From positions 806,001 through 870,000 of the forward strand of contig NZ_CP058601.1 in assembly GCF_013402815.2 (NCBI RefSeq): 64,000 nucleotides of DNA, written 5' to 3'. Made by a program: the position numbers and the translations under genes. The DNA is from Natrinema halophilum. Its GTDB lineage: Archaea > Halobacteriota > Halobacteria > Halobacteriales > Natrialbaceae. Below, piece after piece: positions 1 to 64,000 of the stretch; position 1 is the stretch's first letter; every line of letters starts with the position of its first letter. The notes under the pieces are model-generated. The model was not told where the DNA came from. It made no database searches and saw nothing but the letters and a program-made list of their open reading frames with translations.

Positions 1-1238
1 CTGGCGACCTCTTTAACCTCTTCGTCTGGTTCGAGGTGATGTTGATGGCCAGCTACGTATTCGTCGCGTATTCCGGCGGTCCCGAACACACACGCGCCGC
101 ATTCTGGTACGTCTCACTCAACTTGCTGGCCAGCGCCGTTTTCTTGCTCGGCGTCGGTGGCATTTACGCGTCCACGGGAACGCTAAATATGGCGGACCTT
201 GCCCGACGTCTCGCCGAGCCGGCGGCGTACGGACTCGACCCGGTCCCGGTCGTCGGGCTGCTCGGCCTCCTCCTGTCGGTGTTCGCTATCAAAGCCGGAC
301 TCGTCCCCTTCCAGTTCTGGATTCCGAGCGCGTACCGGGCCGCACCGCCCCAGATTACCGCGTTGCTGGCTGGCGCAACGAAAAAGGTCGGCATCTACGC
401 TATTATCCGACTGTCGTTTACGGTCTTCGCCGGTGCCGAAATCGCCGTAGATCTCGGGGTTCCGGGAACCGGATTTGCGATCGACTCGCCGCTTTCGTTC
501 GTGGGCGTCGCACTGTTCCTCATGGCCGGTGCCAGCATCCTCGTCGGCGGCATCGGTGCCGTCGGCCGAGACTCCCTCGAAGGGGTGTTCGCGTACTCGA
601 GCATCGGTCAGGTCGGCTTCATCGCGATCCCGGTGGCGATCGCGGCGACGACGACGAGTCCGGAACTCCGCCAGCTGGGCATCGTCGCCGCGCTGGTGTA
701 CGCGCTCAATCATACGCTCGCGAAGGGCCTTCTCTTCCTCGCCGTCGGGGCGGTCAGGTCGGCAACGGGAACCAGCAGCTTCGCCGACCTCGGCGGACTG
801 GCAAAGCGGTCACCTGCCCTTGCTATCGCGGTGTTCATCGGTTCCTTAGCGCTCGTCGGTATTCCGCCGCTCTCTGGCTTTTTCGGCAAATTCCTCGTGT
901 TCGACGCCGCGGCTCGCTCCGCGTCGGCGGGCCCCGCGCTCGTCCTCCTCCTCGTCGGCTCGTTACTGACGATAGCCTATTCGACCCGCATGTGGAATCG
1001 GAGCTTCTGGGGGGCCCAGACAGACGCGGTGGAAACTGCGGCGATCGACCCGTTGCAGGTGGCGGTCCTCGTCGTCCTCGCAACGGCGATCCTCGCAGTC
1101 GGCGTGGGATTCGAACCCGTCTACGAGTTCGCAGGAGCCGCAGCGGACGCCGCGCTCGACACTGAGGGGTACGTCGATGCAGTCGATCCCGCCGACGCCA
1201 GCGATCTGGCCGACTCGAGCGGCGGTGATCACACGTGA
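1..1238 (+). CDS. mrpD: Mrp-type Na+/H+ antiporter subunit D (5' end outside window)
   Basis: This is a proton-translocating membrane subunit of the multi-subunit Mrp (Mnh) cation/proton antiporter, related to NuoN/NuoM of complex I. The reading frame is open from base 3 and encodes GDLFNLFVWFEVML before the first possible in-window start (GTG at 36), a typical internal stretch of MrpD, so the true start lies left of the window. Many hydrophobic segments follow, with the conserved K in LVPFQFWIPSAYRAAP and the motif SSIGQVGFI. The C-terminus is acidic. Its stop overlaps the GTG start of mrpE, so it is translationally coupled with the E, F and G subunits that follow. The family call is firm; mrpD is preferred over mrpA because of size and gene order. 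Confidence 0.93.
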   Translation, partial: GDLFNLFVWFEVMLMASYVFVAYSGGPEHTRAAFWYVSLNLLASAVFLLGVGGIYASTGTLNMADLARRLAEPAAYGLDPVPVVGLLGLLLSVFAIKAGLVPFQFWIPSAYRAAPPQITALLAGATKKVGIYAIIRLSFTVFAGAEIAVDLGVPGTGFAIDSPLSFVGVALFLMAGASILVGGIGAVGRDSLEGVFAYSSIGQVGFIAIPVAIAATTTSPELRQLGIVAALVYALNHTLAKGLLFLAVGAVRSATGTSSFADLGGLAKRSPALAIAVFIGSLALVGIPPLSGFFGKFLVFDAAARSASAGPALVLLLVGSLLTIAYSTRMWNRSFWGAQTDAVETAAIDPLQVAVLVVLATAILAVGVGFEPVYEFAGAAADAALDTEGYVDAVDPADASDLADSSGGDHT

Positions 1239-1840
1239 GAGTTCGTACCTGGCCGGTCGTCGGCGTCGTCTTCGCCGCGCTGTGGGTGTTCGTCCGCGGA
1301 CTGGCGCTTACGCCCTCGACGCTCTTTGGTGGGTTCCTCGCAGGCCTGATCGTTGGTCTGCCGGTCGCGTTCATTTTCCGGCGACTGTACAGCAAACACC
1401 TCGATATCGGGCGTGGGATTCGAGCGCTTCCTTACGCCGGACTCTACCTCGCCGCGTTCGGCTGGGAGCTCCTGCGGGCGAACGTCGATGTCTCCTATCG
1501 AGTTCTCTCGCCCGGCATGCCGATCGAACCGGAGGTGATTCTGGTTCCCCTGCGGGTCGAATCCGATGTGGCGATCACTGTCATCGCCAATAGTATCACG
1601 ATCACACCCGGGACGGTCACGCTCGACTACGACGAAGACACGAACGCGCTGTACGTACACGGCGTCAACGGCCGCGACCCACAGGCGATCGCTGAACCCA
1701 TCCACACCTGGGAGGACTACGCACTCGAGATGTTCGACGAAGACGCGTCGCCGTCCGATCCGCCGCCGGAAATCGTCGTCTCGGGTGGCACAAGAGACAG
1801 GGGTCCTGACCGCCAAGACGGAGGTGTCGACGATGACTGA
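1235..1840 (+). CDS. mrpE: Mrp antiporter subunit E
   Basis: This small membrane subunit of the Mrp Na+/H+ antiporter has two or three hydrophobic segments near the N-terminus (about residues 5-45 and 62-80). A conserved soluble domain follows, containing the MrpE hallmarks NSITITPGTVTLDY and ALYVHGVN. The start is GTG, overlapping the mrpD stop in GTGA. At 201 aa it is longer than many bacterial MrpE proteins because of an acidic tail from about residue 165, which is probably a haloarchaeal adaptation. The 3' end overlaps the mrpF start by 8 nt. Position and motifs leave little doubt about the family; the role of the tail is unknown. Confidence 0.93.
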   Translation: MRVRTWPVVGVVFAALWVFVRGLALTPSTLFGGFLAGLIVGLPVAFIFRRLYSKHLDIGRGIRALPYAGLYLAAFGWELLRANVDVSYRVLSPGMPIEPEVILVPLRVESDVAITVIANSITITPGTVTLDYDEDTNALYVHGVNGRDPQAIAEPIHTWEDYALEMFDEDASPSDPPPEIVVSGGTRDRGPDRQDGGVDDD

Positions 1841-2123
1841 AGCCGACCCGGCGGTCCTCGAGACGGCGATCCGTGCCGCGTTGGTCCTCGTCAGCGGTCT
1901 CTGCGTCCTCTGTGGATACCGCGTGATTCGCGGGCCGACGAACCCCGACCGAGTCGTCGCGCTGGATGCCATCGCGACGAACGTGGTCGCGATTGCGATC
2001 CTGTTCGCTCTCTTGACCGATCGAGGACTGTTCATCACCGTGAGCCTCGTCCTCGCGATTATCGGATTCATCGCGACCGTTGCCGTCGCCAAGTTCGTCA
2101 CGGAAGGCGAGGTGATCGAATGA
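1833..2123 (+). CDS. mrpF: Mrp antiporter subunit F
   Basis: A 96-aa protein with three predicted membrane helices, matching MrpF. The diagnostic sequence is RVIRGPTNPDRVVALDAI in the loop after the first helix. I chose the ATG at 1833 (MTEADPAV) because it gives the normal family length and overlaps the end of mrpE; the longer open frame upstream has no homology-like content. The gene ends in an ATGA overlap with mrpG, so E, F and G should be translated from one message. Confidence 0.93.
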   Translation: MTEADPAVLETAIRAALVLVSGLCVLCGYRVIRGPTNPDRVVALDAIATNVVAIAILFALLTDRGLFITVSLVLAIIGFIATVAVAKFVTEGEVIE

Positions 2124-2488
2124 TTCTCGATATCGTCGTCATCGCGCTAATCGTCATCGGCTCGTTCTTCCTGACGGTCGGGACGGTCGGTCTCCTCCGA
2201 TTACCGAACGTCTACAACCGGATGCACGCCACGAGCAAGCCGACGACATTGGGTACTGCCGCAATCTTTCTGGCGGGCTTCGTTCGCTTCGGGCCCGGTG
2301 GGGAAGGGCTAACGTCGCTCATTGGGATCGCCTTTCTGTTCCTCACTGTCCCGACCGGGTCACACATGATCGCCCGAGCCGCCGAGCGGATCGGCATCCC
2401 GTTTCTCGGGAGCGTCACCTGGCCGGACGAAACGCGGGTCGACAGAGGCCCGTCGGAACGTTCCGAGGGCCGAGCGGACGACGAGTAA
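2120..2488 (+). CDS. mrpG: Mrp antiporter subunit G
   Basis: Last gene of the visible mrp operon. The 122-aa product has three predicted membrane helices and the MrpG signature GLLRLPNVYNRMHATSKPTT, followed by LGTAAIFLAG. The C-terminus is rich in acidic and arginine residues. It starts in an ATGA overlap with mrpF. The next gene is convergent, so transcription probably ends between 2489 and 2620. The complex extrudes Na+ in exchange for protons, and in a haloarchaeon it would serve pH and sodium homeostasis. Confidence 0.93.
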   Translation: MILDIVVIALIVIGSFFLTVGTVGLLRLPNVYNRMHATSKPTTLGTAAIFLAGFVRFGPGGEGLTSLIGIAFLFLTVPTGSHMIARAAERIGIPFLGSVTWPDETRVDRGPSERSEGRADDE

Positions 2489-2620
2489 GTGCAGATCCCA
2501 GGGTGCTGGACGGCGCGACTACGCGAGTAGCGCTCCGGGAGACGAGCCGGTCAGCGCTGGCGGTCGGCGCGACGCCCGTCGCAGCGACGCCGGCGAGAGC
2601 GAGTGCGACGGCCGCGCCGC

Positions 2621-3106
2621 TTACGACTCGTATTCGGTCTCCGCGTCGCGTTCGTTACGCGTCCCCTGACGCCACTCTTCGGCGTCCTCAAGCGTTTCCG
2701 TGCTCAGCAGTCGATCGAGTTTTCGCTCGAACTGCTCGTCGGTAAGCTCCCCCGCCGCGTAGCGTTCGCGGAGGGACTCGAGTGCGTCGCGAGCCTCGAT
2801 ATCGGCATCGGCGTCCGACGCTATCGTCGCGGAGTCAGTGCTGGTTTCCGTTTCCGTCTCACCGGGCGAATAGTCGTCGACCCACTCGCGGCGATCTTCC
2901 TCGTCACCGAACAGAATCGCGACCAGCGGAACGACGGCAATGTAACCGACGAGCAACGCTGCGAGCCACCACTCCTGCCCGGTGAACATCGCGCCCAACC
3001 AGAACGCCGTCACGAGCATGGACGCCACTGCGGTTGCGTTCTCACGAAGGCGGGTCAGGGGATCGTCCCCGGTCCGCTTGCGATCGCTTCCCTCGATCCC
3101 GTTCAT
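2621..3106 (-). CDS. Membrane protein with C-terminal SHOCT domain
   Basis: 161 aa. Two hydrophobic segments at about residues 27-65 form a short membrane hairpin. A Ser/Thr/Asp-rich linker follows. Residues 105-135 contain DALESLRERYAAGELTDEQF, the core of the SHOCT domain (short C-terminal domain, a 30-residue helical module often used for oligomerisation). The architecture 2TM plus SHOCT is common in haloarchaea but its function is unknown. It converges with mrpG and appears to be monocistronic. The start ATG at 3106 gives a soluble N-terminus of about 25 residues. Confidence 0.85.
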   Translation of the reverse strand: MNGIEGSDRKRTGDDPLTRLRENATAVASMLVTAFWLGAMFTGQEWWLAALLVGYIAVVPLVAILFGDEEDRREWVDDYSPGETETETSTDSATIASDADADIEARDALESLRERYAAGELTDEQFERKLDRLLSTETLEDAEEWRQGTRNERDAETEYES

Positions 3107-3248
3107 ACGAGCCTATTCGATCGGCATCAAAAATACGTTGGTGGCTCGAGCGGAGGCCGTATCGCCCGCTGGGCATCGAATCGATCGGATCGCCGCACGG
3201 AGAAAGCGCATCCGCTATGCAGGTAGCGGGCGACGGAGAAGACGAGTC

Positions 3249-5444
3249 TTACGCGAGCGTCTCGCCGAGCGCGTCGAGCGCAGCTTCGCGGACCGCATCG
3301 CGTTCGCCTGGCAGGAACTCGACGTGACCGTCGCGACCGCCCACGACGGTGACGCCGGCGTTCGGAACGGCTTCGGCGATCGCATCGCCGAGATCGCGCA
3401 CGTTGACTGGTTCGGTCGCGCGGACGTGAAGTTCGTCGTCACCCACACCGAGCGTAACGTACGGTGGGCTCGCCCGGTCGCGTTCGCTCCGGTGAAGCGC
3501 ATCCAGCAGCAGGATCGTCGTCGGGAAGTTGTATCGGTGCGTGAACGCGTCCGTGTCCAGAACGGAGACGCTGACTCCGTTTACACCGCGAACGGTGAGG
3601 TTCTCGCGGGCCGTCTCGAGTTCGGTCTCGAGTTTATCGCGGAATTGCTCGGAAACGTGTGCGGCGAGGTTACCGTCGTGTGGCCGATCCGTCCCCTCGC
3701 TGTCGCCGAACAGCAAGTCGATGACGAGTTCACGTTTGTCCTTGTACGACTGGTAGTAGGCCTCGAGCGCGACGGCTTCACGGCGCTCGGAGACGCCAGT
3801 TTCGTCGTAGCCGGCCTCGCTTGCGAGTTCGAGATAGGCTTCTGGGGTGTTCTCCCAGTAGCTGACAGCAGGAAGGTGCTTGAGGTCGGCGCGGACGTCG
3901 TCGTTTACGTGAGCGGCGACGTTCGCCGCGAGTGCTGTCGACGTGACGTCTGCGACGTCGACGTCCGCGAGCGATGGTGCGACCGGAACGGCGACGGCGT
4001 CTGCTATCTGCTCGTCTGCTCTACTGTCGTCGATTACGAGCGCCTCGGCACCGTACAGCGAAAGTAGCTCGTAGCCGTCGACCGATTCGACCGTCCCGCC
4101 GGCGTCGACGAGGACCACGAGTGGGAGCTGTTCGCCGTGTCGGTCGCGGGCTTCGAGCATCGAGGTAACGTCGGACGTCGCAGCGTCCATGTCGTAGACG
4201 CGACCGTCGAGCGGACGGCGCTCGAAGTAATGATACTCCGCGTCGTCTCGGGTATGCTTCTCACGAATCAGGGGCAAAACGGCGCGCTCGATCGCGGCGC
4301 CCGCGACGTAGCCGTCGGCTGTCGCGCCGTGGCGAACGACGATCGGACGTGCTTCCATGACGGCCCGGCGAATCGCGGTCGCCGCGTCCGCTATTTCGTC
4401 TTCGACGGCCGTGACGGCCTCGTGATCGGCGAAGAGTTCGACATTCGCCGGTCTCGCTTCGCGTTCGATCGCACTTTCGAGGCGGTCGACGACCGTCTCT
4501 CGATCCTCGCCGTCCAGGATTTCGAGGGACTCCGTCTCGACCTGCAGATCCCCGTGGTGGCGTTCGACTTCGCCTTCTATCGCAACGACGTTATCGACCT
4601 CGACAGCAGGGTAGGCGCGCACTCCAGCCTCCTCGAAGGCCGCGCACTCGACGGTGCTTGTCTCATCACGCAGTTCGAAGACCGTCGGGCCGCTGGTCTG
4701 GCGAACGCCGGTGATCTCGCCCTCGAGGCGGACGACGCTGCCAACCTGGTTCTCGATCGCGTCGATCGTCGTTCGGTTGAGCGCGGGTTCCGATTCGGCG
4801 GCGGATTCGGTGTCGGTCGTTGGAGCCGAAGCCGCGGCGGATTCGGTCGCGACAGAACCACTGCTAGCGACGGCCCCGGTTGCTTCCGAAGCGGCGGGTT
4901 GTTCGTCGACGGTCTCCGGTTGCGATTGCGGGTCGGTTTCCTCCGCAGCCGCCTGTAACTCACCGGCCTTCGCCGACTCGTCGCCGTCGGATTCCTGCCC
5001 GCTTTCGTCGGTCGTCCCGCTGGGTACAGGTGGCGCCGTTTCGTCGTCGGAGTCGTCCTCGAGTTCGCCAGGACGGTATTCACCGTCGGCAGTCTCGATC
5101 AGTTTCCCGCGGAATTCGCGTTCACGTTGGCGAATCGACCAGCCGAGGTCGACGTTCCCGTTGTCTCGAACGTCGAGAACCTGGACGAAGACGTCGTCAC
5201 CCGAGTCCCAGTCGAGACTCTCGAGTCGTCGGTCGAGTTCGCTTCTATGCAACAATCCAGTGACGTGGTCTCCGATGTCGATGAAGACACCGAAGTCGGC
5301 GTAACCGTCGACGGTCCCCCGGTAAAACCGGCCGGGCGTGAGCTGTGAGGCGGACGTGCCAGTGAATTCGAAAACAGCATCCTCCTCGTGACTCTGACAG
5401 ATCTCGCCGTCAACGGGTGTGCCGCAGATGATACAGTTACCCAT
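3249..5444 (-). CDS. S1/OB-fold/DHH-family protein, RecJ-like but with degenerate catalytic motifs
   Basis: 731 aa. Domains in order: a small Cys/His cluster at residues 4-19 (CIICGTPVDGEICQSH), an S1 RNA-binding domain (about 35-110, GRFYRGTVDGYADFGVFIDI), a long acidic low-complexity linker (about 125-230), an OB-fold of the tRNA/RecJ-associated type (about 235-320), a DHH phosphoesterase domain (about 370-520) and a DHHA1 domain ending in GGRDGHVEFLPGERD. The usual DHH is replaced by IDDSRAD, and the motif I region reads RHGATADGY instead of a HxDxDG-type sequence. It may therefore bind nucleic acid without cutting it, like Cdc45 or the inactivated archaeal RecJ paralogues. Loss of activity is inference; a divergent active site cannot be excluded. 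Confidence 0.88.
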   Translation of the reverse strand: MGNCIICGTPVDGEICQSHEEDAVFEFTGTSASQLTPGRFYRGTVDGYADFGVFIDIGDHVTGLLHRSELDRRLESLDWDSGDDVFVQVLDVRDNGNVDLGWSIRQREREFRGKLIETADGEYRPGELEDDSDDETAPPVPSGTTDESGQESDGDESAKAGELQAAAEETDPQSQPETVDEQPAASEATGAVASSGSVATESAAASAPTTDTESAAESEPALNRTTIDAIENQVGSVVRLEGEITGVRQTSGPTVFELRDETSTVECAAFEEAGVRAYPAVEVDNVVAIEGEVERHHGDLQVETESLEILDGEDRETVVDRLESAIEREARPANVELFADHEAVTAVEDEIADAATAIRRAVMEARPIVVRHGATADGYVAGAAIERAVLPLIREKHTRDDAEYHYFERRPLDGRVYDMDAATSDVTSMLEARDRHGEQLPLVVLVDAGGTVESVDGYELLSLYGAEALVIDDSRADEQIADAVAVPVAPSLADVDVADVTSTALAANVAAHVNDDVRADLKHLPAVSYWENTPEAYLELASEAGYDETGVSERREAVALEAYYQSYKDKRELVIDLLFGDSEGTDRPHDGNLAAHVSEQFRDKLETELETARENLTVRGVNGVSVSVLDTDAFTHRYNFPTTILLLDALHRSERDRASPPYVTLGVGDDELHVRATEPVNVRDLGDAIAEAVPNAGVTVVGGRDGHVEFLPGERDAVREAALDALGETLA

Positions 5445-5534
5445 CTATTCGAACCAAGCAGTTTCGCCCTAAAACGGTTGTCGAAATGCGTTCGTACTGC
5501 AAGCGCCGATAATAGTCCCACTGTCGGCCCGCAG

Positions 5535-5798
5535 TCACTCGAAAACGGGCGAATCGTCCTCGAGCGCCTCGATATCGTCAACGAGCGATCTGACGTCCTC
5601 CGGAAACAGCGAGATCTGAATTTCGTTCTCGTCTTCGTCTTCGAAGACGAGTTTAATGCGCTTGTCGCCAAACTCCCGCGCTTCGGCCGATTCGACGTCG
5701 AAAAGCTTTGCCGTCGCTGCCTTGTTTTTCGGCCCGACGTTCTTGATCGATCCGTCGTTCAACTCTACCATGAACTCCTCGAGCGTTAGCGCGAGCAT
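5535..5798 (-). CDS. Small conserved acidic protein, function unknown
   Basis: The likely product is 87 aa starting at MLALTLEEF (ATG at 5798). The frame stays open upstream to 6014, but the extra sequence is rich in Arg, Ser and Pro and unlike the acidic body, so I exclude it. A second in-frame Met (MVELNDGS) would give a slightly shorter protein. The product is acidic, with alternating strand-like segments (KRIKLVFEDEDENEIQISLF), and has no signal peptide or membrane span. I do not recognise the family. It lies 90 nt upstream of the DHH-type gene on the same strand and could share its transcript. Confidence 0.65.
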   Translation of the reverse strand: MLALTLEEFMVELNDGSIKNVGPKNKAATAKLFDVESAEAREFGDKRIKLVFEDEDENEIQISLFPEDVRSLVDDIEALEDDSPVFE

Positions 5799-6273
5799 GG
5801 TCGCCGTACGGGCCCCGGATAAAAAACGACACGGCATCGTCTCCGGTGGAGCGTCCGAGCGATCGGCCGGGGCTGCAATGCTCGGTCGAGTAGTCGCCGA
5901 GTGGAAGTGTGTAGTTGGTGGTTGTAGATTGCGCTGGGATGTCGCATTTGTATCGCCGGCCAGTGCCCAGCGACGATCGAGGGGCGAGTAGCCGGATGCG
6001 ATCCCAGACCGCATGCGTGGTGTGTCAGTTCGCCTGCGGCTTTCTATTGTAGATCAATTCGACGTATAAATCTGGGTGATCGTACACGTCGGTTTCAGAC
6101 CCTCAAGAAGTCATTGATGACGAACCGTCTGCATGCGATTACAGGAAATTCGAGGAGAAAGAGCTTCGCTTCAAACGGGGGTGGTGGTGGCAATCGTGAC
6201 CGCGGCGACCGGCGATAGCAAACGCCGGCCGCGCCCACATTTAAGTTGCCCTCCCTCAAATTCCTCCACTGCT
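5799..6273. other. Intergenic region between divergent genes
   Basis: 475 bases with no supportable gene. The frames open here continue neighbouring genes in sequence of poor coding character. A TATA-like sequence within gacgtataaatctg near 6061-6074 has no obvious gene at the expected distance. A second TATA box near 6239 serves the rightward hydrolase gene. Confidence 0.5.
6239..6246 (+). promoter_or_regulatory. TATA box of the UPF0173 hydrolase gene
   Basis: The sequence atttaagt is centred about 31 nt before the ATG at 6274. That spacing puts the transcription start at or next to the start codon and supports 6274 over the longer upstream frame. Confidence 0.6.
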
Positions 6274-7002
6274 ATGGAACTTACCTGGCACGGCCACTCG
6301 ACGTGGTACGTCACCGTAGGGGAGACGAACTTGCTGATCGATCCGTTCTTCGATAACCCGAAGACCGACCTCGAGCCGTCCGATGTCGAAACGCCCGATT
6401 ACGTGCTGTTGACACACGGCCACGCAGATCACATCGCCGACGCCGGTGCCTTTTCGGACGCGACGCTGGTCGCAACGCCCGAGCTGACCTCGTACTGCCA
6501 GGAGGAGTTCGGCTTCGAGGACGCAGTCGGCGGAATGGGAATGAACCTCGGCGGCACCGTCGAATGCGGCGACGCGTACGTCACGATGGTCCGCGCCGAC
6601 CATACCAACGGGATCATGACCGAGAACGACGCAAGCGGCGGAATGCCCGCCGGCTTCGTCGTCTCCGATACGAAGCCGACCCAGGTCAGCGACGAGGAAT
6701 CGACCACGTTCTACGACGCCGGCGACACCAGCCTCATGACCGAGATGCGCGAGGTCATCGGACCGTATCTCGAGCCCGACGCTGCGACGGTACCGATCGG
6801 CGACCACTTCACGATGGGACCGTTGCAGGCCGCCGTCGCCACCGACTGGCTCGACGTCGACCACGTCTTTCCACAGCACTACGACACGTTCCCGCCGATC
6901 GAACAGGACCCCGACGGCTTCGCCCGCGAAGTCGCGGCGACCGGCAGTGACGCCGAGGTAACCGTACTCGAGGCCGACGAATCGTTCGAACTCGAACCCT
7001 GA
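6274..7002 (+). CDS. Metal-dependent hydrolase, UPF0173 (metallo-beta-lactamase fold)
   Basis: 242 aa. The N-terminus [13 protein letters not shown], then LIDPFF and the metal-binding motif [12 protein letters not shown] (about residues 47-58), are typical of UPF0173 proteins. Further ligand regions are RADHTNG, the YDAGDTS strand and IGDHFTMGP. The substrate is not known; relatives are annotated as metal-dependent hydrolases related to the UlaG lactonase. The start at 6274 gives the normal family length of about 240 residues and is supported by the TATA box; the frame extends to 6133 without conserved content. It is cytosolic, with no signal peptide, and probably monocistronic. Confidence 0.9.
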
Positions 7003-7131
7003 TCGCAGGCGGGACCACCCAGTGAACGACGGGCCGAGCGACAGTTTGTCCACTCGCTCGAGTCACCGCCCGTCGAAAGGAAACCTCTCTTCCGTGATGT
7101 TGGCGCCGAACTTCGACTCGGTGCGTTCGTC

Positions 7132-7686
7132 TCAGTTTCCGATTCGATAGCGCGTTTCGAGCGGATAGCTTCGGTACCGGGCGAGTACCAGATGGAGTCC
7201 GACGGCGACGATGATCAGTCCGAAGTTCCAGATCACCGAATCGTAATAGATAACGTCGACGATAATCGGCTCCGAATAGAACGGCCAGAACGGCTTGAGC
7301 GGGGGCGCGATGTCGGGGGCGGAGAGAATATCCGCGAACAAATGGCTGGTGCCACCGAGAATCAGTCCCGCGGTCGCGAAGACGAAGACGGTCTCGGTTG
7401 GGATTTCCGTACTACGGATCCAGCCGTGGTCGTTGAACCGGTCGGTGAGCCACTTCGCAGCCACGATTCCGGCGAGGATGCTCATCGACACCACGAACAC
7501 TACGGTATGGGTTACGCCGTGGTGTGAAACCGGTAGGACGTGTCGAAGCACCAGGTCGGAATCGGGCAACATCGCTGTCAGTAGCGCAAACCCGGTAAAT
7601 CCAAGCGCCCCGCGCCGATCCCAGAGTATCCACGCCGGCGCGGCGAACAACATCGCCATCGCGAGATGGCCAGTTACGTCAACCAT
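7132..7686 (-). CDS. DUF457/YdjM-like membrane-bound metal-dependent hydrolase
   Basis: 184 aa with four or five hydrophobic segments. The N-terminal MVDVTGHLAMAML and the later PDSDLVLRHVLPVSHHGVTH supply the His/Asp residues that define the YdjM (DUF457) family of predicted membrane metal hydrolases. A third conserved group is GGTSHLFADILS. Substrate and physiological role are not established for the family. The gene follows a small membrane-protein ORF on the same strand with only 12 nt between them, so the two are probably co-transcribed. Confidence 0.88.
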   Translation of the reverse strand: MVDVTGHLAMAMLFAAPAWILWDRRGALGFTGFALLTAMLPDSDLVLRHVLPVSHHGVTHTVVFVVSMSILAGIVAAKWLTDRFNDHGWIRSTEIPTETVFVFATAGLILGGTSHLFADILSAPDIAPPLKPFWPFYSEPIIVDVIYYDSVIWNFGLIIVAVGLHLVLARYRSYPLETRYRIGN

Positions 7687-7698
7687 CCGTTGTCTCGA

Positions 7699-7893
7699 TC
7701 ATCGAAGTCGGCGCGCGAGTCTGAGAAACAACGAGACGAGTGTTCCGACACCGGGGATGCGCGACGACAGTGCGGCCGCGCCGAGTAGCAAGAGCCCGCT
7801 TTTCGGGCGGCCACGTCGAAACGCCAGCGCGCTGTCGATCAACGTTGAAACCATACTGAGCCTGTTTGCCGATCGCGTATCGAAGGAGGACAT
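7699..7893 (-). CDS. Small hydrophobic protein, unknown function
   Basis: 64 aa. The N-terminal half is polar (SFDTRSANRL), residues 24-32 are basic, and a single hydrophobic stretch (SGLLLLGAAALSS) is followed by an amphipathic, Arg-rich end. I do not recognise a family. Support comes from its clean placement 12 nt upstream of the DUF457 gene and the absence of a better gene on either strand. A spurious ORF remains possible. Confidence 0.5.
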   Translation of the reverse strand: MSSFDTRSANRLSMVSTLIDSALAFRRGRPKSGLLLLGAAALSSRIPGVGTLVSLFLRLARRLR

Positions 7894-8112
7894 GGTGTAC
7901 TCTGTTTACTGTTCGGTCGTGATGAACAAACGAATCACCGCTGCAAGCGCAAGGGTTCTAGCACGTAATCCACACGCAGGTGGAAAACGGGAACACGCCA
8001 CCGCAAATCACAGGCCACGGTTCGATTGCTCACGCCGCGATGTGGTTGAGATGCCTGCCACCCTATCCACCACCAACGTTTACAGCCTCGCCCGTGTATC
8101 TCTCGAAGTGCT

Positions 8113-8508
8113 ATGGCGAAGCAGGTCACCACCGTCTCAGACGAAGGATACAGCGCCACGAACGATATCCGCGAGTTCGAAACGACGATCGACGCCAACG
8201 GGGACGACGCTCCGGACACGCTAGAGGCACTGCTGGCAGCGTATGGGTCCTGTTACGTACCCGCACTTCGGGTCGGCGGCCAACAGCGGGGTGCCGACGA
8301 TCTCGGGCGGATCGAAATCGAAACGACCGGCGAACTGAACGACGACGACAAACTCGAGTCGATTCAGTTCGACATTCGTGTCGCGGCAGACGTAGATGAC
8401 GATACGGGCGATGAAATCCTCGAGCGAGCCTTCGAGCTCTGTAAAGTTCACGACGCCCTGAAAGATAGCTTGCACGCGGACGCGAATCTCGACGCCAACG
8501 CGTTCTGA
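8113..8508 (+). CDS. OsmC/Ohr-family protein
   Basis: 131 aa. OsmC-fold proteins are thiol peroxidases acting on organic hydroperoxides, or related redox proteins. Two cysteines are in family positions: AAYGSCYVPALRVG (about residue 46) and FELCKVHDAL (about residue 113). The central acidic strand region (IEIETTGELNDDDKLESIQF) matches the conserved beta-sheet. It is cytosolic and monocistronic, with an AT-rich cgtttacag about 30 nt upstream that could be the TATA box. The precise substrate cannot be told from sequence. Confidence 0.88.
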   Translation: MAKQVTTVSDEGYSATNDIREFETTIDANGDDAPDTLEALLAAYGSCYVPALRVGGQQRGADDLGRIEIETTGELNDDDKLESIQFDIRVAADVDDDTGDEILERAFELCKVHDALKDSLHADANLDANAF

Positions 8509-8760
8509 GAGCGGGGACACCTCGTTTCGGCACTCGACTCTCATACCGACAGCCCGTCACTACGAGCCGGCAATAGCCACTTGTAGGTGCTGGACAGCAG
8601 GACTGATTCTCAACGCTCTCGTTTCGTGGGCCCCAGCGGCTGGGACGTGTTCGTACTCCGGTGAGGCTGTGAGTCGTCCGTGGAATCGAATCTGTCGACT
8701 GTGACAGTACCACCGTGCTAGATGATCACCTTCAAGATGATTCTCGAGACAGAGTCGAGT

Positions 8761-9261
8761 ATGATACGATCATTCAATGGGTCAGAACCGCAGATTGCCG
8801 AGACCGCTCACGTCGACGACGCGGCAGTCGTCATCGGCGACGTCGTCATCGAAGACGAAGCAAGCATCTGGCCGAACACGACGCTCCGCGGAGACAACGG
8901 CACGATCGTGATCGGCGAAGGCGCAAACGTTCAGGACAACGCTGTTCTTCACGAAGATGCGGAACTCGAGCCATACACCACCGTCGGCCACAGCGCTATC
9001 GTTCACAATGCGACCGTCGCCGAGCGGGCGCTTGTCGGAATGAACGCGACCGTCCTCGATGGCGCTCGGGTGGGTGAAGGGGCAGTCGTCGCCGCGGGCA
9101 GCGTCGTCACCGAAGAGACAGACATACCGGCGTCGTCGCTCGTCGTCGGCGCGCCAGCCGAGGTGAAAACGGAGATAGAAGGGGACGGCCTCGAGGCGAC
9201 CGCAGACCGGTACGTCGCGCTCGCAAAAGAGCATGCGGAAACGTCCGACCGTCTCGACTGA
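8761..9261 (+). CDS. Gamma-class carbonic anhydrase-like hexapeptide-repeat protein
   Basis: 166 aa, a left-handed beta-helix built of hexapeptide repeats (AAVVIGDVVIED, IWPNTTLRGDNG, GANVQDNAV and later turns) with a C-terminal helix. Three histidines are in the positions that bind metal in gamma carbonic anhydrases: one in AVLHEDAE and two in TTVGHSAIVHNA. The start MIRSFNGSEP at 8761 aligns with the usual family N-terminus; an upstream ATG at 8722 would add 13 residues of unlikely sequence. The end is 5 nt from the convergent amidohydrolase gene. CO2 hydration is likely, but many homologues have uncertain activity. Confidence 0.9.
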   Translation: MIRSFNGSEPQIAETAHVDDAAVVIGDVVIEDEASIWPNTTLRGDNGTIVIGEGANVQDNAVLHEDAELEPYTTVGHSAIVHNATVAERALVGMNATVLDGARVGEGAVVAAGSVVTEETDIPASSLVVGAPAEVKTEIEGDGLEATADRYVALAKEHAETSDRLD

Positions 9262-9266
9262 GTCCG

Positions 9267-10289
9267 CTAGCCGAACACGAGTTCCCGAACGTCATCGACG
9301 CCAGCGCGACGGACGACGGCCCGAACCGGGTCTTGCGCACCGGCGAGGTTGTTCGAGTCTCCGTCGAGGACCAGCAGTCGTGCCTCCCGACCGGTCTCGA
9401 TCAAACCGAACTCGAGATCAGCGATTTCGGCCCCGTTGACGGTCGCCATTCGAAGGATTTCGTCTGCCGAGAGGTTCGAGAGCTTGGCGAGGAATTCCAT
9501 CTCGCGGAACATCGACGGCGAGTTGAGCATCACGTTGTCGGTGCCGAGCGCGAGCGTCGTTCGCTCGTGAAGTGCATCGTAGGGCGACAGCCCTACGTCG
9601 GTCACGAGATTCGAGCGGGGGCAGACGACCACCGGAATCTCGTTGTCCGCGACTCGCTCCAGGTGGGCCGGCTCGGGGTGGACCATGTGAACCAGAAAAT
9701 CCGGATCGAGATCCAGCGCAGGGGTGATGTCGCTTTCGTCGACTTCACCCGCATGAATCCCGAACGGTTTATTCGCCTCGTGCGTCGCCTCTCGCTCTCG
9801 ATCGAAGGTCGCATCGTTAGCGCCGCTCGCGCCGAAGCCATCGCCGGCGTGCATCGCGTCGACGGAGCCGCGAGCGAAGGAGAGTGCATCGATCTCGAGG
9901 CCGTCCGCGGCGTCCTCGAGCATTCGCACTCCGTCGACGTCGCCCTCGCGAAAGTCCAGACAGGCAGCCGTGCCGGACCGCTGCATGAATTGCAGCGATC
10001 GCGTCATCGCGCTTACGAGTTCGTCGCGGGACGCCGCCCGGAGCAGCCGATGTTTCAGCCCATCCGGTGGCGCGACGAGTTCCTCGAGCGAAAGCCCGCT
10101 CCCGCCGGCCTCTTTGGCGATCGAGTCGCCGATGTGAGTGTGTGCATTGACGAACGCCGGAAGAATGAGGGCGTCCCCATCCACTGACGCCTCCTCGATG
10201 GCTTCGATGCGACCGTCCTCGTCGATCACGACCCGTCCCTCGACGGGATCGAATTCGCGCCCGCGCAGGATCGTTCCCGTTCGTTCCAT
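9267..10289 (-). CDS. Amidohydrolase-superfamily deaminase/hydrolase
   Basis: 340 aa. The protein has the composite layout of cytosine deaminase/TrzN-type amidohydrolases: an N-terminal beta-sandwich part, the metal motif LPAFVNAHTHIGD (about residues 43-55), a barrel with GIHAGEVDES and LVHMVHPEP (metal and catalytic His/Glu), then the ALGTDNVMLNSPS motif with the catalytic Asp, and a C-terminal return to the sandwich domain. Such enzymes hydrolyse C-N bonds in nucleobases, S-adenosylhomocysteine derivatives or related compounds; I cannot fix the substrate. It is soluble and monocistronic. Confidence 0.85.
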   Translation of the reverse strand: MERTGTILRGREFDPVEGRVVIDEDGRIEAIEEASVDGDALILPAFVNAHTHIGDSIAKEAGGSGLSLEELVAPPDGLKHRLLRAASRDELVSAMTRSLQFMQRSGTAACLDFREGDVDGVRMLEDAADGLEIDALSFARGSVDAMHAGDGFGASGANDATFDREREATHEANKPFGIHAGEVDESDITPALDLDPDFLVHMVHPEPAHLERVADNEIPVVVCPRSNLVTDVGLSPYDALHERTTLALGTDNVMLNSPSMFREMEFLAKLSNLSADEILRMATVNGAEIADLEFGLIETGREARLLVLDGDSNNLAGAQDPVRAVVRRAGVDDVRELVFG

Positions 10290-10830
10290 ACCGATCAGTT
10301 TGCGGTCAGTGCCTTCAACGATTCGTCGTCGGATGAGTTCGGCTATCGTAGTCGCTGGAAGTCAGTGCACTCTGCCCGCGAATTCACGGCCAGCGGTTCT
10401 CGCTGGCTGCTGTCTGCCGAGCGGCGGGTACATCGTTCCGACGACTACTATACCCGCTCGGCGCCGGTAGGTGAATCGAGATGCGACTGCACCTTCTGTA
10501 CCGGACGACGACAAAGAGTGGAGAGCCAAATCGCTGTGATTCGAGGGAGTGATGGTCTTTCGCCAGCAAACAGGGCTGAAGAGGTACGGACCGGGGTGTT
10601 CCGTCGGAATCAATCCGAGTCGTCGAATTCAAAAATTGCGTGGTTGTGGCCTCACGAAACGGCTTCGCTCCGTCGAACGACTTCGCACCGACGATATCGC
10701 GACGTCTGGCCAGCCCTCCGTCCCCTCCCACTCGTGGGGCCCTGCGTCGGGTTCTGCAAATCGACCCTCGGAAGCAGATATGCCTCCTCGAGAGACGTAC
10801 GGCGGTAGCTGTGGCAAGATACGTGGTAGT
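10290..10830. other. Intergenic region without a supportable gene
   Basis: 541 bases between two leftward genes. Several short frames exist on both strands, but their translations are basic and serine-rich, unlike haloarchaeal proteins, and none resembles a family. It may hold the promoter of the amidohydrolase gene and the terminator of the CPBP gene. Confidence 0.45.
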
Positions 10831-11568
10831 TCAGACGAATGCTGTCGCGCTTACGATCATCAGAGCGAGATTGTAACCAGTGTGGACGGCGATCGGAACG
10901 AGCAGGTTTTCCGTTCGTTCATAGACGTAGCCGAAGACGGCACCGACGAGAGTGAGAATAAGTGCACCGGCGATCACGGCGGGGACCTCGGACCCGAGGT
11001 AGTTCGGAATGTGGATCGCACCGAAGAGGAGGGACGCTCCGGCGATTGCTCCGGTCCGACCGAACGAATCGTGAAGCCGCCCCTGGATGGCCCCTCGAAA
11101 AAGGTACTCCTCGGCGGGCGGAGCGACGAGGACGATCACTGCAGCCGTAGCTACGAACGTCGCTGTATCGATGTTTTTCGCCGTGTAAAACGTCTGTGGC
11201 TGCAGACCGATGACTCCCAACAACGAGAAGAGCCCGACGCCGACGATGAACGCACCGACGGTCCCGAGCAGCGTTATTCGAGTGTCGTTTCCAGACGGTC
11301 TACGGACCGAAACGCTCCGGTCGCGAAGTCGGACGTATCCGTATCCGACCACCAGGAATCCGAGTTCGGCTGCGGTGGTTACGGCGACGACGAAAAGGAA
11401 AAGCCCGTTCGGATCGCCGACAGCGAGTACCCCACCGAAACTGGCGATGAGTACGCCGATCCCCGCTGCGACGACGCCCGAAACGGTAAGGCCGAAAGCA
11501 GTAACGATGGCTAGCAATCGACTCGTTACTGTTGCCTGGTTTGTAGTCCGGTTTTCTTCTTCGCTCAT
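10831..11568 (-). CDS. CPBP-family intramembrane glutamic endopeptidase
   Basis: 245 aa with about six to eight hydrophobic segments. The catalytic motifs of the CPBP (Rce1-like, ABI) family are visible: PPAEEYLFRGAIQGRL with the EExxxR core, then FGAIHIPNYLG with the conserved His, and a final HTGYNLALM. These enzymes cleave prenylated or other membrane-associated substrates; the target here is unknown. I chose the ATG at 11568 (MSEEENRT) because the TATA box at 11617-11625 would start transcription about 25 nt before it. An upstream ATG at 11603 would lie too close to that box. Confidence 0.87.
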   Translation of the reverse strand: MSEEENRTTNQATVTSRLLAIVTAFGLTVSGVVAAGIGVLIASFGGVLAVGDPNGLFLFVVAVTTAAELGFLVVGYGYVRLRDRSVSVRRPSGNDTRITLLGTVGAFIVGVGLFSLLGVIGLQPQTFYTAKNIDTATFVATAAVIVLVAPPAEEYLFRGAIQGRLHDSFGRTGAIAGASLLFGAIHIPNYLGSEVPAVIAGALILTLVGAVFGYVYERTENLLVPIAVHTGYNLALMIVSATAFV

Positions 11569-11616
11569 GACAAATATATCCGCATTATTACTTCGATAGT
11601 CCATTTCTATAACTAC

Positions 11617-11625
11617 ATAAATATA
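11617..11625 (-). promoter_or_regulatory. TATA box of the CPBP protease gene
   Basis: Read on the minus strand the sequence is tatatttat, within an AT-rich stretch. It predicts a transcription start near 11594, giving a 5' leader of roughly 25 nt before the ATG at 11568. Confidence 0.45.
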
Positions 11626-11676
11626 ACTAAAGAGCCACGTATCGTAATAAACGCTCACGTCGGACGCAGGCCCGGT

Positions 11677-12909
11677 TCATTCGACGAACTGATCCAACGT
11701 CGCGTCGAGTCCGTTCCGGACTTCGCTGACCAATGCGCCGTCGATATCTAATCCGAGGACGTCGACTGCTGCTCGGCCGAGCCGGTCGCGTAACGCGGAC
11801 GGCGTGTAGACGCCCAGTCGCCACTGGGAATATTGGGCCGCTCGCAGAGCCTCGACCAGCGGCGACTGCTGACCCAGCTGACGAACGTCACCGTTTACCA
11901 TCACGCGCGTTGTCGACTCCGTCATCGACGGACGGCTGGGCACGTCGAGAATCACCTGGGTCGGATCGACGTCTGCTCGGTCGGCTATCTCGCGTTCGAA
12001 CTCGCGGATCGTTTCATGGGACGCCTCGATGACGCCACCCGGCACGTCGTCTATCTCGGCCCACACGGCCCGCTTGAACAGGTCGCGGTGATCCAGCCGG
12101 CGAGAGAACTCCGTCGTCGATTCACACGACCGTAAGGCCACGATCAAATCGTGATCGTCCATCCGCTGCAGGGTCTCGGCATCGATGTCAGTCGTTGCAG
12201 CCTCGAGCAGGCGTTCCCCGGCCCGCCGAAGCATCGCCTTGCTGATTCGGGCGACGCCGTGGCTGTAGACGGTCGGATTCATCAACGCCCGAGCGACCAG
12301 CAGGCTCTCTGCGGTCTGGACGTTTCCTTCGGCAAGAACGAGTTCGCCGTCGGCAAAGGTTAGTTCCCGAACGAGGCGACCGTGATCGATCGTCCCGTAG
12401 GGGACCCCCGTGTGGTGGGCGTCACGGACCAGATAATCCATCCGATCCACGTCGAGTTCGCCTGATACCAGTTGTCCGAATCGCCCCTCACCCGCGATGA
12501 GATCCGCCACCGCTGCCGGCTCGAGGTCGTTATCGCGTAGTACGTCCCCCACTGCCCCGTCGGTGAGCAACTCGTGGACGTCGTCGTGATATCGGCCCGT
12601 CCGGCGGTGAGTCAGCGACTCGAGGTTGTGACTGAACGGGCCGTGGCCGACGTCGTGAAGGAGCGCTGCCGCGCGGACCCGCTCTGCTCGCGTTCCTTCG
12701 ACGCTGAGGTGCTCCAGGGCTTCGCAGGCGAGGTGATAGACACCGAGGCTGTGTTCGAACCGCGTGTGGTTGGCAGAGGGGTAGACCAGCGAGACGGTCC
12801 CGAGTTGACTAACGTTCCGGAGACGCTGGAGCTCGGGCGTATCGAGGAGGTCGCGAGCGACGCCGTCGACCTGAATGTGATCGTGAACGCTGTCCTTGAT
12901 AATCTTCAT
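11677..12909 (-). CDS. HD-domain phosphohydrolase (dGTPase/SAMHD1-like)
   Basis: 410 aa. The N-terminal half carries a complete HD domain: PSANHTRFEHSLGVYHL, then AALLHDVGHGPFSHNLE, and a later aspartate in SGELDVDRMDYLVRDAHHTG. This set matches archaeal and bacterial relatives of dNTP triphosphohydrolases and SAMHD1. Members hydrolyse dNTPs or other nucleotides, but activity is not proven for haloarchaeal ones. The C-terminal 150 residues are less conserved and probably help assemble the oligomer. It appears monocistronic, diverging from a small gene at 13018. Confidence 0.87.
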   Translation of the reverse strand: MKIIKDSVHDHIQVDGVARDLLDTPELQRLRNVSQLGTVSLVYPSANHTRFEHSLGVYHLACEALEHLSVEGTRAERVRAAALLHDVGHGPFSHNLESLTHRRTGRYHDDVHELLTDGAVGDVLRDNDLEPAAVADLIAGEGRFGQLVSGELDVDRMDYLVRDAHHTGVPYGTIDHGRLVRELTFADGELVLAEGNVQTAESLLVARALMNPTVYSHGVARISKAMLRRAGERLLEAATTDIDAETLQRMDDHDLIVALRSCESTTEFSRRLDHRDLFKRAVWAEIDDVPGGVIEASHETIREFEREIADRADVDPTQVILDVPSRPSMTESTTRVMVNGDVRQLGQQSPLVEALRAAQYSQWRLGVYTPSALRDRLGRAAVDVLGLDIDGALVSEVRNGLDATLDQFVE

Positions 12910-13017
12910 TGGTCGTCATTCGGCCGGTTCGTACAAAAACGGTCGTCCCGTCGATCCCTCGAGTTGCGTATTCTTGCTCAAGTGCTACCCCAGTAGACAC
13001 GATACAAACAGATCGCC

Positions 13018-13266
13018 ATGACTGATCTGACGATTCCACCAGATACCGACGAAAAGCGTGCTGCAGAGCTCGTCCAGAGTCACGTCGATATCGGTGACGT
13101 CGTCGAGGTTCGTAACGAGGAGCGGACCGAAGATCACCAGCTCGACGTCACTGGAGAGGTAACCGGACTCGAAACGACCTATCTCGAGATCGACGGTAAT
13201 CCACCCGAGAACGGCAGTGTCCCGTACACCCGGATTCATACGGTTAGCAGAATCGAAACGGAGTGA
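13018..13266 (+). CDS. Small acidic haloarchaeal protein, unknown function
   Basis: 82 aa, acidic, without signal or membrane segment. The sequence alternates charged loops and short beta-strand-like segments (VGDVVEVRNEER-type and TYLEIDGNPP), suggesting a small beta-barrel, perhaps SH3- or OB-like. I do not recognise a named family. It is divergently arranged with the HD hydrolase, whose start is 108 nt away. Confidence 0.7.
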   Translation: MTDLTIPPDTDEKRAAELVQSHVDIGDVVEVRNEERTEDHQLDVTGEVTGLETTYLEIDGNPPENGSVPYTRIHTVSRIETE

Positions 13267-13479
13267 ACGACCAGCTCTCATAACCCGACGCTCCAGTGTG
13301 GCAGTCCTCTCACCAGCGTCATGTTGCGTGCGGTGCCAGGAACCTCCGGGTCGAGCCTGCCCACACGTTTGACGCCGAACTGTAACGTTGTTCCCGCCGA
13401 TTCGGCAGTTCGCACCCGCTGCTCCAGGTCATCGATCCGATGATTCTGGTTTCGAGTGGCGGGCAGTCGCTCGATTCGA

Positions 13480-14619
13480 CTACCCGACTTCGACCCACTC
13501 TCCCCCGTCGTCGCTCTCCTCGATCGCGTCGAGCACTTGCTGAGCGGCCAGGCCGTCGTCGAAGTTCGGTGCGAAGTCGCTACCGGACTCGACCGCGCTG
13601 AGGAATTCGTAATTCTCGTGGACGAACGTGTGTTCCCAGCCGAGCACGTGACCCGGTGGCCACCAGTGGTCGACGTACGGATCGTCCTCGTCGGTGACCA
13701 GAATCGTTTCGTATCCCCGGTCGTCACCGCGGAGCACCTCGAGTTCGTTCAGCCGCTCGAGTGAGAATCGCAGACTGCCCGCCGACCCGTGAATCTCGAT
13801 GACGTGGTCGTTTTTGTGGCCCGTCGCGAAGCGCGATCCCTCGAGGGTGCCCATCGCACCGTTCTCGAACTCGAGTTGTGCGGTGTATGCGTCGTCGACC
13901 GTGACGGGCCGAGTTTCGGAGTCGTTCTGTGCTGAGGACCCTTCGGTCGGCCGCTCTTCGACGAACGTTTGCAGGTGGCCACTGACCCGATCTATCTCAC
14001 CGGCGAGACCGACGTCACCGACGAGAAAGCGGAGGAGATCGACCGAGTGGGACCCGAGATCGCCGAGCGCGCCCGACCCTGCCATCTCCTCGTCGTTGCG
14101 CCACGACCACGGGGCATCGGGATCGACCAACCAGTCTTGAAGGTATCGAGCACGAACGTGGTGGATCTCGCCTAACTCGCCCGCCTCGAGCAACCGTTTT
14201 GCGTACCGAATCGCGGGCACGAATCGGTAGTTGAACGCGCACCCGGCGGGGACGGCATCGCCTGCATCGCGGGCCGCTTCAGCCATCACGTCGGCACCCT
14301 CGAGCGTCGGCGCAAGCGGCTTTTCACAAAATACGGGTGTGCCGGCTTCGAGAGCGGCGACCGAAGGTTCGACGTGAACGTGGTTCGGCCCGAGGTTGTA
14401 GAAAACGTCGACCTCGTCGACGACGTTCGCCCAGTCTGTCGCAATCGATTCGAAGCCGAGTCGATCGGCGGCGTCCGACAGCGCCTCCTCGTGGCGGCCC
14501 ACGAGAACGCGCCGTTGGATTTCGGGTGCATCCGGGAAAAACATCGGAAGCCGCGCCATCGCGTTTGCGTGAGCTTTTCCCATAAAACGATAGCCGAGTA
14601 CGCCGACCTCGAGCGTCAT
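13480..14619 (-). CDS. Gfo/Idh/MocA-family oxidoreductase
   Basis: 379 aa. The N-terminal Rossmann domain begins LEVGVLGYRFMGKAHANA, a variant of the GxGxxG dinucleotide-binding motif. It is followed by the family motif CEKPLAPT (about residue 99), where the Lys is catalytic. The C-terminal alpha/beta domain contains ALGDLGSHSVDLLRFLVG, with the conserved His region of sugar and inositol dehydrogenases. The substrate is probably a sugar or cyclitol. The start MTLEVGVLG at 14619 fits the family; the frame continues to 14718 with unlikely sequence. A decayed relative lies at 54713-55720. Confidence 0.9.
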   Translation of the reverse strand: MTLEVGVLGYRFMGKAHANAMARLPMFFPDAPEIQRRVLVGRHEEALSDAADRLGFESIATDWANVVDEVDVFYNLGPNHVHVEPSVAALEAGTPVFCEKPLAPTLEGADVMAEAARDAGDAVPAGCAFNYRFVPAIRYAKRLLEAGELGEIHHVRARYLQDWLVDPDAPWSWRNDEEMAGSGALGDLGSHSVDLLRFLVGDVGLAGEIDRVSGHLQTFVEERPTEGSSAQNDSETRPVTVDDAYTAQLEFENGAMGTLEGSRFATGHKNDHVIEIHGSAGSLRFSLERLNELEVLRGDDRGYETILVTDEDDPYVDHWWPPGHVLGWEHTFVHENYEFLSAVESGSDFAPNFDDGLAAQQVLDAIEESDDGGEWVEVG

Positions 14620-14762
14620 GTATGGCCGTTCGCCGGCCCGGCAGTTAGCGTTTTGCCGTGGGTCAGAAACCACACCCGCCGACCGACTCGAGAGTATCAC
14701 TTTCGCACTACTCGTCACGGTTACCCACGTCCGGAACGTACCGCATTCAGTCGAGGGGTCCC

Positions 14763-15359
14763 ATGAGTGTGACAGTCGATCTCAACAATACCGAAGCAGT
14801 CAACCTGACCGAGAATACCATCGATCAACGACCGCCCGACCGACTCGAGTTCACCGTCGAAGGACGGCTGGTGGTGAACAAAATGCTGCTCGAAGGCTTC
14901 GCGGGAGCGACGCTAGACCCCGTTCAGGTGACCGTATCTACCGACGCCTCGGAGCGGGTCACCATCAACCTGACCGGACCGCCGACGCTTCGACTCGAGA
15001 CAACCGATGTCGGCGTTGCGACGCCAGAAATGGACGATATCGGAACTGAAATCGATGCTTTCCGCTCGCCGGCAAACGACGATCCCGGTGGAATCGATTC
15101 GCCACCGAACGTGGTCGCGTTTACCGTCGACGGTACCATCCGAGACGTTCCGGCGGCGACGATCCGGGAACTCCCGAACCGTGCTTTGCGGTTCGAGTCG
15201 GTCTCGTTCGCCGTCGAGGAGTCGGTCAGCAGCGACGGCGGATCTAGAAACGACATAATCGTCGAATTCTCATTGCTCGGCTACGGAATCGTCGTTCGAC
15301 GCGACGGGACCATCGTTCTCGCCAGCGACGGAACCCTGACACGTTTCGATCCCTTCTGA
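14763..15359 (+). CDS. Haloarchaeal protein of unknown function
   Basis: 198 aa, acidic, no signal peptide or membrane span. The sequence is rich in predicted beta strands (DRLEFTVEGRLVVNKM, RVTINLTGPPTLRLE) and ends with a strand-rich region GYGIVVRRDGTIVLASDG. Start ATG at 14763 (MSVTVDL); the frame opens earlier at 14658 but that part overlaps the control region of the divergent oxidoreductase and reads as non-coding. It converges with the GH3 gene. I do not recognise a family. Confidence 0.72.
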   Translation: MSVTVDLNNTEAVNLTENTIDQRPPDRLEFTVEGRLVVNKMLLEGFAGATLDPVQVTVSTDASERVTINLTGPPTLRLETTDVGVATPEMDDIGTEIDAFRSPANDDPGGIDSPPNVVAFTVDGTIRDVPAATIRELPNRALRFESVSFAVEESVSSDGGSRNDIIVEFSLLGYGIVVRRDGTIVLASDGTLTRFDPF

Positions 15360-15445
15360 TGGTCTCGATCCCCTGGCCGCCGTCACCGAGCGCTCGAGCG
15401 TTCGGCGGGACCGACACCGTCAACGCGCTATCCGTGGGAAGAAAA

Positions 15446-17983
15446 TCACTTACCTGCCCCACCCCGCTGCTTGATTCGTCGGTAGAGTTCCATGGCGTCC
15501 TCGAAGTCCTCGGTGCCGTCGTTATCGATGTCATAGCGTCCGGGCATCGGCTCGGAATCCGTAACCGACGCCGCGTTCTCAATCGTTAGCATCGTCGTCT
15601 CGTCGCCGACCGATAGTTCGTATTCGCCGGCTTCGACCACCTTGGCCCGATTACCGGGCACGTCGCCGGGAACGACCTCGAGCGTCGAGAGGTCGAGTTC
15701 GATTTCGACGGTCGTGGTCTCGCCCGGGCGAAGTTCGACGCGCTCGAAGCCCATCAGTCGGCGGACGGGCTGCAGTACCGATCCATAGAATTCGGTATTA
15801 TGTACGTCGATAACGTGTTCTCCGGCCAGTTCGCCGGTGTTTTCGACGGTTACTCGGGCAGTAACCGTCGGGGACGTCGCAGGATCGCAGACGGAGTCAT
15901 GCGATACCGAGAGTTCCGAGTACTCCCAGTCGGTGTAGGAGAGACCGTGGCCGAATTCGTACTGGACCATCGCCTCTTCCGCGTCGACGGACTGTCGCGG
16001 CGGGTAGTCGTCGTAAAAAAGGGGAACGTGACCGACGTTCGCCTCCCAGGTGAACGGGAGACGTCCCGAGGGGTTGTAGTCACCGAACAGCGTGTCGACG
16101 ACCGCGATACCGGTGTCACTACCGGGCTGTCCGGCAAATAGAACGGCGTCGAGGCGGTCGAACGTCTCTTCAGTTCCGCGCGGACTTCCGGCGAGGACTA
16201 CCCCGACGAGCGAGACGTCGTCGTCGGTTTCCTCGTCAATCAGTTCGACGAGTTTCCGCTGTGCTTCCGGAAACCGCATCTTGTCGCGGTCACCGAAGCC
16301 CTCGTTGTGCGGACCTTCGCCGAGCACGATGACGACCGCGTCAGCCGTATGGGCGGCATCTACGATCGCCGCTTTCTGTTCGTCGGTGACGTCGAAGAAT
16401 CCGTTATCGAAATTCTCGTTGATACTCGTAAACGGCGCTGCCTCGAACTCCGTCGGAACGTGCATGAACTGATCGCCGAGTCGGTCCGAAAGTGCGCCTG
16501 CGATCGTGGTCTGACGTGGCCGGGGCCCGTCCTCGGTCAGATCGCCGTTCTCGATTCCCTGCCAGCCGAGCGTCCAGCCACCGTGTTGCATCAGGAACCG
16601 GTTTCTGGTTCCCGCCTCGATTCCGGGCCCGGTTAGCAACACGTTCTCGGTGCCCTCGAGCGGGAGGACAGCGTTTTCGTTTTCCAGCAGGACCAGCGAC
16701 TCTTTGGCGAGTTGCTCGGAAACGTCTCGTGCGCCACCGACGAGATCATCGATTTCGTCTTCCGGCGCGTACGGCTGGTCGAACAGGCCGAGATCTCGCT
16801 TCAGTTCGAGGATACGCCGGACCGATTCGTCTATACGGTCCTCCGGGAGTTCGCCGCTTTCGACGAGATCGACCGTGGTTTCGATGAAATCCGTCGGTGG
16901 CGTCTCTCCGCCGCACATGTGCATGTCGATGCCGGCCTCGAGTCCCTGCTTGACGGCCAGGCGCCACCCCTCCTCGGTATCAGGCAGGTACTGATGGTTG
17001 GTGAGCATGCGTTCGAAGTCGTCCCAATCGGTGAGGACGACACCGTCGAACTCGTATCGCTCCCGGAGTACCTGGGTCAGTAGCCATCGGGAGGCGTGAG
17101 CGGGCTTCCCGTTGACCGCGCCGCTGTTAACCATCACCGTCTTCGCTTGCTCGAGGGCGCGCTCGTAGGCCGGAAGCTGTCTCGTGCGGAGGTCACGCAT
17201 CGATGTGCGGACCGGCGTGCGATCCCGGCCAGTGTTCGGCGTCCCGTAGCCAGCGAAGTGCTTGACCGTCGCCGCGACGCGACCGGTCCGCTGAAACCCG
17301 CGGGCTCGCGCTTTCCCCAGTTCACCGACCAGCATGGGGTCCTCACTATGGCCCTCGAAGTACCGCCCCCAGCGCATGTCGCGAAGCACGTCGACGGTCG
17401 GACCGAAGATCCAGTGGCCACCCATCGCCGCGATTTCGTTTCCGGTGTGGGTCGCCGCCGTCTCGACCAGTTCGACGTCGCGAGTTGCGCCCATGTTGAG
17501 CCGCTGTGGGAAACTCGTACAGCCGTCGAGCAACGTATTCCCGTGGAGGGCATCACAGCCCCACACGAACGGGACCGCCGGATCGGTGTTCTCGAGAGCG
17601 TGTTCCTGAAGCCTGTTGAGCCCGGTGACGAACTCCGTCCCGTCGAACGTCGGCCCCGTCGAACCGCCGCTGAGAATCGATCCGACGTTGAGCTCCGTGA
17701 ACAGTTCGCCGACCGTCTCCACGTCGTCGTGATCGTTGAACGCAGTTCCGGGACAGAACCCCGCTCCGAGGTCGTCGATCGCAACCTGGGTCATCTGACC
17801 GACCTTTTGCTCGAGAGTCATCTCGTCGATCACCCCCGCAATGGAGCGCTTTTCGGCCGATGCGTCGTTTGCACCGATACCGACCGCCGGCGTCGCCGTG
17901 GCAGCCCCGGTCGCCTTCACGAACGATCGCCGCGATTCGTCGACTGTTTTCGATCCGTCTTCGGACAATTGTTTTTCAAACAC
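15446..17983 (-). CDS. Exported glycoside hydrolase family 3 (beta-glucosidase-type) with dockerin-like tail
   Basis: 845 aa. A twin-arginine signal (ESRRSFVKATGAATATPAVG, about residues 17-36) directs export as a folded protein. The GH3 N-terminal barrel (about 45-400) includes GPTVDVLRDMRWGRYFEGHSE-type sequence, KHFAGYG, and GVVLTDWDDF, whose first Asp is the expected nucleophile. The GH3 C-terminal domain (about 430-640) and a fibronectin III-like domain (about 690-800) follow. The last 35 residues contain YDIDNDGTEDFEDAMELY, which looks like one calcium-binding dockerin-type repeat. The start is GTG. It would release glucose or other sugars from beta-linked oligosaccharides outside the cell. 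Confidence 0.92.
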   Translation of the reverse strand: MFEKQLSEDGSKTVDESRRSFVKATGAATATPAVGIGANDASAEKRSIAGVIDEMTLEQKVGQMTQVAIDDLGAGFCPGTAFNDHDDVETVGELFTELNVGSILSGGSTGPTFDGTEFVTGLNRLQEHALENTDPAVPFVWGCDALHGNTLLDGCTSFPQRLNMGATRDVELVETAATHTGNEIAAMGGHWIFGPTVDVLRDMRWGRYFEGHSEDPMLVGELGKARARGFQRTGRVAATVKHFAGYGTPNTGRDRTPVRTSMRDLRTRQLPAYERALEQAKTVMVNSGAVNGKPAHASRWLLTQVLRERYEFDGVVLTDWDDFERMLTNHQYLPDTEEGWRLAVKQGLEAGIDMHMCGGETPPTDFIETTVDLVESGELPEDRIDESVRRILELKRDLGLFDQPYAPEDEIDDLVGGARDVSEQLAKESLVLLENENAVLPLEGTENVLLTGPGIEAGTRNRFLMQHGGWTLGWQGIENGDLTEDGPRPRQTTIAGALSDRLGDQFMHVPTEFEAAPFTSINENFDNGFFDVTDEQKAAIVDAAHTADAVVIVLGEGPHNEGFGDRDKMRFPEAQRKLVELIDEETDDDVSLVGVVLAGSPRGTEETFDRLDAVLFAGQPGSDTGIAVVDTLFGDYNPSGRLPFTWEANVGHVPLFYDDYPPRQSVDAEEAMVQYEFGHGLSYTDWEYSELSVSHDSVCDPATSPTVTARVTVENTGELAGEHVIDVHNTEFYGSVLQPVRRLMGFERVELRPGETTTVEIELDLSTLEVVPGDVPGNRAKVVEAGEYELSVGDETTMLTIENAASVTDSEPMPGRYDIDNDGTEDFEDAMELYRRIKQRGGAGK

Positions 17984-18007
17984 GTTACCAAAGATAATTA
18001 CTACAAC

Positions 18008-18021
18008 ATAAATAAATTTTT
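18008..18021 (-). promoter_or_regulatory. TATA box of the GH3 gene
   Basis: Minus-strand sequence aaaaatttatttat lies about 25-38 nt before the GTG at 17983, the normal distance for a leaderless or short-leader haloarchaeal transcript. It supports the GTG start. Confidence 0.55.
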
Positions 18022-18170
18022 AGCCGCAGGTCAGAGAACATACCTCTCCGATGTTTCGTTCGTCTTCTCGACCGTGTCCGGTTGTTCGTCCCCGTTCGGT
18101 TCAATACGGAAACGAATCTGCGAGTTCCAATGACGCAAGGCATATGCCTCTTTCTGCCCTACGGGCTGAC

Positions 18171-18515
18171 ATGGAGTTTCCACCGAACCAGGGTCTCGAT
18201 CAGGAGGAGGTTGACGAACAAGTTGCCGAAGCGATCGGAGAGAACGAAGTCGTCCTCTTCATGAAGGGAACGGAACTGATGCCACAGTGCGGGTATTCCC
18301 GCAAAGCGCTGGGACTGATCGGCCAGCACCGCGACGAGTACGAGACCGTCGACGTTCTCGAGTCGCTAGACGAGTTCCGAAACGCGCTATCGGACGAAAG
18401 CGGCTGGGAGACGATTCCGCAAACGTTCGTCGACGGTGAGTTCGTCGGCGGCTCCGACATCCTCGAGGAACTCGAAGAACGCGACGAACTTGCTGAAACG
18501 CTCAACGGGGCGTAA
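18171..18515 (+). CDS. Monothiol glutaredoxin (Grx4/CGFS type)
   Basis: 114 aa. The active-site motif is MPQCGYSRKAL, a CGYS variant of the monothiol CGFS glutaredoxins that carry or deliver Fe-S clusters. The preceding VVLFMKGTELMPQ and the later WETIPQTFVDGEFVGGSDI with the cis-Pro and GG glutathione-binding turns are standard. The start MEFPPNQG at 18171 gives the normal length; the upstream frame back to 18051 lies in the GH3 promoter region. It is cytosolic and probably monocistronic. Confidence 0.9.
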   Translation: MEFPPNQGLDQEEVDEQVAEAIGENEVVLFMKGTELMPQCGYSRKALGLIGQHRDEYETVDVLESLDEFRNALSDESGWETIPQTFVDGEFVGGSDILEELEERDELAETLNGA

Positions 18516-18635
18516 TGGCCATCGAAATAACACTATATTAATCACTACTGATATTTCACGGATCTAATAGCAGGTCATATAAGTCACGCCCTCGTACTAG
18601 TATACCACGACTGTCGTCGCACACACCTTCCCACT

Positions 18636-19217
18636 ATGTCAACAGAGGAATCCAGACACGTATATCGACTTCACTCGACCCTCGAACTGCCCCTCGAAGA
18701 TCTTCGCGAACACATCGACGATGCAACGTTCCCTGATGGGATCGACGACGTCGAGATCACGCGACGTAATAATACGCTTATCCTGAAAGCCGTCGCAGAG
18801 GACCAGTCAGTCAGTAAATACACCCCGTCGGCTCAACTGAAAGCCAGCGTCACCGAAAACCGGGTCTACGAGGAAGATCCCGATGAGCGGCGCCAATCGT
18901 TCCGTTGGGACGAAGAAGACGAAGAGGAGATCGAATCGGAGCTCGTCGAGTTCGCCGCTTTCAAAGGCGACCGCGAGACCGTCCTCCAGAATTCACTGCT
19001 CCAGTACGAGATGTTCCTCGTCCTTTGTGAAGTTGCCGAAGCCGCCGAAAAGGGGACGTTGACGGCAATATCGGAACACGACGGAGAGCTCGAAGCGACC
19101 CGGATCGTCGACGGCGAACCCCGTCCCGCTGACATCGAAGTGGTCGAAGGTCCTCGCGAACGTGGCTCGGGGCAGGGCGGCGTCAACTGGCGGGACAACA
19201 AGTTCATCAGCGAGTAA
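18636..19217 (+). CDS. Haloarchaeal conserved protein, unknown function
   Basis: 193 aa, very acidic (DEEDEEEIESELVEF near residue 90), soluble. The N-terminal 70 residues could form a small alpha/beta domain; the middle is helical and C-terminally there is a Gly/Arg-rich tail (ERGSGQGGVNWRDNKF). I do not recognise a named family. It sits alone between glutaredoxin and patatin genes. The upstream sequence aagtcacgccctcgtactagtatacc includes a possible TATA near 18598. Confidence 0.75.
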   Translation: MSTEESRHVYRLHSTLELPLEDLREHIDDATFPDGIDDVEITRRNNTLILKAVAEDQSVSKYTPSAQLKASVTENRVYEEDPDERRQSFRWDEEDEEEIESELVEFAAFKGDRETVLQNSLLQYEMFLVLCEVAEAAEKGTLTAISEHDGELEATRIVDGEPRPADIEVVEGPRERGSGQGGVNWRDNKFISE

Positions 19218-19438
19218 ACTACCCTCCCCTACTTCGCTCGGGGGCAATGGCCCTACTCGCTCGCCTCGCTCCTTGAGGATAGCGCGGGACCGACGTCCCG
19301 CTGACCATGCGAACGGCGGAGCTGGGAGCAGACGGTGGCTTAGCACCCTCTCTTTACGCTAATAGCGAGAGAATCCCATTAGGCCAGGTGTGAATTCGTC
19401 CCCTATCACTAAGCCCAGATACGTGGACAGCTACTCGC

Positions 19439-20425
19439 ATGCACACCGGTGATGATGCCGACAGTACCGCTCGAGTCGCGATCGCCTGTCAGGGAGGTGG
19501 GAGCCACACAGCGTTTACCGCAGGCGTCCTCAAACGATTGCTTCGTGAACGCGAAGATCATTCGTACGAACTCGTCGGATTGAGCGGGACGTCGGGCGGA
19601 GCGGTCTGTGCAACCGCCGCCTGGTTCGGTCTCGTCACCAGCGGGACCGAACGTGCAGTCGCGACGCTCGACGCGGTATGGCGGGATTTTTCGGCACTTT
19701 CGCCACCCGACAGGGTCCTCAACGAGTGGATCGTCTTCCTCGCGCAGTTTGCCGCACACGGGGGTCCGATGCCACTGATTAGCCCCTACGATCTTCCCAC
19801 CACTGAGGTCGGACGTGATCGATTTCTCGAGACCCTCGAGGCCCACATCGAGTTCGAACGCGTGCCAACCCTCGCGGCCGACACGTCGGTGGATTTGATC
19901 CTCGGTGCGGCGGACGTGACCGAAGGGGAGTTTACGACGTTTTGCAACGACGCGGTCACCGCCGAGACGGTCCTCGCATCAGCAGCGATCCCGACGCTAT
20001 TCGAAGCGGTCGGTATCGACGACCACTGGTACTGGGACGGCCTTTTCTCGCAAAATCCGCCGATCCGCGATTTTCTTACGATGGCGGCAAGCGCGTCGGA
20101 AAAACCGGACGAAATCTGGGTCGTTCAGATCAATCCGAAATACCGCGAGGACGTACCGCGATCGATGGAGGATATCGCTGATCGTCGTAACGAACTCGCG
20201 GGCAACCTCTCGCTGTACCAGGAAATCGCTTTTATCGAGAAGATTAACGACCTGATCGAAAGAGGGAGCCTTCCCGCGGAGTACAAACCCGTCGCCGTCG
20301 AGTTCGTCGACCTGGGGAGTGACCTTCCGTCGTCGTCGAAGATCGACCGTGATCCGGAATTCATCGATCGATTGATGGAGCGGGGATCGCGACGTGCCGA
20401 ACGGTTCCTCAGGGGGCGGTCGTAG
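19439..20425 (+). CDS. Patatin-like phospholipase
   Basis: 328 aa. Patatin-family lipid acyl hydrolases use a Ser-Asp dyad. The nucleophile elbow is LSGTSGGAVCATA (GxSGG, about residue 47) after the oxyanion loop CQGGGSHTAFTAG, and the Asp is in WYWDGLFSQNPP (about residue 203), a variant of the usual DGG. There is no signal peptide, so it should act on the inner face of the membrane or on internal lipids. Archaeal ether lipids are not its obvious substrate, which leaves the in vivo substrate open. It is monocistronic. Confidence 0.88.
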   Translation: MHTGDDADSTARVAIACQGGGSHTAFTAGVLKRLLREREDHSYELVGLSGTSGGAVCATAAWFGLVTSGTERAVATLDAVWRDFSALSPPDRVLNEWIVFLAQFAAHGGPMPLISPYDLPTTEVGRDRFLETLEAHIEFERVPTLAADTSVDLILGAADVTEGEFTTFCNDAVTAETVLASAAIPTLFEAVGIDDHWYWDGLFSQNPPIRDFLTMAASASEKPDEIWVVQINPKYREDVPRSMEDIADRRNELAGNLSLYQEIAFIEKINDLIERGSLPAEYKPVAVEFVDLGSDLPSSSKIDRDPEFIDRLMERGSRRAERFLRGRS

Positions 20426-20613
20426 CCGATTCGAACGACGATCGAAGAACTGTTCGAACATCAACTACCCTCTATTGCCCCCTCGACCACCGATAGCGCG
20501 AGCGGCCATATCCGATGTGAGAACGAAACCTATCCGATGACTATCTGCCCAGCGGAACAGTCAGTACGTCTCGAATAGGCGTATTTCCATCTCGAGGCTG
20601 TACGAATTCCTCC

Positions 20614-21891
20614 ATGGCGCCTTTCGTGAGTCGACGGCGGTTCGTTGCGATCGCAGCCGGGAGCACGACGACGGGATTAGCTGGGTACACGCGTCGGTCG
20701 TCCGCCGCTGATCCCGAATCAGATGAATCGACGGTCGGCATCGACCGAATACCTGACACCGTCGGCCTCGAGACGCTCGTAGACGGATTGGGGATGCCGC
20801 TTGCGGTCGAATTTGCAGCCGAAACCGATCGACGATACATCGCCGAACGAGACGGACGCGTCTCCGTCCACGAGACTGACGGTCTCCGCAACGAACCGTT
20901 CCTCGATTTGGGCGAGGCGGTTGCCACAGGTGGCGAACGAGGGCTGCTCGGCATGACGCTCCATCCCGATTTCGTAGAGAACAGACGATTATTCGTCCAC
21001 TACAGCGCGCCACGTCGATCCGGAACGCCCACGGACTTCGACCATACGGGTGTCCTCGCGGCGTTCGAGGCGACGGACGACGGAACTGGTGTGAAAGAGG
21101 GCACCGAACGCGTCATCCTCGAGATACCTCAGCCAGCAAATTACCACAACGGCGGCGATCTCGCGTTCGGACCGGACGGGTATCTCTACGTCGGAATTGG
21201 GGCCGGCGGCGGTGGAGGTGGTGGTGGACAGAACGTATCAAAGGATTTCCTGGGGAGCGTGTTACGTCTCGACGTCGACGACCGGACGGCCGATCGGGCG
21301 TATGCTATCCCTGATGACAATCCGCTGGTGGGCCGCGATGGCCTCGACGAGTACTACGCCTGGGGCTTTCGAAACCCCTGGCGGCTGTCGTTCGACGGGG
21401 ACGATTTCTTCGTCGCAGACGTCGGCGAGAGCGACTACGAGGAAGTAAATCTCGTCCAGAAGGGGGGAAATTACGGCTGGAACGTCATGGAGGGAACGCA
21501 ATGCTACCGAAACGACGACTGTTCAGCTGTGGCGGCCAAAACCCCTCGCGGTGGCGAACAGTTCCGCGACCCGATCGTCGAGTATCCCCACGAAGAGTCG
21601 GATTCGGGCGTGAGCGGGATCTCGGTAATCGGTGGTTACGTATACGACGGCTCGACGCTGCCGGCATTGGAAGGTGCGTACGTTTTTGGCGACCTTCTGC
21701 CAGCGGGACGAATATTCGCAGCCACGCGTCCCGACGATGAGGGGATGTGGCCGACCACCACCCTCGACATAGCAGATGAAGCAAAACTCGAGCGAATACT
21801 CTCCTTTGGTCGTGATGCCGTCGGCGAACTATACGTGCTCGGAACCGGGGTCGATGGAGGCGGACTCCACCGGATAGACTCCGCTGTGTGA
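20614..21891 (+). CDS. PQQ-type soluble sugar dehydrogenase (six-bladed propeller)
   Basis: 425 aa. The N-terminus SRRRFVAIAAGSTTTGLAGY is a twin-arginine signal, so the protein is exported. The body matches the soluble glucose/sorbosone dehydrogenase family: GGERGLLGMTLHPDF, NYHNGGDLAFGPDGYLYVGIG, AWGFRNPWRLSFD, ADVGESDYEEVN and GGNYGWNVMEG. Such proteins oxidise aldoses using PQQ and calcium. Whether PQQ is available in this organism is not known from the window, and some haloarchaeal members may have other roles. A glycine run (residues 195-206) sits in a loop of the propeller. Confidence 0.9.
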   Translation: MAPFVSRRRFVAIAAGSTTTGLAGYTRRSSAADPESDESTVGIDRIPDTVGLETLVDGLGMPLAVEFAAETDRRYIAERDGRVSVHETDGLRNEPFLDLGEAVATGGERGLLGMTLHPDFVENRRLFVHYSAPRRSGTPTDFDHTGVLAAFEATDDGTGVKEGTERVILEIPQPANYHNGGDLAFGPDGYLYVGIGAGGGGGGGGQNVSKDFLGSVLRLDVDDRTADRAYAIPDDNPLVGRDGLDEYYAWGFRNPWRLSFDGDDFFVADVGESDYEEVNLVQKGGNYGWNVMEGTQCYRNDDCSAVAAKTPRGGEQFRDPIVEYPHEESDSGVSGISVIGGYVYDGSTLPALEGAYVFGDLLPAGRIFAATRPDDEGMWPTTTLDIADEAKLERILSFGRDAVGELYVLGTGVDGGGLHRIDSAV

Positions 21892-22029
21892 TCCGACGGA
21901 CTCGCAACGCATCGACTCGTCTGGGGGAATCCGACGCTGTTCTGGAGTTCCGTCCCTTTTCGTCGACACGAATCTGGCGTGATTCCCTTCGTCGAACCCA
22001 ACGGCGACCCGATCGCTTCGGTCACGACT

Positions 22030-22710
22030 TCAGTCGGGAGTCGCCGGTTCGCCTGTCGGGTCGTCTACCTGTTCACCTGCGAGAACGCGGTTCGCCCGTC
22101 GAAGCCGCTCTGAGAGCGCCTGGTGGGAGATTTCGAGTTCGTTCGCGAGTTCCTCGAGCGAGATCTCGCGAGGCACGTCGTAGTATCCCTGTTGGTACGC
22201 TTCGGCGATAGCTTCTTGCTGCGGTTCGGTCAGTGCTGCCGTCGTTTCGAAGTCCTCGTCCTGGCCCGCCTCGACCATGCGTTTCACGTCGATTCGGACG
22301 CCGCGCTCTTCGATATCCGAGACGGCGGTCGAGAGCTCGTCACGGTGGGGAAAGAGGAGCCGAAGCGTCCACTGTTCGTCCGACACCTGGGCATCGAGAA
22401 CCGTCCCGCCGTGTGCGTAAACGCACCGACAAACGGAAGCGACAACCTCCGTGTACTGAAGTCGGTAGAACAGTTCATCATCCGCAGTTTTCGCGAGGAG
22501 CTGTCGGTGCTCGGCAACGGTCGGATCTGCTGTGAGGGCTTCTTCGAGTTCCTCACGGTCGACGTTTGAGAACCAGACTAGCGGCGCCGTTCGGACCGGG
22601 CCTTCTGCGACGACGCTTTCGACGCGGACCTCGAGGGCCGGTAGTTGGTGGAAGGTCTCTGCGAGTGCGAACTCGTCGGTCGAAAGTGAGAGTTCTGCGA
22701 TCGTCGTCAT
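22030..22710 (-). CDS. Bat-type transcriptional regulator (HTH_10)
   Basis: 226 aa. Residues 1-165 form the N-terminal effector-like domain typical of haloarchaeal bacterio-opsin-activator relatives (TTIAELSLSTDEFALAETF). The C-terminus holds the HTH_10 DNA-binding domain: LTEPQQEAIAEAYQQGYYDV followed by ISLEELANELEISHQALSER. Targets of this paralogue cannot be told; haloarchaea carry many. The start MTTIAELS at 22710 is chosen because upstream codons read as non-coding. It converges with the sugar dehydrogenase gene. Confidence 0.9.
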   Translation of the reverse strand: MTTIAELSLSTDEFALAETFHQLPALEVRVESVVAEGPVRTAPLVWFSNVDREELEEALTADPTVAEHRQLLAKTADDELFYRLQYTEVVASVCRCVYAHGGTVLDAQVSDEQWTLRLLFPHRDELSTAVSDIEERGVRIDVKRMVEAGQDEDFETTAALTEPQQEAIAEAYQQGYYDVPREISLEELANELEISHQALSERLRRANRVLAGEQVDDPTGEPATPD

Positions 22711-23023
22711 TGGTGGATCACATCGTCGTTGCGTCTCGAGTCCGAGCTGGGGCCGCTTCCTCAGTATGATCGTGCTGGAACCCCTACGGCATCGATTGGG
22801 GGCAGCGGACCCGTGCACTTCCGTGACACCGCGTTTGTTGGACGATTCCGTGGACTATTCTTGCCGAACGCGGCCAGTCGGATCGTGCTGATAGATAGAA
22901 GGGCTGGGAACCGGTTGTTGAGCAGGCCTTTGTGTTCAGGTCGTTTAAGAGAGCCTGGCTCGGGAGACGAAGGCGAATCGACGACCGTACGTAACTCGAG
23001 ATGATTGACCGACGACGGCACTA
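22711..23023. other. Intergenic region
   Basis: 313 bases with no supportable gene, separating two leftward genes. It should include the promoter of the HTH_10 gene and the terminator of the HAD-family gene; no convincing TATA box could be assigned. Confidence 0.4.
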
Positions 23024-24361
23024 CTACCCGAGACGGGCGAAGCGATTGAGCGCGTACACCGTTCGGAGGACGTCGACGCTCTTCCCGCGATCGAAGACGA
23101 GTTCGTCCGTTTCGAGGACGTGGTGAAGGGTATCTTGAGAGGCGTGCTCGGGTGCGGCGGATATGCCGGCGTCGGTATCCGCGATCCACTTCATAACCCG
23201 CAGATCGCTCTTCGAGTCGCCCATTACGAGCGCGAACGGGTCGTCGACTCCGAGAACGTCGAGCGCGCGCTCGACGCCGACGACCTTGTTCAATTCCAGA
23301 CTACCGATCTCGGCCGCGTCGGCTTCGTAGTACGCGACGTCGATGCGGTCGAGGACCGCAGCGAGTTGTTCGGGAACTGCGGTCGCATCGAGGTCGGAAT
23401 ATGCACCTTCCCCCTCGAGAACAGCTCTGATCTCGGGGTCCTGGACGGCGTAGAACGCGCGCGTCCAGTCGCCGATCGTTTCGCCAGCCAGTGTCGTCTC
23501 TCCGGTACCGTCGTCTTCGGTACCATCATCTTCACCGTCGCCCGCCCCGCCTCCGGGTTCAGCCGCGGGAGCACCGTTGTCCCCTTCGAGTGCAGCATCG
23601 ACGGCGTCGGCGAGCAGATCGATCAGGTAGACGAGCGCCTCGTCGATTATTTCTCGCGCATCTGCGGAGCCGGTTTCGTAATTGGGTTTCATCGTGATGT
23701 TGAACTCGTTGCCCTGAAGGTGACAGCCTCGCCGGAGTCCCTCAGGGGCGTCCGGTAAAACGCGGGATCGAACGTCGTCGAAGATGTTCCGGATCGTTTC
23801 CTCGAGATCCTCGTACAACAACTGCTTCGTATCTGCGCCGTGACCCGGCGTGAACACGCCCGTTCCTGCTTCGTAAACGATCGAGAGGTCCCCCGAGTGT
23901 ACGATCTCACTGCCCAGACCCTGAATCGCGAACCCTTTGACGTTCTCCAGGGTCTGGCCCGTACAGATGACGATCGGGACACCGGATTCGTGAAATTCCG
24001 TCAGCAAATGCAGCGTGTCTCGCGGGATTTCGTTGTCGGTTCCCCCCGCAGAACGCAACGTCTCGTCGACGTCGAGGACGAGGACGTTCACCGCTTTGCC
24101 GTATTTCGCTTCGAGATCGAGGGCAGTAAAGGCCTGATCGCGGGTGGCACGGGCGGCGATCTCCGCAAACGTCTCGCCGGCCGCAAACGATGAGCGAATC
24201 TCGTCTTTCCGCTGTTCGAGTTCCTCGGTTGCACCCTGCCAGTGCTCCAGGGCGACCCGGGAGTCGACGGCCGGAAAAACGTCGACGAATTCCTGATACT
24301 CCCGTAACGTCTTCGTGTCGTACTCGTCGTATAGCTGGTAAACGAGATCGTACCGTTCCAT
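23024..24361 (-). CDS. HAD-superfamily hydrolase (Cof-like)
   Basis: 445 aa. The HAD nucleophile motif is NVLVLDVDETLRSAGG (DxDxT variant, about residue 95), then VPIVICTGQTLENVKGFA with the motif II Thr, and motif IV ALVMGDSKSDLRVMKW near residue 385. A cap domain lies between, interrupted by an acidic, Gly-rich loop (about residues 270-305), probably a haloarchaeal insertion. An extra N-terminal helical region of 90 residues is unusual. The substrate is likely a phosphorylated small molecule. The start MERYDLVY at 24361 is preferred over the longer frame. Confidence 0.85.
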   Translation of the reverse strand: MERYDLVYQLYDEYDTKTLREYQEFVDVFPAVDSRVALEHWQGATEELEQRKDEIRSSFAAGETFAEIAARATRDQAFTALDLEAKYGKAVNVLVLDVDETLRSAGGTDNEIPRDTLHLLTEFHESGVPIVICTGQTLENVKGFAIQGLGSEIVHSGDLSIVYEAGTGVFTPGHGADTKQLLYEDLEETIRNIFDDVRSRVLPDAPEGLRRGCHLQGNEFNITMKPNYETGSADAREIIDEALVYLIDLLADAVDAALEGDNGAPAAEPGGGAGDGEDDGTEDDGTGETTLAGETIGDWTRAFYAVQDPEIRAVLEGEGAYSDLDATAVPEQLAAVLDRIDVAYYEADAAEIGSLELNKVVGVERALDVLGVDDPFALVMGDSKSDLRVMKWIADTDAGISAAPEHASQDTLHHVLETDELVFDRGKSVDVLRTVYALNRFARLG

Positions 24362-24487
24362 GTAAATTACAGGTATGGGCAGCCGGATAACCGTTTCCGG
24401 TCGGGACCGAACGACAACCACAGACGGTTCGTTCAGGCCGGACCAACGTTTCACCGAATCGATATCACAGGTATTTACTCGAATAGG

Positions 24488-24500
24488 AATAAATATTTAA
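24488..24500 (+). promoter_or_regulatory. TATA box of the gdh-gfcR operon
   Basis: An AT-rich stretch including aataaatatttaa is centred about 30 nt before the ATG at 24525, consistent with a leaderless transcript for glucose dehydrogenase and the downstream regulator. Confidence 0.6.
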
Positions 24501-24524
24501 CATCACGGTTCCTACTGTCACACC

Positions 24525-25649
24525 ATGAAAGCTATCGCAGTTGAGCCCGGAGCGGGAATTCCAGAAATCATCGACCGACCCGTTCCAGAACCAGCCCCCG
24601 GCGAAGCGCTCGTTCGGATCTGTCGCGTGGGCGTCGACGGTACCGATTACGAAGTTATCGAGGGAAGCCACGGCGGGGTTCCCGCTGGAGACGACCGTCT
24701 GATTCTCGGTCACGAAGCCGTCGGCATCGTCGACGATGCAAACGGGACAGCCCTCGAGAAGGGCCAGTACGTCGTCCCGACGGTCCGTCGGCCGCCCGCC
24801 GGAGTTGAGACGAACGAGTACTTCGAGCGCGGCGAACCCGACATGGCTCCCGAGGGGAAGTACGTCGAACGCGGTATTGTCGGCGCCCACGGATTCATGG
24901 CGGAGTACGTTACCAGCCCGGCCGACGCTCTCGTTCCGATTGCAGACGAGTTGGCTCCGTGGGGCTTTCTCGTCGAACCGATCAGCATCAGCGAAAAAGC
25001 GATCGAACACGCTCGCGCGACCAGATCCGCGTTCGACTGGCAGCCCGAGTCCGCACTTGTACTTGGCAACGGCTCGCTCGGTCTTCTGACAGTCGCGATG
25101 TTTACCACGACGCTCGAATTCGACCGGGTCTACTGTCTCGGCCGCCGCGATCGACCAGACCCTTCCATCGAGATCATCGAACAACTGGGCGCGACATACA
25201 TCGATTCCCGTGAAACGCCGGTCTCAGACATCGCCGAGGTCTACGAGCCCATGGATCTCATCTACGAAGCGACCGGCTACGCAAAACACGCTTTCGAGTC
25301 CATCGACGCGCTCGCTCCGAACGGCGTCGCCGCCCTCCTGGGCGTCCCCGGTGACTGGTCGTTCGAGGTCGACGGCGGCCGCCTTCATCGCGAACTCGTT
25401 CTCCACAACAAGGCCCTCGTCGGTAGCGTCAACTCGAATCGGACTCACTTCGAGCGGTCGATCGAGACGCTCGCAGCTCTGCCCGACGGTGTCCTCGAGT
25501 CGATTGTCACCGGAATTCACGGACTCGACGCGGTCGATCGGGCGTTCCCGGAGGCCACTGCGAACGTCGCGGCGGCCGGCCACGGGACGGCCGCAACTGT
25601 CGAGGACGACACGACTATAAAAACGGCGGTCGAATTTGAAGCTATATGA
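24525..25649 (+). CDS. gdh: Glucose 1-dehydrogenase, zinc-dependent halophilic type
   Basis: 374 aa, a medium-chain dehydrogenase oxidising glucose to gluconolactone with NAD(P)+, the first step of the semi-phosphorylative Entner-Doudoroff pathway of haloarchaea. Catalytic-zinc positions fit the Haloferax enzyme: Asp38 in RVGVDGTDY (Cys is usual in other MDRs), His in LGHEAVG and Glu in LVEPISISEK. The nucleotide-binding motif is ALVLGNGSLGLLTVAM. The structural-zinc cysteine cluster of other dehydrogenases is absent, as in this family. It overlaps gfcR by ATGA and is thus coupled to its likely regulator. Confidence 0.95.
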   Translation: MKAIAVEPGAGIPEIIDRPVPEPAPGEALVRICRVGVDGTDYEVIEGSHGGVPAGDDRLILGHEAVGIVDDANGTALEKGQYVVPTVRRPPAGVETNEYFERGEPDMAPEGKYVERGIVGAHGFMAEYVTSPADALVPIADELAPWGFLVEPISISEKAIEHARATRSAFDWQPESALVLGNGSLGLLTVAMFTTTLEFDRVYCLGRRDRPDPSIEIIEQLGATYIDSRETPVSDIAEVYEPMDLIYEATGYAKHAFESIDALAPNGVAALLGVPGDWSFEVDGGRLHRELVLHNKALVGSVNSNRTHFERSIETLAALPDGVLESIVTGIHGLDAVDRAFPEATANVAAAGHGTAATVEDDTTIKTAVEFEAI

Positions 25650-26299
25650 AAAACGTCGACGACCTGATCGAGAGCGCGGCAGAACTCGCAGCACGCGGGC
25701 TCTCGAAGGGAGAAATTGCTGACGAATTAAACGTGTCCCGCGAGACGGCGAGTTGGCTCGTCGAGCGCAGTGGGACGACACCCCAACCGAGCGAAAAACC
25801 ACCACAGCTGTCGGACAACGGTACGAGTGGCCCCCAGGACATCCACGTCGATTGGTCCGCGATCGGCCGGGACAGCAAACGAATGAGCGCCGTCGCCGAA
25901 GCGATGGCCGATATGCTCGCCAAACACGGCGAGGACGTCGACCTGACGATCGGCATCGAAAAAGCCGGCGGTCCCATCGCCACCCTCGTCGCACGCGAAC
26001 TCGAAACCGACCTCGGCACCTATACCCCTGCGAAACACCAGTGGGAGGAAGGCGACATCGAAGAACTGGGCGGCACCTTCTCCAGAAACTTCGCAGGCAT
26101 CCGCGACCGAGAGTGTTACGTCGTCGACGATACGATCACCAGCGGGACGACCATGCGTGAGACGATCGAGGCGATCCGCGCTGAAGGTGGGAAGCCACTC
26201 GCCTGTATCGTTCTCGCCGACAAACAGGGACTCGAGGAACTCGAGGGCGTCCCCGTTTACTCGCTTTTGCAGGTGATCAGCGTGGGCAAAGACGAGTAA
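25646..26299 (+). CDS. gfcR: GfcR-type transcriptional regulator of sugar catabolism (PRTase fold)
   Basis: 217 aa. The N-terminus is a helix-turn-helix (LSKGEIADELNVSRETASWL, about residues 21-40). The rest is a type I phosphoribosyltransferase-like domain with the PRPP-loop-like motif CYVVDDTITSGTTMRE. This is the architecture of GfcR, shown in Haloferax volcanii to activate genes for glucose and fructose degradation; it was earlier annotated as orotate phosphoribosyltransferase-like. Overlap with gdh by ATGA supports the same role here. Whether it binds a sugar-acid intermediate or a nucleotide cannot be seen from sequence. Confidence 0.93.
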   Translation: MKNVDDLIESAAELAARGLSKGEIADELNVSRETASWLVERSGTTPQPSEKPPQLSDNGTSGPQDIHVDWSAIGRDSKRMSAVAEAMADMLAKHGEDVDLTIGIEKAGGPIATLVARELETDLGTYTPAKHQWEEGDIEELGGTFSRNFAGIRDRECYVVDDTITSGTTMRETIEAIRAEGGKPLACIVLADKQGLEELEGVPVYSLLQVISVGKDE

Positions 26300-26425
26300 G
26301 TGAGACCCATCGGTTCCACCGGTTCACTCGATCGAAGAAGGTGAAGACGAAGACGTAGATAGCGACTGGTCGCTGGCGGTCGTATACTGACTCGCATAAA
26401 ATGCAGAGATCGAGTCGGAACTCGA

Positions 26426-27388
26426 TTAGCCGTGAATTCCCATCGCTTCGATCTGTTCCTGGTACCGGTTCCGGATCGTTACCTCGGTCACTTGTGCAAC
26501 GTCGGCGACCTCTCGCTGGGTCTTTTTCTCGTTACAGAGGAGTGACGCGGCGTAGATCGCGGCGGCGGCGTATCCAGTTGGTGACTTCCCCGAGAGCAAT
26601 CCTTCCTCAGCCGTCTTTTCGATGATTTCGTTGGCCTTGGTCTGGACCTCTTCGGACAGTTCGAGTTCAGAACAGAAGCGCGGAACGTACTTTTTCGGGT
26701 CGACGGGACGCATCTCGAGGCCGAGTTCCTGCGAGATGTACCGATACGTGCGACCGATTTCTTTGCGTTCGACGCGGGAGACTTCCGAGATTTCCTCGAG
26801 GCTTCGCGGAATTCCTTCCTTGCGACAGGCAGCGTACAGCGCGGACGTGGCGACGCCCTCGATCGAGCGGCCGCGGATGAGATCTTCTTTGAGCGCGCGC
26901 CGGTAAATGACCGACGCAACCTCGCGGACCGAGCGCGGAACGCCCAGTGCGGAGGCCATCCGGTCGATCTCGCTGAGCGCGAACTGCAGGTTCCGCTCGC
27001 CGGCGTCCTTGGTTCGAATTCGCTCCTGCCACTTGCGCAGTCGGTGCATTTGACTCCGCTTTTTCGAGGAAATAGAGCGTCCGTAGGCGTCCTTGTCCTT
27101 CCAGTCGATCGTCGTCGTCAGCCCCTTGTCGTGCATCGTCTGTGTCGTCGGTGCGCCGACGCGGGACTTTTCTTGCCGCTCCTGGTGATTGAACGCCCGC
27201 CACTCCGGGCCGGGGTCGATCTGTTCCTCCTCCACGACGAGCCCACAGTCTTCACAGATGAGCTCTCCCCGGTCGGAGTCCTTAACGAGATTGTCCGATT
27301 CACACTCGGGGCAGGCACGTACCCCCTCTTGATCCTCGGTCTCGTCCGTCTCACGCGTTCGCTCCCGCTGGCGGGTGGACCGTGTCAT
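26426..27388 (-). CDS. tfb: Transcription initiation factor TFB
   Basis: 320 aa, the archaeal TFIIB homologue that bridges TBP and RNA polymerase. An N-terminal zinc ribbon ([11 protein letters not shown], then [13 protein letters not shown]) is followed by the B-finger region ([20 protein letters not shown]) and two cyclin folds (about residues 120-215 and 220-315), with [20 protein letters not shown] opening the second. The C-terminal [23 protein letters not shown] recognises the BRE. Haloarchaea have several TFBs; this is full length with all domains. The strong TATA box at 27416 lies at leaderless distance. Confidence 0.97.
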
Positions 27389-27415
27389 CGCACTTTTATA
27401 GTAGTATCACCATAG

Positions 27416-27424
27416 TATATAAAC
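27416..27424 (-). promoter_or_regulatory. TATA box of the tfb gene
   Basis: Minus-strand sequence gtttatata lies about 28-36 nt before the tfb ATG at 27388, a near-consensus haloarchaeal TATA element. Confidence 0.65.
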
Positions 27425-27515
27425 ATTGGGTAAGCGTTTTCGACTACTCTCTCGTATTTGCCGAAAACAGACGGTAGGGGCTTTCAGACGGAAGGTTTAC
27501 GCTTCGGAACCGGAA

Positions 27516-27523
27516 AGGCTTTA
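27516..27523 (+). promoter_or_regulatory. TATA box of the rnhA gene
   Basis: The sequence gctttatc sits about 30 nt before the ATG at 27551 and supports that start rather than the longer frame beginning at 27458. Confidence 0.5.
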
Positions 27524-27550
27524 TCCGGTTCCACCGGACCACGGAGACGA

Positions 27551-28144
27551 ATGCCGGTTATTGAGTGCGACGTCGAGGCGGCTCGGGAACGGCTCGAGGA
27601 GGCGGGTATCGTCGTCGAGTCTGGGAACACGGATCACGAGCGGTGGCGGGCAAGCCGGGACGAAGCGACCGCGGTTGCATACGAGGACAAGGTCGTCATC
27701 CAGGGATCCACTCCACAGGACATCGAGTCGTTGCTTCGCGAGGATGGCGGGCGCGCCCACCTCTATTTCGACGGTGCGTGCCGCGGGAATCCCGGTCCCG
27801 CCGCGATCGGCTGGGTGATCGTCACCGGCGACGGAATCGTCGCCGAAGGGGGCGAGAGGATCGGTCGAGCGACCAACAACCAGGCCGAATACGAAGCGCT
27901 CATCGCGGTCCTCGAGACCGCCCGCGACTACGGCTACGACGAGGTCCAGGTTCGCGGCGACTCGGAGCTCATCGTCAAACAGGTTCGCGGTGAGTACGAC
28001 ACGAACGATCCTGACCTGCGCGAGAAACGCGTGACCGTCCGCGAACTCCTCGCGGCGTTCGATGAGTGGACCATCGAACACGTCCCGCGCGAAATCAACG
28101 ACCGAGCGGACGACCTCGCGAACGAAGCGCTCGAGCAGGCCTGA
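27551..28144 (+). CDS. rnhA: Ribonuclease HI (archaeal type)
   Basis: 197 aa. It cleaves RNA in RNA-DNA hybrids. The C-terminal catalytic domain (about residues 70-197) has the four acidic residues in family positions: Asp in HLYFDGACRGNPGPA, Glu in NNQAEYEALIAVL, Asp in VRGDSELIVKQV and the last Asp in EINDRADDLANEAL. The N-terminal 65 residues form an extra acidic domain, as in the RNase HI of Halobacterium. The start at 27551 is fixed by the TATA box and family length. The following gene is the commonly linked rnhA operon protein. Confidence 0.93.
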   Translation: MPVIECDVEAARERLEEAGIVVESGNTDHERWRASRDEATAVAYEDKVVIQGSTPQDIESLLREDGGRAHLYFDGACRGNPGPAAIGWVIVTGDGIVAEGGERIGRATNNQAEYEALIAVLETARDYGYDEVQVRGDSELIVKQVRGEYDTNDPDLREKRVTVRELLAAFDEWTIEHVPREINDRADDLANEALEQA

Positions 28145-28219
28145 AGCGACACTACCGAAGAGCCAGACACCGGTGCTGAATCGGCAAGCGGAAAACCGAT
28201 CGAACTCATACGATCCTCT

Positions 28220-28894
28220 ATGACCGATCGCAACGCTGTCGACAGGGAAGGAGACAGCAACGAACCGAGTGAAACGAGGGAAACAACAGGAGACTCGTGG
28301 TCCGGCGAAAACGAGTGCGGGGCGGATACCGCTGGCATCGATCTCCCCCGAGATGTCGTCGACGAAATAGAGCGGCTGACCCGACTCCAGCGATCTGCAG
28401 CAGACGAGACCGAGGCCGAGGCGTACGAGAGCCGATGCGAAGAACTGCTGGCGGACCACGAATTCACCGCCCGCATCCGCGACGACGAGGGCGACGACGT
28501 CCTCGTTCTCCATCCCGATGCGTGGCACGGGGACGGGGTCATCAGGACGGATCGGATCGACGACATCGAACGTGCGGTCGAGATCCCCCTCGAGGGAACC
28601 GGCGATCCCGACGACTGGGACCACGTCGACGCTTCCAATCGAAGTCTGGTCGAGGCCGTCAGAGATGTTCACGGCGAAGTCCACGGCGACAACGCGTCGC
28701 TCCTCGCTGATTTTGCAAGCAATCACTACGCGAAGCCGATCGAATCACTCACGGGCGAAGAACTAGCTGAGTTTCGCACCGAGTACTTCGTTCGGAACGC
28801 ATGGCCCACCGAAAAACAAAAGGAGGTGATCGAGGAGTCGATCAGGCTCCTCTTTGAGATTGCCGATAAGCCGATTCCGGATCGAGGATCTTAG
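28220..28894 (+). CDS. rnhA-linked haloarchaeal protein, function unknown
   Basis: 224 aa, extremely acidic, soluble. The first 40 residues are low complexity (SNEPSETRETTGDSWSGENE). The remainder is mainly helical with conserved-looking segments DEIERLTRLQRSAADETEAE and FARSNHY-like ASNHYAKPIESLTGEEL, ending ENIRL-type EESIRLLFEIADKP. Homologues in other haloarchaea are annotated only as rnhA operon protein because of this neighbourhood. No catalytic motif is visible. Its stop overlaps that of the convergent PadR gene by 4 nt. Confidence 0.8.
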   Translation: MTDRNAVDREGDSNEPSETRETTGDSWSGENECGADTAGIDLPRDVVDEIERLTRLQRSAADETEAEAYESRCEELLADHEFTARIRDDEGDDVLVLHPDAWHGDGVIRTDRIDDIERAVEIPLEGTGDPDDWDHVDASNRSLVEAVRDVHGEVHGDNASLLADFASNHYAKPIESLTGEELAEFRTEYFVRNAWPTEKQKEVIEESIRLLFEIADKPIPDRGS

Positions 28895-29250
28895 TAGCTG
28901 TTCTCGACGATATCGGAGATTTCACTGGCGCGATCGTTGTCGGTAACGACCTTGGAGAGCGTCCACTGAAGGCCGTCGAGGACAGCGTCGTAGCCGTCCT
29001 CGGTTAGCGAATACTGGTTGGTTCGCTTGTCGAGTTCGCTCTTTTCGACCAGCCCGAGATTGACGAGTTCGTCGAGATTGGGGTAGAGACGTCCGTGGTT
29101 TACTTCCGTCCCGTAGTAATCCTCGAGTTCGCGCTTGATAGCGAGCCCGTACATGGGCTCTTTTGCGAGGATGACGAGAATGTTATTCTGGAAGGCTGTA
29201 AGTTCGCGTGCAATACTCTGTTCGCCGGTGATTGATTGTGCCTCTGACAT
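28891..29250 (-). CDS. PadR-family transcriptional regulator
   Basis: 119 aa. A winged helix typical of PadR: LTAFQNNILVILAKEPMYGL, then IKRELEDYYGTEVNHGRLYP, and a short C-terminal dimerisation helix. PadR proteins are usually repressors that respond to small molecules or act on their own promoters. Its target is unknown; the divergent pyrophosphatase gene lies about 200 nt away and is a possible but unproven target. A TATA element lies at 29273. Confidence 0.92.
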   Translation of the reverse strand: MSEAQSITGEQSIARELTAFQNNILVILAKEPMYGLAIKRELEDYYGTEVNHGRLYPNLDELVNLGLVEKSELDKRTNQYSLTEDGYDAVLDGLQWTLSKVVTDNDRASEISDIVENSY

Positions 29251-29272
29251 ACGTGTGCAAATGTCACCAGAC

Positions 29273-29280
29273 TATTTAAG
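29273..29280 (-). promoter_or_regulatory. TATA box of the PadR gene
   Basis: Minus-strand sequence cttaaata lies 23-30 nt before the ATG at 29250. The adjoining ttgacaagt resembles other short inverted elements in this intergenic region, but no clear operator can be assigned. Confidence 0.5.
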
Positions 29281-29456
29281 ACTTGTCAACTATCACTTCG
29301 TGTCAGTCGGTTAGACAGCCCGCTACCGACCACTACACCGCCGGACACCGGTGAATCGTGTCCTGTTCTTGTCTGTCGGGTATCTGGCAACCGTCACGTA
29401 GATGGTGACACTCGATTACGAAAGTACTTTTTGATCGACGCTGGAGTTTCCGGTAC

Positions 29457-29990
29457 ATGGTCAACCTCTGGGAAGACCTCGAAACCGGACCGAATCCGCC
29501 CGAAGAGATCTACGCCGTCGTCGAGTGTCTCAAGGGTGAACGAAACAAGTACGAGTACGACAAGGACGTGCCGGGAGTCGTCCTCGACCGCGTCCTCCAC
29601 AGTAATGTCCATTATCCTAGTGACTACGGGTTCATCCCACAGTCCTACTACGACGACGAGGACCCCTTCGACGTTCTCGTCCTCGTCGAGGATCAGACGT
29701 TTCCCGGATGCGTCATCGAGGCCCGTCCAGTCGCACTGATGAAAATGGACGACGACGGCGAACAGGACGACAAGGTCATCGCCGTTCCGTCGGAGGACCC
29801 GCGCTACGATCACATCGAGGACCTCGACGACATACCACAGCAACAACTCGACGAGATCGACGAGTTCTTTGCGACCTACAAGAACCTCGAGGAAGGAAAG
29901 GAAGTCCAGACGGAAGGCTGGGAGGACAAGCAGGCTGCGTACGACGCGATCGAACACGCACAGGATCTCTACGAGGAGAAATTCCAGTAA
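29457..29990 (+). CDS. ppa: Inorganic pyrophosphatase (family I)
   Basis: 177 aa. It hydrolyses pyrophosphate to phosphate and drives biosynthesis forward. The family I motifs are visible: KYEYDKDVPG, HYPSDYGFIPQSYYDDEDPFDV (metal-binding acidic cluster; the usual D-D-D set is in the second half), and DDKVIAVPSEDPRYDHI. The size is normal for archaeal soluble enzymes. A T-rich tactttttg 25-32 nt upstream may be the TATA element. Cytosolic, monocistronic. Confidence 0.96.
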   Translation: MVNLWEDLETGPNPPEEIYAVVECLKGERNKYEYDKDVPGVVLDRVLHSNVHYPSDYGFIPQSYYDDEDPFDVLVLVEDQTFPGCVIEARPVALMKMDDDGEQDDKVIAVPSEDPRYDHIEDLDDIPQQQLDEIDEFFATYKNLEEGKEVQTEGWEDKQAAYDAIEHAQDLYEEKFQ

Positions 29991-30090
29991 CGTACTGGGT
30001 CCTGCAGTCTGAACCCTTGTGCTGTCATCGCTGCGATGGATTCCCGAGAGTTATTCCCGCCCATCTGTCGCATGCATTATGAGCATGGGT

Positions 30091-30099
30091 AATTTTATC
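30091..30099 (+). promoter_or_regulatory. TATA box of a small ORF
   Basis: The sequence aattttatc is centred about 31 nt before the ATG at 30126. It is the main reason for accepting the 43-aa ORF that follows. Confidence 0.4.
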
Positions 30100-30125
30100 C
30101 CGTCTCCCGGCGTATGCCTACCTGT

Positions 30126-30257
30126 ATGGCAGCCTCCAATCCACCCCTCCGTCCGTCGTCGACCAACGCTGCAACCGATTCCGGCGTGGGTATGGCACAT
30201 CTCACGGTCGTCCCGACTAACTTCGACCCCGACGATTCGAACGAATCCGACGAATAG
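30126..30257 (+). CDS. Putative 43-aa protein
   Basis: A short frame encoding MAASNPPLRPSSTNAATD, then a more conserved-looking core SGVGMAHLTVVPTNF and an acidic end DPDDSNESDE. Acidic composition and a TATA box at leaderless distance support a real gene. It fills the otherwise empty 400 nt between pyrophosphatase and the phosphodiesterase-like gene. I do not recognise the family and cannot exclude a chance ORF. Confidence 0.45.
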   Translation: MAASNPPLRPSSTNAATDSGVGMAHLTVVPTNFDPDDSNESDE

Positions 30258-30408
30258 GTGGCGGACTATCCGTGCCGAAACCTGTCAATTCTCACATCTG
30301 ATTCCGGAATGCAAGGTCCAAAAACGCTGCGACGAACCGTGTGGCATCGGTTCGCAAAACACTGTCGCGAAACGAACCTTCTTGTATGCGCTCGATTAAC
30401 GTCTCTCT

Positions 30409-31752
30409 ATGGGTCTGTTCGATCGATTGCGGGGCGACGGCGATCCCCGGGTCGCATTTATCGGGGTCGACGGCGTGCCGTATAGTCTCCTATCGGAGAA
30501 CGAGGAACTGTTCCCGAACTTCGCTGCGATCGCAAACGATGGAACCGCAAACGAGATTTCGAGCATCGTTCCGCCCGAATCCAGCGCGTGCTGGCCGTCG
30601 CTGACGACCGGGGTGAACCCCGGCGAGACGGGCGTCTACGGCTTTCAGGACCGAGAAGTCGGCACGTACGACACGTACGTCCCGATGGGTCGAGAAGTCC
30701 AGGCCGATCGCATCTGGGACCGCGTTCAAGAGAACGGCCGGAAGGCGACGGTGATGAACGTCCCCGTCACCTTTCCGCCACAACGAAACGTCCAGCGAAT
30801 GGTCTCGGGCTTTCTCTCTCCTGGACTCGATAAGGCGGCCTACCCCGACGACGTTCGCGATTACCTCGAGACGCTAGATTACCGAATCGACGTCAATCCG
30901 AAACTGGGACACCAGGAAGACAAATCCGAGTTTATCGAGGACGCTAACGCCACGGTCGATGCCCAGTTCGAAGCTTTCAAACATTATATCGAGGAAGATG
31001 ACTGGGATCTGTTTTTCGGCGTCTTCATGACGACCGACCGGGTCAACCACTTCCTGTTCAAAGACTACGAACGCGACGGCGAGTACAAAGACGAGTTCAT
31101 CGACTTCTACAGGAAGGTCGACGACTACATCGGCCGCCTGCGAGACGCGCTGCCCGACGACGTGACGATGATCGTCGCCTCCGACCACGGCTTCACCAGC
31201 CTCGATTACGAGGTCCATTTCAACGAGTGGCTTCGGGAGGAGGGATGGCTCTCCTTCCAGACTGACGAGCCGGAGGAACTCGGCGATATCGCGGACGATA
31301 CGAGAGCCTACTCGTTCATTCCCGGCCGTTTTTACATCAATCTCGAGGGCCGCGAGCCCCGTGGGTCCGTTCCCGAATCCGAGTACGACGCGGTTCGCGA
31401 CGAGCTCAAGGCCGATCTCGAAGCGCTCGAAGGCCCCGACGGAACGAAAGTCGTCGACCGCGTCGTCGAGAAGGAAGAGGCATTCCGCGGCGATCACGAC
31501 GACATCGCGCCCGACCTGGTCGCGATTCCGAACAACGGTTTCGATCTCAAGTCGGGTTTCAAGGCGGACTCGGACGTTTTCGACACGGGACCGCGAAACG
31601 GGATGCACAGCTTCGACGACACGTCGCTGTACGTCGACAGTCCCGATGCGACCATCGAGAACGCCGACCTCTTCGACATCACACCGACGATCCTCGACCT
31701 GATGAACATCGACTACAATCGGGGAGAGTTCGACGGCGCGAGTCTGGTCTGA
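30409..31752 (+). CDS. Alkaline-phosphatase-superfamily phosphodiesterase/nucleotide pyrophosphatase-like
   Basis: 447 aa, no signal peptide. The metal site of the superfamily is visible: Asp in RVAFIGVDGVPYSLL, the nucleophile Ser/Thr region in SACWPSLTTGVNPGETG, DRVNHF with the Asp and His, TMIVASDHGFTSLDY with Asp-His, and the final His in NGMHSFDDTSLYV. These are the marks of the type I phosphodiesterase/nucleotide pyrophosphatase group. Haloarchaea carry several paralogues, some linked to surface glycan pathways. The substrate here cannot be fixed. Confidence 0.9.
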   Translation: MGLFDRLRGDGDPRVAFIGVDGVPYSLLSENEELFPNFAAIANDGTANEISSIVPPESSACWPSLTTGVNPGETGVYGFQDREVGTYDTYVPMGREVQADRIWDRVQENGRKATVMNVPVTFPPQRNVQRMVSGFLSPGLDKAAYPDDVRDYLETLDYRIDVNPKLGHQEDKSEFIEDANATVDAQFEAFKHYIEEDDWDLFFGVFMTTDRVNHFLFKDYERDGEYKDEFIDFYRKVDDYIGRLRDALPDDVTMIVASDHGFTSLDYEVHFNEWLREEGWLSFQTDEPEELGDIADDTRAYSFIPGRFYINLEGREPRGSVPESEYDAVRDELKADLEALEGPDGTKVVDRVVEKEEAFRGDHDDIAPDLVAIPNNGFDLKSGFKADSDVFDTGPRNGMHSFDDTSLYVDSPDATIENADLFDITPTILDLMNIDYNRGEFDGASLV

Positions 31753-31873
31753 GCGGCCGTCTCGAGTGCCGATACGTTTTTTCGCGAACGTGCACGAGAC
31801 TCCCATTGCCCGCATTGCATAGCCGTCGCGACGATTCGAGTCCGTTTTCCGATCGGCACAGAACTGAATTCGT

Positions 31874-32287
31874 ATGGAAGAGGTCATTCATGCTCGCGGC
31901 CACGAAAACGTCAGCGCAGACCACGCGAGCACGTTCGAAGTGTCGACCGACGACTACCTCACCCCCGCAGGCGACTGCATACTCGCCATCGACGCCAACC
32001 GTGCTCCTGCGGACTTCGATCGTGAATTCGTCGCAGCCTGCCAGGACGCCGATGCGACGATCACGGTCACTCTCGAGGCTGATGGCTACCGCGAGTCCGT
32101 GACGGGGTGCGGTGATCCAGCCCTCGAGTGTACCAACGAGCGTAGCGCGGTCGGTCGGACGAGCGACTACGTCGATGATCGGACGATCATGCTCGGAGCC
32201 GAATTTGCAGCCGACGGATTCGATCGCGCCCTCGTCGAAGCGCTGGCGGAGGGTGCCGAGGCAATCGTGACAATCACCGTCGAGTGA
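31874..32287 (+). CDS. DUF371-family protein
   Basis: 137 aa. The opening MEEVIHARGHENVSADHAST matches the archaeal DUF371 family, followed by FEVSTDDYLTP. No enzymatic motif is known for the family; the predicted fold is a beta-rich barrel. The protein is acidic and cytosolic. Its stop overlaps the open frame of the downstream endonuclease III gene, so the two may form an operon with nth. Confidence 0.88.
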   Translation: MEEVIHARGHENVSADHASTFEVSTDDYLTPAGDCILAIDANRAPADFDREFVAACQDADATITVTLEADGYRESVTGCGDPALECTNERSAVGRTSDYVDDRTIMLGAEFAADGFDRALVEALAEGAEAIVTITVE

Positions 32288-32361
32288 CAGATACCGTCTC
32301 TGATGGTTCGAATGGTCGGCGCTCCGTCGCGGTTTTACTCGCCGAGTTCGAACGCTCCCCT

Positions 32362-33174
32362 ATGAGCGACGATCCGGAGCCTGCGATCAACATCAGCGGC
32401 GGAGCTGACGGCGGCGGCATGGCCACTGATTTCGATCCTGCGACAGCTGAGACTCGCACAGAGGTGGTCGTCGATCGGTTGGGGGAATTGTACTGGCAAA
32501 AGACCTACGGCGGTCAGGACGCGTTCACGTGCCTCGTACGAACGATCCTGAGCCAAAACACCAGTGACAAGGCGAGCCAGCCGGCACACGATGCGCTGAT
32601 CGACAGATACGACGGAACAACTGTCGACCTCGCGGAATCCCTCGCGAACGCAGAGCAGTCACTGCTCGCCGAGACCATCAAGACCGCGGGACTTTACAAC
32701 CAAAAGTCGGAAATCCTCATCGATGCCGCCGTGTGGGTCCTCGAGGAATTCGGTTCGGCTTCGGAATTCGATTCCTACGTTCGCGGCGAGTCGCCGTCGA
32801 CAGTACGAGAAACGCTACTCGAGGTTCGGGGCGTCGGACCGAAGACGGCCGACTGTATCTTACTTTTTGCAGGCGGTCGCGGCGGCGTCTTCCCCGTCGA
32901 CACCCACGTTCACCGGATCTATCGGCGCATGGGGATCGCAGCACCATCGGCGACCCACGAAGAAGTCCGAGCAGTCCTCGAGCGGGACGTACCCGCAGCA
33001 AAGTGTGGATTCGGACACACGGCGACGATTCAATTCGGCCGGGAGTACTGTACGGCACGGAAACCAGCCTGTCTCGAGGACCCGGAAGCGTGTCCGATGG
33101 CCGACGTGTGCGATCAGGTCGGGGTCTACCCGGAGACGGATGAGGTCGTCGACCCGGCCGACGCGCCCAAGTGA
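32362..33174 (+). CDS. nth: Endonuclease III (DNA glycosylase/AP lyase)
   Basis: 270 aa. It removes oxidised pyrimidines and nicks at the AP site. Helix-hairpin-helix: LEVRGVGPKTADCILLF with the catalytic Lys; the catalytic Asp is in VFPVDTHVHRIYRRMG. The C-terminal iron-sulphur ligands are YCTARKPACLEDPEACPMADVC, with spacing 6-6-5 where the classic enzyme has 6-2-5. The start at 32362 (MSDDPEPAIN) is preferred; a GTG at 32284 overlapping the DUF371 gene would add 26 residues, and a later Met (MATDFDPATAE) is also possible. Confidence 0.92.
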   Translation: MSDDPEPAINISGGADGGGMATDFDPATAETRTEVVVDRLGELYWQKTYGGQDAFTCLVRTILSQNTSDKASQPAHDALIDRYDGTTVDLAESLANAEQSLLAETIKTAGLYNQKSEILIDAAVWVLEEFGSASEFDSYVRGESPSTVRETLLEVRGVGPKTADCILLFAGGRGGVFPVDTHVHRIYRRMGIAAPSATHEEVRAVLERDVPAAKCGFGHTATIQFGREYCTARKPACLEDPEACPMADVCDQVGVYPETDEVVDPADAPK

Positions 33175-33239
33175 TCGACCGTCGATCGAACTGGCGGTTC
33201 CGTCGTGCGAACACGACGAATTCGCCACCGGTACCGTCG

Positions 33240-33247
33240 ACTTTATA
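33240..33247 (+). promoter_or_regulatory. TATA box of the bluB gene
   Basis: The sequence actttata is 26-33 nt before the ATG at 33273 and decides that start over the longer frame from 33171. Confidence 0.55.
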
Positions 33248-33272
33248 CGACGTCATTTTTACGTATGGACGC

Positions 33273-33968
33273 ATGGTTGAGTTTTCGGATGTAGAACGGA
33301 ACGCGATTTACAAAGCGATTTACTCCCGGCGGGACATTCGCCGGTTCAGAGACGAATCGATCCCTGACGACGTCCTCGAGCGGCTCATCCGGGCTGCCCA
33401 CCGTGCGCCGAGTGTGGGATTTTCACAACCGTGGGACTTCGTCGTCATCACCGACGACGATACGAAAGACGCTATCGGGTCGGTCGCGGAACGAGCTATT
33501 GCCGCTGCCTGCGAGGGGTACAAAGAGCCCAAACGGGCGGAGTTTGCGGCGTTGAAACTCGAGGGAATTCGTGACGCACCAGTCAACATCTGCGTGACCT
33601 GCGATCCGACGCGAGGCGCGCCACACGTTCTGGGGCGGAGTTCGATGAAACGGACCGACGTGTACTCGGCATGTCTCGCCGTCCAGAATCTCTGGTTGGC
33701 CGCTCGGACGGAAGCTATCGGCGTCGGGTGGGTGAGCATCCTCTACCCGTACGAGTTACAGGAGATACTGGAGATCCCACCTCACGTCAAACCAGTAGCG
33801 TATCTCTGTCTTGGGTACCCAGACGGTGGATTTCCCGACGAACCAGTGCTCCAGAGCGAAGGATGGCGTGGTCGTCTCGACGTCGATTCTCTCGTCCACG
33901 AGGAGCGATGGTATTCGGACCAGACGGTGACGGCCACTCCCGATAATGGAGGCGAAAACGGGCCTTGA
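33273..33968 (+). CDS. bluB: 5,6-dimethylbenzimidazole synthase
   Basis: 231 aa, nitroreductase-fold flavoprotein. BluB breaks down reduced FMN with oxygen to make the lower ligand of cobalamin. Characteristic segments: YSRRDIRRFRDESIPDDVLE, AAHRAPSVGFSQPWDFVVI (flavin-binding and the BluB-type lid), INICVTCDPTRGAP-like NICVTCDPTRG, and AARTEAIGVGWVSILYP. The C-terminal YLCLGYPDGGFPDEPVLQ is also typical of BluB. Other cobalamin genes are not in the window. The C-terminal 30 residues are an acidic tail. A different nitroreductase function is possible but less likely. Confidence 0.88.
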   Translation: MVEFSDVERNAIYKAIYSRRDIRRFRDESIPDDVLERLIRAAHRAPSVGFSQPWDFVVITDDDTKDAIGSVAERAIAAACEGYKEPKRAEFAALKLEGIRDAPVNICVTCDPTRGAPHVLGRSSMKRTDVYSACLAVQNLWLAARTEAIGVGWVSILYPYELQEILEIPPHVKPVAYLCLGYPDGGFPDEPVLQSEGWRGRLDVDSLVHEERWYSDQTVTATPDNGGENGP

Positions 33969-34314
33969 CGCGAGTCGACCGTTTCGTCGCGACCGCGCTC
34001 GGTGATGCGGTCCGTGTAGCGCAGAAGTGTTAGCCAAACGCAATTATAACCGTAACTGATAGTGTTGGGAAGCCGTGCGTCGTCCCGAGGGATACTGTAT
34101 TATTGCCAAAACGTTAATCATACCCGGCCACTGAACTGTAACGATAATATGGAAACGTGCGATATCTGATGAGTATGCCACCAGCTGTCGACCGAATACC
34201 ATCTCACCACCACCACCGAGAGCGGCGGACGGCGCCCATCAGTCGGCAGTATTTCGCCACGAGAGGCGCCGTCTCGAGCGCAAGAGACCGATCGCCTCAG
34301 TAGGACTGTTCAGA
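33969..34314. other. Intergenic region upstream of the histidine kinase gene
   Basis: 346 bases without a supported gene. Several short AT-rich patches (caattataacc near 34040, attattgcc near 34099, gataatatgg near 34144) could be promoter elements, but none is at a clear distance from the ATG at 34315. Confidence 0.4.
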
Positions 34315-36021
34315 ATGGGATACGAATTCACACCGGTTGCACTTCCGTATATCGCTTCCTCCGTTATCTGTACCGTTCTCCTGGGGACGATCTGGAGACA
34401 TCGCGATCGACGAGGAGCGAAAGGGTTTATTCTCGACATCGTCGGACTCATCTTTCTCGGCCTGACGGTAACCCTCCAGATGTTTGCCACGACGGAGGCA
34501 CAGAAGTTATTCTGGTGGAACTGGCGATTCGTCGCGGGGCCGCTTATGGCGATCGGCTATCTGCTGATGGCGGTCGAATACACCAACAACGAGGAGTACA
34601 TCACCTATCGAACTGGAGCCGCACTCGTCAGCATACCGATTCTGACTCAGTTCCTCGTGTGGACCAACGATAGTCACGGGTGGGTTTACTCCGCTGCAAT
34701 AAGTCCGGAAACCGGCCTCTTGGTTCCTACGTTCGAACCGCTCTACTGGCTTTACGCGGTTCCGATGACGACGTATCTCTTTGTCGGCGTCTACCTCCTC
34801 ATCCGGCTGTTCCTCTCACTCCCGGAGTTCAAAAAGCAAGCTGGCATCCTCATCGCAACCATTCTGTTCGTGGTGGTCGGGATGATCGTCTGGTGGCGCG
34901 GATTCGTTACCCTCGATACGCTCACCCTGACGAGTACGGTAAAGGTCGTCGGGTTTTACCTCGCGGTCGACCGCCTCCAACTCCTCGATATCGTCCCGGT
35001 CGCACGGACGAAAGTCATCGACAACATGCAAGACGCCGTTTTCGTCGTCAACTCGACGAATCGAGTCGTCGATGCCAATCCCGCGGCCAAACGCCTCGTC
35101 GACAACGACGTGGTGGTTGGAGACTCGCTCGAGGAGGCATTCCCTTCGTCGCAGATCACGGAGTTCGACGATGTATCCGACGCACAGAGCGAACTCTCGT
35201 TCGAAATCGACGGTGAAACCAGACACTTCGCAATCCAGATTTCGCCGCTCACGAGCTCCCGCGGATCTCAGACCGGCCGCTTGATCGTCCTCAGAGACAT
35301 CACCGCACTGAAAAACCGAGAACAGGAACTGACCGTTCTCAACCGCATCGTCCGACACGACATCAGAAACGAAATGAACGTCATCTCGGGACGCAGCGAA
35401 CTCCTCGAAGATCACGTCGATTCCGCGGGAGAGCAACACCTCGAGTTGATCCAGGAGAGCAGCAGTCACGTCGTCGACCTCACCCAGGTCGTCGGCGATC
35501 TCGTCGAAACACTCTCGAACAATGCTGATCTCGATCTCGAAACCGTTCATCTCGAACCGGTCGTCTGGAATCAGCTCGAGAAAGCTCGGATAAGTTATCC
35601 GTCGGCAGAATTCGCCATGGACGGGGAACTGCCGACGGACGTCACTGTTCGTGCAGACGAAATGTTGTCATCCGTCTTTACGAACCTCTTCAACAACGCC
35701 GTCCTCCACAATAATTCCGCCAAGCCACGCGTAACCCTCTCTGTCGACGAACGAGATGAAACGGTTGTCATCCGCGTCGCCGATAACGGACCCGGCATTC
35801 CGGAAGGACAGCGTGACGAAATTTTCGGCCGTGGCCAGAAAGGCCTCGAGAGCGAGGGGACCGGTATCGGGCTCTACCTGGTCGCCACGCTGGTCGACGG
35901 GTACGGTGGCGACGTTTGGGTCGAGGAATCCGACGAGGGCGGGGCAGCGTTCAACGTCCAACTCACGAAAGCCACCAACGAGTCTGAGACCAGAACCGTT
36001 GCGCAAAGCAAGACCGACTAG
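34315..36021 (+). CDS. Membrane histidine kinase with N-terminal 7TM domain and PAS
   Basis: 568 aa. Residues 1-225 contain about seven hydrophobic helices of the haloarchaeal histidine-kinase N-terminal 7TM domain. A PAS-like domain follows (VIDNMQDAVFVVNSTNRVVD, about 235-335), then the HisKA phosphoacceptor helix LNRIVRHDIRNEMNVISGRS with His near residue 350. The ATPase domain has the N box (FTNLFNNAVLHNN), G1 box VADNGPGIPEGQ and G2 box GTGIGLYLVATLVDGYGG. No response regulator gene is adjacent, so the partner is unknown. The signal may be membrane-borne or a small ligand sensed by the PAS domain. Confidence 0.92.
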   Translation: MGYEFTPVALPYIASSVICTVLLGTIWRHRDRRGAKGFILDIVGLIFLGLTVTLQMFATTEAQKLFWWNWRFVAGPLMAIGYLLMAVEYTNNEEYITYRTGAALVSIPILTQFLVWTNDSHGWVYSAAISPETGLLVPTFEPLYWLYAVPMTTYLFVGVYLLIRLFLSLPEFKKQAGILIATILFVVVGMIVWWRGFVTLDTLTLTSTVKVVGFYLAVDRLQLLDIVPVARTKVIDNMQDAVFVVNSTNRVVDANPAAKRLVDNDVVVGDSLEEAFPSSQITEFDDVSDAQSELSFEIDGETRHFAIQISPLTSSRGSQTGRLIVLRDITALKNREQELTVLNRIVRHDIRNEMNVISGRSELLEDHVDSAGEQHLELIQESSSHVVDLTQVVGDLVETLSNNADLDLETVHLEPVVWNQLEKARISYPSAEFAMDGELPTDVTVRADEMLSSVFTNLFNNAVLHNNSAKPRVTLSVDERDETVVIRVADNGPGIPEGQRDEIFGRGQKGLESEGTGIGLYLVATLVDGYGGDVWVEESDEGGAAFNVQLTKATNESETRTVAQSKTD

Positions 36022-36261
36022 CTCCGGTCAGCCGCGAGCAGAACCGACTGGCGAATCGTTTACCACTCCTCGGCGAACCGGCGTCACGGTCGAGGGTTCC
36101 ACTGGTCGTCGATGCGTCGAGCGAAGTTGCCGATCACACGGTTCTCCCCGGAACTGAACGCGCACCAACAGTACGATCCCAGTTTGTTGTACCGGACGTA
36201 CCGGCAGCTTCCTTCGATGGTCGGTACTGCAATACAGGAAACGCGACCGAAACTGGCGAGC

Positions 36262-38199
36262 CTACAGGAACCTGAACGTCTCCAGGTTCTTCGGTGCAAA
36301 CGTCCGCATGTCGAAGTCGTGGTAGAGCGCCGACGACAGGTCCTGGGTAGAACGTTCGTCTCCGTGGACACAAAGCACCTTCTCGGGACGCGGGTTCATC
36401 GTCTTGACGAAGTTCTCGAGGCCGGCGCGGTCGGCGTGTCCGGAGAAGCCGTCGACGGTTTCGACGGCCATATTCAGCGAGAGGGTGCCGCGGCCGCTGC
36501 CGCCGTTGCCCATGGCGCCGACTTCGCTGGTTGGGATCTCGTCCCAGCCGTTCTGGATGCGTCGGCCGAGGGTCCCCTGGGCCTGGTAGCCGACGAAGAC
36601 GAGCGTCGAGTCCGGATCGGGCCCGATGTGAGAGAGCCAGGACATGATCGGACCGCCAGTGACCATCCCCGAGGTCGATAGGATGATACACGGTTCGCCG
36701 TCCGCGACGTCCTGTCGTTCCTCCTCACCGCCGTCGATGTGGTTGAACTCTTCGGCGAGGAAGGGGTTTTCGTCCTCGTGGAAGATTCGGTCCCGGAGGT
36801 CGTCTCGAAGGTATTCGGGATAGGTGGTGTGGATCGCCGTCGCTTCCCAGATCATCCCGTCTAAGTGGACCGGCATCGAGGGGATGTCGCCGTTGCGCAT
36901 CGCCTCCTCGAGAACGAGCATGATCTCCTGGGACCGCCCGACCGCGAACGCGGGGATGACGATTTTCCCGTCCCGGTCGTAGGTTTCGTTGATGACTTCT
37001 TTGAGGTTCCGCTCAGAGTCAACCTGGTCAGTTTGGTAGTCGTTGCGACCGCCGTAGGTCGACTCGAGGACGAGCGTCTCGACTCGCGGGAAGTCGTTGA
37101 CCGCACCGTTGAACAGGCGGGTGTCCTCGTAGTGGATGTCGCCGGAGAACGCGACGTTGTAGAGCCCGTCGCCGATGTGGAAATGCGAGACTGCCGAGCC
37201 GAGGATGTGGCCGGCGTTATGGAAGGTGAGTTTGACGTCCGGTGCAATGTCGGTGACGTCGCCGTACTCGAGCGGGATGGCGTGTTTGATCGCCTCGCGA
37301 ACCTGCTCGCTCTCATAGGGCGGCGCGCGCCCTTCTTTGGCGGCGACGTCGAGGTAATCGAGCGTCAGGAGTCCCATCAGGTCCCGCGTGGGCTCGGTAC
37401 AGTAAATGGGACCGTCGTAGCCGTACTTGAACAGGAGGGGAATCAGCGCGGAGTGGTCAAGGTGGGCGTGCGTGAGAACGACGGCATCGATGGTCTGTGG
37501 CCCTGCTCCCAGGGCTTCCGGTGCGTGGAGGTACGGAACTTCGCCCTCCGCACCCGGCTTGTCACCGCAATCGATGAGGATTCGCGTTTCGGGTGTCGAG
37601 AGAATGAACGACGCACGACCGACTTCTCGGCAGCAGCCGAGGGTGGTGATGCGGACGTACTCGTCTTCGGACATCTCTTCGCGATGGATCTGCCGGCCGA
37701 CTTTCTCCAGTATGTCGCGGCGCTCGTCGCGTTCTTGCTTGAGAAAGCTCCGGACGTTCGAGACGGTCGAGGATTGGATCGGTGGCGTCCGGACGACTTC
37801 TGGCGTCCAGCCGACGTTCTTCGTGATCTCGCGGAGCGTTGACCCGTGGCGACCGATCACCATGCCGGGTTTTTCAGCCTCGATGACGACTTCGCCGGTA
37901 TCGGCGTGGAAATCGAGGTCCGTTACCCCCGCATTTTCGGGCAAGACGTTCATTATTTCTTCGCGGGCTTGCTCGGGTCGCGAGAGGACGCTCGGGTCGG
38001 GCCGAACAGTGATTCGCTTGCGAAGTTTGCTGGCGAGTTGCCGGATGAGATCGCCTTGCTGGGCGAACTTTTTCGGATCGCGCGTGTAAACGACGAGTTC
38101 CGGGCCTTCGTATTTCACTGAGGAGACCGAGATATCGCTCGGTAACTCGCTCGTGATCTGTGCTTTCAAATCGTCAAGTTGCTGCTCTACAGTACTCAT
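36262..38199 (-). CDS. Archaeal CPSF1/FttA beta-CASP ribonuclease and transcription terminator
   Basis: 645 aa. N-terminal KH domains (about residues 1-150, including GMVIGRHGSTLREITKNVGW) precede the metallo-beta-lactamase domain with VVLTHAHLDHSALIPLLF, and a beta-CASP insert with VETLVLESTYGGRNDYQ. Later motifs are PAFAVGRSQEIML, ILSTSGMVTGGPIM, the catalytic-type VDGFSGHADRAGL and VLCVHGDERS. This is the general archaeal factor aCPSF1 (FttA) that cleaves nascent RNA and terminates transcription. The start MSTVEQQLDDLKAQ at 38199 matches family length; the open frame to 38427 is not typical. Confidence 0.95.
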   Translation of the reverse strand: MSTVEQQLDDLKAQITSELPSDISVSSVKYEGPELVVYTRDPKKFAQQGDLIRQLASKLRKRITVRPDPSVLSRPEQAREEIMNVLPENAGVTDLDFHADTGEVVIEAEKPGMVIGRHGSTLREITKNVGWTPEVVRTPPIQSSTVSNVRSFLKQERDERRDILEKVGRQIHREEMSEDEYVRITTLGCCREVGRASFILSTPETRILIDCGDKPGAEGEVPYLHAPEALGAGPQTIDAVVLTHAHLDHSALIPLLFKYGYDGPIYCTEPTRDLMGLLTLDYLDVAAKEGRAPPYESEQVREAIKHAIPLEYGDVTDIAPDVKLTFHNAGHILGSAVSHFHIGDGLYNVAFSGDIHYEDTRLFNGAVNDFPRVETLVLESTYGGRNDYQTDQVDSERNLKEVINETYDRDGKIVIPAFAVGRSQEIMLVLEEAMRNGDIPSMPVHLDGMIWEATAIHTTYPEYLRDDLRDRIFHEDENPFLAEEFNHIDGGEEERQDVADGEPCIILSTSGMVTGGPIMSWLSHIGPDPDSTLVFVGYQAQGTLGRRIQNGWDEIPTSEVGAMGNGGSGRGTLSLNMAVETVDGFSGHADRAGLENFVKTMNPRPEKVLCVHGDERSTQDLSSALYHDFDMRTFAPKNLETFRFL

Positions 38200-38559
38200 A
38201 ATCGCCGAATGTGGCTTGCGTGAACTCTCCGCTCGGGCTCGCATTCCACGACAGGTAGTGGGATTTCGACTGATGACCGTAAACGGCGGCCCGCTCCGGT
38301 GGGGGCGTCGTCCGGTGGCCACCGAACCGCAACCGACAGCGAGTCTCGTCGCCTCCGTGTGACAACGTAGCTCACACTCCGTCGCGTCTTCCGAATCATC
38401 GTATCCTACTCCGTGCCTGACGAACACGCTCCCGAATCGGTTATCCTGGTCCGCGCGGGAAGATTCCAGGGAGAACCCGCTTACTCGACGCTATTCTTTG
38501 CGTAGTATAAAAGCCTTCGCAAAAACCAGGGTCTTCCGGACAGTAGTCCGTGACGTCAG
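38200..38559. other. Divergent control region between aCPSF1 and a hypothetical gene
   Basis: 360 bases without a supported gene. Holds the TATA box of the rightward gene at 38506 and presumably the aCPSF1 promoter, which I could not place. Confidence 0.4.
38506..38513 (+). promoter_or_regulatory. TATA box upstream of the 38560 gene
   Basis: The sequence tataaaag is 47-54 nt before the ATG, implying a 5' leader of about 20-25 nt. Confidence 0.55.
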
Positions 38560-39042
38560 ATGCATATTTCACCAGATCGTGTCATCGAGGAACGTGATTG
38601 GGTCGCCGATCGAGCGGAGACAGTCGTCGCGCTCATCAACGACGTCCGCGCGGATCTCGGCGCTCGTTTCGACACTGAAGTAGACGCAGTCACCGAGACC
38701 CAATATCGCGAGGAAGTCGATATCGTCTTTGCAGATGGCGATTTGGCCGTCAACGTCGCCGCCATGGTTGCGATCCTCAAAACGCTCGACGTCGAGGGAG
38801 ATTATCCCGGATTCGTCGTGGACGAACTACTGGGCCGAGAACTGGCCGCGACGATCGCTGGTACGCAACCGTTGCGGACCCTCGGCGAGGCCACCTTTCA
38901 CTACGTCGACGTCAACGTCCACGGCGGCGAAGACGAAAACGCAGGCATCGACGACTGCGAGGCCGCACTCGCTGCCGGCTTCCAGGAGCGACTCCCCGGT
39001 TGGGACTGGACTGAACGCGAGAGTCCGTTCAGCGTAACGTGA
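38560..39042 (+). CDS. Haloarchaeal conserved protein, unknown function
   Basis: 160 aa, strongly acidic and soluble. Segments such as RDWVADRAETVVALINDVRA and VAAMVAILKTLDVEGDYPGF suggest an alpha/beta fold. A TYHYVDVNVHGGEDENAG-like segment (residues 123-140) is the most distinctive part. I do not recognise a named family. It has its own promoter and no close co-directional partner except nucS 225 nt downstream. Confidence 0.75.
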   Translation: MHISPDRVIEERDWVADRAETVVALINDVRADLGARFDTEVDAVTETQYREEVDIVFADGDLAVNVAAMVAILKTLDVEGDYPGFVVDELLGRELAATIAGTQPLRTLGEATFHYVDVNVHGGEDENAGIDDCEAALAAGFQERLPGWDWTERESPFSVT

Positions 39043-39234
39043 TCGCGATGCCCGCGGCAGACCGGTTCGAGATCGATCACCGCTGGATCGACGCGACCCC
39101 TGGCAGTGATTGGTCGGTGCCCTTCGAGCCGGTCGGATTTCCAGCAGTCTCGAGTGCAGAGATTACGAATGACAAGCCCTCCGCATCGTTCGTCCGAACT
39201 AGCAAACGCGGATGGAACCGTCCGCTGTCGGGCA

Positions 39235-39241
39235 CTTTTTA
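39235..39241 (+). promoter_or_regulatory. TATA-like element of nucS
   Basis: The sequence ttttta lies within cactttttattcg, 27-33 nt before the GTG at 39268. It supports the GTG start of a leaderless transcript. Confidence 0.45.
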
Positions 39242-39267
39242 TTCGCTCCGCCGGTAGGGTTGGTTCA

Positions 39268-40011
39268 GTGAGCGACCCTGAGTTCGGACACCGAACCGAA
39301 ACCCTCCAGCAACCGTCGCCCGAGGCCGCCCGCGATGCGATCGCACGCGGAATCGACCGCGGTGCCATCGTCACGGTGTATGGCCGCTGTACCGTCGACT
39401 ACGACGGTCGTGCCACGAGCTATCTCGAGGCGGGCGATCGCCACGTCATGCTCAAACCCGACGGGGCTGCGCTGGTCCACACCGCCGAGGGCCAGCAACC
39501 GGTCAACTGGCAACCGCCGGGATGCGATCACGACGTCTTTTGCGAGGACGGACACATCGTCATCGAAAGCCTCCGGACGTCGCCGGACGAGCAACTCCGG
39601 GTGCGATTTCAGAACGTCCTGCAGGTATCGGCGTTCGCCGGCTCCGACGAGACGGAACTTGCCCTCGTCGGGACCGAAGCGGATCTGCGCCGGCGTATCC
39701 TCGAGGAGCCGGATCTGCTGGAGACCGGCTTCATGCCGCTGGCGACCGAGCGCGAGACGCCAGCGGGAGCGGTTGACATCTACGGCGAGGACTCGACGGG
39801 GCGTGCCGTCGTCGTCGAACTGAAGCGCCGCCGGGTCGGTCCCGACGCGGTGAGCCAGCTCCGGCGCTACGTCGACGCGCTCGAGCGAGACATGCATGCC
39901 GACGCCACCGTCCGCGGGATACTGGTGGCTCCGTCGGTGACCGACCGTGCGAATCGGCTGCTGAGCGATCACGGCCTCGAATTCATCTCTCTCGAGCCGC
40001 CGGACGAGTGA
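39268..40011 (+). CDS. nucS: Mismatch-specific endonuclease NucS/EndoMS
   Basis: 247 aa. NucS (EndoMS) makes double-strand cuts at mismatches and also acts on branched DNA; it interacts with PCNA. The N-terminal domain has IDRGAIVTVYGRCTVDYDGR and the middle SYLEAGDRHVMLKPDGALV-type segments. The RecB-like nuclease domain (about residues 145-247) shows GAVDIYGEDSTG (catalytic Asp), then AVVVELKRRRVGPDAV (ExK motif), QLRRYV, and GILVAPSVTDRA. Start GTG at 39268 (reading VSDPEFGHR), because the upstream open frame to 39106 is not like the family and the TATA element fits. Confidence 0.92.
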   Translation: MSDPEFGHRTETLQQPSPEAARDAIARGIDRGAIVTVYGRCTVDYDGRATSYLEAGDRHVMLKPDGAALVHTAEGQQPVNWQPPGCDHDVFCEDGHIVIESLRTSPDEQLRVRFQNVLQVSAFAGSDETELALVGTEADLRRRILEEPDLLETGFMPLATERETPAGAVDIYGEDSTGRAVVVELKRRRVGPDAVSQLRRYVDALERDMHADATVRGILVAPSVTDRANRLLSDHGLEFISLEPPDE

Positions 40012-40065
40012 ACGCCTGACGTCACCGATTGCGGTAGTCGACTCGGCCGACGAGTCGTCGCGGCG

Positions 40066-40533
40066 CTACGCCGGATACGTTCCTTCGAGTTTCGCCTGCT
40101 CGAGGACGTGACCGTCGATCGCCGACTCGAGGTCGTTCGCGTCGGCATCGGATTCGAGTTCGACCGTCGTATCGAGAGCGAACAGTCTGAACCGGTAGGT
40201 GTGCTCCCTGTCCGGCGGGTTCGGGCCGCCGTAGCCCCGTTCTCCGAAATCGTTCATCCCCTCACGCGCCTCGATCGGGTCCCAGCCTTCCGGGATCGTC
40301 CCGGTTTCCGGCGGGACGTTCCAGAGGACCCAGTGGTCCCACACCTTTCCGGCGGGTTCTCTCGCGTCGGGGTCGTCCACGATCAGCGCGAGCGACTCGG
40401 CGTCGTCGGGAACGGCGTCGATTTCGAGTGGCGGATTGGTGTTGTCTTCGGCATAGCCGTACTCCTCGGGGATGCGTTCGCCGTCGTCGAACGCAGGACT
40501 CTCGAGTGTCGTCGATCCCATGTCGGTCGTCAC
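40066..40533 (-). CDS. YbhB/YbcL (Raf kinase inhibitor-like, PEBP) family protein
   Basis: 155 aa. PEBP-fold protein with the family motifs DNTNPPLEIDAVPDDAESLA, LIVDDPDAREPAGKVWDHWV, and later RGYGGPNPPDREHTYRFRLF. Bacterial and archaeal YbhB proteins bind small anionic ligands; the physiological role is unclear. Two starts are possible: ATG at 40533 (MTTDMGSTTL) and ATG at 40521 (MGSTTLES); I show the longer. Cytosolic, probably monocistronic. Confidence 0.9.
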   Translation of the reverse strand: MTTDMGSTTLESPAFDDGERIPEEYGYAEDNTNPPLEIDAVPDDAESLALIVDDPDAREPAGKVWDHWVLWNVPPETGTIPEGWDPIEAREGMNDFGERGYGGPNPPDREHTYRFRLFALDTTVELESDADANDLESAIDGHVLEQAKLEGTYPA

Positions 40534-40678
40534 CTCGGATGAGTTGCGCTCAACCGTTCGCTCACGAGGCAGAAGAAACTTTCAGCTACATTTTGCGACA
40601 GTACTTCGAATTGTGACCGACGCCGCTAGAGTCGGAGTCCGCGGGCCGGCCGAATACCGGCCTCGCGGCGGTGAACGG

Positions 40679-40822
40679 CTACCGTCGAACCGTGAAAATG
40701 ATGATTCCGAGCGCCAGAAGCCCGACGCCCCACCACCACGATTTCCCCGGCAGATACGCCAGCAGCAGTGTGACGATTCCCGAGGTGATGAGCGACCAGC
40801 CGATCGTCGTTCGATAGGTCAT
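40679..40822 (-). CDS. Small two-helix membrane protein
   Basis: 47 aa starting MTYRTTIGWSLITSGIVT (ATG at 40822). Two hydrophobic segments, about residues 8-22 and 28-43, separated by PGKSWWW, form a membrane hairpin ending TVRR on the likely cytosolic side. A longer start at 40867 adds an unlikely 15 residues. Function unknown; many haloarchaea have similar tiny membrane proteins. Confidence 0.6.
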   Translation of the reverse strand: MTYRTTIGWSLITSGIVTLLLAYLPGKSWWWGVGLLALGIIIFTVRR

Positions 40823-40922
40823 AGGGAAATGCCCACGCCAAGCCGGTTGTGTGTTGTGCCGGGCCATGCAGTTCGGTGGGCCAATGGCTGGACTTTATCT
40901 CTCGCCGGGAGACCGTTCAGAC

Positions 40923-41448
40923 ATGGGGCAAATTCCGACGATCCGTCGCTTCCGCCCGGCGGTCGCCGTTCGGATTCGTAAGCTACAGAAACCGCCATGC
41001 GAGACGCCGGTGCCTACGTCGAGGACCTAGCTGACGAGGACCTGGAATCCGTCACCGAGTCATTTCTCGAGGCAGGTGGCGAGCTTATCGTGGGGGAGAT
41101 CGAGGGACGAATCGTCGCGATGGGTGCGTTTCGCCCCGTCGACGAATCGGAGTCTATCACGACGTACGTTCGCGGTCTCGACGACGCGGCGGTCGAGGTG
41201 ACTCGAATGCGCGTCGCGCCTGACTCGCAGCGCCGCGGCTACGCAGGACGGATATATCGGGAACTCGAGCGGCGCACCCGGTCGCCAGGATCTACACGGG
41301 CCGTCCTCGATACGAGCCGAAACAAACCGCGGTTCGCAGGCTGTCCGAGACGGAAGAGCTCGAAGCAGTGTGCCGCGAGCGGGTTGAAAAATTCGACGAT
41401 CCCTTCGAACAGATCGTCTATCGGAAATCGATCGTCGACGACGGGTGA
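40923..41448 (+). pseudogene. GNAT N-acetyltransferase, broken by at least two frameshifts
   Basis: Three frames join into one GNAT-like protein. From the ATG at 40923 frame A encodes PTIRRFRPAVAV, a typical N-terminus. Near 40980 the homology moves to another frame, TETAMRDAGAYVEDLADEDL, which continues through IVAMGAFRPV and the acetyl-CoA loop VAPDSQRRGYAG. Around 41325 it moves again to AVRRLSETEELEAV and VEKFDDPFEQIVYRKSIVDDG, ending at 41448. No single frame covers the fold. The gene lies 7 nt from the convergent mutS end. A sequencing error would be needed at two sites to restore it. Confidence 0.8.
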
Positions 41449-41455
41449 TCGGTCC

Positions 41456-44275
41456 TCATTCCTCGAGTAACCGCTTCAGCCGGTCGAGTTCGGTCAACGC
41501 TTCGACAGGAGTGAGGTGTGCGAGATCGAGCGCGCGGAGTTCGGCTGCCACCTCCGGCGGGACGTCGCCGGCAGCCGGTACTTCCTTCGAGTCGGCCGGC
41601 GCACTGGCGGGTGATTTACCACCGTCCGCAGTCGCCGTTGCAGGTGACTCGCTGTCGGGGTCGAAAGACGGTTCACTGCTCGAAGTAGCCTCGATCGGGT
41701 CTGCGTCATCGCTCGCCTCGAAACTGTCACGGGCGACGGATCCTGTGTCATTCGAGGCGGGCGAAACCAGCTCTCGCGCACGATCCACGACGGAGTCGGG
41801 AACGCCGGCTGCGGTCGCGACTTCGACGCCGTACGAACCCGTCGCCGCCCCCGAGGCAATCTCGTGGTGGAAGACCACCTCGTCGTCGTCCTGGCCGACC
41901 TCGAAGTGAAGCGAAAAGGCCGCTTCGAGATCGTCTGCAAGTTCGGTCAGCGGGTGGTGGTGGGTGGCAAAGAGCGTCGTCGCGCCGACCTCGTCGTGGA
42001 TGTGTTCAGTGATCGCCTGTGCGATCGCCATCCCGTCGGCCGTCGAGGTGCCTCGGCCGACTTCGTCGAGCAAGACCAGCGAGTTCTCGTCGGCCTCCCG
42101 AAGGATAGTTGCGAGTTCGTCCATCTCGACCATAAACGTCGAGCGCCCGCCCGCGATATCGTCGCTGGCGCCGACGCGCGTAAAGATTCGGTCGACGGGT
42201 GAAAGCCGCGCCGCGCTGGCAGGCACGAAGCTTCCCACCTGTGCCAGCAGTACGATCTGAGCGACCTGTCGCATGTACGTCGATTTCCCCGACATGTTTG
42301 GGCCCGTAATGACGGCCAGGCGACGATCCGTCCCGAAGCGGGCGCCGTTGGGAACGAACGACTCCTGTGTCCGCTCTACGACTGGGTGGCGACCACCCTC
42401 GATCTCGAGAACCTGACTTCCATCTCGCTCGAGGATTTCTGGGCGGCAGTAATCGTACGTGGCTGCGACCGTCGAAAGCGAAACGAGCGCGTCGAGCGAC
42501 GCGAGCGCCTCGGCAAGCGACTGGATGCGTTCGACCTCGTTTGCGACCTCACGGCGGACGTCGCAGAACAGTTCGTATTCACGCCTGTCGGCGCGCTCTT
42601 GGGCTCCGACGATCTGGTCTTCGCGTTCTTTGAGTTCCGGCGTGACGAATCGTTCCGAGTTTTTGAGTGTCTGTCGACGCTGGTAGTTTTCGGGTACCAA
42701 CTCGAGGTTCGGATTCGTTACTTCGATGTAGTAGCCGTGAACCGAATTGTGACCGACCTTCAGGGAATCGATTCCGGTCCGATCTCGTTCGCGCTCCTCC
42801 AGGTCGTCGATCCACTGCTTGCCGTCCCGCGCTGTCCCGCGCAGGTCGTCCAGGTCGTCGTCGTACCCTTCGGCGATAATCCCGCCGTCGGTGATCTCGA
42901 TCGGCGGGTCCGAGACGATCCCGTTGTCGATCAATTCGCGGACGTCGCTCAACGGATCGAGATTCTCGTAGAGTCGCCGCAGTCGATCGCAATCCGCGTC
43001 GGCGAGTTCCTCGCGAACGTCGGGCACGACGGCGAGCGTGTCACGAAGCGAGCGCAGGTCTCGCGCGTTCGCCCGTTCTCGGGAGATGCGCCCGATAAGC
43101 CGCTCGAGATCGTAGACCTCTCGTAGGCGATCGTGAAGCCGTTCGCGGGTCTGGACCGCGCTCGTGAATTCCTCGACGGCGTCGAGTCGCGACTCGATTC
43201 GGTCGGGTTCGAGCAGCGGCCGCCGGAGCCAATCGCGGAGTTTTCGACCGCCGAGCGCGCTGGCGGTTTCGTCGAGGACGCCGACCAACGTCGCATCATC
43301 CCGTCCGTGGACGGCACGGGATTCGAATAGCTCGAGGCTCCGTAGCGCAACCGCGTCGAGCAACAGGTATTCTCGCGGATCGTATCGAGTGAGGTGGGTG
43401 AGATAGTCGAGGCGTGCGTCATCGTCCGGGTCAGATCGATTGACATCCCCGCTTTCGTCGTCGCGTCGCTCATCGCCGCGTTCTCCCTCGTGTTCCCCAC
43501 CGCGGACGTACTCTGCGTACGAGAGGAGCGCACCGCAGGCTCGAATTTCGGCGTCGCTTGCGAGCAGCGTTTCGGGATTTCCGAAGTACGCCGAGAGTTT
43601 CTCGCTGGCCAGATCTCGATCGAAAACGCTCTCGTCGTACGGCGAGACCATGCAATCGTCCGGGAACAGCTCAGCGGTTGCGTCGGGACCGACAACAGCC
43701 TCCGCGGGTTCGAACCGGCTCACTTCGTCGGCGACCGCCTCCGGCGATGATGAACTCGTCGCGAGAAAGTCGCCCGTCGAAACATCGAGGAGCGCGAGCG
43801 CGAATTCGTCGTTCGCGTCGTTGGTACCCGATTCGCTCCCGCGGGCGACTGCTGCAACGAAATTGTTGTCGTCGCTCGTCAACAGTTCGTCCTCGGTGAG
43901 CGTCCCGGGTGTGATAACGCGCGTGACGGCGCGCTCGACGACGCCCGGGGACTCCCCCGGCTCCTCGACCTGATCCGCGACAGCGACCCGATAGCCCGCT
44001 TCGAGCAGTTCTTCGATGTACGACTCGGCATTGTCGATCGGGATGCCGGACATCGGGTATTCGCCGGTGCTATCCTCACGGCTGGTCAGTGCGATCTCGA
44101 GCAGGCGTGCAGTTCGTTCGGCTGCGCCACAGAACGTCTCGTAGAAATCACCGACCTGAAAGAGAACGATCGCGTCGTCGTAACGCACACAAAGGTCGTG
44201 ATACTGGCGCATCATCGGCGTCAACTCGTCGCGTTTCTCGGCCATCGCGTCGGGCGGGCCAAGCGCCGGATCCAT
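41456..44275 (-). CDS. mutS: DNA mismatch recognition ATPase MutS
   Basis: 939 aa. The mismatch-reading Phe-x-Glu motif is in [19 protein letters not shown] near residue 45. Connector, lever and clamp domains follow, then the ABC ATPase: Walker [18 protein letters not shown], signature region [15 protein letters not shown], Walker [17 protein letters not shown] and the His switch [13 protein letters not shown]. An acidic, serine-rich stretch (about residues 850-905) precedes the C-terminal dimerisation helices. Two acidic insertions near residues 260-285 are haloarchaeal. No mutL gene is next to it in this window; downstream lies only the broken GNAT gene. Confidence 0.96.
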
Positions 44276-44334
44276 ACCTAAATTCCGCCGTCCGATGCGG
44301 AAATACCTTGCTGGATACGCCGCTCGTTGAGCTA

Positions 44335-44354
44335 CCCACGACTGAAGTCGTGGG
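44335..44354. mobile_element. Hairpin resembling an IS200/IS605-type end (relic)
   Basis: A perfect 9-bp inverted repeat, cccacgact and agtcgtggg, with a 2-nt loop. Such subterminal hairpins mark ends of IS200/IS605-family elements and this motif is common next to tnpB genes in haloarchaea. The minus-strand sequence beyond it, to about 44403, reads like the last codons and right end of such an element (translation includes [18 protein letters not shown]), but no tnpA or tnpB remains. Recognition is partly from memory, so the family call is tentative. Confidence 0.5.
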
Positions 44355-44476
44355 ATTCAGCGTGGACTCCCGTTCTGGCCTCAGTTGCGGCAGGATAACC
44401 CACCTGTTCGGTCACCTGATTGTCACGAAACGGACAAAACGTATTACGATCCACGACACAGTGGGGAACGATCGGT

Positions 44477-45997
44477 ATGGATCGGGATTCGTCCACCGTG
44501 GCACGCTTGCTCGCCGTTCTCGCGGCTGCGATGCTCCTCGGCGGCGGGCTCACGGGCGTCGCAGCGGGTGCCGGACCGGGGCTGTCGAGTCCATCCACTC
44601 ACTCACTCGGCGATGGGCTCCTCGGTACGGGCGAGACGACGAAATCGATCTCGTTTGGCCTCGAAGATACGACATCGACACTGGAAAATACCACGGAGAC
44701 CACGTCCGACGGACGCGAGAATACCACGGAGACCACGACCGACGGGCTCGAGAACGCCACTGATACTACGACTGACGGGCTCGAGAACGCCACTGATACT
44801 ACGACTGACGGGCTCGAGAACGCCACTGATACTACGACTGACGGGCTCGAGAACGCCACTGATACTACGACTGACGGGCTCGAGAACGCCACTGATACTA
44901 CGACTGACGGGCTCGAGAACGCCACTGATACTACGACTGACGGGCTCGAGAATACCACTGATACTACGACCGACGGGCTCGAAGACACGACCAGAAATTT
45001 ATCGAATCCTGACGGATCGGTCGATACAGCGATCAACGAGACGTCTGGAACCGTCGACGGGACCGTCGATACGACGACGGGAGCCGTCAATTCGACGCTC
45101 GACGAGACTGGTTCTACGGTCGAGTCCGTCGGCGGTAGAATGGTCACCGTCTCCGCCGAAGTCGATGCCGGAGTCGATGCCGGAGTCGGATGGACAACCT
45201 CGGGGGCCGACCGCGACGACACGCGGCAAATCGGAACGCCGAGTGCAGACAGGAACGGCGACGAATCCGCTCCGACCGGGGTTCCCGGCGCCACTGAAAC
45301 GGCGACGGACGCGGTGTTGGTCGGGCTGCTTGGGGCAATTAGCGTTTCCGGGGCTGCGGTGGGCGGCACCAGCGCGTCCGGTGCAGCAAGCGGTGCAGGC
45401 GGTGTAACCGCCAGTTGGCTGACCCAGAACCGAGGTATCCGACATCTGCAAGGGGCTGGGTCCGCAATTCCCTGGAAGATCCTCCCGCTGTTCAGATACA
45501 GCCAGTACGACGACTCGGACCCGCTCGAACACGATGGCCGCCGGAAAATTTACGAGACGATCGAAACCGACCCCGGGTGTTATCTCTCTCAGGTGAGCGA
45601 CCGAGTCGACATTCCGCTTTCGACAGTTCGGTACCACGTTCGCATTCTCGAAGACGAATCGCTCGTAACCGGTGTCAAGGTCAACGGGAAGCGGCGCTAC
45701 TTCCTCGACGCGGACGGCGCCGAACTCCGAGCTGCCCTCGCCGAACCCGCAAAGCGCGACGTTCTCGAGGCACTGGCGGCGCTCGGTCGCGCACACAACG
45801 GCCAACTCGCCGACGAACTCGACCGCGACCCGAGTACGATCTCGCACCACCTCTCGGCGCTCGAGGACGACGGACTGGTCGCCCGCGAAAAAGACGGGCG
45901 ATCGATCGCCAACGAACTCCCGGCACAGGTCGAGGCGGCGCTGGTCGACCAGACGGCGGCGGCTGTCGACTCGCGAACTGCGCCGGCAGACGACTGA
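44477..45997 (+). CDS. Predicted membrane-anchored tandem winged-helix regulator with N-glycosylation-sequon repeats
   Basis: 506 aa, start ATG at 44477 (MDRDSSTV); the open frame to 44420 is not convincing. A signal-like hydrophobic segment spans residues 8-31. Residues 66-176 are 11-residue repeats of the type DGLENATDTTT, six identical copies at 89-154 and diverged copies on both sides, each with an NAT or NTT sequon. A Thr/Ser-rich region follows. A second hydrophobic segment lies at about 278-300 (AVLVGLLGAISVSGAAVGG). The C-terminus has two winged helices: about 355-412 (YLSQVSDRVDIPLSTVRYHV) and 423-485 (GQLADELDRDPSTISHHLSA). Best model: glycosylated external stalk, one span, cytosolic DNA-binding module. 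Ligand and targets unknown. Confidence 0.85.
   Translation: MDRDSSTVARLLAVLAAAMLLGGGLTGVAAGAGPGLSSPSTHSLGDGLLGTGETTKSISFGLEDTTSTLENTTETTSDGRENTTETTTDGLENATDTTTDGLENATDTTTDGLENATDTTTDGLENATDTTTDGLENATDTTTDGLENATDTTTDGLENTTDTTTDGLEDTTRNLSNPDGSVDTAINETSGTVDGTVDTTTGAVNSTLDETGSTVESVGGRMVTVSAEVDAGVDAGVGWTTSGADRDDTRQIGTPSADRNGDESAPTGVPGATETATDAVLVGLLGAISVSGAAVGGTSASGAASGAGGVTASWLTQNRGIRHLQGAGSAIPWKILPLFRYSQYDDSDPLEHDGRRKIYETIETDPGCYLSQVSDRVDIPLSTVRYHVRILEDESLVTGVKVNGKRRYFLDADGAELRAALAEPAKRDVLEALAALGRAHNGQLADELDRDPSTISHHLSALEDDGLVAREKDGRSIANELPAQVEAALVDQTAAAVDSRTAPADD
44741..44938 (+). repeat. Six identical 33-bp tandem repeats in a coding region
   Basis: Six perfect in-frame copies of a 33-bp unit beginning gacgggctcgagaacgcc, each encoding DGLENATDTTT. 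Diverged copies extend the array by two units on the left and two on the right. Identity at the nucleotide level points to recent expansion by slippage or unequal recombination, so copy number is probably variable between strains. Confidence 0.9.
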
Positions 45998-46026
45998 CCG
46001 CCGCATGCGGGACCGAACCCCGGTGG

Positions 46027-46365
46027 TCACGGGTCTCTGTCCGCGATATCGAAGTACAACTCCGCGTGGTTCGAGCAACCGGGGTTGAACGCGGCGCCGC
46101 AGGCCGGACAGCGGTAGTCGGACTCGAGGTACTCGGGAACGGTGAGTTCCCCGTCACAAACGCCGCACAGAACCGACGGCTCGTCGAACCGATCCCTCGG
46201 CCAGGGGACGGCTTCGTGCCCCGAGACGGCCTCGTGGCAGCGGAAACAGGGATAGTACCGCTCGCAGCAGGCGAACTTGAACGCGACGACGTCGCTGTCG
46301 GTGCGGTAATGAGAACATCGCGTCTCGGAATCGACCTCGACGCCATGGACTGTGTGATCCGTCAT
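46027..46365 (-). CDS. CHY-type zinc finger protein
   Basis: 112 aa starting MTDHTVHGVEVD (ATG at 46365; the frame continues to 46434 with no conserved content). It has the CHY zinc-finger pattern: TRCSHYRTDSDVVAFKF, then CCERYYPCFRCHEA, VLCGVCDGELT, YRCPACGAAFNPGCSNH. These cysteines and histidines bind several zinc ions. In eukaryotes CHY domains occur in ubiquitin ligases; small archaeal versions have unknown function. It converges with the wHTH regulator gene. Confidence 0.9.
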   Translation of the reverse strand: MTDHTVHGVEVDSETRCSHYRTDSDVVAFKFACCERYYPCFRCHEAVSGHEAVPWPRDRFDEPSVLCGVCDGELTVPEYLESDYRCPACGAAFNPGCSNHAELYFDIADRDP

Positions 46366-46871
46366 GGAAGCGTGCGCCAGCCGATCCGTCGGGCGCTGGA
46401 ACCTTCGGCGTTGTGACTGTTCGAGCTGTTCCACGATGAAACCCGACCCTATCGATAGGAGGGTCGGCTATCGACGATATCTTCTGACTCGACTGATATC
46501 TCGAGTGACACGTAGTCACCGAGCGGCCGACCGTGTGTTTCCGACGGAGTTCCCAACCGGTCTCGGCCCGGTTTTGTCGAAAAAGTGACGACGAAAGGTG
46601 GTTGTTGTGAGGCGGACAACCCTCGAGATGAAACCGGTGGTGATCGAAACCGTTCCGGTGGCACCCGGTCAAATGAATCAAGACTGATCGGCTTCTATCT
46701 GACACGTATTCGCTACTCGGTCCGCGATTGGACGACCGGTCTCCAGGGAGGCGGAGACCCGACAGCGAATGATCCAACAGTCAACGACGGTGGCGAGACG
46801 TCGGCCCAAGCGCCGCCACCGATGCAGACGGCTCTCGCCCTCCCTCGTCGACACCAGCATCGCCGACTCCC
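46366..46871. other. Intergenic region between CHY finger gene and gvpO
   Basis: 506 bases with no supportable gene. Frames open here are basic and not conserved-looking. The region should hold the CHY gene promoter and the terminator of the leftward gvp operon. Confidence 0.4.
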
Positions 46872-47417
46872 TTACTCGAACTGGGCGGTGTCACCGCGCC
46901 GGTACCGGTCGACCCGCCGATAGCCGTGGACGGTGGCATCGGTGTCGAGTTCTATCTCGTACCGACCGATGATGTCCTGGGTGTCGGGGACGGCGCGGCG
47001 TTCGACGACCTCGACGACTGCGCGCCAGCCGTCGTCGGTCGGGGAGATTTCGCTGACGCCGTCGAACTCGTGGCCGATGAGTTGACCGGCGGTCGACTGG
47101 ACGGTCTTGCGAACGGCGAGGACCCCTGCAATCTCCTCGTTGTCGGTCTCGACGTCCGCATCGACCTCCTCAGGATCGGTCATCTCTTCGGCGGTCATAT
47201 TGACCGTCCCGCGGGATCGTTGCTCCTCGACGTTGCCGCCTTCGGCCTGTTCGTCCGTCTGTTCTTCCTCTTGGGCTGCCTGACTGTCGTTCACTGTTGG
47301 ATCACTCTCGTCGTGTTGGTAGCAAAAGCCGTCGTCTTGAGCCGGTCGTGAACAGCGCTCGCCGTCCTCGGTGAGGGCTTTGCACTGCTCCCGTGATTGG
47401 GTTTCGGCTTCTGCCAT
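46872..47417 (-). CDS. gvpO: Gas vesicle protein GvpO with zinc-finger-like N-terminus
   Basis: 181 aa. The C-terminal 100 residues are GvpO: QLIGHEFDGVSEISPTDDGW, RAVVEVVERRAVPDTQDI and IGRYEIELDTDATVHGY. GvpO is needed for gas vesicle formation in Halobacterium. The N-terminal 40 residues instead carry CKALTEDGERCSRPAQDD and GFCYQHDESD, a Cys-Cys-Cys-His set like the small zinc module found at the start of other haloarchaeal proteins. An acidic linker joins the two. The gene ends the leftward gvpA-gvpN-gvpO unit. Confidence 0.92.
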   Translation of the reverse strand: MAEAETQSREQCKALTEDGERCSRPAQDDGFCYQHDESDPTVNDSQAAQEEEQTDEQAEGGNVEEQRSRGTVNMTAEEMTDPEEVDADVETDNEEIAGVLAVRKTVQSTAGQLIGHEFDGVSEISPTDDGWRAVVEVVERRAVPDTQDIIGRYEIELDTDATVHGYRRVDRYRRGDTAQFE

Positions 47418-47475
47418 TTTTCTTGATTCGGTTCGCTGTGTGACTCCTGTGTCCCTTCGATCGCCTCCGGTTTGG

Positions 47476-48501
47476 TCAGATGGTCTCGGTGATCTGCAAT
47501 CGCAATCCGTCGATGCTGTCGCCGTCTTCGCCCGCAATCTTCGGTGCGAGCACATCCGTGAAAACGTGGATCAGCGTCTCGTCGTCGAACTCGCCGTTCC
47601 CGTCGTGCCCGTCGAAAACGGCCAGTCCCTTCGCAGCCGTAATCGCTGCGCGGGTCCCGACGACGATGTCGAGTTCGTCGCGGAGCGCTCGCGTCTTTTC
47701 CACGATAGTCTCGATATCAGCTTCGGAGAGGGTGACGTGCGCGCCGACGATCTCTCGTTCGGTCTCCTCGTCATAGTAGTCGACGCGGACACCGATGAAC
47801 CGATCCAGCAGCGCATCCTGTTGCTCGTGGACGCCCGCGTACTCCACGTCGTTCGACGTGAGGATCGCCCGAAATTCGGGGTGAACGTCTATCGTCCGGT
47901 CCTCCCCCCGTTTGCCCGGCCGTTCCAGGACGCCTTCCTCGAAAACCGAGAGTAAGACGTTGTGAGCGGCGGGATCGCTGCGCGAGAACTCGTTGTAGAC
48001 GAGCGTCGCGCCCTCTCGCACCGCGACCGAGAGCGGGTTATCGACCCAGCGTTCGCGGACGATCTCCGTCTGTTTGCTGACGCCGCCGACGAACCGGTCG
48101 TCCTCCTTGTAGCGCTCCCCGCCGGCGTGAGAGCCGACGAGTGCGGCGGTGTCGACCGCCTCGTCGCCGTTCAGCCAGACGACTGGCCGGCCGCGCTCTG
48201 CGGCGGCGGACAGCGCGAGCGCCGTCTTGCCACAGCCCGTCGGTCCGATCAGGTGCACCGGCTGGTCCGCCTCGAGCCAGCCGCCGATCCGATCGCGCAG
48301 TGATCTGATGGCATCCGTCTCGATGAACGGCTCGGGGACGACGTCCGATGGATCGCCAAGGGGACTGTCGCCGTTGCGTTCGCCGGCGTTCGATGCCGTT
48401 CGCGCGAGCTCTTTCTTCGCTCTTCGACCCTCCTTCTGCTCGCGACTGTCCGTGATCTTCCGACCGCGGACCTTACGCTTGCGCGAAGCGTCGTCGGCCA
48501 T
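47476..48501 (-). CDS. gvpN: Gas vesicle protein GvpN (AAA+ MoxR-type ATPase)
   Basis: 341 aa. Walker A is VHLIGPTGCGKTALALSAA and the Walker B region is GATLVYNEFSRSDPAAHNVL, with the sensor-type AILTSNDVEYAGVHEQQDAL. GvpN helps gas vesicles widen to their final diameter. The first 55 residues are a basic-acidic extension (ASRKRKVRGRKITDSREQKE) that Halobacterium GvpN has in shorter form. It begins 6 nt after the gvpA stop and so shares its transcript. Confidence 0.95.
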   Translation of the reverse strand: MADDASRKRKVRGRKITDSREQKEGRRAKKELARTASNAGERNGDSPLGDPSDVVPEPFIETDAIRSLRDRIGGWLEADQPVHLIGPTGCGKTALALSAAAERGRPVVWLNGDEAVDTAALVGSHAGGERYKEDDRFVGGVSKQTEIVRERWVDNPLSVAVREGATLVYNEFSRSDPAAHNVLLSVFEEGVLERPGKRGEDRTIDVHPEFRAILTSNDVEYAGVHEQQDALLDRFIGVRVDYYDEETEREIVGAHVTLSEADIETIVEKTRALRDELDIVVGTRAAITAAKGLAVFDGHDGNGEFDDETLIHVFTDVLAPKIAGEDGDSIDGLRLQITETI

Positions 48502-48507
48502 GTAGAG

Positions 48508-48795
48508 TTATTCCGTTGCCGATTTCGGCGACGATTCAGGGCGGGGCTCGACCTCGAGCTCCTCGAGTTCGTCGAGATCGCCTTCTGCCGTGGCTTGCTC
48601 AATTTTTGCGATCTCCTCCGCGTAGTGAAGGAAGGTGTCGACCGATGCGACGACGACGCGGGCTTCGATCGTCAGCAGCTCGATCCCGACGACCGAGATC
48701 CGGGCCCAGACGTCGATGACGACACCCTTGTCGAGGACGCGGTCGAGTACTTCCGCGAGGCTGGAGGAGTCGGGTCGTCGTTGTGGTTGTGCCAT
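48508..48795 (-). CDS. gvpA: Gas vesicle structural protein GvpA
   Basis: 95 aa, the main shell protein. The conserved core [20 protein letters not shown] continues through [20 protein letters not shown] and [19 protein letters not shown], nearly identical to Halobacterium GvpA. The start [11 protein letters not shown] at 48795 is the usual one; a Met at 48810 upstream is less likely. The tail after IEQA is about 20 residues longer than in Halobacterium (76 aa) and very acidic. It heads a leftward operon with gvpN and gvpO. Confidence 0.96.
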
Positions 48796-48971
48796 ACACC
48801 GATCGTTCATCGGCTGCTCGTAACACGGCTTGGGCTGCGATGGCAGGCCGACCGGCCCGCAGCAGCCCACAGCGCCGATTTGCCGGCACTTAGGCCCCGG
48901 GTCCGTTGTCGACACCAGGAACCCCAATCCGACGGATGGGTCCCACAGGCTGCCACTGCAAGCACCACCGT

Positions 48972-48997
48972 AACCCGCTACGCCGACGAATCGTCAG
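48972..48997. repeat. 26-bp sequence repeated exactly at 60315-60340
   Basis: The unit begins aacccgctacgccgacgaat. Flanks differ immediately on both sides, so the identity is exactly 26 bp and in the same orientation as the distant copy. It sits about 180 nt before gvpA and 245 nt before gvpF. Confidence 0.85.
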
Positions 48998-49124
48998 TGA
49001 CGATACTCGAGTGCTCGTCGCGGCGTTCAGTTGGCTATCGCGGAGAGCACACCTATCGAAGACCCATGGCATCCAGTTGCCCCATCACCGGCCGAGACGT
49101 GTCACGCACGCGTTTGTCAAGACC

Positions 49125-49176
49125 AGGGACTCGGCTTCGAATTCGTAACGAGGGACTCGGCTCCGAATTCGTAACG
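49125..49176 (+). repeat. Tandem 26-bp direct repeat upstream of gvpF
   Basis: Two adjacent 26-bp copies that differ at one position (cggcttcg versus cggctccg) and each end in gaattcgtaacg. A diverged third copy ending in gaaccagtaacg follows at about 49177-49207. They end 36 nt before the gvpF ATG and could be activator sites. Confidence 0.75.
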
Positions 49177-49242
49177 GGCCTCGATTACCGGGTTCGAACC
49201 AGTAACGTGATACTTCCATGCACGTACAGCGAGTGATCCACG

Positions 49243-49863
49243 ATGAGTAACCGGTACGTCTACGGCGTCGTCGAGTCGGATACCGTCGAGTTCGAGACGG
49301 AAGCGGTCGCCGGCGCGGACCGCGTCTACACGATTTCCCATCGGCGACTCGGTGCGGTCGTCTCGGACATCGACACCACCGATCCCGAAGAGACCGACGA
49401 AGATGCACAGATTCACGACGATGTCCTCAGGGAGATCATGGACTACGACGGCGGAACGACCATCGTCCCAATGCAGTTCGGCATGGCCTTCGAAAGCGAT
49501 CGTGCGCTAAAAAACGTCCTTCGCGGAGCGCGACCGGCGTTCCGACGGGCGCTAAACGATATCGAGGGCAAGATCGAACTCGGCCTCAAACTCGTTCGCG
49601 AGGAGGACACCGATATCGACCGCGAGGCGATCGAGACCGAGGTCGCCGACCACCTCGAGCCCATCGCCGCACAGTCCGTCGAGAACGACCTGTTCAGCGA
49701 TCGTCTCGTACTCAACCGCTCGTATCTCGTCGATGCGGACGAGCGAGAGTCCTTCGACGAAGCGGTCGCAGAATTCGAGGACGATCACGACGAACTGATG
49801 GTCCGGTACACGGGGCCGTTCGCGCCCTACAGTTTCGTCGACGTGAAAATCGGAGCCCAGTAA
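49243..49863 (+). CDS. gvpF: Gas vesicle protein GvpF
   Basis: 206 aa, GvpF/GvpL family. The opening NRYVYGVVESDTVEFETEAV and the core DGGTTIVPMQFGMAFESD are typical, and the end GPFAPYSFVDVKIG is the family C-terminal signature. GvpF is a minor, essential protein that interacts with GvpA early in assembly. It is the first gene of the rightward operon F-G-H-x-J-K-L-M; gvpG starts 5 nt after its stop. Confidence 0.94.
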   Translation: MSNRYVYGVVESDTVEFETEAVAGADRVYTISHRRLGAVVSDIDTTDPEETDEDAQIHDDVLREIMDYDGGTTIVPMQFGMAFESDRALKNVLRGARPAFRRALNDIEGKIELGLKLVREEDTDIDREAIETEVADHLEPIAAQSVENDLFSDRLVLNRSYLVDADERESFDEAVAEFEDDHDELMVRYTGPFAPYSFVDVKIGAQ

Positions 49864-49868
49864 TATCC

Positions 49869-50123
49869 ATGTTCATCCTCGATGACCTCCTGTTTCGCCC
49901 GTTCGTCGGCATCGTCGACGCACTCCACTCCATCGCCCTCGACGAGATGTACGACGTGGAGGCCCTCGAGGACGATCTAAAGGAGAACCAGCTGCTGTAC
50001 GAACTCGGCGAGCGCTCCGAGGAGGAATACCGTCGCCGCAAGGAAGAACTCGAGGCGGAGCTCGAAGCCGCTCGTGATGTACACGAACGGCTCTCGAGCG
50101 GGCGTGTAGAGGTGAAACGATAA
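49869..50123 (+). CDS. gvpG: Gas vesicle protein GvpG
   Basis: 84 aa. The N-terminus FILDDLLFRPFVGIVDALHS is a GvpG hallmark, followed by a long charged helix (ENQLLYELGERSEEEYRRRK) that probably forms a coiled coil. It is essential in haloarchaeal gas vesicle formation. The gvpH ATG follows its stop directly. Confidence 0.93.
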   Translation: MFILDDLLFRPFVGIVDALHSIALDEMYDVEALEDDLKENQLLYELGERSEEEYRRRKEELEAELEAARDVHERLSSGRVEVKR

Positions 50124-50705
50124 ATGAGCGATATCAATCCCGACGACGACCGCGACGAATCGGACGACGACCGCACTCCCGACGATCGATTCACCGACGA
50201 GAGCGGCCACTGGCTCTCGAGCCTGCTGTCTGCGCTGGAATCGTTAGACTCCGGCTCGATGTCGCGTTCGGGCCGTCGGCGGGGCGATCGAACGATGTTC
50301 GATTACGACATCTCGATTCAGACCGGGGACGACCTCCCGGCGGACGATTCGCCGTTCAGGCGGGAATCGTTCGGTGAGAGACGGAATCAGGACGATAACC
50401 GGTCACGAAAGCGTCGAATTCGATCGTCAACTCCCTCGACAGACCACAACGTGGCCACCCGGTCTTACGACGACGAAATGATCATCACCGCGGACATCGA
50501 CGGCGCCGATCCGGACGACGTTACAGTCGGTTTCGACGATTCGGCGCTCGTAATCGCCGTCGAAGAGGTCGAACTCGATCGCATCGAAGTCCCGTGGCGG
50601 GAGACGACGTCTCAGGCGACGATCAATAACGGCGTACTCACAGTCCAGATCGGCGCAGCGACGACAACGACCGAAGGAAACGGTGAGACGGAGGACGACG
50701 AATGA
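50124..50705 (+). CDS. gvpH: Gas vesicle protein GvpH (Hsp20-like)
   Basis: 193 aa. N-terminal half acidic and disordered, with DESGHWLSSLLSALESLDSG as the only conserved-looking piece. C-terminal residues about 110-180 form an alpha-crystallin/Hsp20-like beta-sandwich (DDEMIITADIDGADPDDVTV, ALVIAVEEVELDRIEV). GvpH in Halobacterium is a helper with chaperone-like features. Start ATG immediately follows gvpG; its end overlaps the next gene by ATGA. Confidence 0.9.
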   Translation: MSDINPDDDRDESDDDRTPDDRFTDESGHWLSSLLSALESLDSGSMSRSGRRRGDRTMFDYDISIQTGDDLPADDSPFRRESFGERRNQDDNRSRKRRIRSSTPSTDHNVATRSYDDEMIITADIDGADPDDVTVGFDDSALVIAVEEVELDRIEVPWRETTSQATINNGVLTVQIGAATTTTEGNGETEDDE

Positions 50706-51619
50706 GCACCGCCGAGTCCGACGACGAGACGTTCGACGCGCTGCTCGAGGACGCGGAAGCGAGTCTCGATCGACTCGAGGAGACGCTCGGCGAGAGCGAC
50801 GCTCTGGACGACCTCGACGACGATACCATCGAGACGGTCGTGGGTGACGTCGACAACCTCGTACGGGTCACCGAGGAAATACTCGAACTGCTCGAGGCGA
50901 TGGACCTCAGCGATCTTCCGGACGCGATCGATGGAGATGAGCTTCTGGATGCGATCGATATCGGCGAGATTCCCGACGTACTGGCGAACGAAGACGAGGG
51001 TGTGACCGAGCTCGTCGACTTCACGGAGCTGTTCGAGGCGATCGACCTGCTGAACGCCTGGAACGCCACGGATCTGACCGAGGTCTGGCAGGAGAAAAAC
51101 GAACTGGACGATGCCCTGACGGATCTCGAAGACGGCGACGTCGCCGGGATGGTCGAAGACGCGGTGTCGGACGTCACAGATGACGGCGGCGACGGGTTGC
51201 TCGGAGACGACGAGGATGGTGTCCTCGACACGGGGATGGATGCCGCGACCGCGACCAAGGAAACGCTCGGCGACATCGACGTCGCGGAAGACCCGGAGGC
51301 CTACCAGATTGCGATCCAGCAGCAGGCGATGCGGGGGATCGACGCCTTTCGGACGGCGCTACTCGAGACCCACGAGACGTTCGAGCGGCTCTACGAGTTC
51401 AACCGCGAGAAGATGCGCCGGCAGGACAAGAGTACGAACTCACGGAATCCGACGGCCTCGTCGACGATGCCGATGGATCGACTCGACCTCGGCGGCGGTG
51501 CCCGCTATTCGACGGTGCCACAGGAGGTCAAACTCTCGACGGCACCAACCCGGAAGCGAATCTACGGCCGGCGGTTCGAGATCGAGCGGGAACGACAGCG
51601 GAGAACCAACGATGACTGA
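50702..51619 (+). CDS. Acidic 305-aa protein in the gas vesicle operon, unknown function
   Basis: 305 aa, in the place where gvpI stands in classic clusters. Residues 1-160 are extremely acidic and helical (LLEDAEASLDRLEETLGESD, ITEELLELLEAMDLSDLPD-like pattern), probably coiled coil. Residues 205-245 are a helical block (QIAIQQQAMRGIDAFRTALL). The last 60 residues are basic, with STVPQEVKLSTAPTRKRIYG then RRFEIERERQRR. GvpI is also basic, so the tail could be a GvpI-like part, but I do not recognise the whole protein. ATGA overlap with gvpH and an 8-nt overlap with the following ORF make it a full operon member. Confidence 0.8.
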   Translation: MSTAESDDETFDALLEDAEASLDRLEETLGESDALDDLDDDTIETVVGDVDNLVRVTEEILELLEAMDLSDLPDAIDGDELLDAIDIGEIPDVLANEDEGVTELVDFTELFEAIDLLNAWNATDLTEVWQEKNELDDALTDLEDGDVAGMVEDAVSDVTDDGGDGLLGDDEDGVLDTGMDAATATKETLGDIDVAEDPEAYQIAIQQQAMRGIDAFRTALLETHETFERLYEFNREKMRRQDKSTNSRNPTASSTMPMDRLDLGGGARYSTVPQEVKLSTAPTRKRIYGRRFEIERERQRRTNDD

Positions 51620-51716
51620 TCCACCGATACAACGACAGCGCGGCCGCGTGGTAAGCCCGACGACTGATTCGGAACCGAAACCGGTTGCCACCGGAGGTGA
51701 GCGCTATGGTAAATGA
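51612..51716 (+). CDS. 34-aa ORF between the acidic protein and gvpJ (GvpI-like?)
   Basis: MTDPPIQRQRGRVVSPTTDS, then EPKPVATGGERYGK. It overlaps the stop of the preceding gene and the start of gvpJ by 11 nt, so translational coupling from one gene to the next is plausible. It is small, basic and Pro/Arg-rich, unlike most proteins of this genome. It may be a reduced gvpI, or a coupling leader for gvpJ. Low certainty. Confidence 0.45.
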   Translation: MTDPPIQRQRGRVVSPTTDSEPKPVATGGERYGK

Positions 51717-52299
51717 TTTCCAGCCCAGCCGGCAGAAGGCCGACCTCGCCGAAGTTGTCGAGATGCTGCTGGACAAGGGAATCGTGATCAACGCGGACAT
51801 CGCCGTCTCGATCGGCGACACCCAACTGCTCGGCGTGCAGGTCAGGGCCGCGATCGCCTCCTTCGAAACCGCGGCGAAGTACGGCCTCGAGTTCCCCGAG
51901 GGGACGGACATGCGCCGAGTCGCCGAGGCGGTCGGCGATCCCGAACTGGCGGAGATGGACCGTCCGAATCCGGTGATCGCACCCACCCGGGGCGTCAACG
52001 TGACGGCGGACGAAGAAGACGCGGGCGGCGAGGAGAGCCCCGACAGCAGTGGACGTGACGGCGATAGCGGGGAGTCGGACGAAAGCGACCTCGCCGTCGG
52101 CGACGAGGATCGGGTGAGCGAACACCTCGGCACGAGGCCGGACCCCGAACGGCCGACCACCGGCGGGTTCGATCTCCTCGGAGACGACTCGGACGGCGAC
52201 TCGAGTGACTCCGAGTCGAACGACGACGACGCGGAATCGAGCGACGAGGAGTCCGAACCGGACGAAACCAGCCCGGATACGGAGGGTGCGGAGTCGTGA
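51706..52299 (+). CDS. gvpJ: Gas vesicle protein GvpJ
   Basis: 197 aa. Residues 10-80 are a GvpA-like domain: QKADLAEVVEMLLDKGIVIN, ADIAVSIGDTQLLGVQVRAA and ASFETAAKYGLEFPEG. A tail of about 90 acidic residues follows (EESPDSSGRDGDSGESDESD and onward), making it much longer than the roughly 110 aa of Halobacterium GvpJ. GvpJ is a minor shell or nucleation component. The ATG at 51706 is chosen; an in-frame ATG at 51685 would add 7 residues. Confidence 0.93.
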   Translation: MVNDFQPSRQKADLAEVVEMLLDKGIVINADIAVSIGDTQLLGVQVRAAIASFETAAKYGLEFPEGTDMRRVAEAVGDPELAEMDRPNPVIAPTRGVNVTADEEDAGGEESPDSSGRDGDSGESDESDLAVGDEDRVSEHLGTRPDPERPTTGGFDLLGDDSDGDSSDSESNDDDAESSDEESEPDETSPDTEGAES

Positions 52300-52640
52300 C
52301 GGCGATCGACGTCGGCGACGGCGAGGACGCTCGCGACGGACTGATGACGCTGGTCGTCACCGTCGTCGAGATTCTGATTGACGCCCTCGAGCGTGAGGCG
52401 GTTCGTCGGATGGAGTCGGGGAACCTCACGGACGAGGAGATCGAACGACTCGGAGGCCAACTCGCGACGATCGAGGCCGAGATCGAACGCCTCAAGAGAG
52501 ACGAGGGGATCGAAGACGGTGTCGACGACCTCAGAGGCGATCTGGACGGGCTGGTCACCGACGCGATCGAACAGTTTCACGGCGAGGGCACCGCCGCTCG
52601 CAAACCCGGCTACTCGGTGTTCGGAGGTGAGGATGAATGA
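52296..52640 (+). CDS. gvpK: Gas vesicle protein GvpK
   Basis: 114 aa. The GvpK core DGLMTLVVTVVEILIDALER, then EAVRRMESGNLTDEEIERLG and a helix with a regular Leu/Ile pattern, are family-typical. GTG start overlapping the gvpJ stop (GTGA). GvpK is one of the eight accessory proteins needed for vesicle formation in haloarchaea. Confidence 0.93.
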   Translation: MTAIDVGDGEDARDGLMTLVVTVVEILIDALEREAVRRMESGNLTDEEIERLGGQLATIEAEIERLKRDEGIEDGVDDLRGDLDGLVTDAIEQFHGEGTAARKPGYSVFGGEDE

Positions 52641-53581
52641 GTCGGGACGGTTCCGATAGCACCCACGAGCGCGTCGAAGATCAGGCGACGGGCGAACCGG
52701 CCCAAACGCCCGCAATCGACGAAGGCCGGTACCTCTACTGTATCGTTCGGGCTGACGAGGACGCCGACCTCGAGATGACCGGCGTCGACGGCGAACCGGT
52801 CTCGGTCCTCGCCGAGGGCGGGATCGGCGCCATCGTCCACGCCTGCGACAGCATCTACGACTCAGGGGACCTCGCACAGATCAGGCGCTGGCTCGTTCGC
52901 CATCAGACGGTCGTCGACGAAGCTGGACAGGCTTTCGGGACGCCGATCCCGTTCCAGTTCGATACGATCCTCCGAAGTGACGACGCGGGCGTTCGCGAGT
53001 GGCTTCGCGAGGAACACGAAACGCTCGAACGCGCTCTCTCGGAATTTGCCGGCCACTGGGAGTACCGGGTCCAGGTCGTCGAGGTCGACCCGATCAGCGA
53101 CGACTCGTTGATCGAGCGCGACGAGCGGCTACGGGAACTCGACGAGCGGATCGGAGACTCCGAAGAGGGAACCGCGTTCCTGCTCGAGAAGCAGTTCGAC
53201 CAGCGGCTATCGGAACTCCGAGTGGCACGCCGCGAGTCGCTGACCGCCGACCTCAAGGGACGTCTGGCCGAAGACGCACGGGAAGTCCACGCGCTCGAGC
53301 GAGCGCCGAACGCGTCGCTGGCCGACGACGTGGCTGGCGGGTCGGGATCGACCGGCGAAACCGACACACCGGATGACGGCGAAACGATCTGCCGGCTGAC
53401 GCTGCTAGCTCACGAGGACGACGAGGAAGCGATCGGCTCGATACTCGACGACGTGGCGGCGAACGAGGGGCTCGAGGTCAGATTCACGGGGCCCTGGCCA
53501 CCGTACACGTTCGCGCCCGAACTGGGAGGGGAGAGTAACGGAGACGCGACTGCCGACGATCGCGCGAACCCACAACCATGA
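52637..53581 (+). CDS. gvpL: Gas vesicle protein GvpL
   Basis: 314 aa, GvpF/GvpL family. Conserved parts: DEGRYLYCIVRADEDADLEM, GGIGAIVHACDSIYDSGDL, FGTPIPFQFDTILRSDD, and the C-terminal RFTGPWPPYTFAPELG. GvpL is the hub that contacts most other Gvp proteins in Halobacterium. A low-complexity insert near residues 230-250 and an acidic N-terminus make it a little longer than usual. It starts in an ATGA overlap with gvpK. Confidence 0.93.
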   Translation: MSRDGSDSTHERVEDQATGEPAQTPAIDEGRYLYCIVRADEDADLEMTGVDGEPVSVLAEGGIGAIVHACDSIYDSGDLAQIRRWLVRHQTVVDEAGQAFGTPIPFQFDTILRSDDAGVREWLREEHETLERALSEFAGHWEYRVQVVEVDPISDDSLIERDERLRELDERIGDSEEGTAFLLEKQFDQRLSELRVARRESLTADLKGRLAEDAREVHALERAPNASLADDVAGGSGSTGETDTPDDGETICRLTLLAHEDDEEAIGSILDDVAANEGLEVRFTGPWPPYTFAPELGGESNGDATADDRANPQP

Positions 53582-53937
53582 GGCCGCGAAAGGACGAGGA
53601 GACGTTCGTCGACGTGATCGACGTCTTGCTCAGGGACGGCGCGATCCTCCGTGCGGACGTGATCGTTTCGGTCGCGGAAGTCCCTCTGGTGGGCATCAAG
53701 CTCACGGCGGCGATCGCCGGCATGGAGACAATGAACGAGTACGGACTCTTCGAAGAGTGGGATGCCAGCCGCCGGAAAGCAGCCCTCGATCGTCGTCAAT
53801 ACCACGACACTGAGGCTGACAGCGATCTGGAGAAGTTACCCGATTTCGGCGTTGGGAGTTCCAGGGAAGAGATGCAGGATCGAGACGAACGCGGTGAACG
53901 TGACGAACGGGACGAACGGGATGAACGGGACGAATAG
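53578..53937 (+). CDS. gvpM: Gas vesicle protein GvpM with charged repeat tail
   Basis: 119 aa. GvpA-like core: ETFVDVIDVLLRDGAILRAD, VIVSVAEVPLVGIKLTAAIA, GMETMNEYGLFEEWD. The last 20 residues are repeats of Arg-Asp-Glu (DRDERGERDERDERDERDE) from a short tandem nucleotide repeat near 53880-53936. It closes the gvp operon. The unusual tail is probably a recent slippage product and may vary between strains. Confidence 0.93.
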   Translation: MRPRKDEETFVDVIDVLLRDGAILRADVIVSVAEVPLVGIKLTAAIAGMETMNEYGLFEEWDASRRKAALDRRQYHDTEADSDLEKLPDFGVGSSREEMQDRDERGERDERDERDERDE

Positions 53938-54030
53938 CGGCACATCGAGACGGCGAGACTGGGAGACGGAACTGGAGAGCGAACCCGATACAGCTATCGG
54001 ACGGCTACGCCCCCGAACGGGGGCCGCTCG

Positions 54031-54246
54031 TCAGGCGTACTTGGGTCGTTCCGTGGTGTGTTCGACGTCGCCGGTGACGGTCTCCTCGTCCAGATCATCG
54101 TCGTAGGCGTACTGACCGGTAGCCCCACACAGCGTACACTCGTAGGTTTCGGAAATTTCGTTGATCATTTCCCCGTCTTCGAAGTAGACGCGGCTCTGCG
54201 TGATCTGCAGGAACTGGGCGGTTTCACAGTTTGTGCAGGTGATCAT
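54031..54246 (-). CDS. Small zinc-ribbon protein
   Basis: 71 aa. Two CxxC pairs, ITCTNCETAQFLQITQ and TYECTLCGATGQYAYDDD, form a zinc ribbon. The rest is acidic. No other domain. Widespread small haloarchaeal zinc ribbons have no known function. It converges with gvpM. Confidence 0.82.
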   Translation of the reverse strand: MITCTNCETAQFLQITQSRVYFEDGEMINEISETYECTLCGATGQYAYDDDLDEETVTGDVEHTTERPKYA

Positions 54247-54712
54247 ATCCGTTCGATTAACAGCACCGGTTGTAGTTATCCGGCTTGTAACCGAAAGGGA
54301 TGAGAGACTATGGGTTTCTTACCCACTGTTCGGTCACCGATGGAGTTTCGGGCGGGCGCCACAAGCACTCACAAACAATCGGTACCGATAGAACGGAAGT
54401 AAGAACCTCATAATCGCAGGACTGCAGCGGTATCAGTTTCGACGGCCGAGAAGCAAATCGTGCCGTCGAAAACATCTCTTACGCAATGAAATGAGTGAAA
54501 ACGAGTGGAACAAAGTGCATACCTCACACGCCGTTCGGAACAGTCGTCCGCAGTCGATCGCAACTTCGCTCCGCCGACGGTAACTGTCGGTCGATTACCG
54601 ATTAGAACCAGTCTCGGTGCTGGATGGACACGATGTCGAGAAGTTGATCGCTCCGAAAAATAACCGCTTTCCCGTGAACTGACCCGTGACCACCCTATTG
54701 GAGACACCGTGA
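54247..54712. other. Intergenic region
   Basis: 466 bases with no supportable gene; short frames on both strands are Ser/Arg-rich. It presumably holds the promoter of the zinc-ribbon gene. The base composition is lower in GC than the gvp operon, and the following gene is broken, so this may be decaying DNA. Confidence 0.4.
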
Positions 54713-55720
54713 CTACCGGTTCACCGCAATCCGTTCCCCAGATATGGCCGCCTCGTACGCCGCATCGGTTAGCGCTGTTACTCGACGTGCATCGTGGACT
54801 GTCGCCGGCGGCTCGGTCCTCTGGCGGATACTCTCGATGAATGCATCGGCACGCGATTGTTCGCAGCGGGGATCGATGTACGGGACGTATTCACCGGCCT
54901 CGGAGTCGATTTCGACGATCTCTCGCGAGCCCAGTGGGTCCCTTCGAGGCAAACCACTCCGTCGTCGTCCCACAACTGGATGCGTTCGCGAACGGACGGC
55001 GCATCGCCATACAGGGAAATCGTCCCGGTTGCGCCGTTGTCAAATCGCACGTCGAGGTGAGAACGGCGGTCGATTCGCGCCGCCTCGACGTGGAAGTCCT
55101 GCTCGCAGCGACGGTCGACGGCTCGAGGCCGGTCGTCCAGAGGACTCCATCGAGAACGTTACTTCCCGTATCGTACAGAAACCCGTCGCCGGACAGGTCA
55201 GGCTCGAGACGCCACGTCCCTCGCGAATCGTCGACCCATCCCTGTGTCATCGAGGCAGACAGCCAGTTCGGGTCGTGATCGGCGAACCGTTTCCGTGCCG
55301 TCCGAAACGCCGTCCGTAAGTGCCGCTGGTAGCCGACCATCACCGTTCGGTCACTCCGCTCACCCGGGCTGTGAGGTCGCGAGCCTGCTCCAGGTCAGTC
55401 GTCAACGGCTTATCACAGTAGACGTGACACCCGCGTTCGAGGGCAGCGACGACTTGCTCGTAGTGAAGGGTGTGAGGCGTGCCGATGGGGACCGCGTCGA
55501 CGGTCTCGTCATCCAGAAGGGAGCCGTATTCAGCATGCCATCTGTCGGCGGAAACGTCGAACTCGCGGCCAACTTTGGCACGGCGGCCAGCATCGAGATC
55601 ACAGATCGCACGGACGGTCGCATCGGGGTGGCGATGAAACTGGCCGCCGACGGTGGACCCGATGTATCCTAGACCGACAATACCGATTCGAATCGGCCGT
55701 AACGCGTTCCCGTCGCTCAT
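54713..55720 (-). pseudogene. Gfo/Idh/MocA-family oxidoreductase, multiply frameshifted
   Basis: From the ATG at 55720 the first frame encodes the Rossmann N-terminus (RIGIVGLGYIGSTVGGQF, then CHVYCDKPLTTDLEQARDL) and stops at 55340. Homology resumes in another frame as VMVGYQRHLRTAFRTARKR, GWVDDSRGTWRLEPDLSG and DTGSNVLDGVLWTTGLEP. It then shifts to a frame with RFDNGATGTISLYGDAPSVR, and again to IDPRCEQSRADAFIESIRQ and ALTDAAYEAAISGERIAV, ending at 54713. At least three frameshifts break it. It is distinct from the intact paralogue at 13480-14619. Confidence 0.82.
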
Positions 55721-56313
55721 ATGCCTCCGTTCGGCTCGCAGTCGCATCCCTCTGGAGGTGTCGTCAGCAAGCACGAACGGATCCGCATGGTCCAACGGCT
55801 GTCGGCCTGGTTCGAACACGACTACTGCCGTCCGTACTGGTCGCCGACGAGGCCGGCAAGCAACAGAACGATCTGCCGATCACCCTTCTGCGGCGGACTC
55901 GAAAATCCGCCGACGGCCACTCGTAGCAGGTGGCTACCGTTGGATTACACGCTACTTGCGGTGAGATTGGAGACGCTACTGTCGGCATCCATACTGCATA
56001 ACAATGGTCGAAACGTGCATTAGCCGACCTGCGGGGATGAAACACCCCGTCGGGTACGCATTTGGCCCAACCGACGTGCTACAGCGCCGATTGCGTGCAT
56101 TCGTGCCCGGATCGCTCGGACGTGGACTCGCCCCCGCCTTCGAGTGCGCTCATGTCTCTCACGCCCAGGGCGGTTCCCGCCCGCCCGGGTTTCAAGCCGA
56201 CACAAACGACTCTCTTGGACAGCGATAGCTCGGCCATCACCGGCAGGAAAACGGACCGGCAAACTGGAGCTGATCGTGGACCACGGATCGACACATGGCG
56301 GTGAACCGATGAC
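55721..56313. other. Intergenic region between the pseudogene and the alcohol dehydrogenase gene
   Basis: 593 bases. Small ORFs on both strands show no family resemblance. No repeats or clear promoter recognised. Confidence 0.4.
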
Positions 56314-57375
56314 TCAAAATTCCGTAATAACGGGAATGCCGACCGTCTCGTAATCGTCCATCGAGGCCAGCGTTTCGGGGGCTTCGTCGAGCGACAGTGT
56401 TTCGCCGATGATCTTTTCGGGTTCGAGGGTCCCCTGTGCGATCAGATTGAACAGTTCCTTGTAGCGAACCAGTGGCATGCCAAACGAGCCGTGAAAGTCG
56501 ATTTCCATCATCGTCATAACGTCAACTGGAAGGTCGATCCGACCCTGTTCTTCGCCCGTCGTCAGTCCGACCTGAACGTGGCTGCCGCGCGTCCCGAGAC
56601 TGTCAATCGAATTCTGACAGGTTTCTGCGATTCCGAGCGCATCGATCGAAACGTCGGCACCGCCGCCTGTGATCGACTTTACTTCCTGCGGTGCGCTGTC
56701 CACTTCGTCACCGTTGATCGTCTCGACTGCGCCGAGTTCCGCCGCACGCTCGAGTTTGCTGTCGAGAACGTCGACCGCGATCGGGTGGGCCCCGAGCGCC
56801 TGAGCGATGTGGATCGCAGAGAGACCAACGCCCCCACAGCCGTGGACGGCGACCCAGTCCCCGGGCCGAAGGTCGGCGCGATCGGCCAGGGCGTGATAGG
56901 CCGTCATGAACCGGCAACCGAGACCGGCCATTTCAGCGAACCCGACGTTTTCGGGGAGTTTTACGCAGTTGAAATCGGCTTCTCGAACGGGAAACGCTTC
57001 TGCGAATGCGCCGGGTGCAAACTCCGACAATCCGAGCGGCAGTATCGTTTCGCAGTTGTTCGCTCGACCCTCGAGACAGTGTGGACAGGTTCCGTCGCCG
57101 AGGTGGAACGGAACGGCTACGCGGTCGCCTTCCGCGAGCGTTTCGACGTCTTCACCGACCGCAGAAACGATGCCCGCGGGTTCGTGGCCCAGAATTTGTC
57201 CCTCCGGAACGCCAGCACCGATCCAGCTCCAGTCACCCTGCCAGGCGTGCCAGTCACTGCGGCAGATTCCACACGCTTCGGTTTCGACGACGATTTGATC
57301 CGGGCCCGGTTCCGGATATTCAACATCTTTGATTGCAAGTGGTTCACCGTGTTCTTCGATGACGGCAGCTCGCAT
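56314..57375 (-). CDS. Zinc-dependent alcohol dehydrogenase (MDR family)
   Basis: 353 aa. Catalytic-zinc ligands: Cys in VETEACGICRSDWHAW, His in GQILGHEPAG, and later the Cys of GLGCRFMTAYHAL. The nucleotide-binding motif is VAVHGCGGVGLSAIHI. The structural-zinc region DGTCPHCLEGRANNC keeps three cysteines; the first of the usual four is Asp. It would oxidise or reduce an alcohol/aldehyde with NAD(P). A TATA box at 57398 gives a leaderless transcript. The neighbourhood is gene-poor, with no operon partner. Confidence 0.92.
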   Translation of the reverse strand: MRAAVIEEHGEPLAIKDVEYPEPGPDQIVVETEACGICRSDWHAWQGDWSWIGAGVPEGQILGHEPAGIVSAVGEDVETLAEGDRVAVPFHLGDGTCPHCLEGRANNCETILPLGLSEFAPGAFAEAFPVREADFNCVKLPENVGFAEMAGLGCRFMTAYHALADRADLRPGDWVAVHGCGGVGLSAIHIAQALGAHPIAVDVLDSKLERAAELGAVETINGDEVDSAPQEVKSITGGGADVSIDALGIAETCQNSIDSLGTRGSHVQVGLTTGEEQGRIDLPVDVMTMMEIDFHGSFGMPLVRYKELFNLIAQGTLEPEKIIGETLSLDEAPETLASMDDYETVGIPVITEF

Positions 57376-57397
57376 GGTCCAACCGTTAGGGCATAGG

Positions 57398-57407
57398 GTA
57401 TAAAAGT
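57398..57407 (-). promoter_or_regulatory. TATA box of the alcohol dehydrogenase gene
   Basis: Minus-strand sequence cttttatacc lies about 23-32 nt before the ATG at 57375. Confidence 0.6.
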
Positions 57408-57732
57408 ATAGGCGATACGCTCATGACTTATCATAAACTAAATACTGATTTGGTATCGTTTCCATCGAGCATTCGTCTATTTTTCGGCCTACATCAGTAA
57501 CAGAGCGGTCGTTTAAGGATACGGTGCCAAAACACAGTCGCCGTGTGTTTGCATACCGTAACGTATAGTGTTCCAACGAGACGCTGGTGATATGAGCGGA
57601 GTCTCGGTTTTCGTCGCTACCCAAACCAAACACAAATATCGGCTTTTTTCGACAGTCCCGATCAATTTGGCAACTTTATACCAGATAAGTAGCTATATAC
57701 TAATTCAGACATTTGAAACCGTATGTGGTGGT

Positions 57733-57754
57733 GATCGTCTCTTGTGAGACGATC
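57733..57754. other. Perfect 9-bp inverted repeat
   Basis: Arms gatcgtctc and gagacgatc with the loop ttgt. It is not followed by a clear T-run, so a terminator role is not evident. It may be a transposon relic or part of a structured RNA. Confidence 0.6.
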
Positions 57755-58033
57755 TGCCGAGAAGATCCGTTCCTGAATAGCAATCGTCGTAGATCCATTT
57801 TCAGGCGTCTATGAGCTTACAAACGGACGTGTCATTCCCCTCCCGCCAGCGGAGCGTATAATAAGAACTGATGAACTTTGGCGTCGAGAACTTGTGAATC
57901 TTCAACTTATAGGCGGCACCATACAAATAATATTTATTTTGTGGGCATACTACGTCATAAACCGCACCTTAGGATGGATAGAAATACGTTTGATGATTCG
58001 ACACGTTCGCTGGACATTCATCTTTACTAGATT

Positions 58034-58072
58034 GATATTAATACCTGTTATTTAGTACTGGTATTAATACCA
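58034..58072. promoter_or_regulatory. Paired palindromic operator-like motif
   Basis: The 14-bp palindrome tggtattaatacca occupies 58059-58072. A near copy, gatattaatacc, starts at 58034, 26 bp earlier. The pairing of a palindrome at 2.5 helical turns resembles a dimeric repressor site, but no gene starts nearby. Confidence 0.45.
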
Positions 58073-58980
58073 ATAGTCAAAATACTAATTTTTCTGATTG
58101 TTTTACGACCCGCTCGACGCAGCAGGCCAATCGCCGAATCTGTAAATCCGAACTCCCATCTCAGATGGCAGGCGGAAAAGCTGAAGAGAAATTGTGGTCC
58201 AGTTGCACCGCGCCAGAACCGCGAAGTGCGTCGTTGTCGTATGCAATGGCTTTGAAGGGTAACTTTCACAAGAGAGCACTTCGACCGTAGGGGCAGTGAC
58301 CCCGTCTCTGCTCGGCTTTCATGAGGCGTGATCACGAAACGTTGCAACTCGGTTTGCGGGGGAATCTCAGCCACGGTGGCGCAAAACTCGGTCCCGATTC
58401 AACGAATGAGGGAAGGAATAACGCTTCGATCCGTCGCCGATCATCCATGTCTATCATCTCCCAGGTTACGTCATAATGGTGCGTGTCCCGACTCCGTCAC
58501 CGAAATCCGCTTGCTAGCCATTTTCTCGAAACGAGTTTGTGGAGGGGAATACCGGTCGGACAGTTCAGAGTTCTCACTACCGTTTCCCCGCGCGGTTCGT
58601 TGGAAGAGACCATCTCGCTCGTCCCCGAAGATAGATCTCCCCAGTAGTCCATCTCCCGTATCTGACGGGCGACGTGCTAAAAGATGAGCACCCGGTCAAA
58701 TCGCACCGGAATCTCTGGCGGCGGCACCCATCGACGCTCTCGAGACGGACGCCGAAACGCTCCGGACGCACGATCCGATATCTCGAACGCATCCGTTCAC
58801 CGCTCAACGGCTCGCTCCTGTCGGTTGAACCGTACGAACGTCCGATCTGTCGACTCGTGAGCCCGGGCATCGCGGCACAGCGTTCGTCGTCGAAACCAAC
58901 AAACGGATGAGACCCTATCCATCGTCGCCGCGGACGCTCGGCGGTCGGTGTGCCTCCAGCCAGCGATTGTCTGAAAGATC

Positions 58981-60243
58981 CTAGAGGCGTTTAAGAGCTT
59001 CGATGCATTCGAGAAGCGCCCGGCCGTTGTGGTATGCCGCCTTGTACACGGCGCCTTTGCGGCCAACGGGCTCGAGGTCGTCGTCGACGCCGGAGTGCCA
59101 TTCGCCGTGTTCGCGGTCGATCTGGTGCGTATCGAGAAAGTCCCACGTCTCGGCGAAGACGTCGAGATACCGATCGTCGCCGGTGCACTCGTAGGTCCGG
59201 AGGGCGCTGGTCATGCACTCGGCTTGTACCCACCAGGCTTTGACGCGGAAGCTCGCGGGTTCGTCGAAGCCGCCGTAGAAGTAGAACCCGCCGTTCTCGT
59301 CGTCGTAGCCGTACTCGAGCGAGTAGTCCCACAGCGTCTCGAAAAACTCGCGGTAGAGGCTCACGGGAACGTCGAGTGCGTCGGCGGCCTCCATGACGAG
59401 CCAGACGGTCTCGAGGTCGTGTCCGTAGGAGACGACCCGAAACTCCTCGTCGTCGAGTCTGGGCGACCAGTCGGGCTTGTACTTGTCCGTACAGAACCCC
59501 CGTTGCGACCGGTGGACGGTGGTAGTGAGAATCGTGAGCAGTTCGTGCAGCCGGTCGCGTCCGCGATCGGTGCCGAACGCCTCGTAGTAGGTCGTGAACG
59601 CCTCCATGAGGTGGAGGTGCGTGTTCATTAGCTTCAGCGTGGGGTCGAGGACGCTCTCCCCCGACTCCTTGGGAGACCAGTCCGGTTCGATGTTCTCGAG
59701 GTACGTCTGACCCGTCGTGATCGGTTTCCACTCGGGTGAGAAGTACTCGACGTACCCGCCGTGTTCGTCGTCCTTGGCGTGTTCGTCCAGTAACGCGACG
59801 AGTTCGTGAGCGTGGTCGGCAGCCTCCTCGTCCCCGGTAGCCCGATAGTACTCAGAGAGCGCGTAGAGGCCGAATGACTGGCCGTACAGGTGTTTGTTGG
59901 GTTTCCGGGTCGTGCCGTCGCGCTCGACCTCCCACACGAAGCCGCCGTCGTCCGCGTCCCACAGCTCCTCGAGCAGGAACGCGAGGCCGTGGTCCGCGAG
60001 CTCGCGGTACTCCTCGCCATATCCCTCTCGAGCGAGGCGAGCGGTCAGCCAGACCATGCGCGCCTGTGTGACGATCTGTTTGGCACTATTACCGGCGAAC
60101 TCGCCGCATTCGTCGTAGCTGGTGAGGAAGCCGCCGTGCTGGTCGTCCACGCTGCGCGGAAACCAGAAATCGAGCACGTTGTCCGTCAGCGTCCGTTCGA
60201 GCGACGAGCGATACTCGTCTTTACAAGTCGCTAACTCTGCCAT
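58981..60243 (-). CDS. AGE-family sugar epimerase/isomerase (N-acylglucosamine 2-epimerase-like)
   Basis: 420 aa, an (alpha/alpha)6-barrel enzyme. Typical segments: DFWFPRSVDDQHGGFLTSYD, QARMVWLTARLAREGYGEEY, HLYGQSFGLYALSEYYRATG, LMNTHLHLMEAFTTYYEAFG, VSYGHDLETVWLVMEAADAL and HGEWHSGVD, with the catalytic His residues in the fourth, fifth and last. Relatives are cellobiose 2-epimerases, mannose isomerases and acylglucosamine epimerases; the exact substrate is open. It is cytosolic. It lies on the same strand as the downstream half of the Opp/Dpp transporter, separated by 300 nt and a small membrane protein. Confidence 0.9.
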   Translation of the reverse strand: MAELATCKDEYRSSLERTLTDNVLDFWFPRSVDDQHGGFLTSYDECGEFAGNSAKQIVTQARMVWLTARLAREGYGEEYRELADHGLAFLLEELWDADDGGFVWEVERDGTTRKPNKHLYGQSFGLYALSEYYRATGDEEAADHAHELVALLDEHAKDDEHGGYVEYFSPEWKPITTGQTYLENIEPDWSPKESGESVLDPTLKLMNTHLHLMEAFTTYYEAFGTDRGRDRLHELLTILTTTVHRSQRGFCTDKYKPDWSPRLDDEEFRVVSYGHDLETVWLVMEAADALDVPVSLYREFFETLWDYSLEYGYDDENGGFYFYGGFDEPASFRVKAWWVQAECMTSALRTYECTGDDRYLDVFAETWDFLDTHQIDREHGEWHSGVDDDLEPVGRKGAVYKAAYHNGRALLECIEALKRL

Positions 60244-60314
60244 CGTGTGTTAAAATAATACATATACGGTCATAACAATACTGGTCCCGGCGATGGCCTG
60301 TGGGCCCGTACGAG

Positions 60315-60340
60315 AACCCGCTACGCCGACGAATCGTCAG
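60315..60340. repeat. Second copy of the 26-bp sequence from the gas vesicle region
   Basis: Identical over 26 bp to 48972-48997 and in the same orientation, with unlike flanks. It lies 72 nt upstream of the epimerase start, in the position of a promoter-proximal regulatory site. Confidence 0.85.
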
Positions 60341-60415
60341 GGTGGACGTCCTCGAGGACGGGGACGTGATTGAACCACTCCGGCACGCGGCTGGCGACGT
60401 GAGCGCGCCAGCGGC

Positions 60416-60513
60416 GAGACGGAAACGCGCCGGCCTCGAGACGGAAACGCGCCGGCCTCGAGACGGAAACGCGCTAGCGGCGAGACGGAAACGCGCCGGC
60501 CTCGAGACGGTCA
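60416..60513. repeat. 22-bp tandem repeats
   Basis: Four 22-bp units (gagacggaaacgcgccggcc and the closing tc) at 60416, 60438, 60460 and 60482, the third with several differences, then a partial fifth. Located between the epimerase and a small membrane-protein gene. Not coding on either strand as far as I can tell. Confidence 0.85.
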
Positions 60514-60544
60514 CCCCGGTTCGACCCCTCGTGTACGATACCTC

Positions 60545-60775
60545 TCAGCGAGCGGCTCGGCGAACGCTCCCCCAGTAGGCGACGCTGACGATCGACCCGA
60601 CGGCGAGGATGAGGACGAGGTTGAACGCGGCGAGCGTGTACGACCGGGTCCCGCGCTCGCCGAACAGCAGGGTGATCGCCGTGAGGACCAGCATGAACAC
60701 GAGGAACAGCCACAGAACCCCGAGTTGCGTCTGGTAGTCGCGAGCGAGCGACAAGAGCATCTCTTTCCAGGACAT
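60545..60775 (-). CDS. Small membrane protein next to the ABC transporter
   Basis: 76 aa starting MSWKEMLLSLARDYQTQLGV (ATG at 60775). Two hydrophobic helices, about residues 18-36 (LWLFLVFMLVLTAITLL) and 49-66, lie between charged ends. The frame is open to 60832 but upstream codons do not look coding. Same strand as the transporter, 216 nt after its last ATPase gene, so it may be a late member of that operon. Family not recognised. Confidence 0.65.
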   Translation of the reverse strand: MSWKEMLLSLARDYQTQLGVLWLFLVFMLVLTAITLLFGERGTRSYTLAAFNLVLILAVGSIVSVAYWGSVRRAAR

Positions 60776-60852
60776 GTTCACGATCTGTACCGTCAGCGGA
60801 TTAAGCTTTTCCACCGCGTCCCGGGCGTACAACGGTCAGCAGTCGCGAGTCC

Positions 60853-60913
60853 GTGACGACCACCAGGAACGGAAGGCGTGACGACCACCAGGAACGGAAG
60901 GCGTGACGACCAC
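60853..60913. repeat. 25-bp tandem repeat after the transporter operon
   Basis: Two exact 25-bp copies (starting gtgacgaccaccaggaacgg) at 60853 and 60878, plus the first 11 bases of a third at 60903. Intergenic, downstream of the oppF-like gene. Confidence 0.85.
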
Positions 60914-60991
60914 GGGAAAACGTCCGATACCGGTAGCCGGGACCGGGAGCCTGTGACGGTCACCTGGTCGGACTGACTGACACGACGCAGG

Positions 60992-62038
60992 TCAGTCCGT
61001 GAGTTCGGGGCTCTCCCAGTACTCGTGAGCGTCGTCTTCGCGGAAGCAGGCGACCGTCTGCTCGCCGTGCTGGTAGTCGGCAGGCGGTTCCCGGCGGCAG
61101 ACCTCGGTCGCCTTCGGACAGCGGGTGTGGAACCGACAGCCGCTCGGCGGATTCACCGGGTCGGGAATGTCGATCCTCCGCATCGGCGGCTCGCCGGTCT
61201 CTCGCAGCGTCAGGTCCGGCGTCGCCCAGCGGAGGACGTTCGTGTAGGGATGCTGGGGATCATCGATCACGTCCTCGGCTGGTCCGATCTCGACGAGTTC
61301 GCCGAGGTACATCACGCCGATCTTCCCGCCGCCGTGGACGGAGAAGTATCTCGCGTTCGAGAGATCGTGCGAGACGAAGATGTAGGACGTGTCGAACTCG
61401 TCTTGCAGGTCAAGCATGAGATCCATCATCTCGACCCGCAGAGAAACGTCCAGGGCGCTGATCGCCTCGTCGGCGAGGATGACGTCTGGGTTCATCAACA
61501 GCGCGCGACAGAGCGCGACGCGTTGCTTTTCGCCGCCAGACAGCTGATGGGGATACCGCTCCGCGAAGTCCGCCGGCGGGTTCATGCCGACGCGCTCGAG
61601 CAGCGAGTAGATCCGGCCGCGCTTCTCCGACCGGCTGAGTTCCGGGTTGACCTGCCGGAGCGGTTCCGAGAGGATCGAGACGAGCCGCCGGTTGGGGTTG
61701 AGCGATGCACCGGGATCCTGGTGGATGATCTGGAGCGACGTGCGAACGTCTGCCCACTCCGTGTCGGTGTTGGCGTCGCCGTCACGAATCGCCCAGATAT
61801 CCTCACCACGATACGCGACCGTCCCGCCAGTGGGGCGCTGGAGACCGATCGCCGTCTTGCCGAGCGTCGTCTTGCCACAGCCGCTTTCGCCGACGAGCGA
61901 GACGATGTCGTTTTCTTCGATGTCGAGCGATACGCCATCGACTGCATGAACCGTCTCGGCTGCATCGAAATCCAAGAAATTCTCCTCGGTGAAGTGAACC
62001 TCGACGCCCTCGAGCGAGACGAGCGGGTCGGAACTCAT
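60992..62038 (-). CDS. Oligopeptide/oligosaccharide ABC transporter ATP-binding protein (OppF/DppF type)
   Basis: 348 aa. Walker A GESGCGKTTLGKTA, Q-loop HQDPGASLNPNR, signature LSGGEKQRVALCRALL, Walker B VILADEAISALD and H-loop FVSHDLSNARYF. The C-terminal region has the oligopeptide-transporter extension with the Cys motif RFHTRCPKATEVCRREPP. It pairs with the following-upstream OppD-type ATPase in a heterodimer that powers import. Starts in an ATGA overlap with that gene. In haloarchaea such systems often import sugars as well as peptides. Confidence 0.94.
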   Translation of the reverse strand: MSSDPLVSLEGVEVHFTEENFLDFDAAETVHAVDGVSLDIEENDIVSLVGESGCGKTTLGKTAIGLQRPTGGTVAYRGEDIWAIRDGDANTDTEWADVRTSLQIIHQDPGASLNPNRRLVSILSEPLRQVNPELSRSEKRGRIYSLLERVGMNPPADFAERYPHQLSGGEKQRVALCRALLMNPDVILADEAISALDVSLRVEMMDLMLDLQDEFDTSYIFVSHDLSNARYFSVHGGGKIGVMYLGELVEIGPAEDVIDDPQHPYTNVLRWATPDLTLRETGEPPMRRIDIPDPVNPPSGCRFHTRCPKATEVCRREPPADYQHGEQTVACFREDDAHEYWESPELTD

Positions 62039-63108
62039 CGGCCCTCACCACCGACGACGTTGTCTAACGACTCCTCGTAGACGAGCGGCACCTCGTCGGC
62101 CGACTCCTGCCAGTGATAACAGGCCGAGCCGTGGCCCGCTCCGACCTCGTGGTAGTCAGGTACCTCGGTTCGACACTCCTCGGTCGCCAGCGGACACCGC
62201 GGGTGGTAGGTGCAGCCGGACGGCATGGTGACCGGAGCGGGGCTCTGCCCCTCGATCGGTCGCATCTCCGACAGCGGCGCGTCGAGATTCGGCGTCGAAT
62301 TGAGCAGCGCGCGCGTATACGGGTGACCCGGGTTCTCGACGATGTCACGGGTCTCACCGATCTCCACGAGTCGAAACGCGTACATGATGGCCATTCGGTC
62401 GGCCAGGCCGGCGACGAGCGGCAGGTCGTGTGTGATGAACACCATCGTGAGGGTGTACTTCTCCTGCAGGTCGGCCAGCAACAACTGGATCGACCGCTGC
62501 ATCAGCAGGTCGAGCGCCGCCGTCGGCTCGTCCATCACCAGCACATCCGGCTCGAGGACGAGGCTGAGCGCGATCAGGGCGCGCTGTTGCATCCCACCGC
62601 TCAACTCGTGGGGATAGGAGCCGAGGACGCGCTCCGGCTCGAGATGGAGATCCCGCAGCAGCTCCGCGGCCCGCTCGAGTCCCGCGTCCAGGTCGGCGTC
62701 GTGGGCCCGCAGCGTCTCCTCGAAGTGCGTCCGGAGATCCATCGTCGGATTGAACGAGTTCATCGCACCCTGGAACACCATCGAGATGTCCGCCCAGCGA
62801 AGCGACCGGAGCTCGTCGTTCCCCAGCCCCAGAACGTCGACCGGATCGTCGTCCTCGGGGTAGTACGTGATCTCACCCGTTAGACGACCTGGGGACGGGA
62901 CGGCATCGAGCAACGACGAAGCGAGCATCGACTTCCCGGAACCGCTCTCGCCGACGATACCGAGAATCTCGCCGCGCTCGAGGTCGAGCGAGACGTGATC
63001 GAGGACGTAGGAGTCGCCCTCGTCGTAGGTTACGGCCGCGTCGCGTATCTCGACGATCGGATCGTCGACACTGTACACCTGGTCATCCGGACGTTGATCG
63101 ATTACCAT
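62035..63108 (-). CDS. Oligopeptide/oligosaccharide ABC transporter ATP-binding protein (OppD/DppD type)
   Basis: 357 aa. Walker A GIVGESGSGKSMLASSLL, Q-loop VFQGAMNSFNPTMD, signature LSGGMQQRALIALSLVLEPD, Walker B VLVMDEPTAALD and H-loop VFITHDLPLVAGLA. The C-terminal extension has CTYHPRCPLATEECRTEVP, typical of Opp/Dpp ATPases. It overlaps the upstream permease stop by one base and the downstream ATPase by ATGA, forming a tight operon. Confidence 0.94.
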   Translation of the reverse strand: MVIDQRPDDQVYSVDDPIVEIRDAAVTYDEGDSYVLDHVSLDLERGEILGIVGESGSGKSMLASSLLDAVPSPGRLTGEITYYPEDDDPVDVLGLGNDELRSLRWADISMVFQGAMNSFNPTMDLRTHFEETLRAHDADLDAGLERAAELLRDLHLEPERVLGSYPHELSGGMQQRALIALSLVLEPDVLVMDEPTAALDLLMQRSIQLLLADLQEKYTLTMVFITHDLPLVAGLADRMAIMYAFRLVEIGETRDIVENPGHPYTRALLNSTPNLDAPLSEMRPIEGQSPAPVTMPSGCTYHPRCPLATEECRTEVPDYHEVGAGHGSACYHWQESADEVPLVYEESLDNVVGGEGR

Positions 63109-64000
63109 CAGGTCATCACCTCAGTGGGCGCAGCAGTGTCGTCGTCCGTCGTCGATTCGGATTCGCCGGCGAGACGAGTCCGAACACGCGGGTTGAACAC
63201 TCGGTCCATCCCCTGCGCGAGCAGGATGAGACCGAGCGCGAGAAACATGATCGCGAGCATGGGGACGACGAGCTGATACATCGTGTCGCCGCCGCTGAGT
63301 GCTCCCTCTTGGCTGTAGGCGTTGTTCAATTGAATCCCCCAGTTATCGACCGATGTCGGGAGGATGCCCAGATAGTAGAGGCCGACTGACGCGAAGACGA
63401 CGTATCGTGCGGCGTTTGCGAAATTCACGAGCACGTACGGCATGATGTTCGGGATGACGTCTTTCAGCAGTATCCTGGGCGTGCTCACTCCCATCGTTCG
63501 CGATGCTTCTACGTAGGCGTGTTCGCGAATGGTCAGCACCTGCGAGCGGATGGATCGAGCGAGCCCCGCCCAGTAGTTGATCGTGATGAGGATACCGATC
63601 ACGACGGCTCGCTCCGGCGAAATGACGACCGCAAGTACCATGATGAGCGGAAGCCCCGGAATAGACATTGTGACGTCTGAGAACGTCGTTAGAACGCGAT
63701 CCGTCGTTCCACCCTTGTATCCCGCAACCGTCCCGATCAGGACGGCGAGACCGGTTGCGAAGATGCCACCGGACAGGATCATCACGAGCATCTCGGGCGT
63801 TGCGTGGATCGCCATGGCAAGGACGTCCTCACCGGAGCGGGTCGTCCCAAGCGGTGCCTCCACGGTTACAAACGGTCGAAGTCCCCGTGCCGACTGATTC
63901 GTACTCGGCGCTCGGTAGAGCCACGCGCCGACAGTGCCAATGAAGACGTACACGGCCAGGATGACCGAACCGATACGCGTTCGGCGATCCTCCCATGCGA
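63108..64000 (-). CDS. ABC transporter permease (OppC/DppC type), 5' end outside window
   Basis: At least 297 aa; the frame continues to the window edge through AWEDRRTRIGSVILAVY, so the start lies right of 64000. The GTG at 63953 is only an internal codon. One hydrophobic helix near the visible N-terminus is followed by an external region and the BPD_transp_1 domain: SGEDVLAMAIHATPEMLVMI, PEXVVIGI-like SPERAVVIGILITINYW, the EAA loop VEASRTMGVSTPRILLKDVI, then VLVNFANAARYVVFASV and a final helix before the acidic C-terminus. It should pair with an OppB-type permease and a binding protein beyond the window. Confidence 0.92.
   Translation of the reverse strand, partial: AWEDRRTRIGSVILAVYVFIGTVGAWLYRAPSTNQSARGLRPFVTVEAPLGTTRSGEDVLAMAIHATPEMLVMILSGGIFATGLAVLIGTVAGYKGGTTDRVLTTFSDVTMSIPGLPLIMVLAVVISPERAVVIGILITINYWAGLARSIRSQVLTIREHAYVEASRTMGVSTPRILLKDVIPNIMPYVLVNFANAARYVVFASVGLYYLGILPTSVDNWGIQLNNAYSQEGALSGGDTMYQLVVPMLAIMFLALGLILLAQGMDRVFNPRVRTRLAGESESTTDDDTAAPTEVMT

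Follow-up and report, generated by a model that had tools for sequence, protein, structure and literature searches.

The window, a stretch of 64,000 nucleotides from the Natrinema halophilum genome, contains a putative regulator gene that lies between mutS and a CHY zinc-finger gene and beside a gas-vesicle (gvp) cluster (Table 1). The encoded chain of 506 residues carries, in order, an export signal, NxT-bearing repeats, and a weak Gly/Ala-rich hydrophobic segment, with a basic juxtamembrane stretch leading to a pair of ArsR-type winged helices, which bears out the order of parts first read from the letters alone: a signal segment, 11-residue repeats each with an NxT sequon, a second hydrophobic segment, and two winged helices. 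An alternative in-frame TTG is present upstream of the ATG, at position 44420. It is an unlikely start, because the DNA that separates this TTG from the ATG contains a block of promoter sequence that is conserved across 14 orthologues; we thus favor 44477 and reject a misannotated start. The tandem winged helices and the two hydrophobic segments are encoded in a single open reading frame, and this arrangement is kept in homologues. The concern that the N-terminal part might be a separate gene fused by error was addressed by a homologue search and can be set aside, as the homologues share the order of parts.

Table 1. Features of the regulator gene and its direct neighbors, with positions counted from the first nucleotide of the window.
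Feature	Position	Strand	Basis
mutS, divergent neighbor	41456..44275	-	adjoins the gene in 13/13 congeneric orthologues
Conserved promoter block, possible operator	44416..44450	+	alignment of 14 orthologue upstream regions
Regulator ORF, 506 aa + stop	44477..45997	+	ATG start; 13/28 congeneric genomes with orthologue, aligned
Signal-peptide-like segment, aa 1-32, h-region ~aa 10-30, possible AGA|G cleavage	44477..44572	+	hydrophobic peak; flank charges
Predicted exterior stalk, acidic, Thr-rich	44675..45130	+	AlphaFold helices aa 67-174 and 182-218, low confidence
33-bp tandem repeat, 8.3 copies, unit TTDGLENATDT with NxT sequon	44708..44982	+	TRF
Second hydrophobic segment AVLVGLLGAISVSGAAVGG, aa 279-297, marginal Gly/Ala-rich TM helix	45311..45367	+	hydropathy; strongly conserved in orthologues
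Basic juxtamembrane segment and family signature WKILPLFRYSQYDDSDPLEH, aa 314-352	45416..45532	+	family alignments; flank charges
First winged helix (HTH_20 aa 351-399 / HTH_HVO_0163_N), recognition-helix region PLSTVRYHVRIL	45527..45706	+	Pfam, AlphaFold
Second winged helix (HTH_24 / HTH_5, ArsR type), recognition-helix region DPSTISHHLSAL	45746..45904	+	Pfam, AlphaFold, Foldseek
CHY zinc-finger gene, convergent neighbor	46027..46434	-	kept in 13/13 congeneric orthologues

At the C-terminus, Pfam assigns HTH_HVO_0163_N (45 bits against a cut-off of 31), HTH_20, which matches two stretches, and HTH_24/HTH_5 at aa 424-468, while the NCBIfam model of the ArsR/SmtB subfamily (NF033788) scores 73 bits against a cut-off of 55. 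Tandem-HTH Pfam families are matched by all of the aligned members (21/21) at E-values up to 0.01, and both winged helices are predicted with pLDDT values of ~94-98 in an AlphaFold model based on 52 sequences. Foldseek returns SmtB and CzrA, and a PDB sequence search likewise returns ArsR/SmtB proteins, with each of these structures spanning only about one winged helix; a solved structure that matches the tandem pair well was found by neither search. The ArsR/SmtB metalloregulators thus share the wHTH fold and provide the best structural and sequence matches, but the winged helices of the regulator differ in being arranged in tandem and, by prediction, linked to the membrane. Furthermore, no metal-site CxC or α5 His/Asp pattern is seen by eye in the wHTH alignment, making a metal sensor of the SmtB kind unlikely.

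Clear orthologues are found in 13 of the 28 other genomes of the genus. In all 13, the signal-like segment is followed by an exterior part of low complexity, a conserved hydrophobic segment rich in Gly and Ala (consensus AVLVGLLGAITASGAAAGG), a run of basic residues, the signature FRYSxYDDSDPLEH, and the two winged helices. The exterior part is strongly variable among them, with G003 (L010) having a short version that contains a single sequon. A second subfamily within the genus (L020, L021, L035, and L052-L055) has an equal layout with DPD or GKPDKP repeat units; where both flanks of a locus were read, several neighboring genes are shared, including, at two of the loci, one for a 575-aa protein that begins with MTDPETLSVTIVDGYVDEPAHFGVPPYIS. 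Scanning named genomes yielded 60 loci, all of them haloarchaeal and drawn from many genera, while 144 of the 392 genomes sampled in the order contain relatives of the winged-helix pair (E-values up to 1e-20). Among the stalked members of this order-wide set that were read, the part order is identical, such that the layout of the 13 congeneric orthologues extends to many further haloarchaea.

Relatives from other families of the phylum have a signal-like helix that a short loop connects to a second helix, ahead of the tandem winged helices. We infer from the families expected there that these non-halobacterial relatives include methanogens, which is supported by Pfam control matches in Methanosarcina and Methanocaldococcus. 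As the methanogen relatives share two membrane helices followed by tandem winged helices, the layout is less unusual than originally claimed: two helices plus a winged-helix pair are widespread among the sampled genomes of the order and in methanogens, and what stands of the claim of a non-standard archaeal layout is the long stalk, a haloarchaeal addition. Predicted archaeal regulators with tandem HTHs (HTH_20 and HTH_HVO_0163_N), which we take to be COG3398, are alike in having two consecutive winged helices, to which the methanogen members add two helices and a short loop; here, a long, sequon-rich, putatively hendecad stalk replaces that loop. Unlike the regulator, HVO_0163-like members (e.g., L158) are ~174 aa in length and have no N-terminal hydrophobic segment. 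In the open-access literature searched, a scope outside which most subscription journals fall, no studied member of the family is named.

The charges around both hydrophobic segments fit the positive-inside rule. Over 60 members, the signal helix is preceded by 150 K/R versus 51 D/E and followed by 9 versus 99, while the second segment is preceded by 3.2 K/R and 20.2 D/E per 100 aa and followed by 8.7 and 3.9, respectively. Past the second segment, K/R outnumber D/E in 54/60 members. Together with a sequon excess that is restricted to the stalk (described below), this charge pattern supports the topology put forward in the original prediction, in which the stalk would be outside and the winged-helix pair in the cytosol. 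The second helix of this predicted topology is marginal: it is weakly hydrophobic (KD19 of 1.91 and a biological-scale sum of +2.3), and it appears as a low-confidence coil in the 52-sequence AlphaFold model. Relatives outside Halobacteria have clearer second helices, which also agrees with this topology.

With a second segment this marginal, one can conceive of a chain that does not span the membrane again and is exported whole, such that the winged-helix pair would bind extracellular DNA. Many haloarchaea do encode relatives of ~245-340 aa (including L249, L250, L252, L253, L254, and L264) with a signal-like segment, a linker of 50-90 aa, and intact tandem winged helices, in which no clear second hydrophobic segment is seen, and in six related short copies, the first winged helix begins with an NxT sequon. 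By the positive-inside rule, the winged helices of these short forms would be outside; these forms may export their DNA-binding domains or insert the N-terminal helix in reverse, and they call for caution with topology claims on the family. However, the wHTH sequons of 19 short forms show no enrichment (9 versus 11.2 expected), and in the long forms, the strongly basic flank past the second segment, the lack of a sequon excess in the wHTH parts, and the clearer second helices of the methanogen relatives make export of the whole chain very improbable.

Membrane-bound one-component regulators are already known in archaea and bacteria. Bacterial transmembrane activators of the CadC/ToxR type have an N-terminal DNA-binding domain with an OmpR-type winged helix and a globular exterior sensor. 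The regulator would work in a similar manner, with a single chain taking input from outside and binding DNA as its output, but in the opposite orientation. ArnR and ArnR1 of Sulfolobus, membrane-bound activators of the archaellum, are likewise archaeal one-component, membrane-fixed HTH proteins (PMC13286277); their HTH is N-terminal and reportedly phosphorylated by kinases, whereas the regulator has C-terminal tandem HTHs and a predicted exterior stalk.

The stalk of the regulator includes the 33-bp repeat (TRF score of 473, 95% matches), each 11-residue unit of which holds one NxT sequon. It contains 12 N-x-S/T sequons compared to 4.8 expected from shuffles, which do not represent 12 independent events as the repeat copies were recently duplicated. 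The excess is also present in the stalks of divergent relatives. Stalk sequences from 59 members contain 577 Asn residues, 403 of which lie inside N-x-S/T, compared to 160 expected from shuffled stalks, a count that overstates the number of independent events because of common ancestry and repeats among the sequences. In the offset controls on the same stalks, Asn with Ser/Thr at +1 and +3 number 152 and 121, respectively. The excess is confined to the stalks: the wHTH parts of 67 members contain 13 sequons versus 22.5 expected, and the other proteins of the window contain 21 versus 23. The safer statement is thus the contrast between stalk and winged helices within the same chains. These counts support selection for sequons in the stalk, which is probably N-glycosylated. 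The density is uneven, with the near-stalkless L010 and several genera having only one or 0-1 sequons, respectively, and the repeat units of the DPD/GKPD subfamily themselves having none.

The stalks also display a regular spacing of hydrophobic residues. Autocorrelation over the orthologue stalks gives z-scores of 7.8, 8.0, 17.0, 4.0, 8.6, and 13.1 at lags 4, 7, 11, 15, 18, and 22, with depletion at lags 2, 3, and 5, and the stalks of other genera show peaks at lags 4, 7, 11, and 18. When only residue pairs whose surrounding DNA is <50% identical are considered, z-scores of 4.7, 4.3, 3.1, and 3.4 are retained in the orthologues at lags 4, 7, 11, and 18; in the other genera, those at lags 4, 7, and 11 are 4.8, 3.2, and 3.2, while lag 18 drops to 1.4. 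Because the peaks survive this control, recent duplication of the DNA is not the sole source of the spacing, which suggests a helical hendecad rather than a random tether. The pattern is absent from the DPD/GKPD subfamily. An AlphaFold monomer lends weak support to such a helix: it contains long stalk helices at the residues given in Table 1, mostly with pLDDT values of ~45-65 and from a method that tends to render low-complexity repeats as helices. Weak, below-cut-off matches of the stalk to Pfam Apolipoprotein and NCBIfam ZorA were taken as 11-mer/coiled-coil resemblance only. A known archaeal surface stalk with 11-residue repeats is that of tetrabrachion in the S-layer of Staphylothermus marinus, which forms a right-handed coiled coil (PMC5744192). 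The hydrophobic spacing in the regulator would fit a hendecad helix as found there, but tetrabrachion is a structural S-layer protein with no DNA-binding part, and the stalk helix of the regulator is a prediction.

Stalk units vary among members (TDE, SDS, DPD, GKPDKP, and PTPT), as does stalk length, and with one orthologue (L010) nearly stalkless, the repeats might be read as a neutral, fast-changing, disordered spacer of no signaling value in a plain tethered regulator that senses through its membrane or cytosolic parts. Such a spacer would account for neither the strong sequon excess nor the 4/7/11 hydrophobic spacing, which is conserved also in stretches whose underlying DNA has ceased to be repetitive, and we consider this explanation unlikely. 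One relative of 1549 aa (L095:1891-6537) has an exterior part of 1264 residues, in which the long repeats are of a different kind, and Pfam detects domains only in its winged helices.

From these features, we propose, with roughly even confidence for and against, that the protein is a membrane-tethered one-component transcription regulator whose exterior stalk takes its input from the state of the envelope. The N-terminal signal would carry the chain out of the cell, where an acidic, Thr-rich, and sequon-dense stalk of 150-240 residues would form what is probably an N-glycosylated, helical hendecad rod. The weak Gly/Ala-rich helix would then return the chain inward, with the basic juxtamembrane stretch leading into the two winged helices in the cytosol. 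Pfam detects no sensor domain in the exterior part of the protein or of eight scanned relatives, and for this reason, the stalk itself would most likely report the envelope state, hypothetically S-layer packing, tension, salinity, or glycan status. We further hypothesize that altered assembly or cleavage of the stalk would change winged-helix dimerization at the membrane, or lead to release, and that changes in transcription would follow, perhaps including that of the regulator's own promoter.

The main rival to signaling through the membrane helix is proteolytic release, with the stalk as a cleavage-controlled tether: upon shedding or envelope stress, an intramembrane protease would cut the helix and free a tandem winged-helix fragment to reach DNA. 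The second helix is unusually rich in the helix-breaking residues Gly, Ala, and Ser and only marginally hydrophobic, which would suit such a cut, and haloarchaeal rhomboid proteases exist, the natural substrates of which are unidentified and the loss of which alters S-layer N-glycosylation (PMC11985538). Marginal helices are nonetheless common and need not be cut, and neither a cleavage site nor a protease partner was identified for the regulator, leaving release improbable in our estimation.

If the topology and glycosylation of the proposed envelope-sensing regulator are correct, the path from surface to promoter would be very short, running through one chain with no kinase, and a glycosylated rod would take the place of a ligand-binding domain on the exterior. 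The yeast cell-wall sensors Wsc1 and Mid2 combine a signal peptide, a glycosylated repetitive stalk, a single helix, and a cytosolic output. They serve as an analogy for the exterior part only, being eukaryotic and O-mannosylated, with output to a GTPase pathway rather than the direct DNA binding envisaged here. A broader proposal, that such proteins are kinase-free envelope sensors throughout the haloarchaea, in which an N-glycosylated hendecad stalk would read S-layer or glycan state and act through a weak helix on a DNA-binding pair (perhaps outside in the short relatives), is one we hold as doubtful. The family is common (144/392 genomes), which opens these ideas to testing in a member-bearing haloarchaeon amenable to genetics.

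Candidate targets were sought from the promoter block CTGATTGTCACGAAACGGACAAAACGTATTACG (44416-44448), which is conserved across orthologues and consists of a GTGACnGTCAC-like inverted repeat (here CTGATTGTCAC), CGAAACGG, and a TATA-like CGTATTACG ~30 nt upstream of the regulator ATG. The inverted-repeat likeness in the first part of the block is seen in several orthologues, and autoregulation through this block is possible. When the motif GTGACTGTCACGAAACG was searched across the genus, with matches counted at ≤2 mismatches, it was found in most orthologue promoters and elsewhere as scattered single matches. It did not recur at any other shared gene in the genus, and the search thus gave no target beyond the possible self-site. 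One match, in a glycosyltransferase promoter of the same genome, is absent at the congeners' counterparts and is therefore treated as chance.

Finally, we considered the gas-vesicle genes. The neighboring cluster is real, with matches to GvpO, Gas_vesicle, and GvpL/F, and, as had been noted, it contains no GvpD/E family among the ten products scanned with Pfam. The cluster follows the regulator not only in the window but also in 11/13 congeneric orthologue loci, an adjacency that would suit a local controller of gvp replacing GvpD/E. However, gvpDE is missing from most haloarchaeal gvp clusters anyway (PMC4390858), and each partner occurs without the other: the regulator is present and gvp absent in G012 and G019, whereas G028, G014, and G001 have mutS, CHY, and gvp in equal order with the regulator missing. 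Over 29 genomes, gvpF is found in 26 and the regulator in 14 (both in 12, regulator only in 2, gvp only in 14, and neither in 1), with no association between the two. Presence/absence and synteny thus argue against the suggested gas-vesicle link; we reject the regulator as one of the GvpD/GvpE type and find local control of the adjoining cluster scarcely credible. In the three loci where the regulator is missing (L242, L243, and L245), it appears to have been cleanly lost or gained between mutS and CHY, with the flanks and gvp intact.
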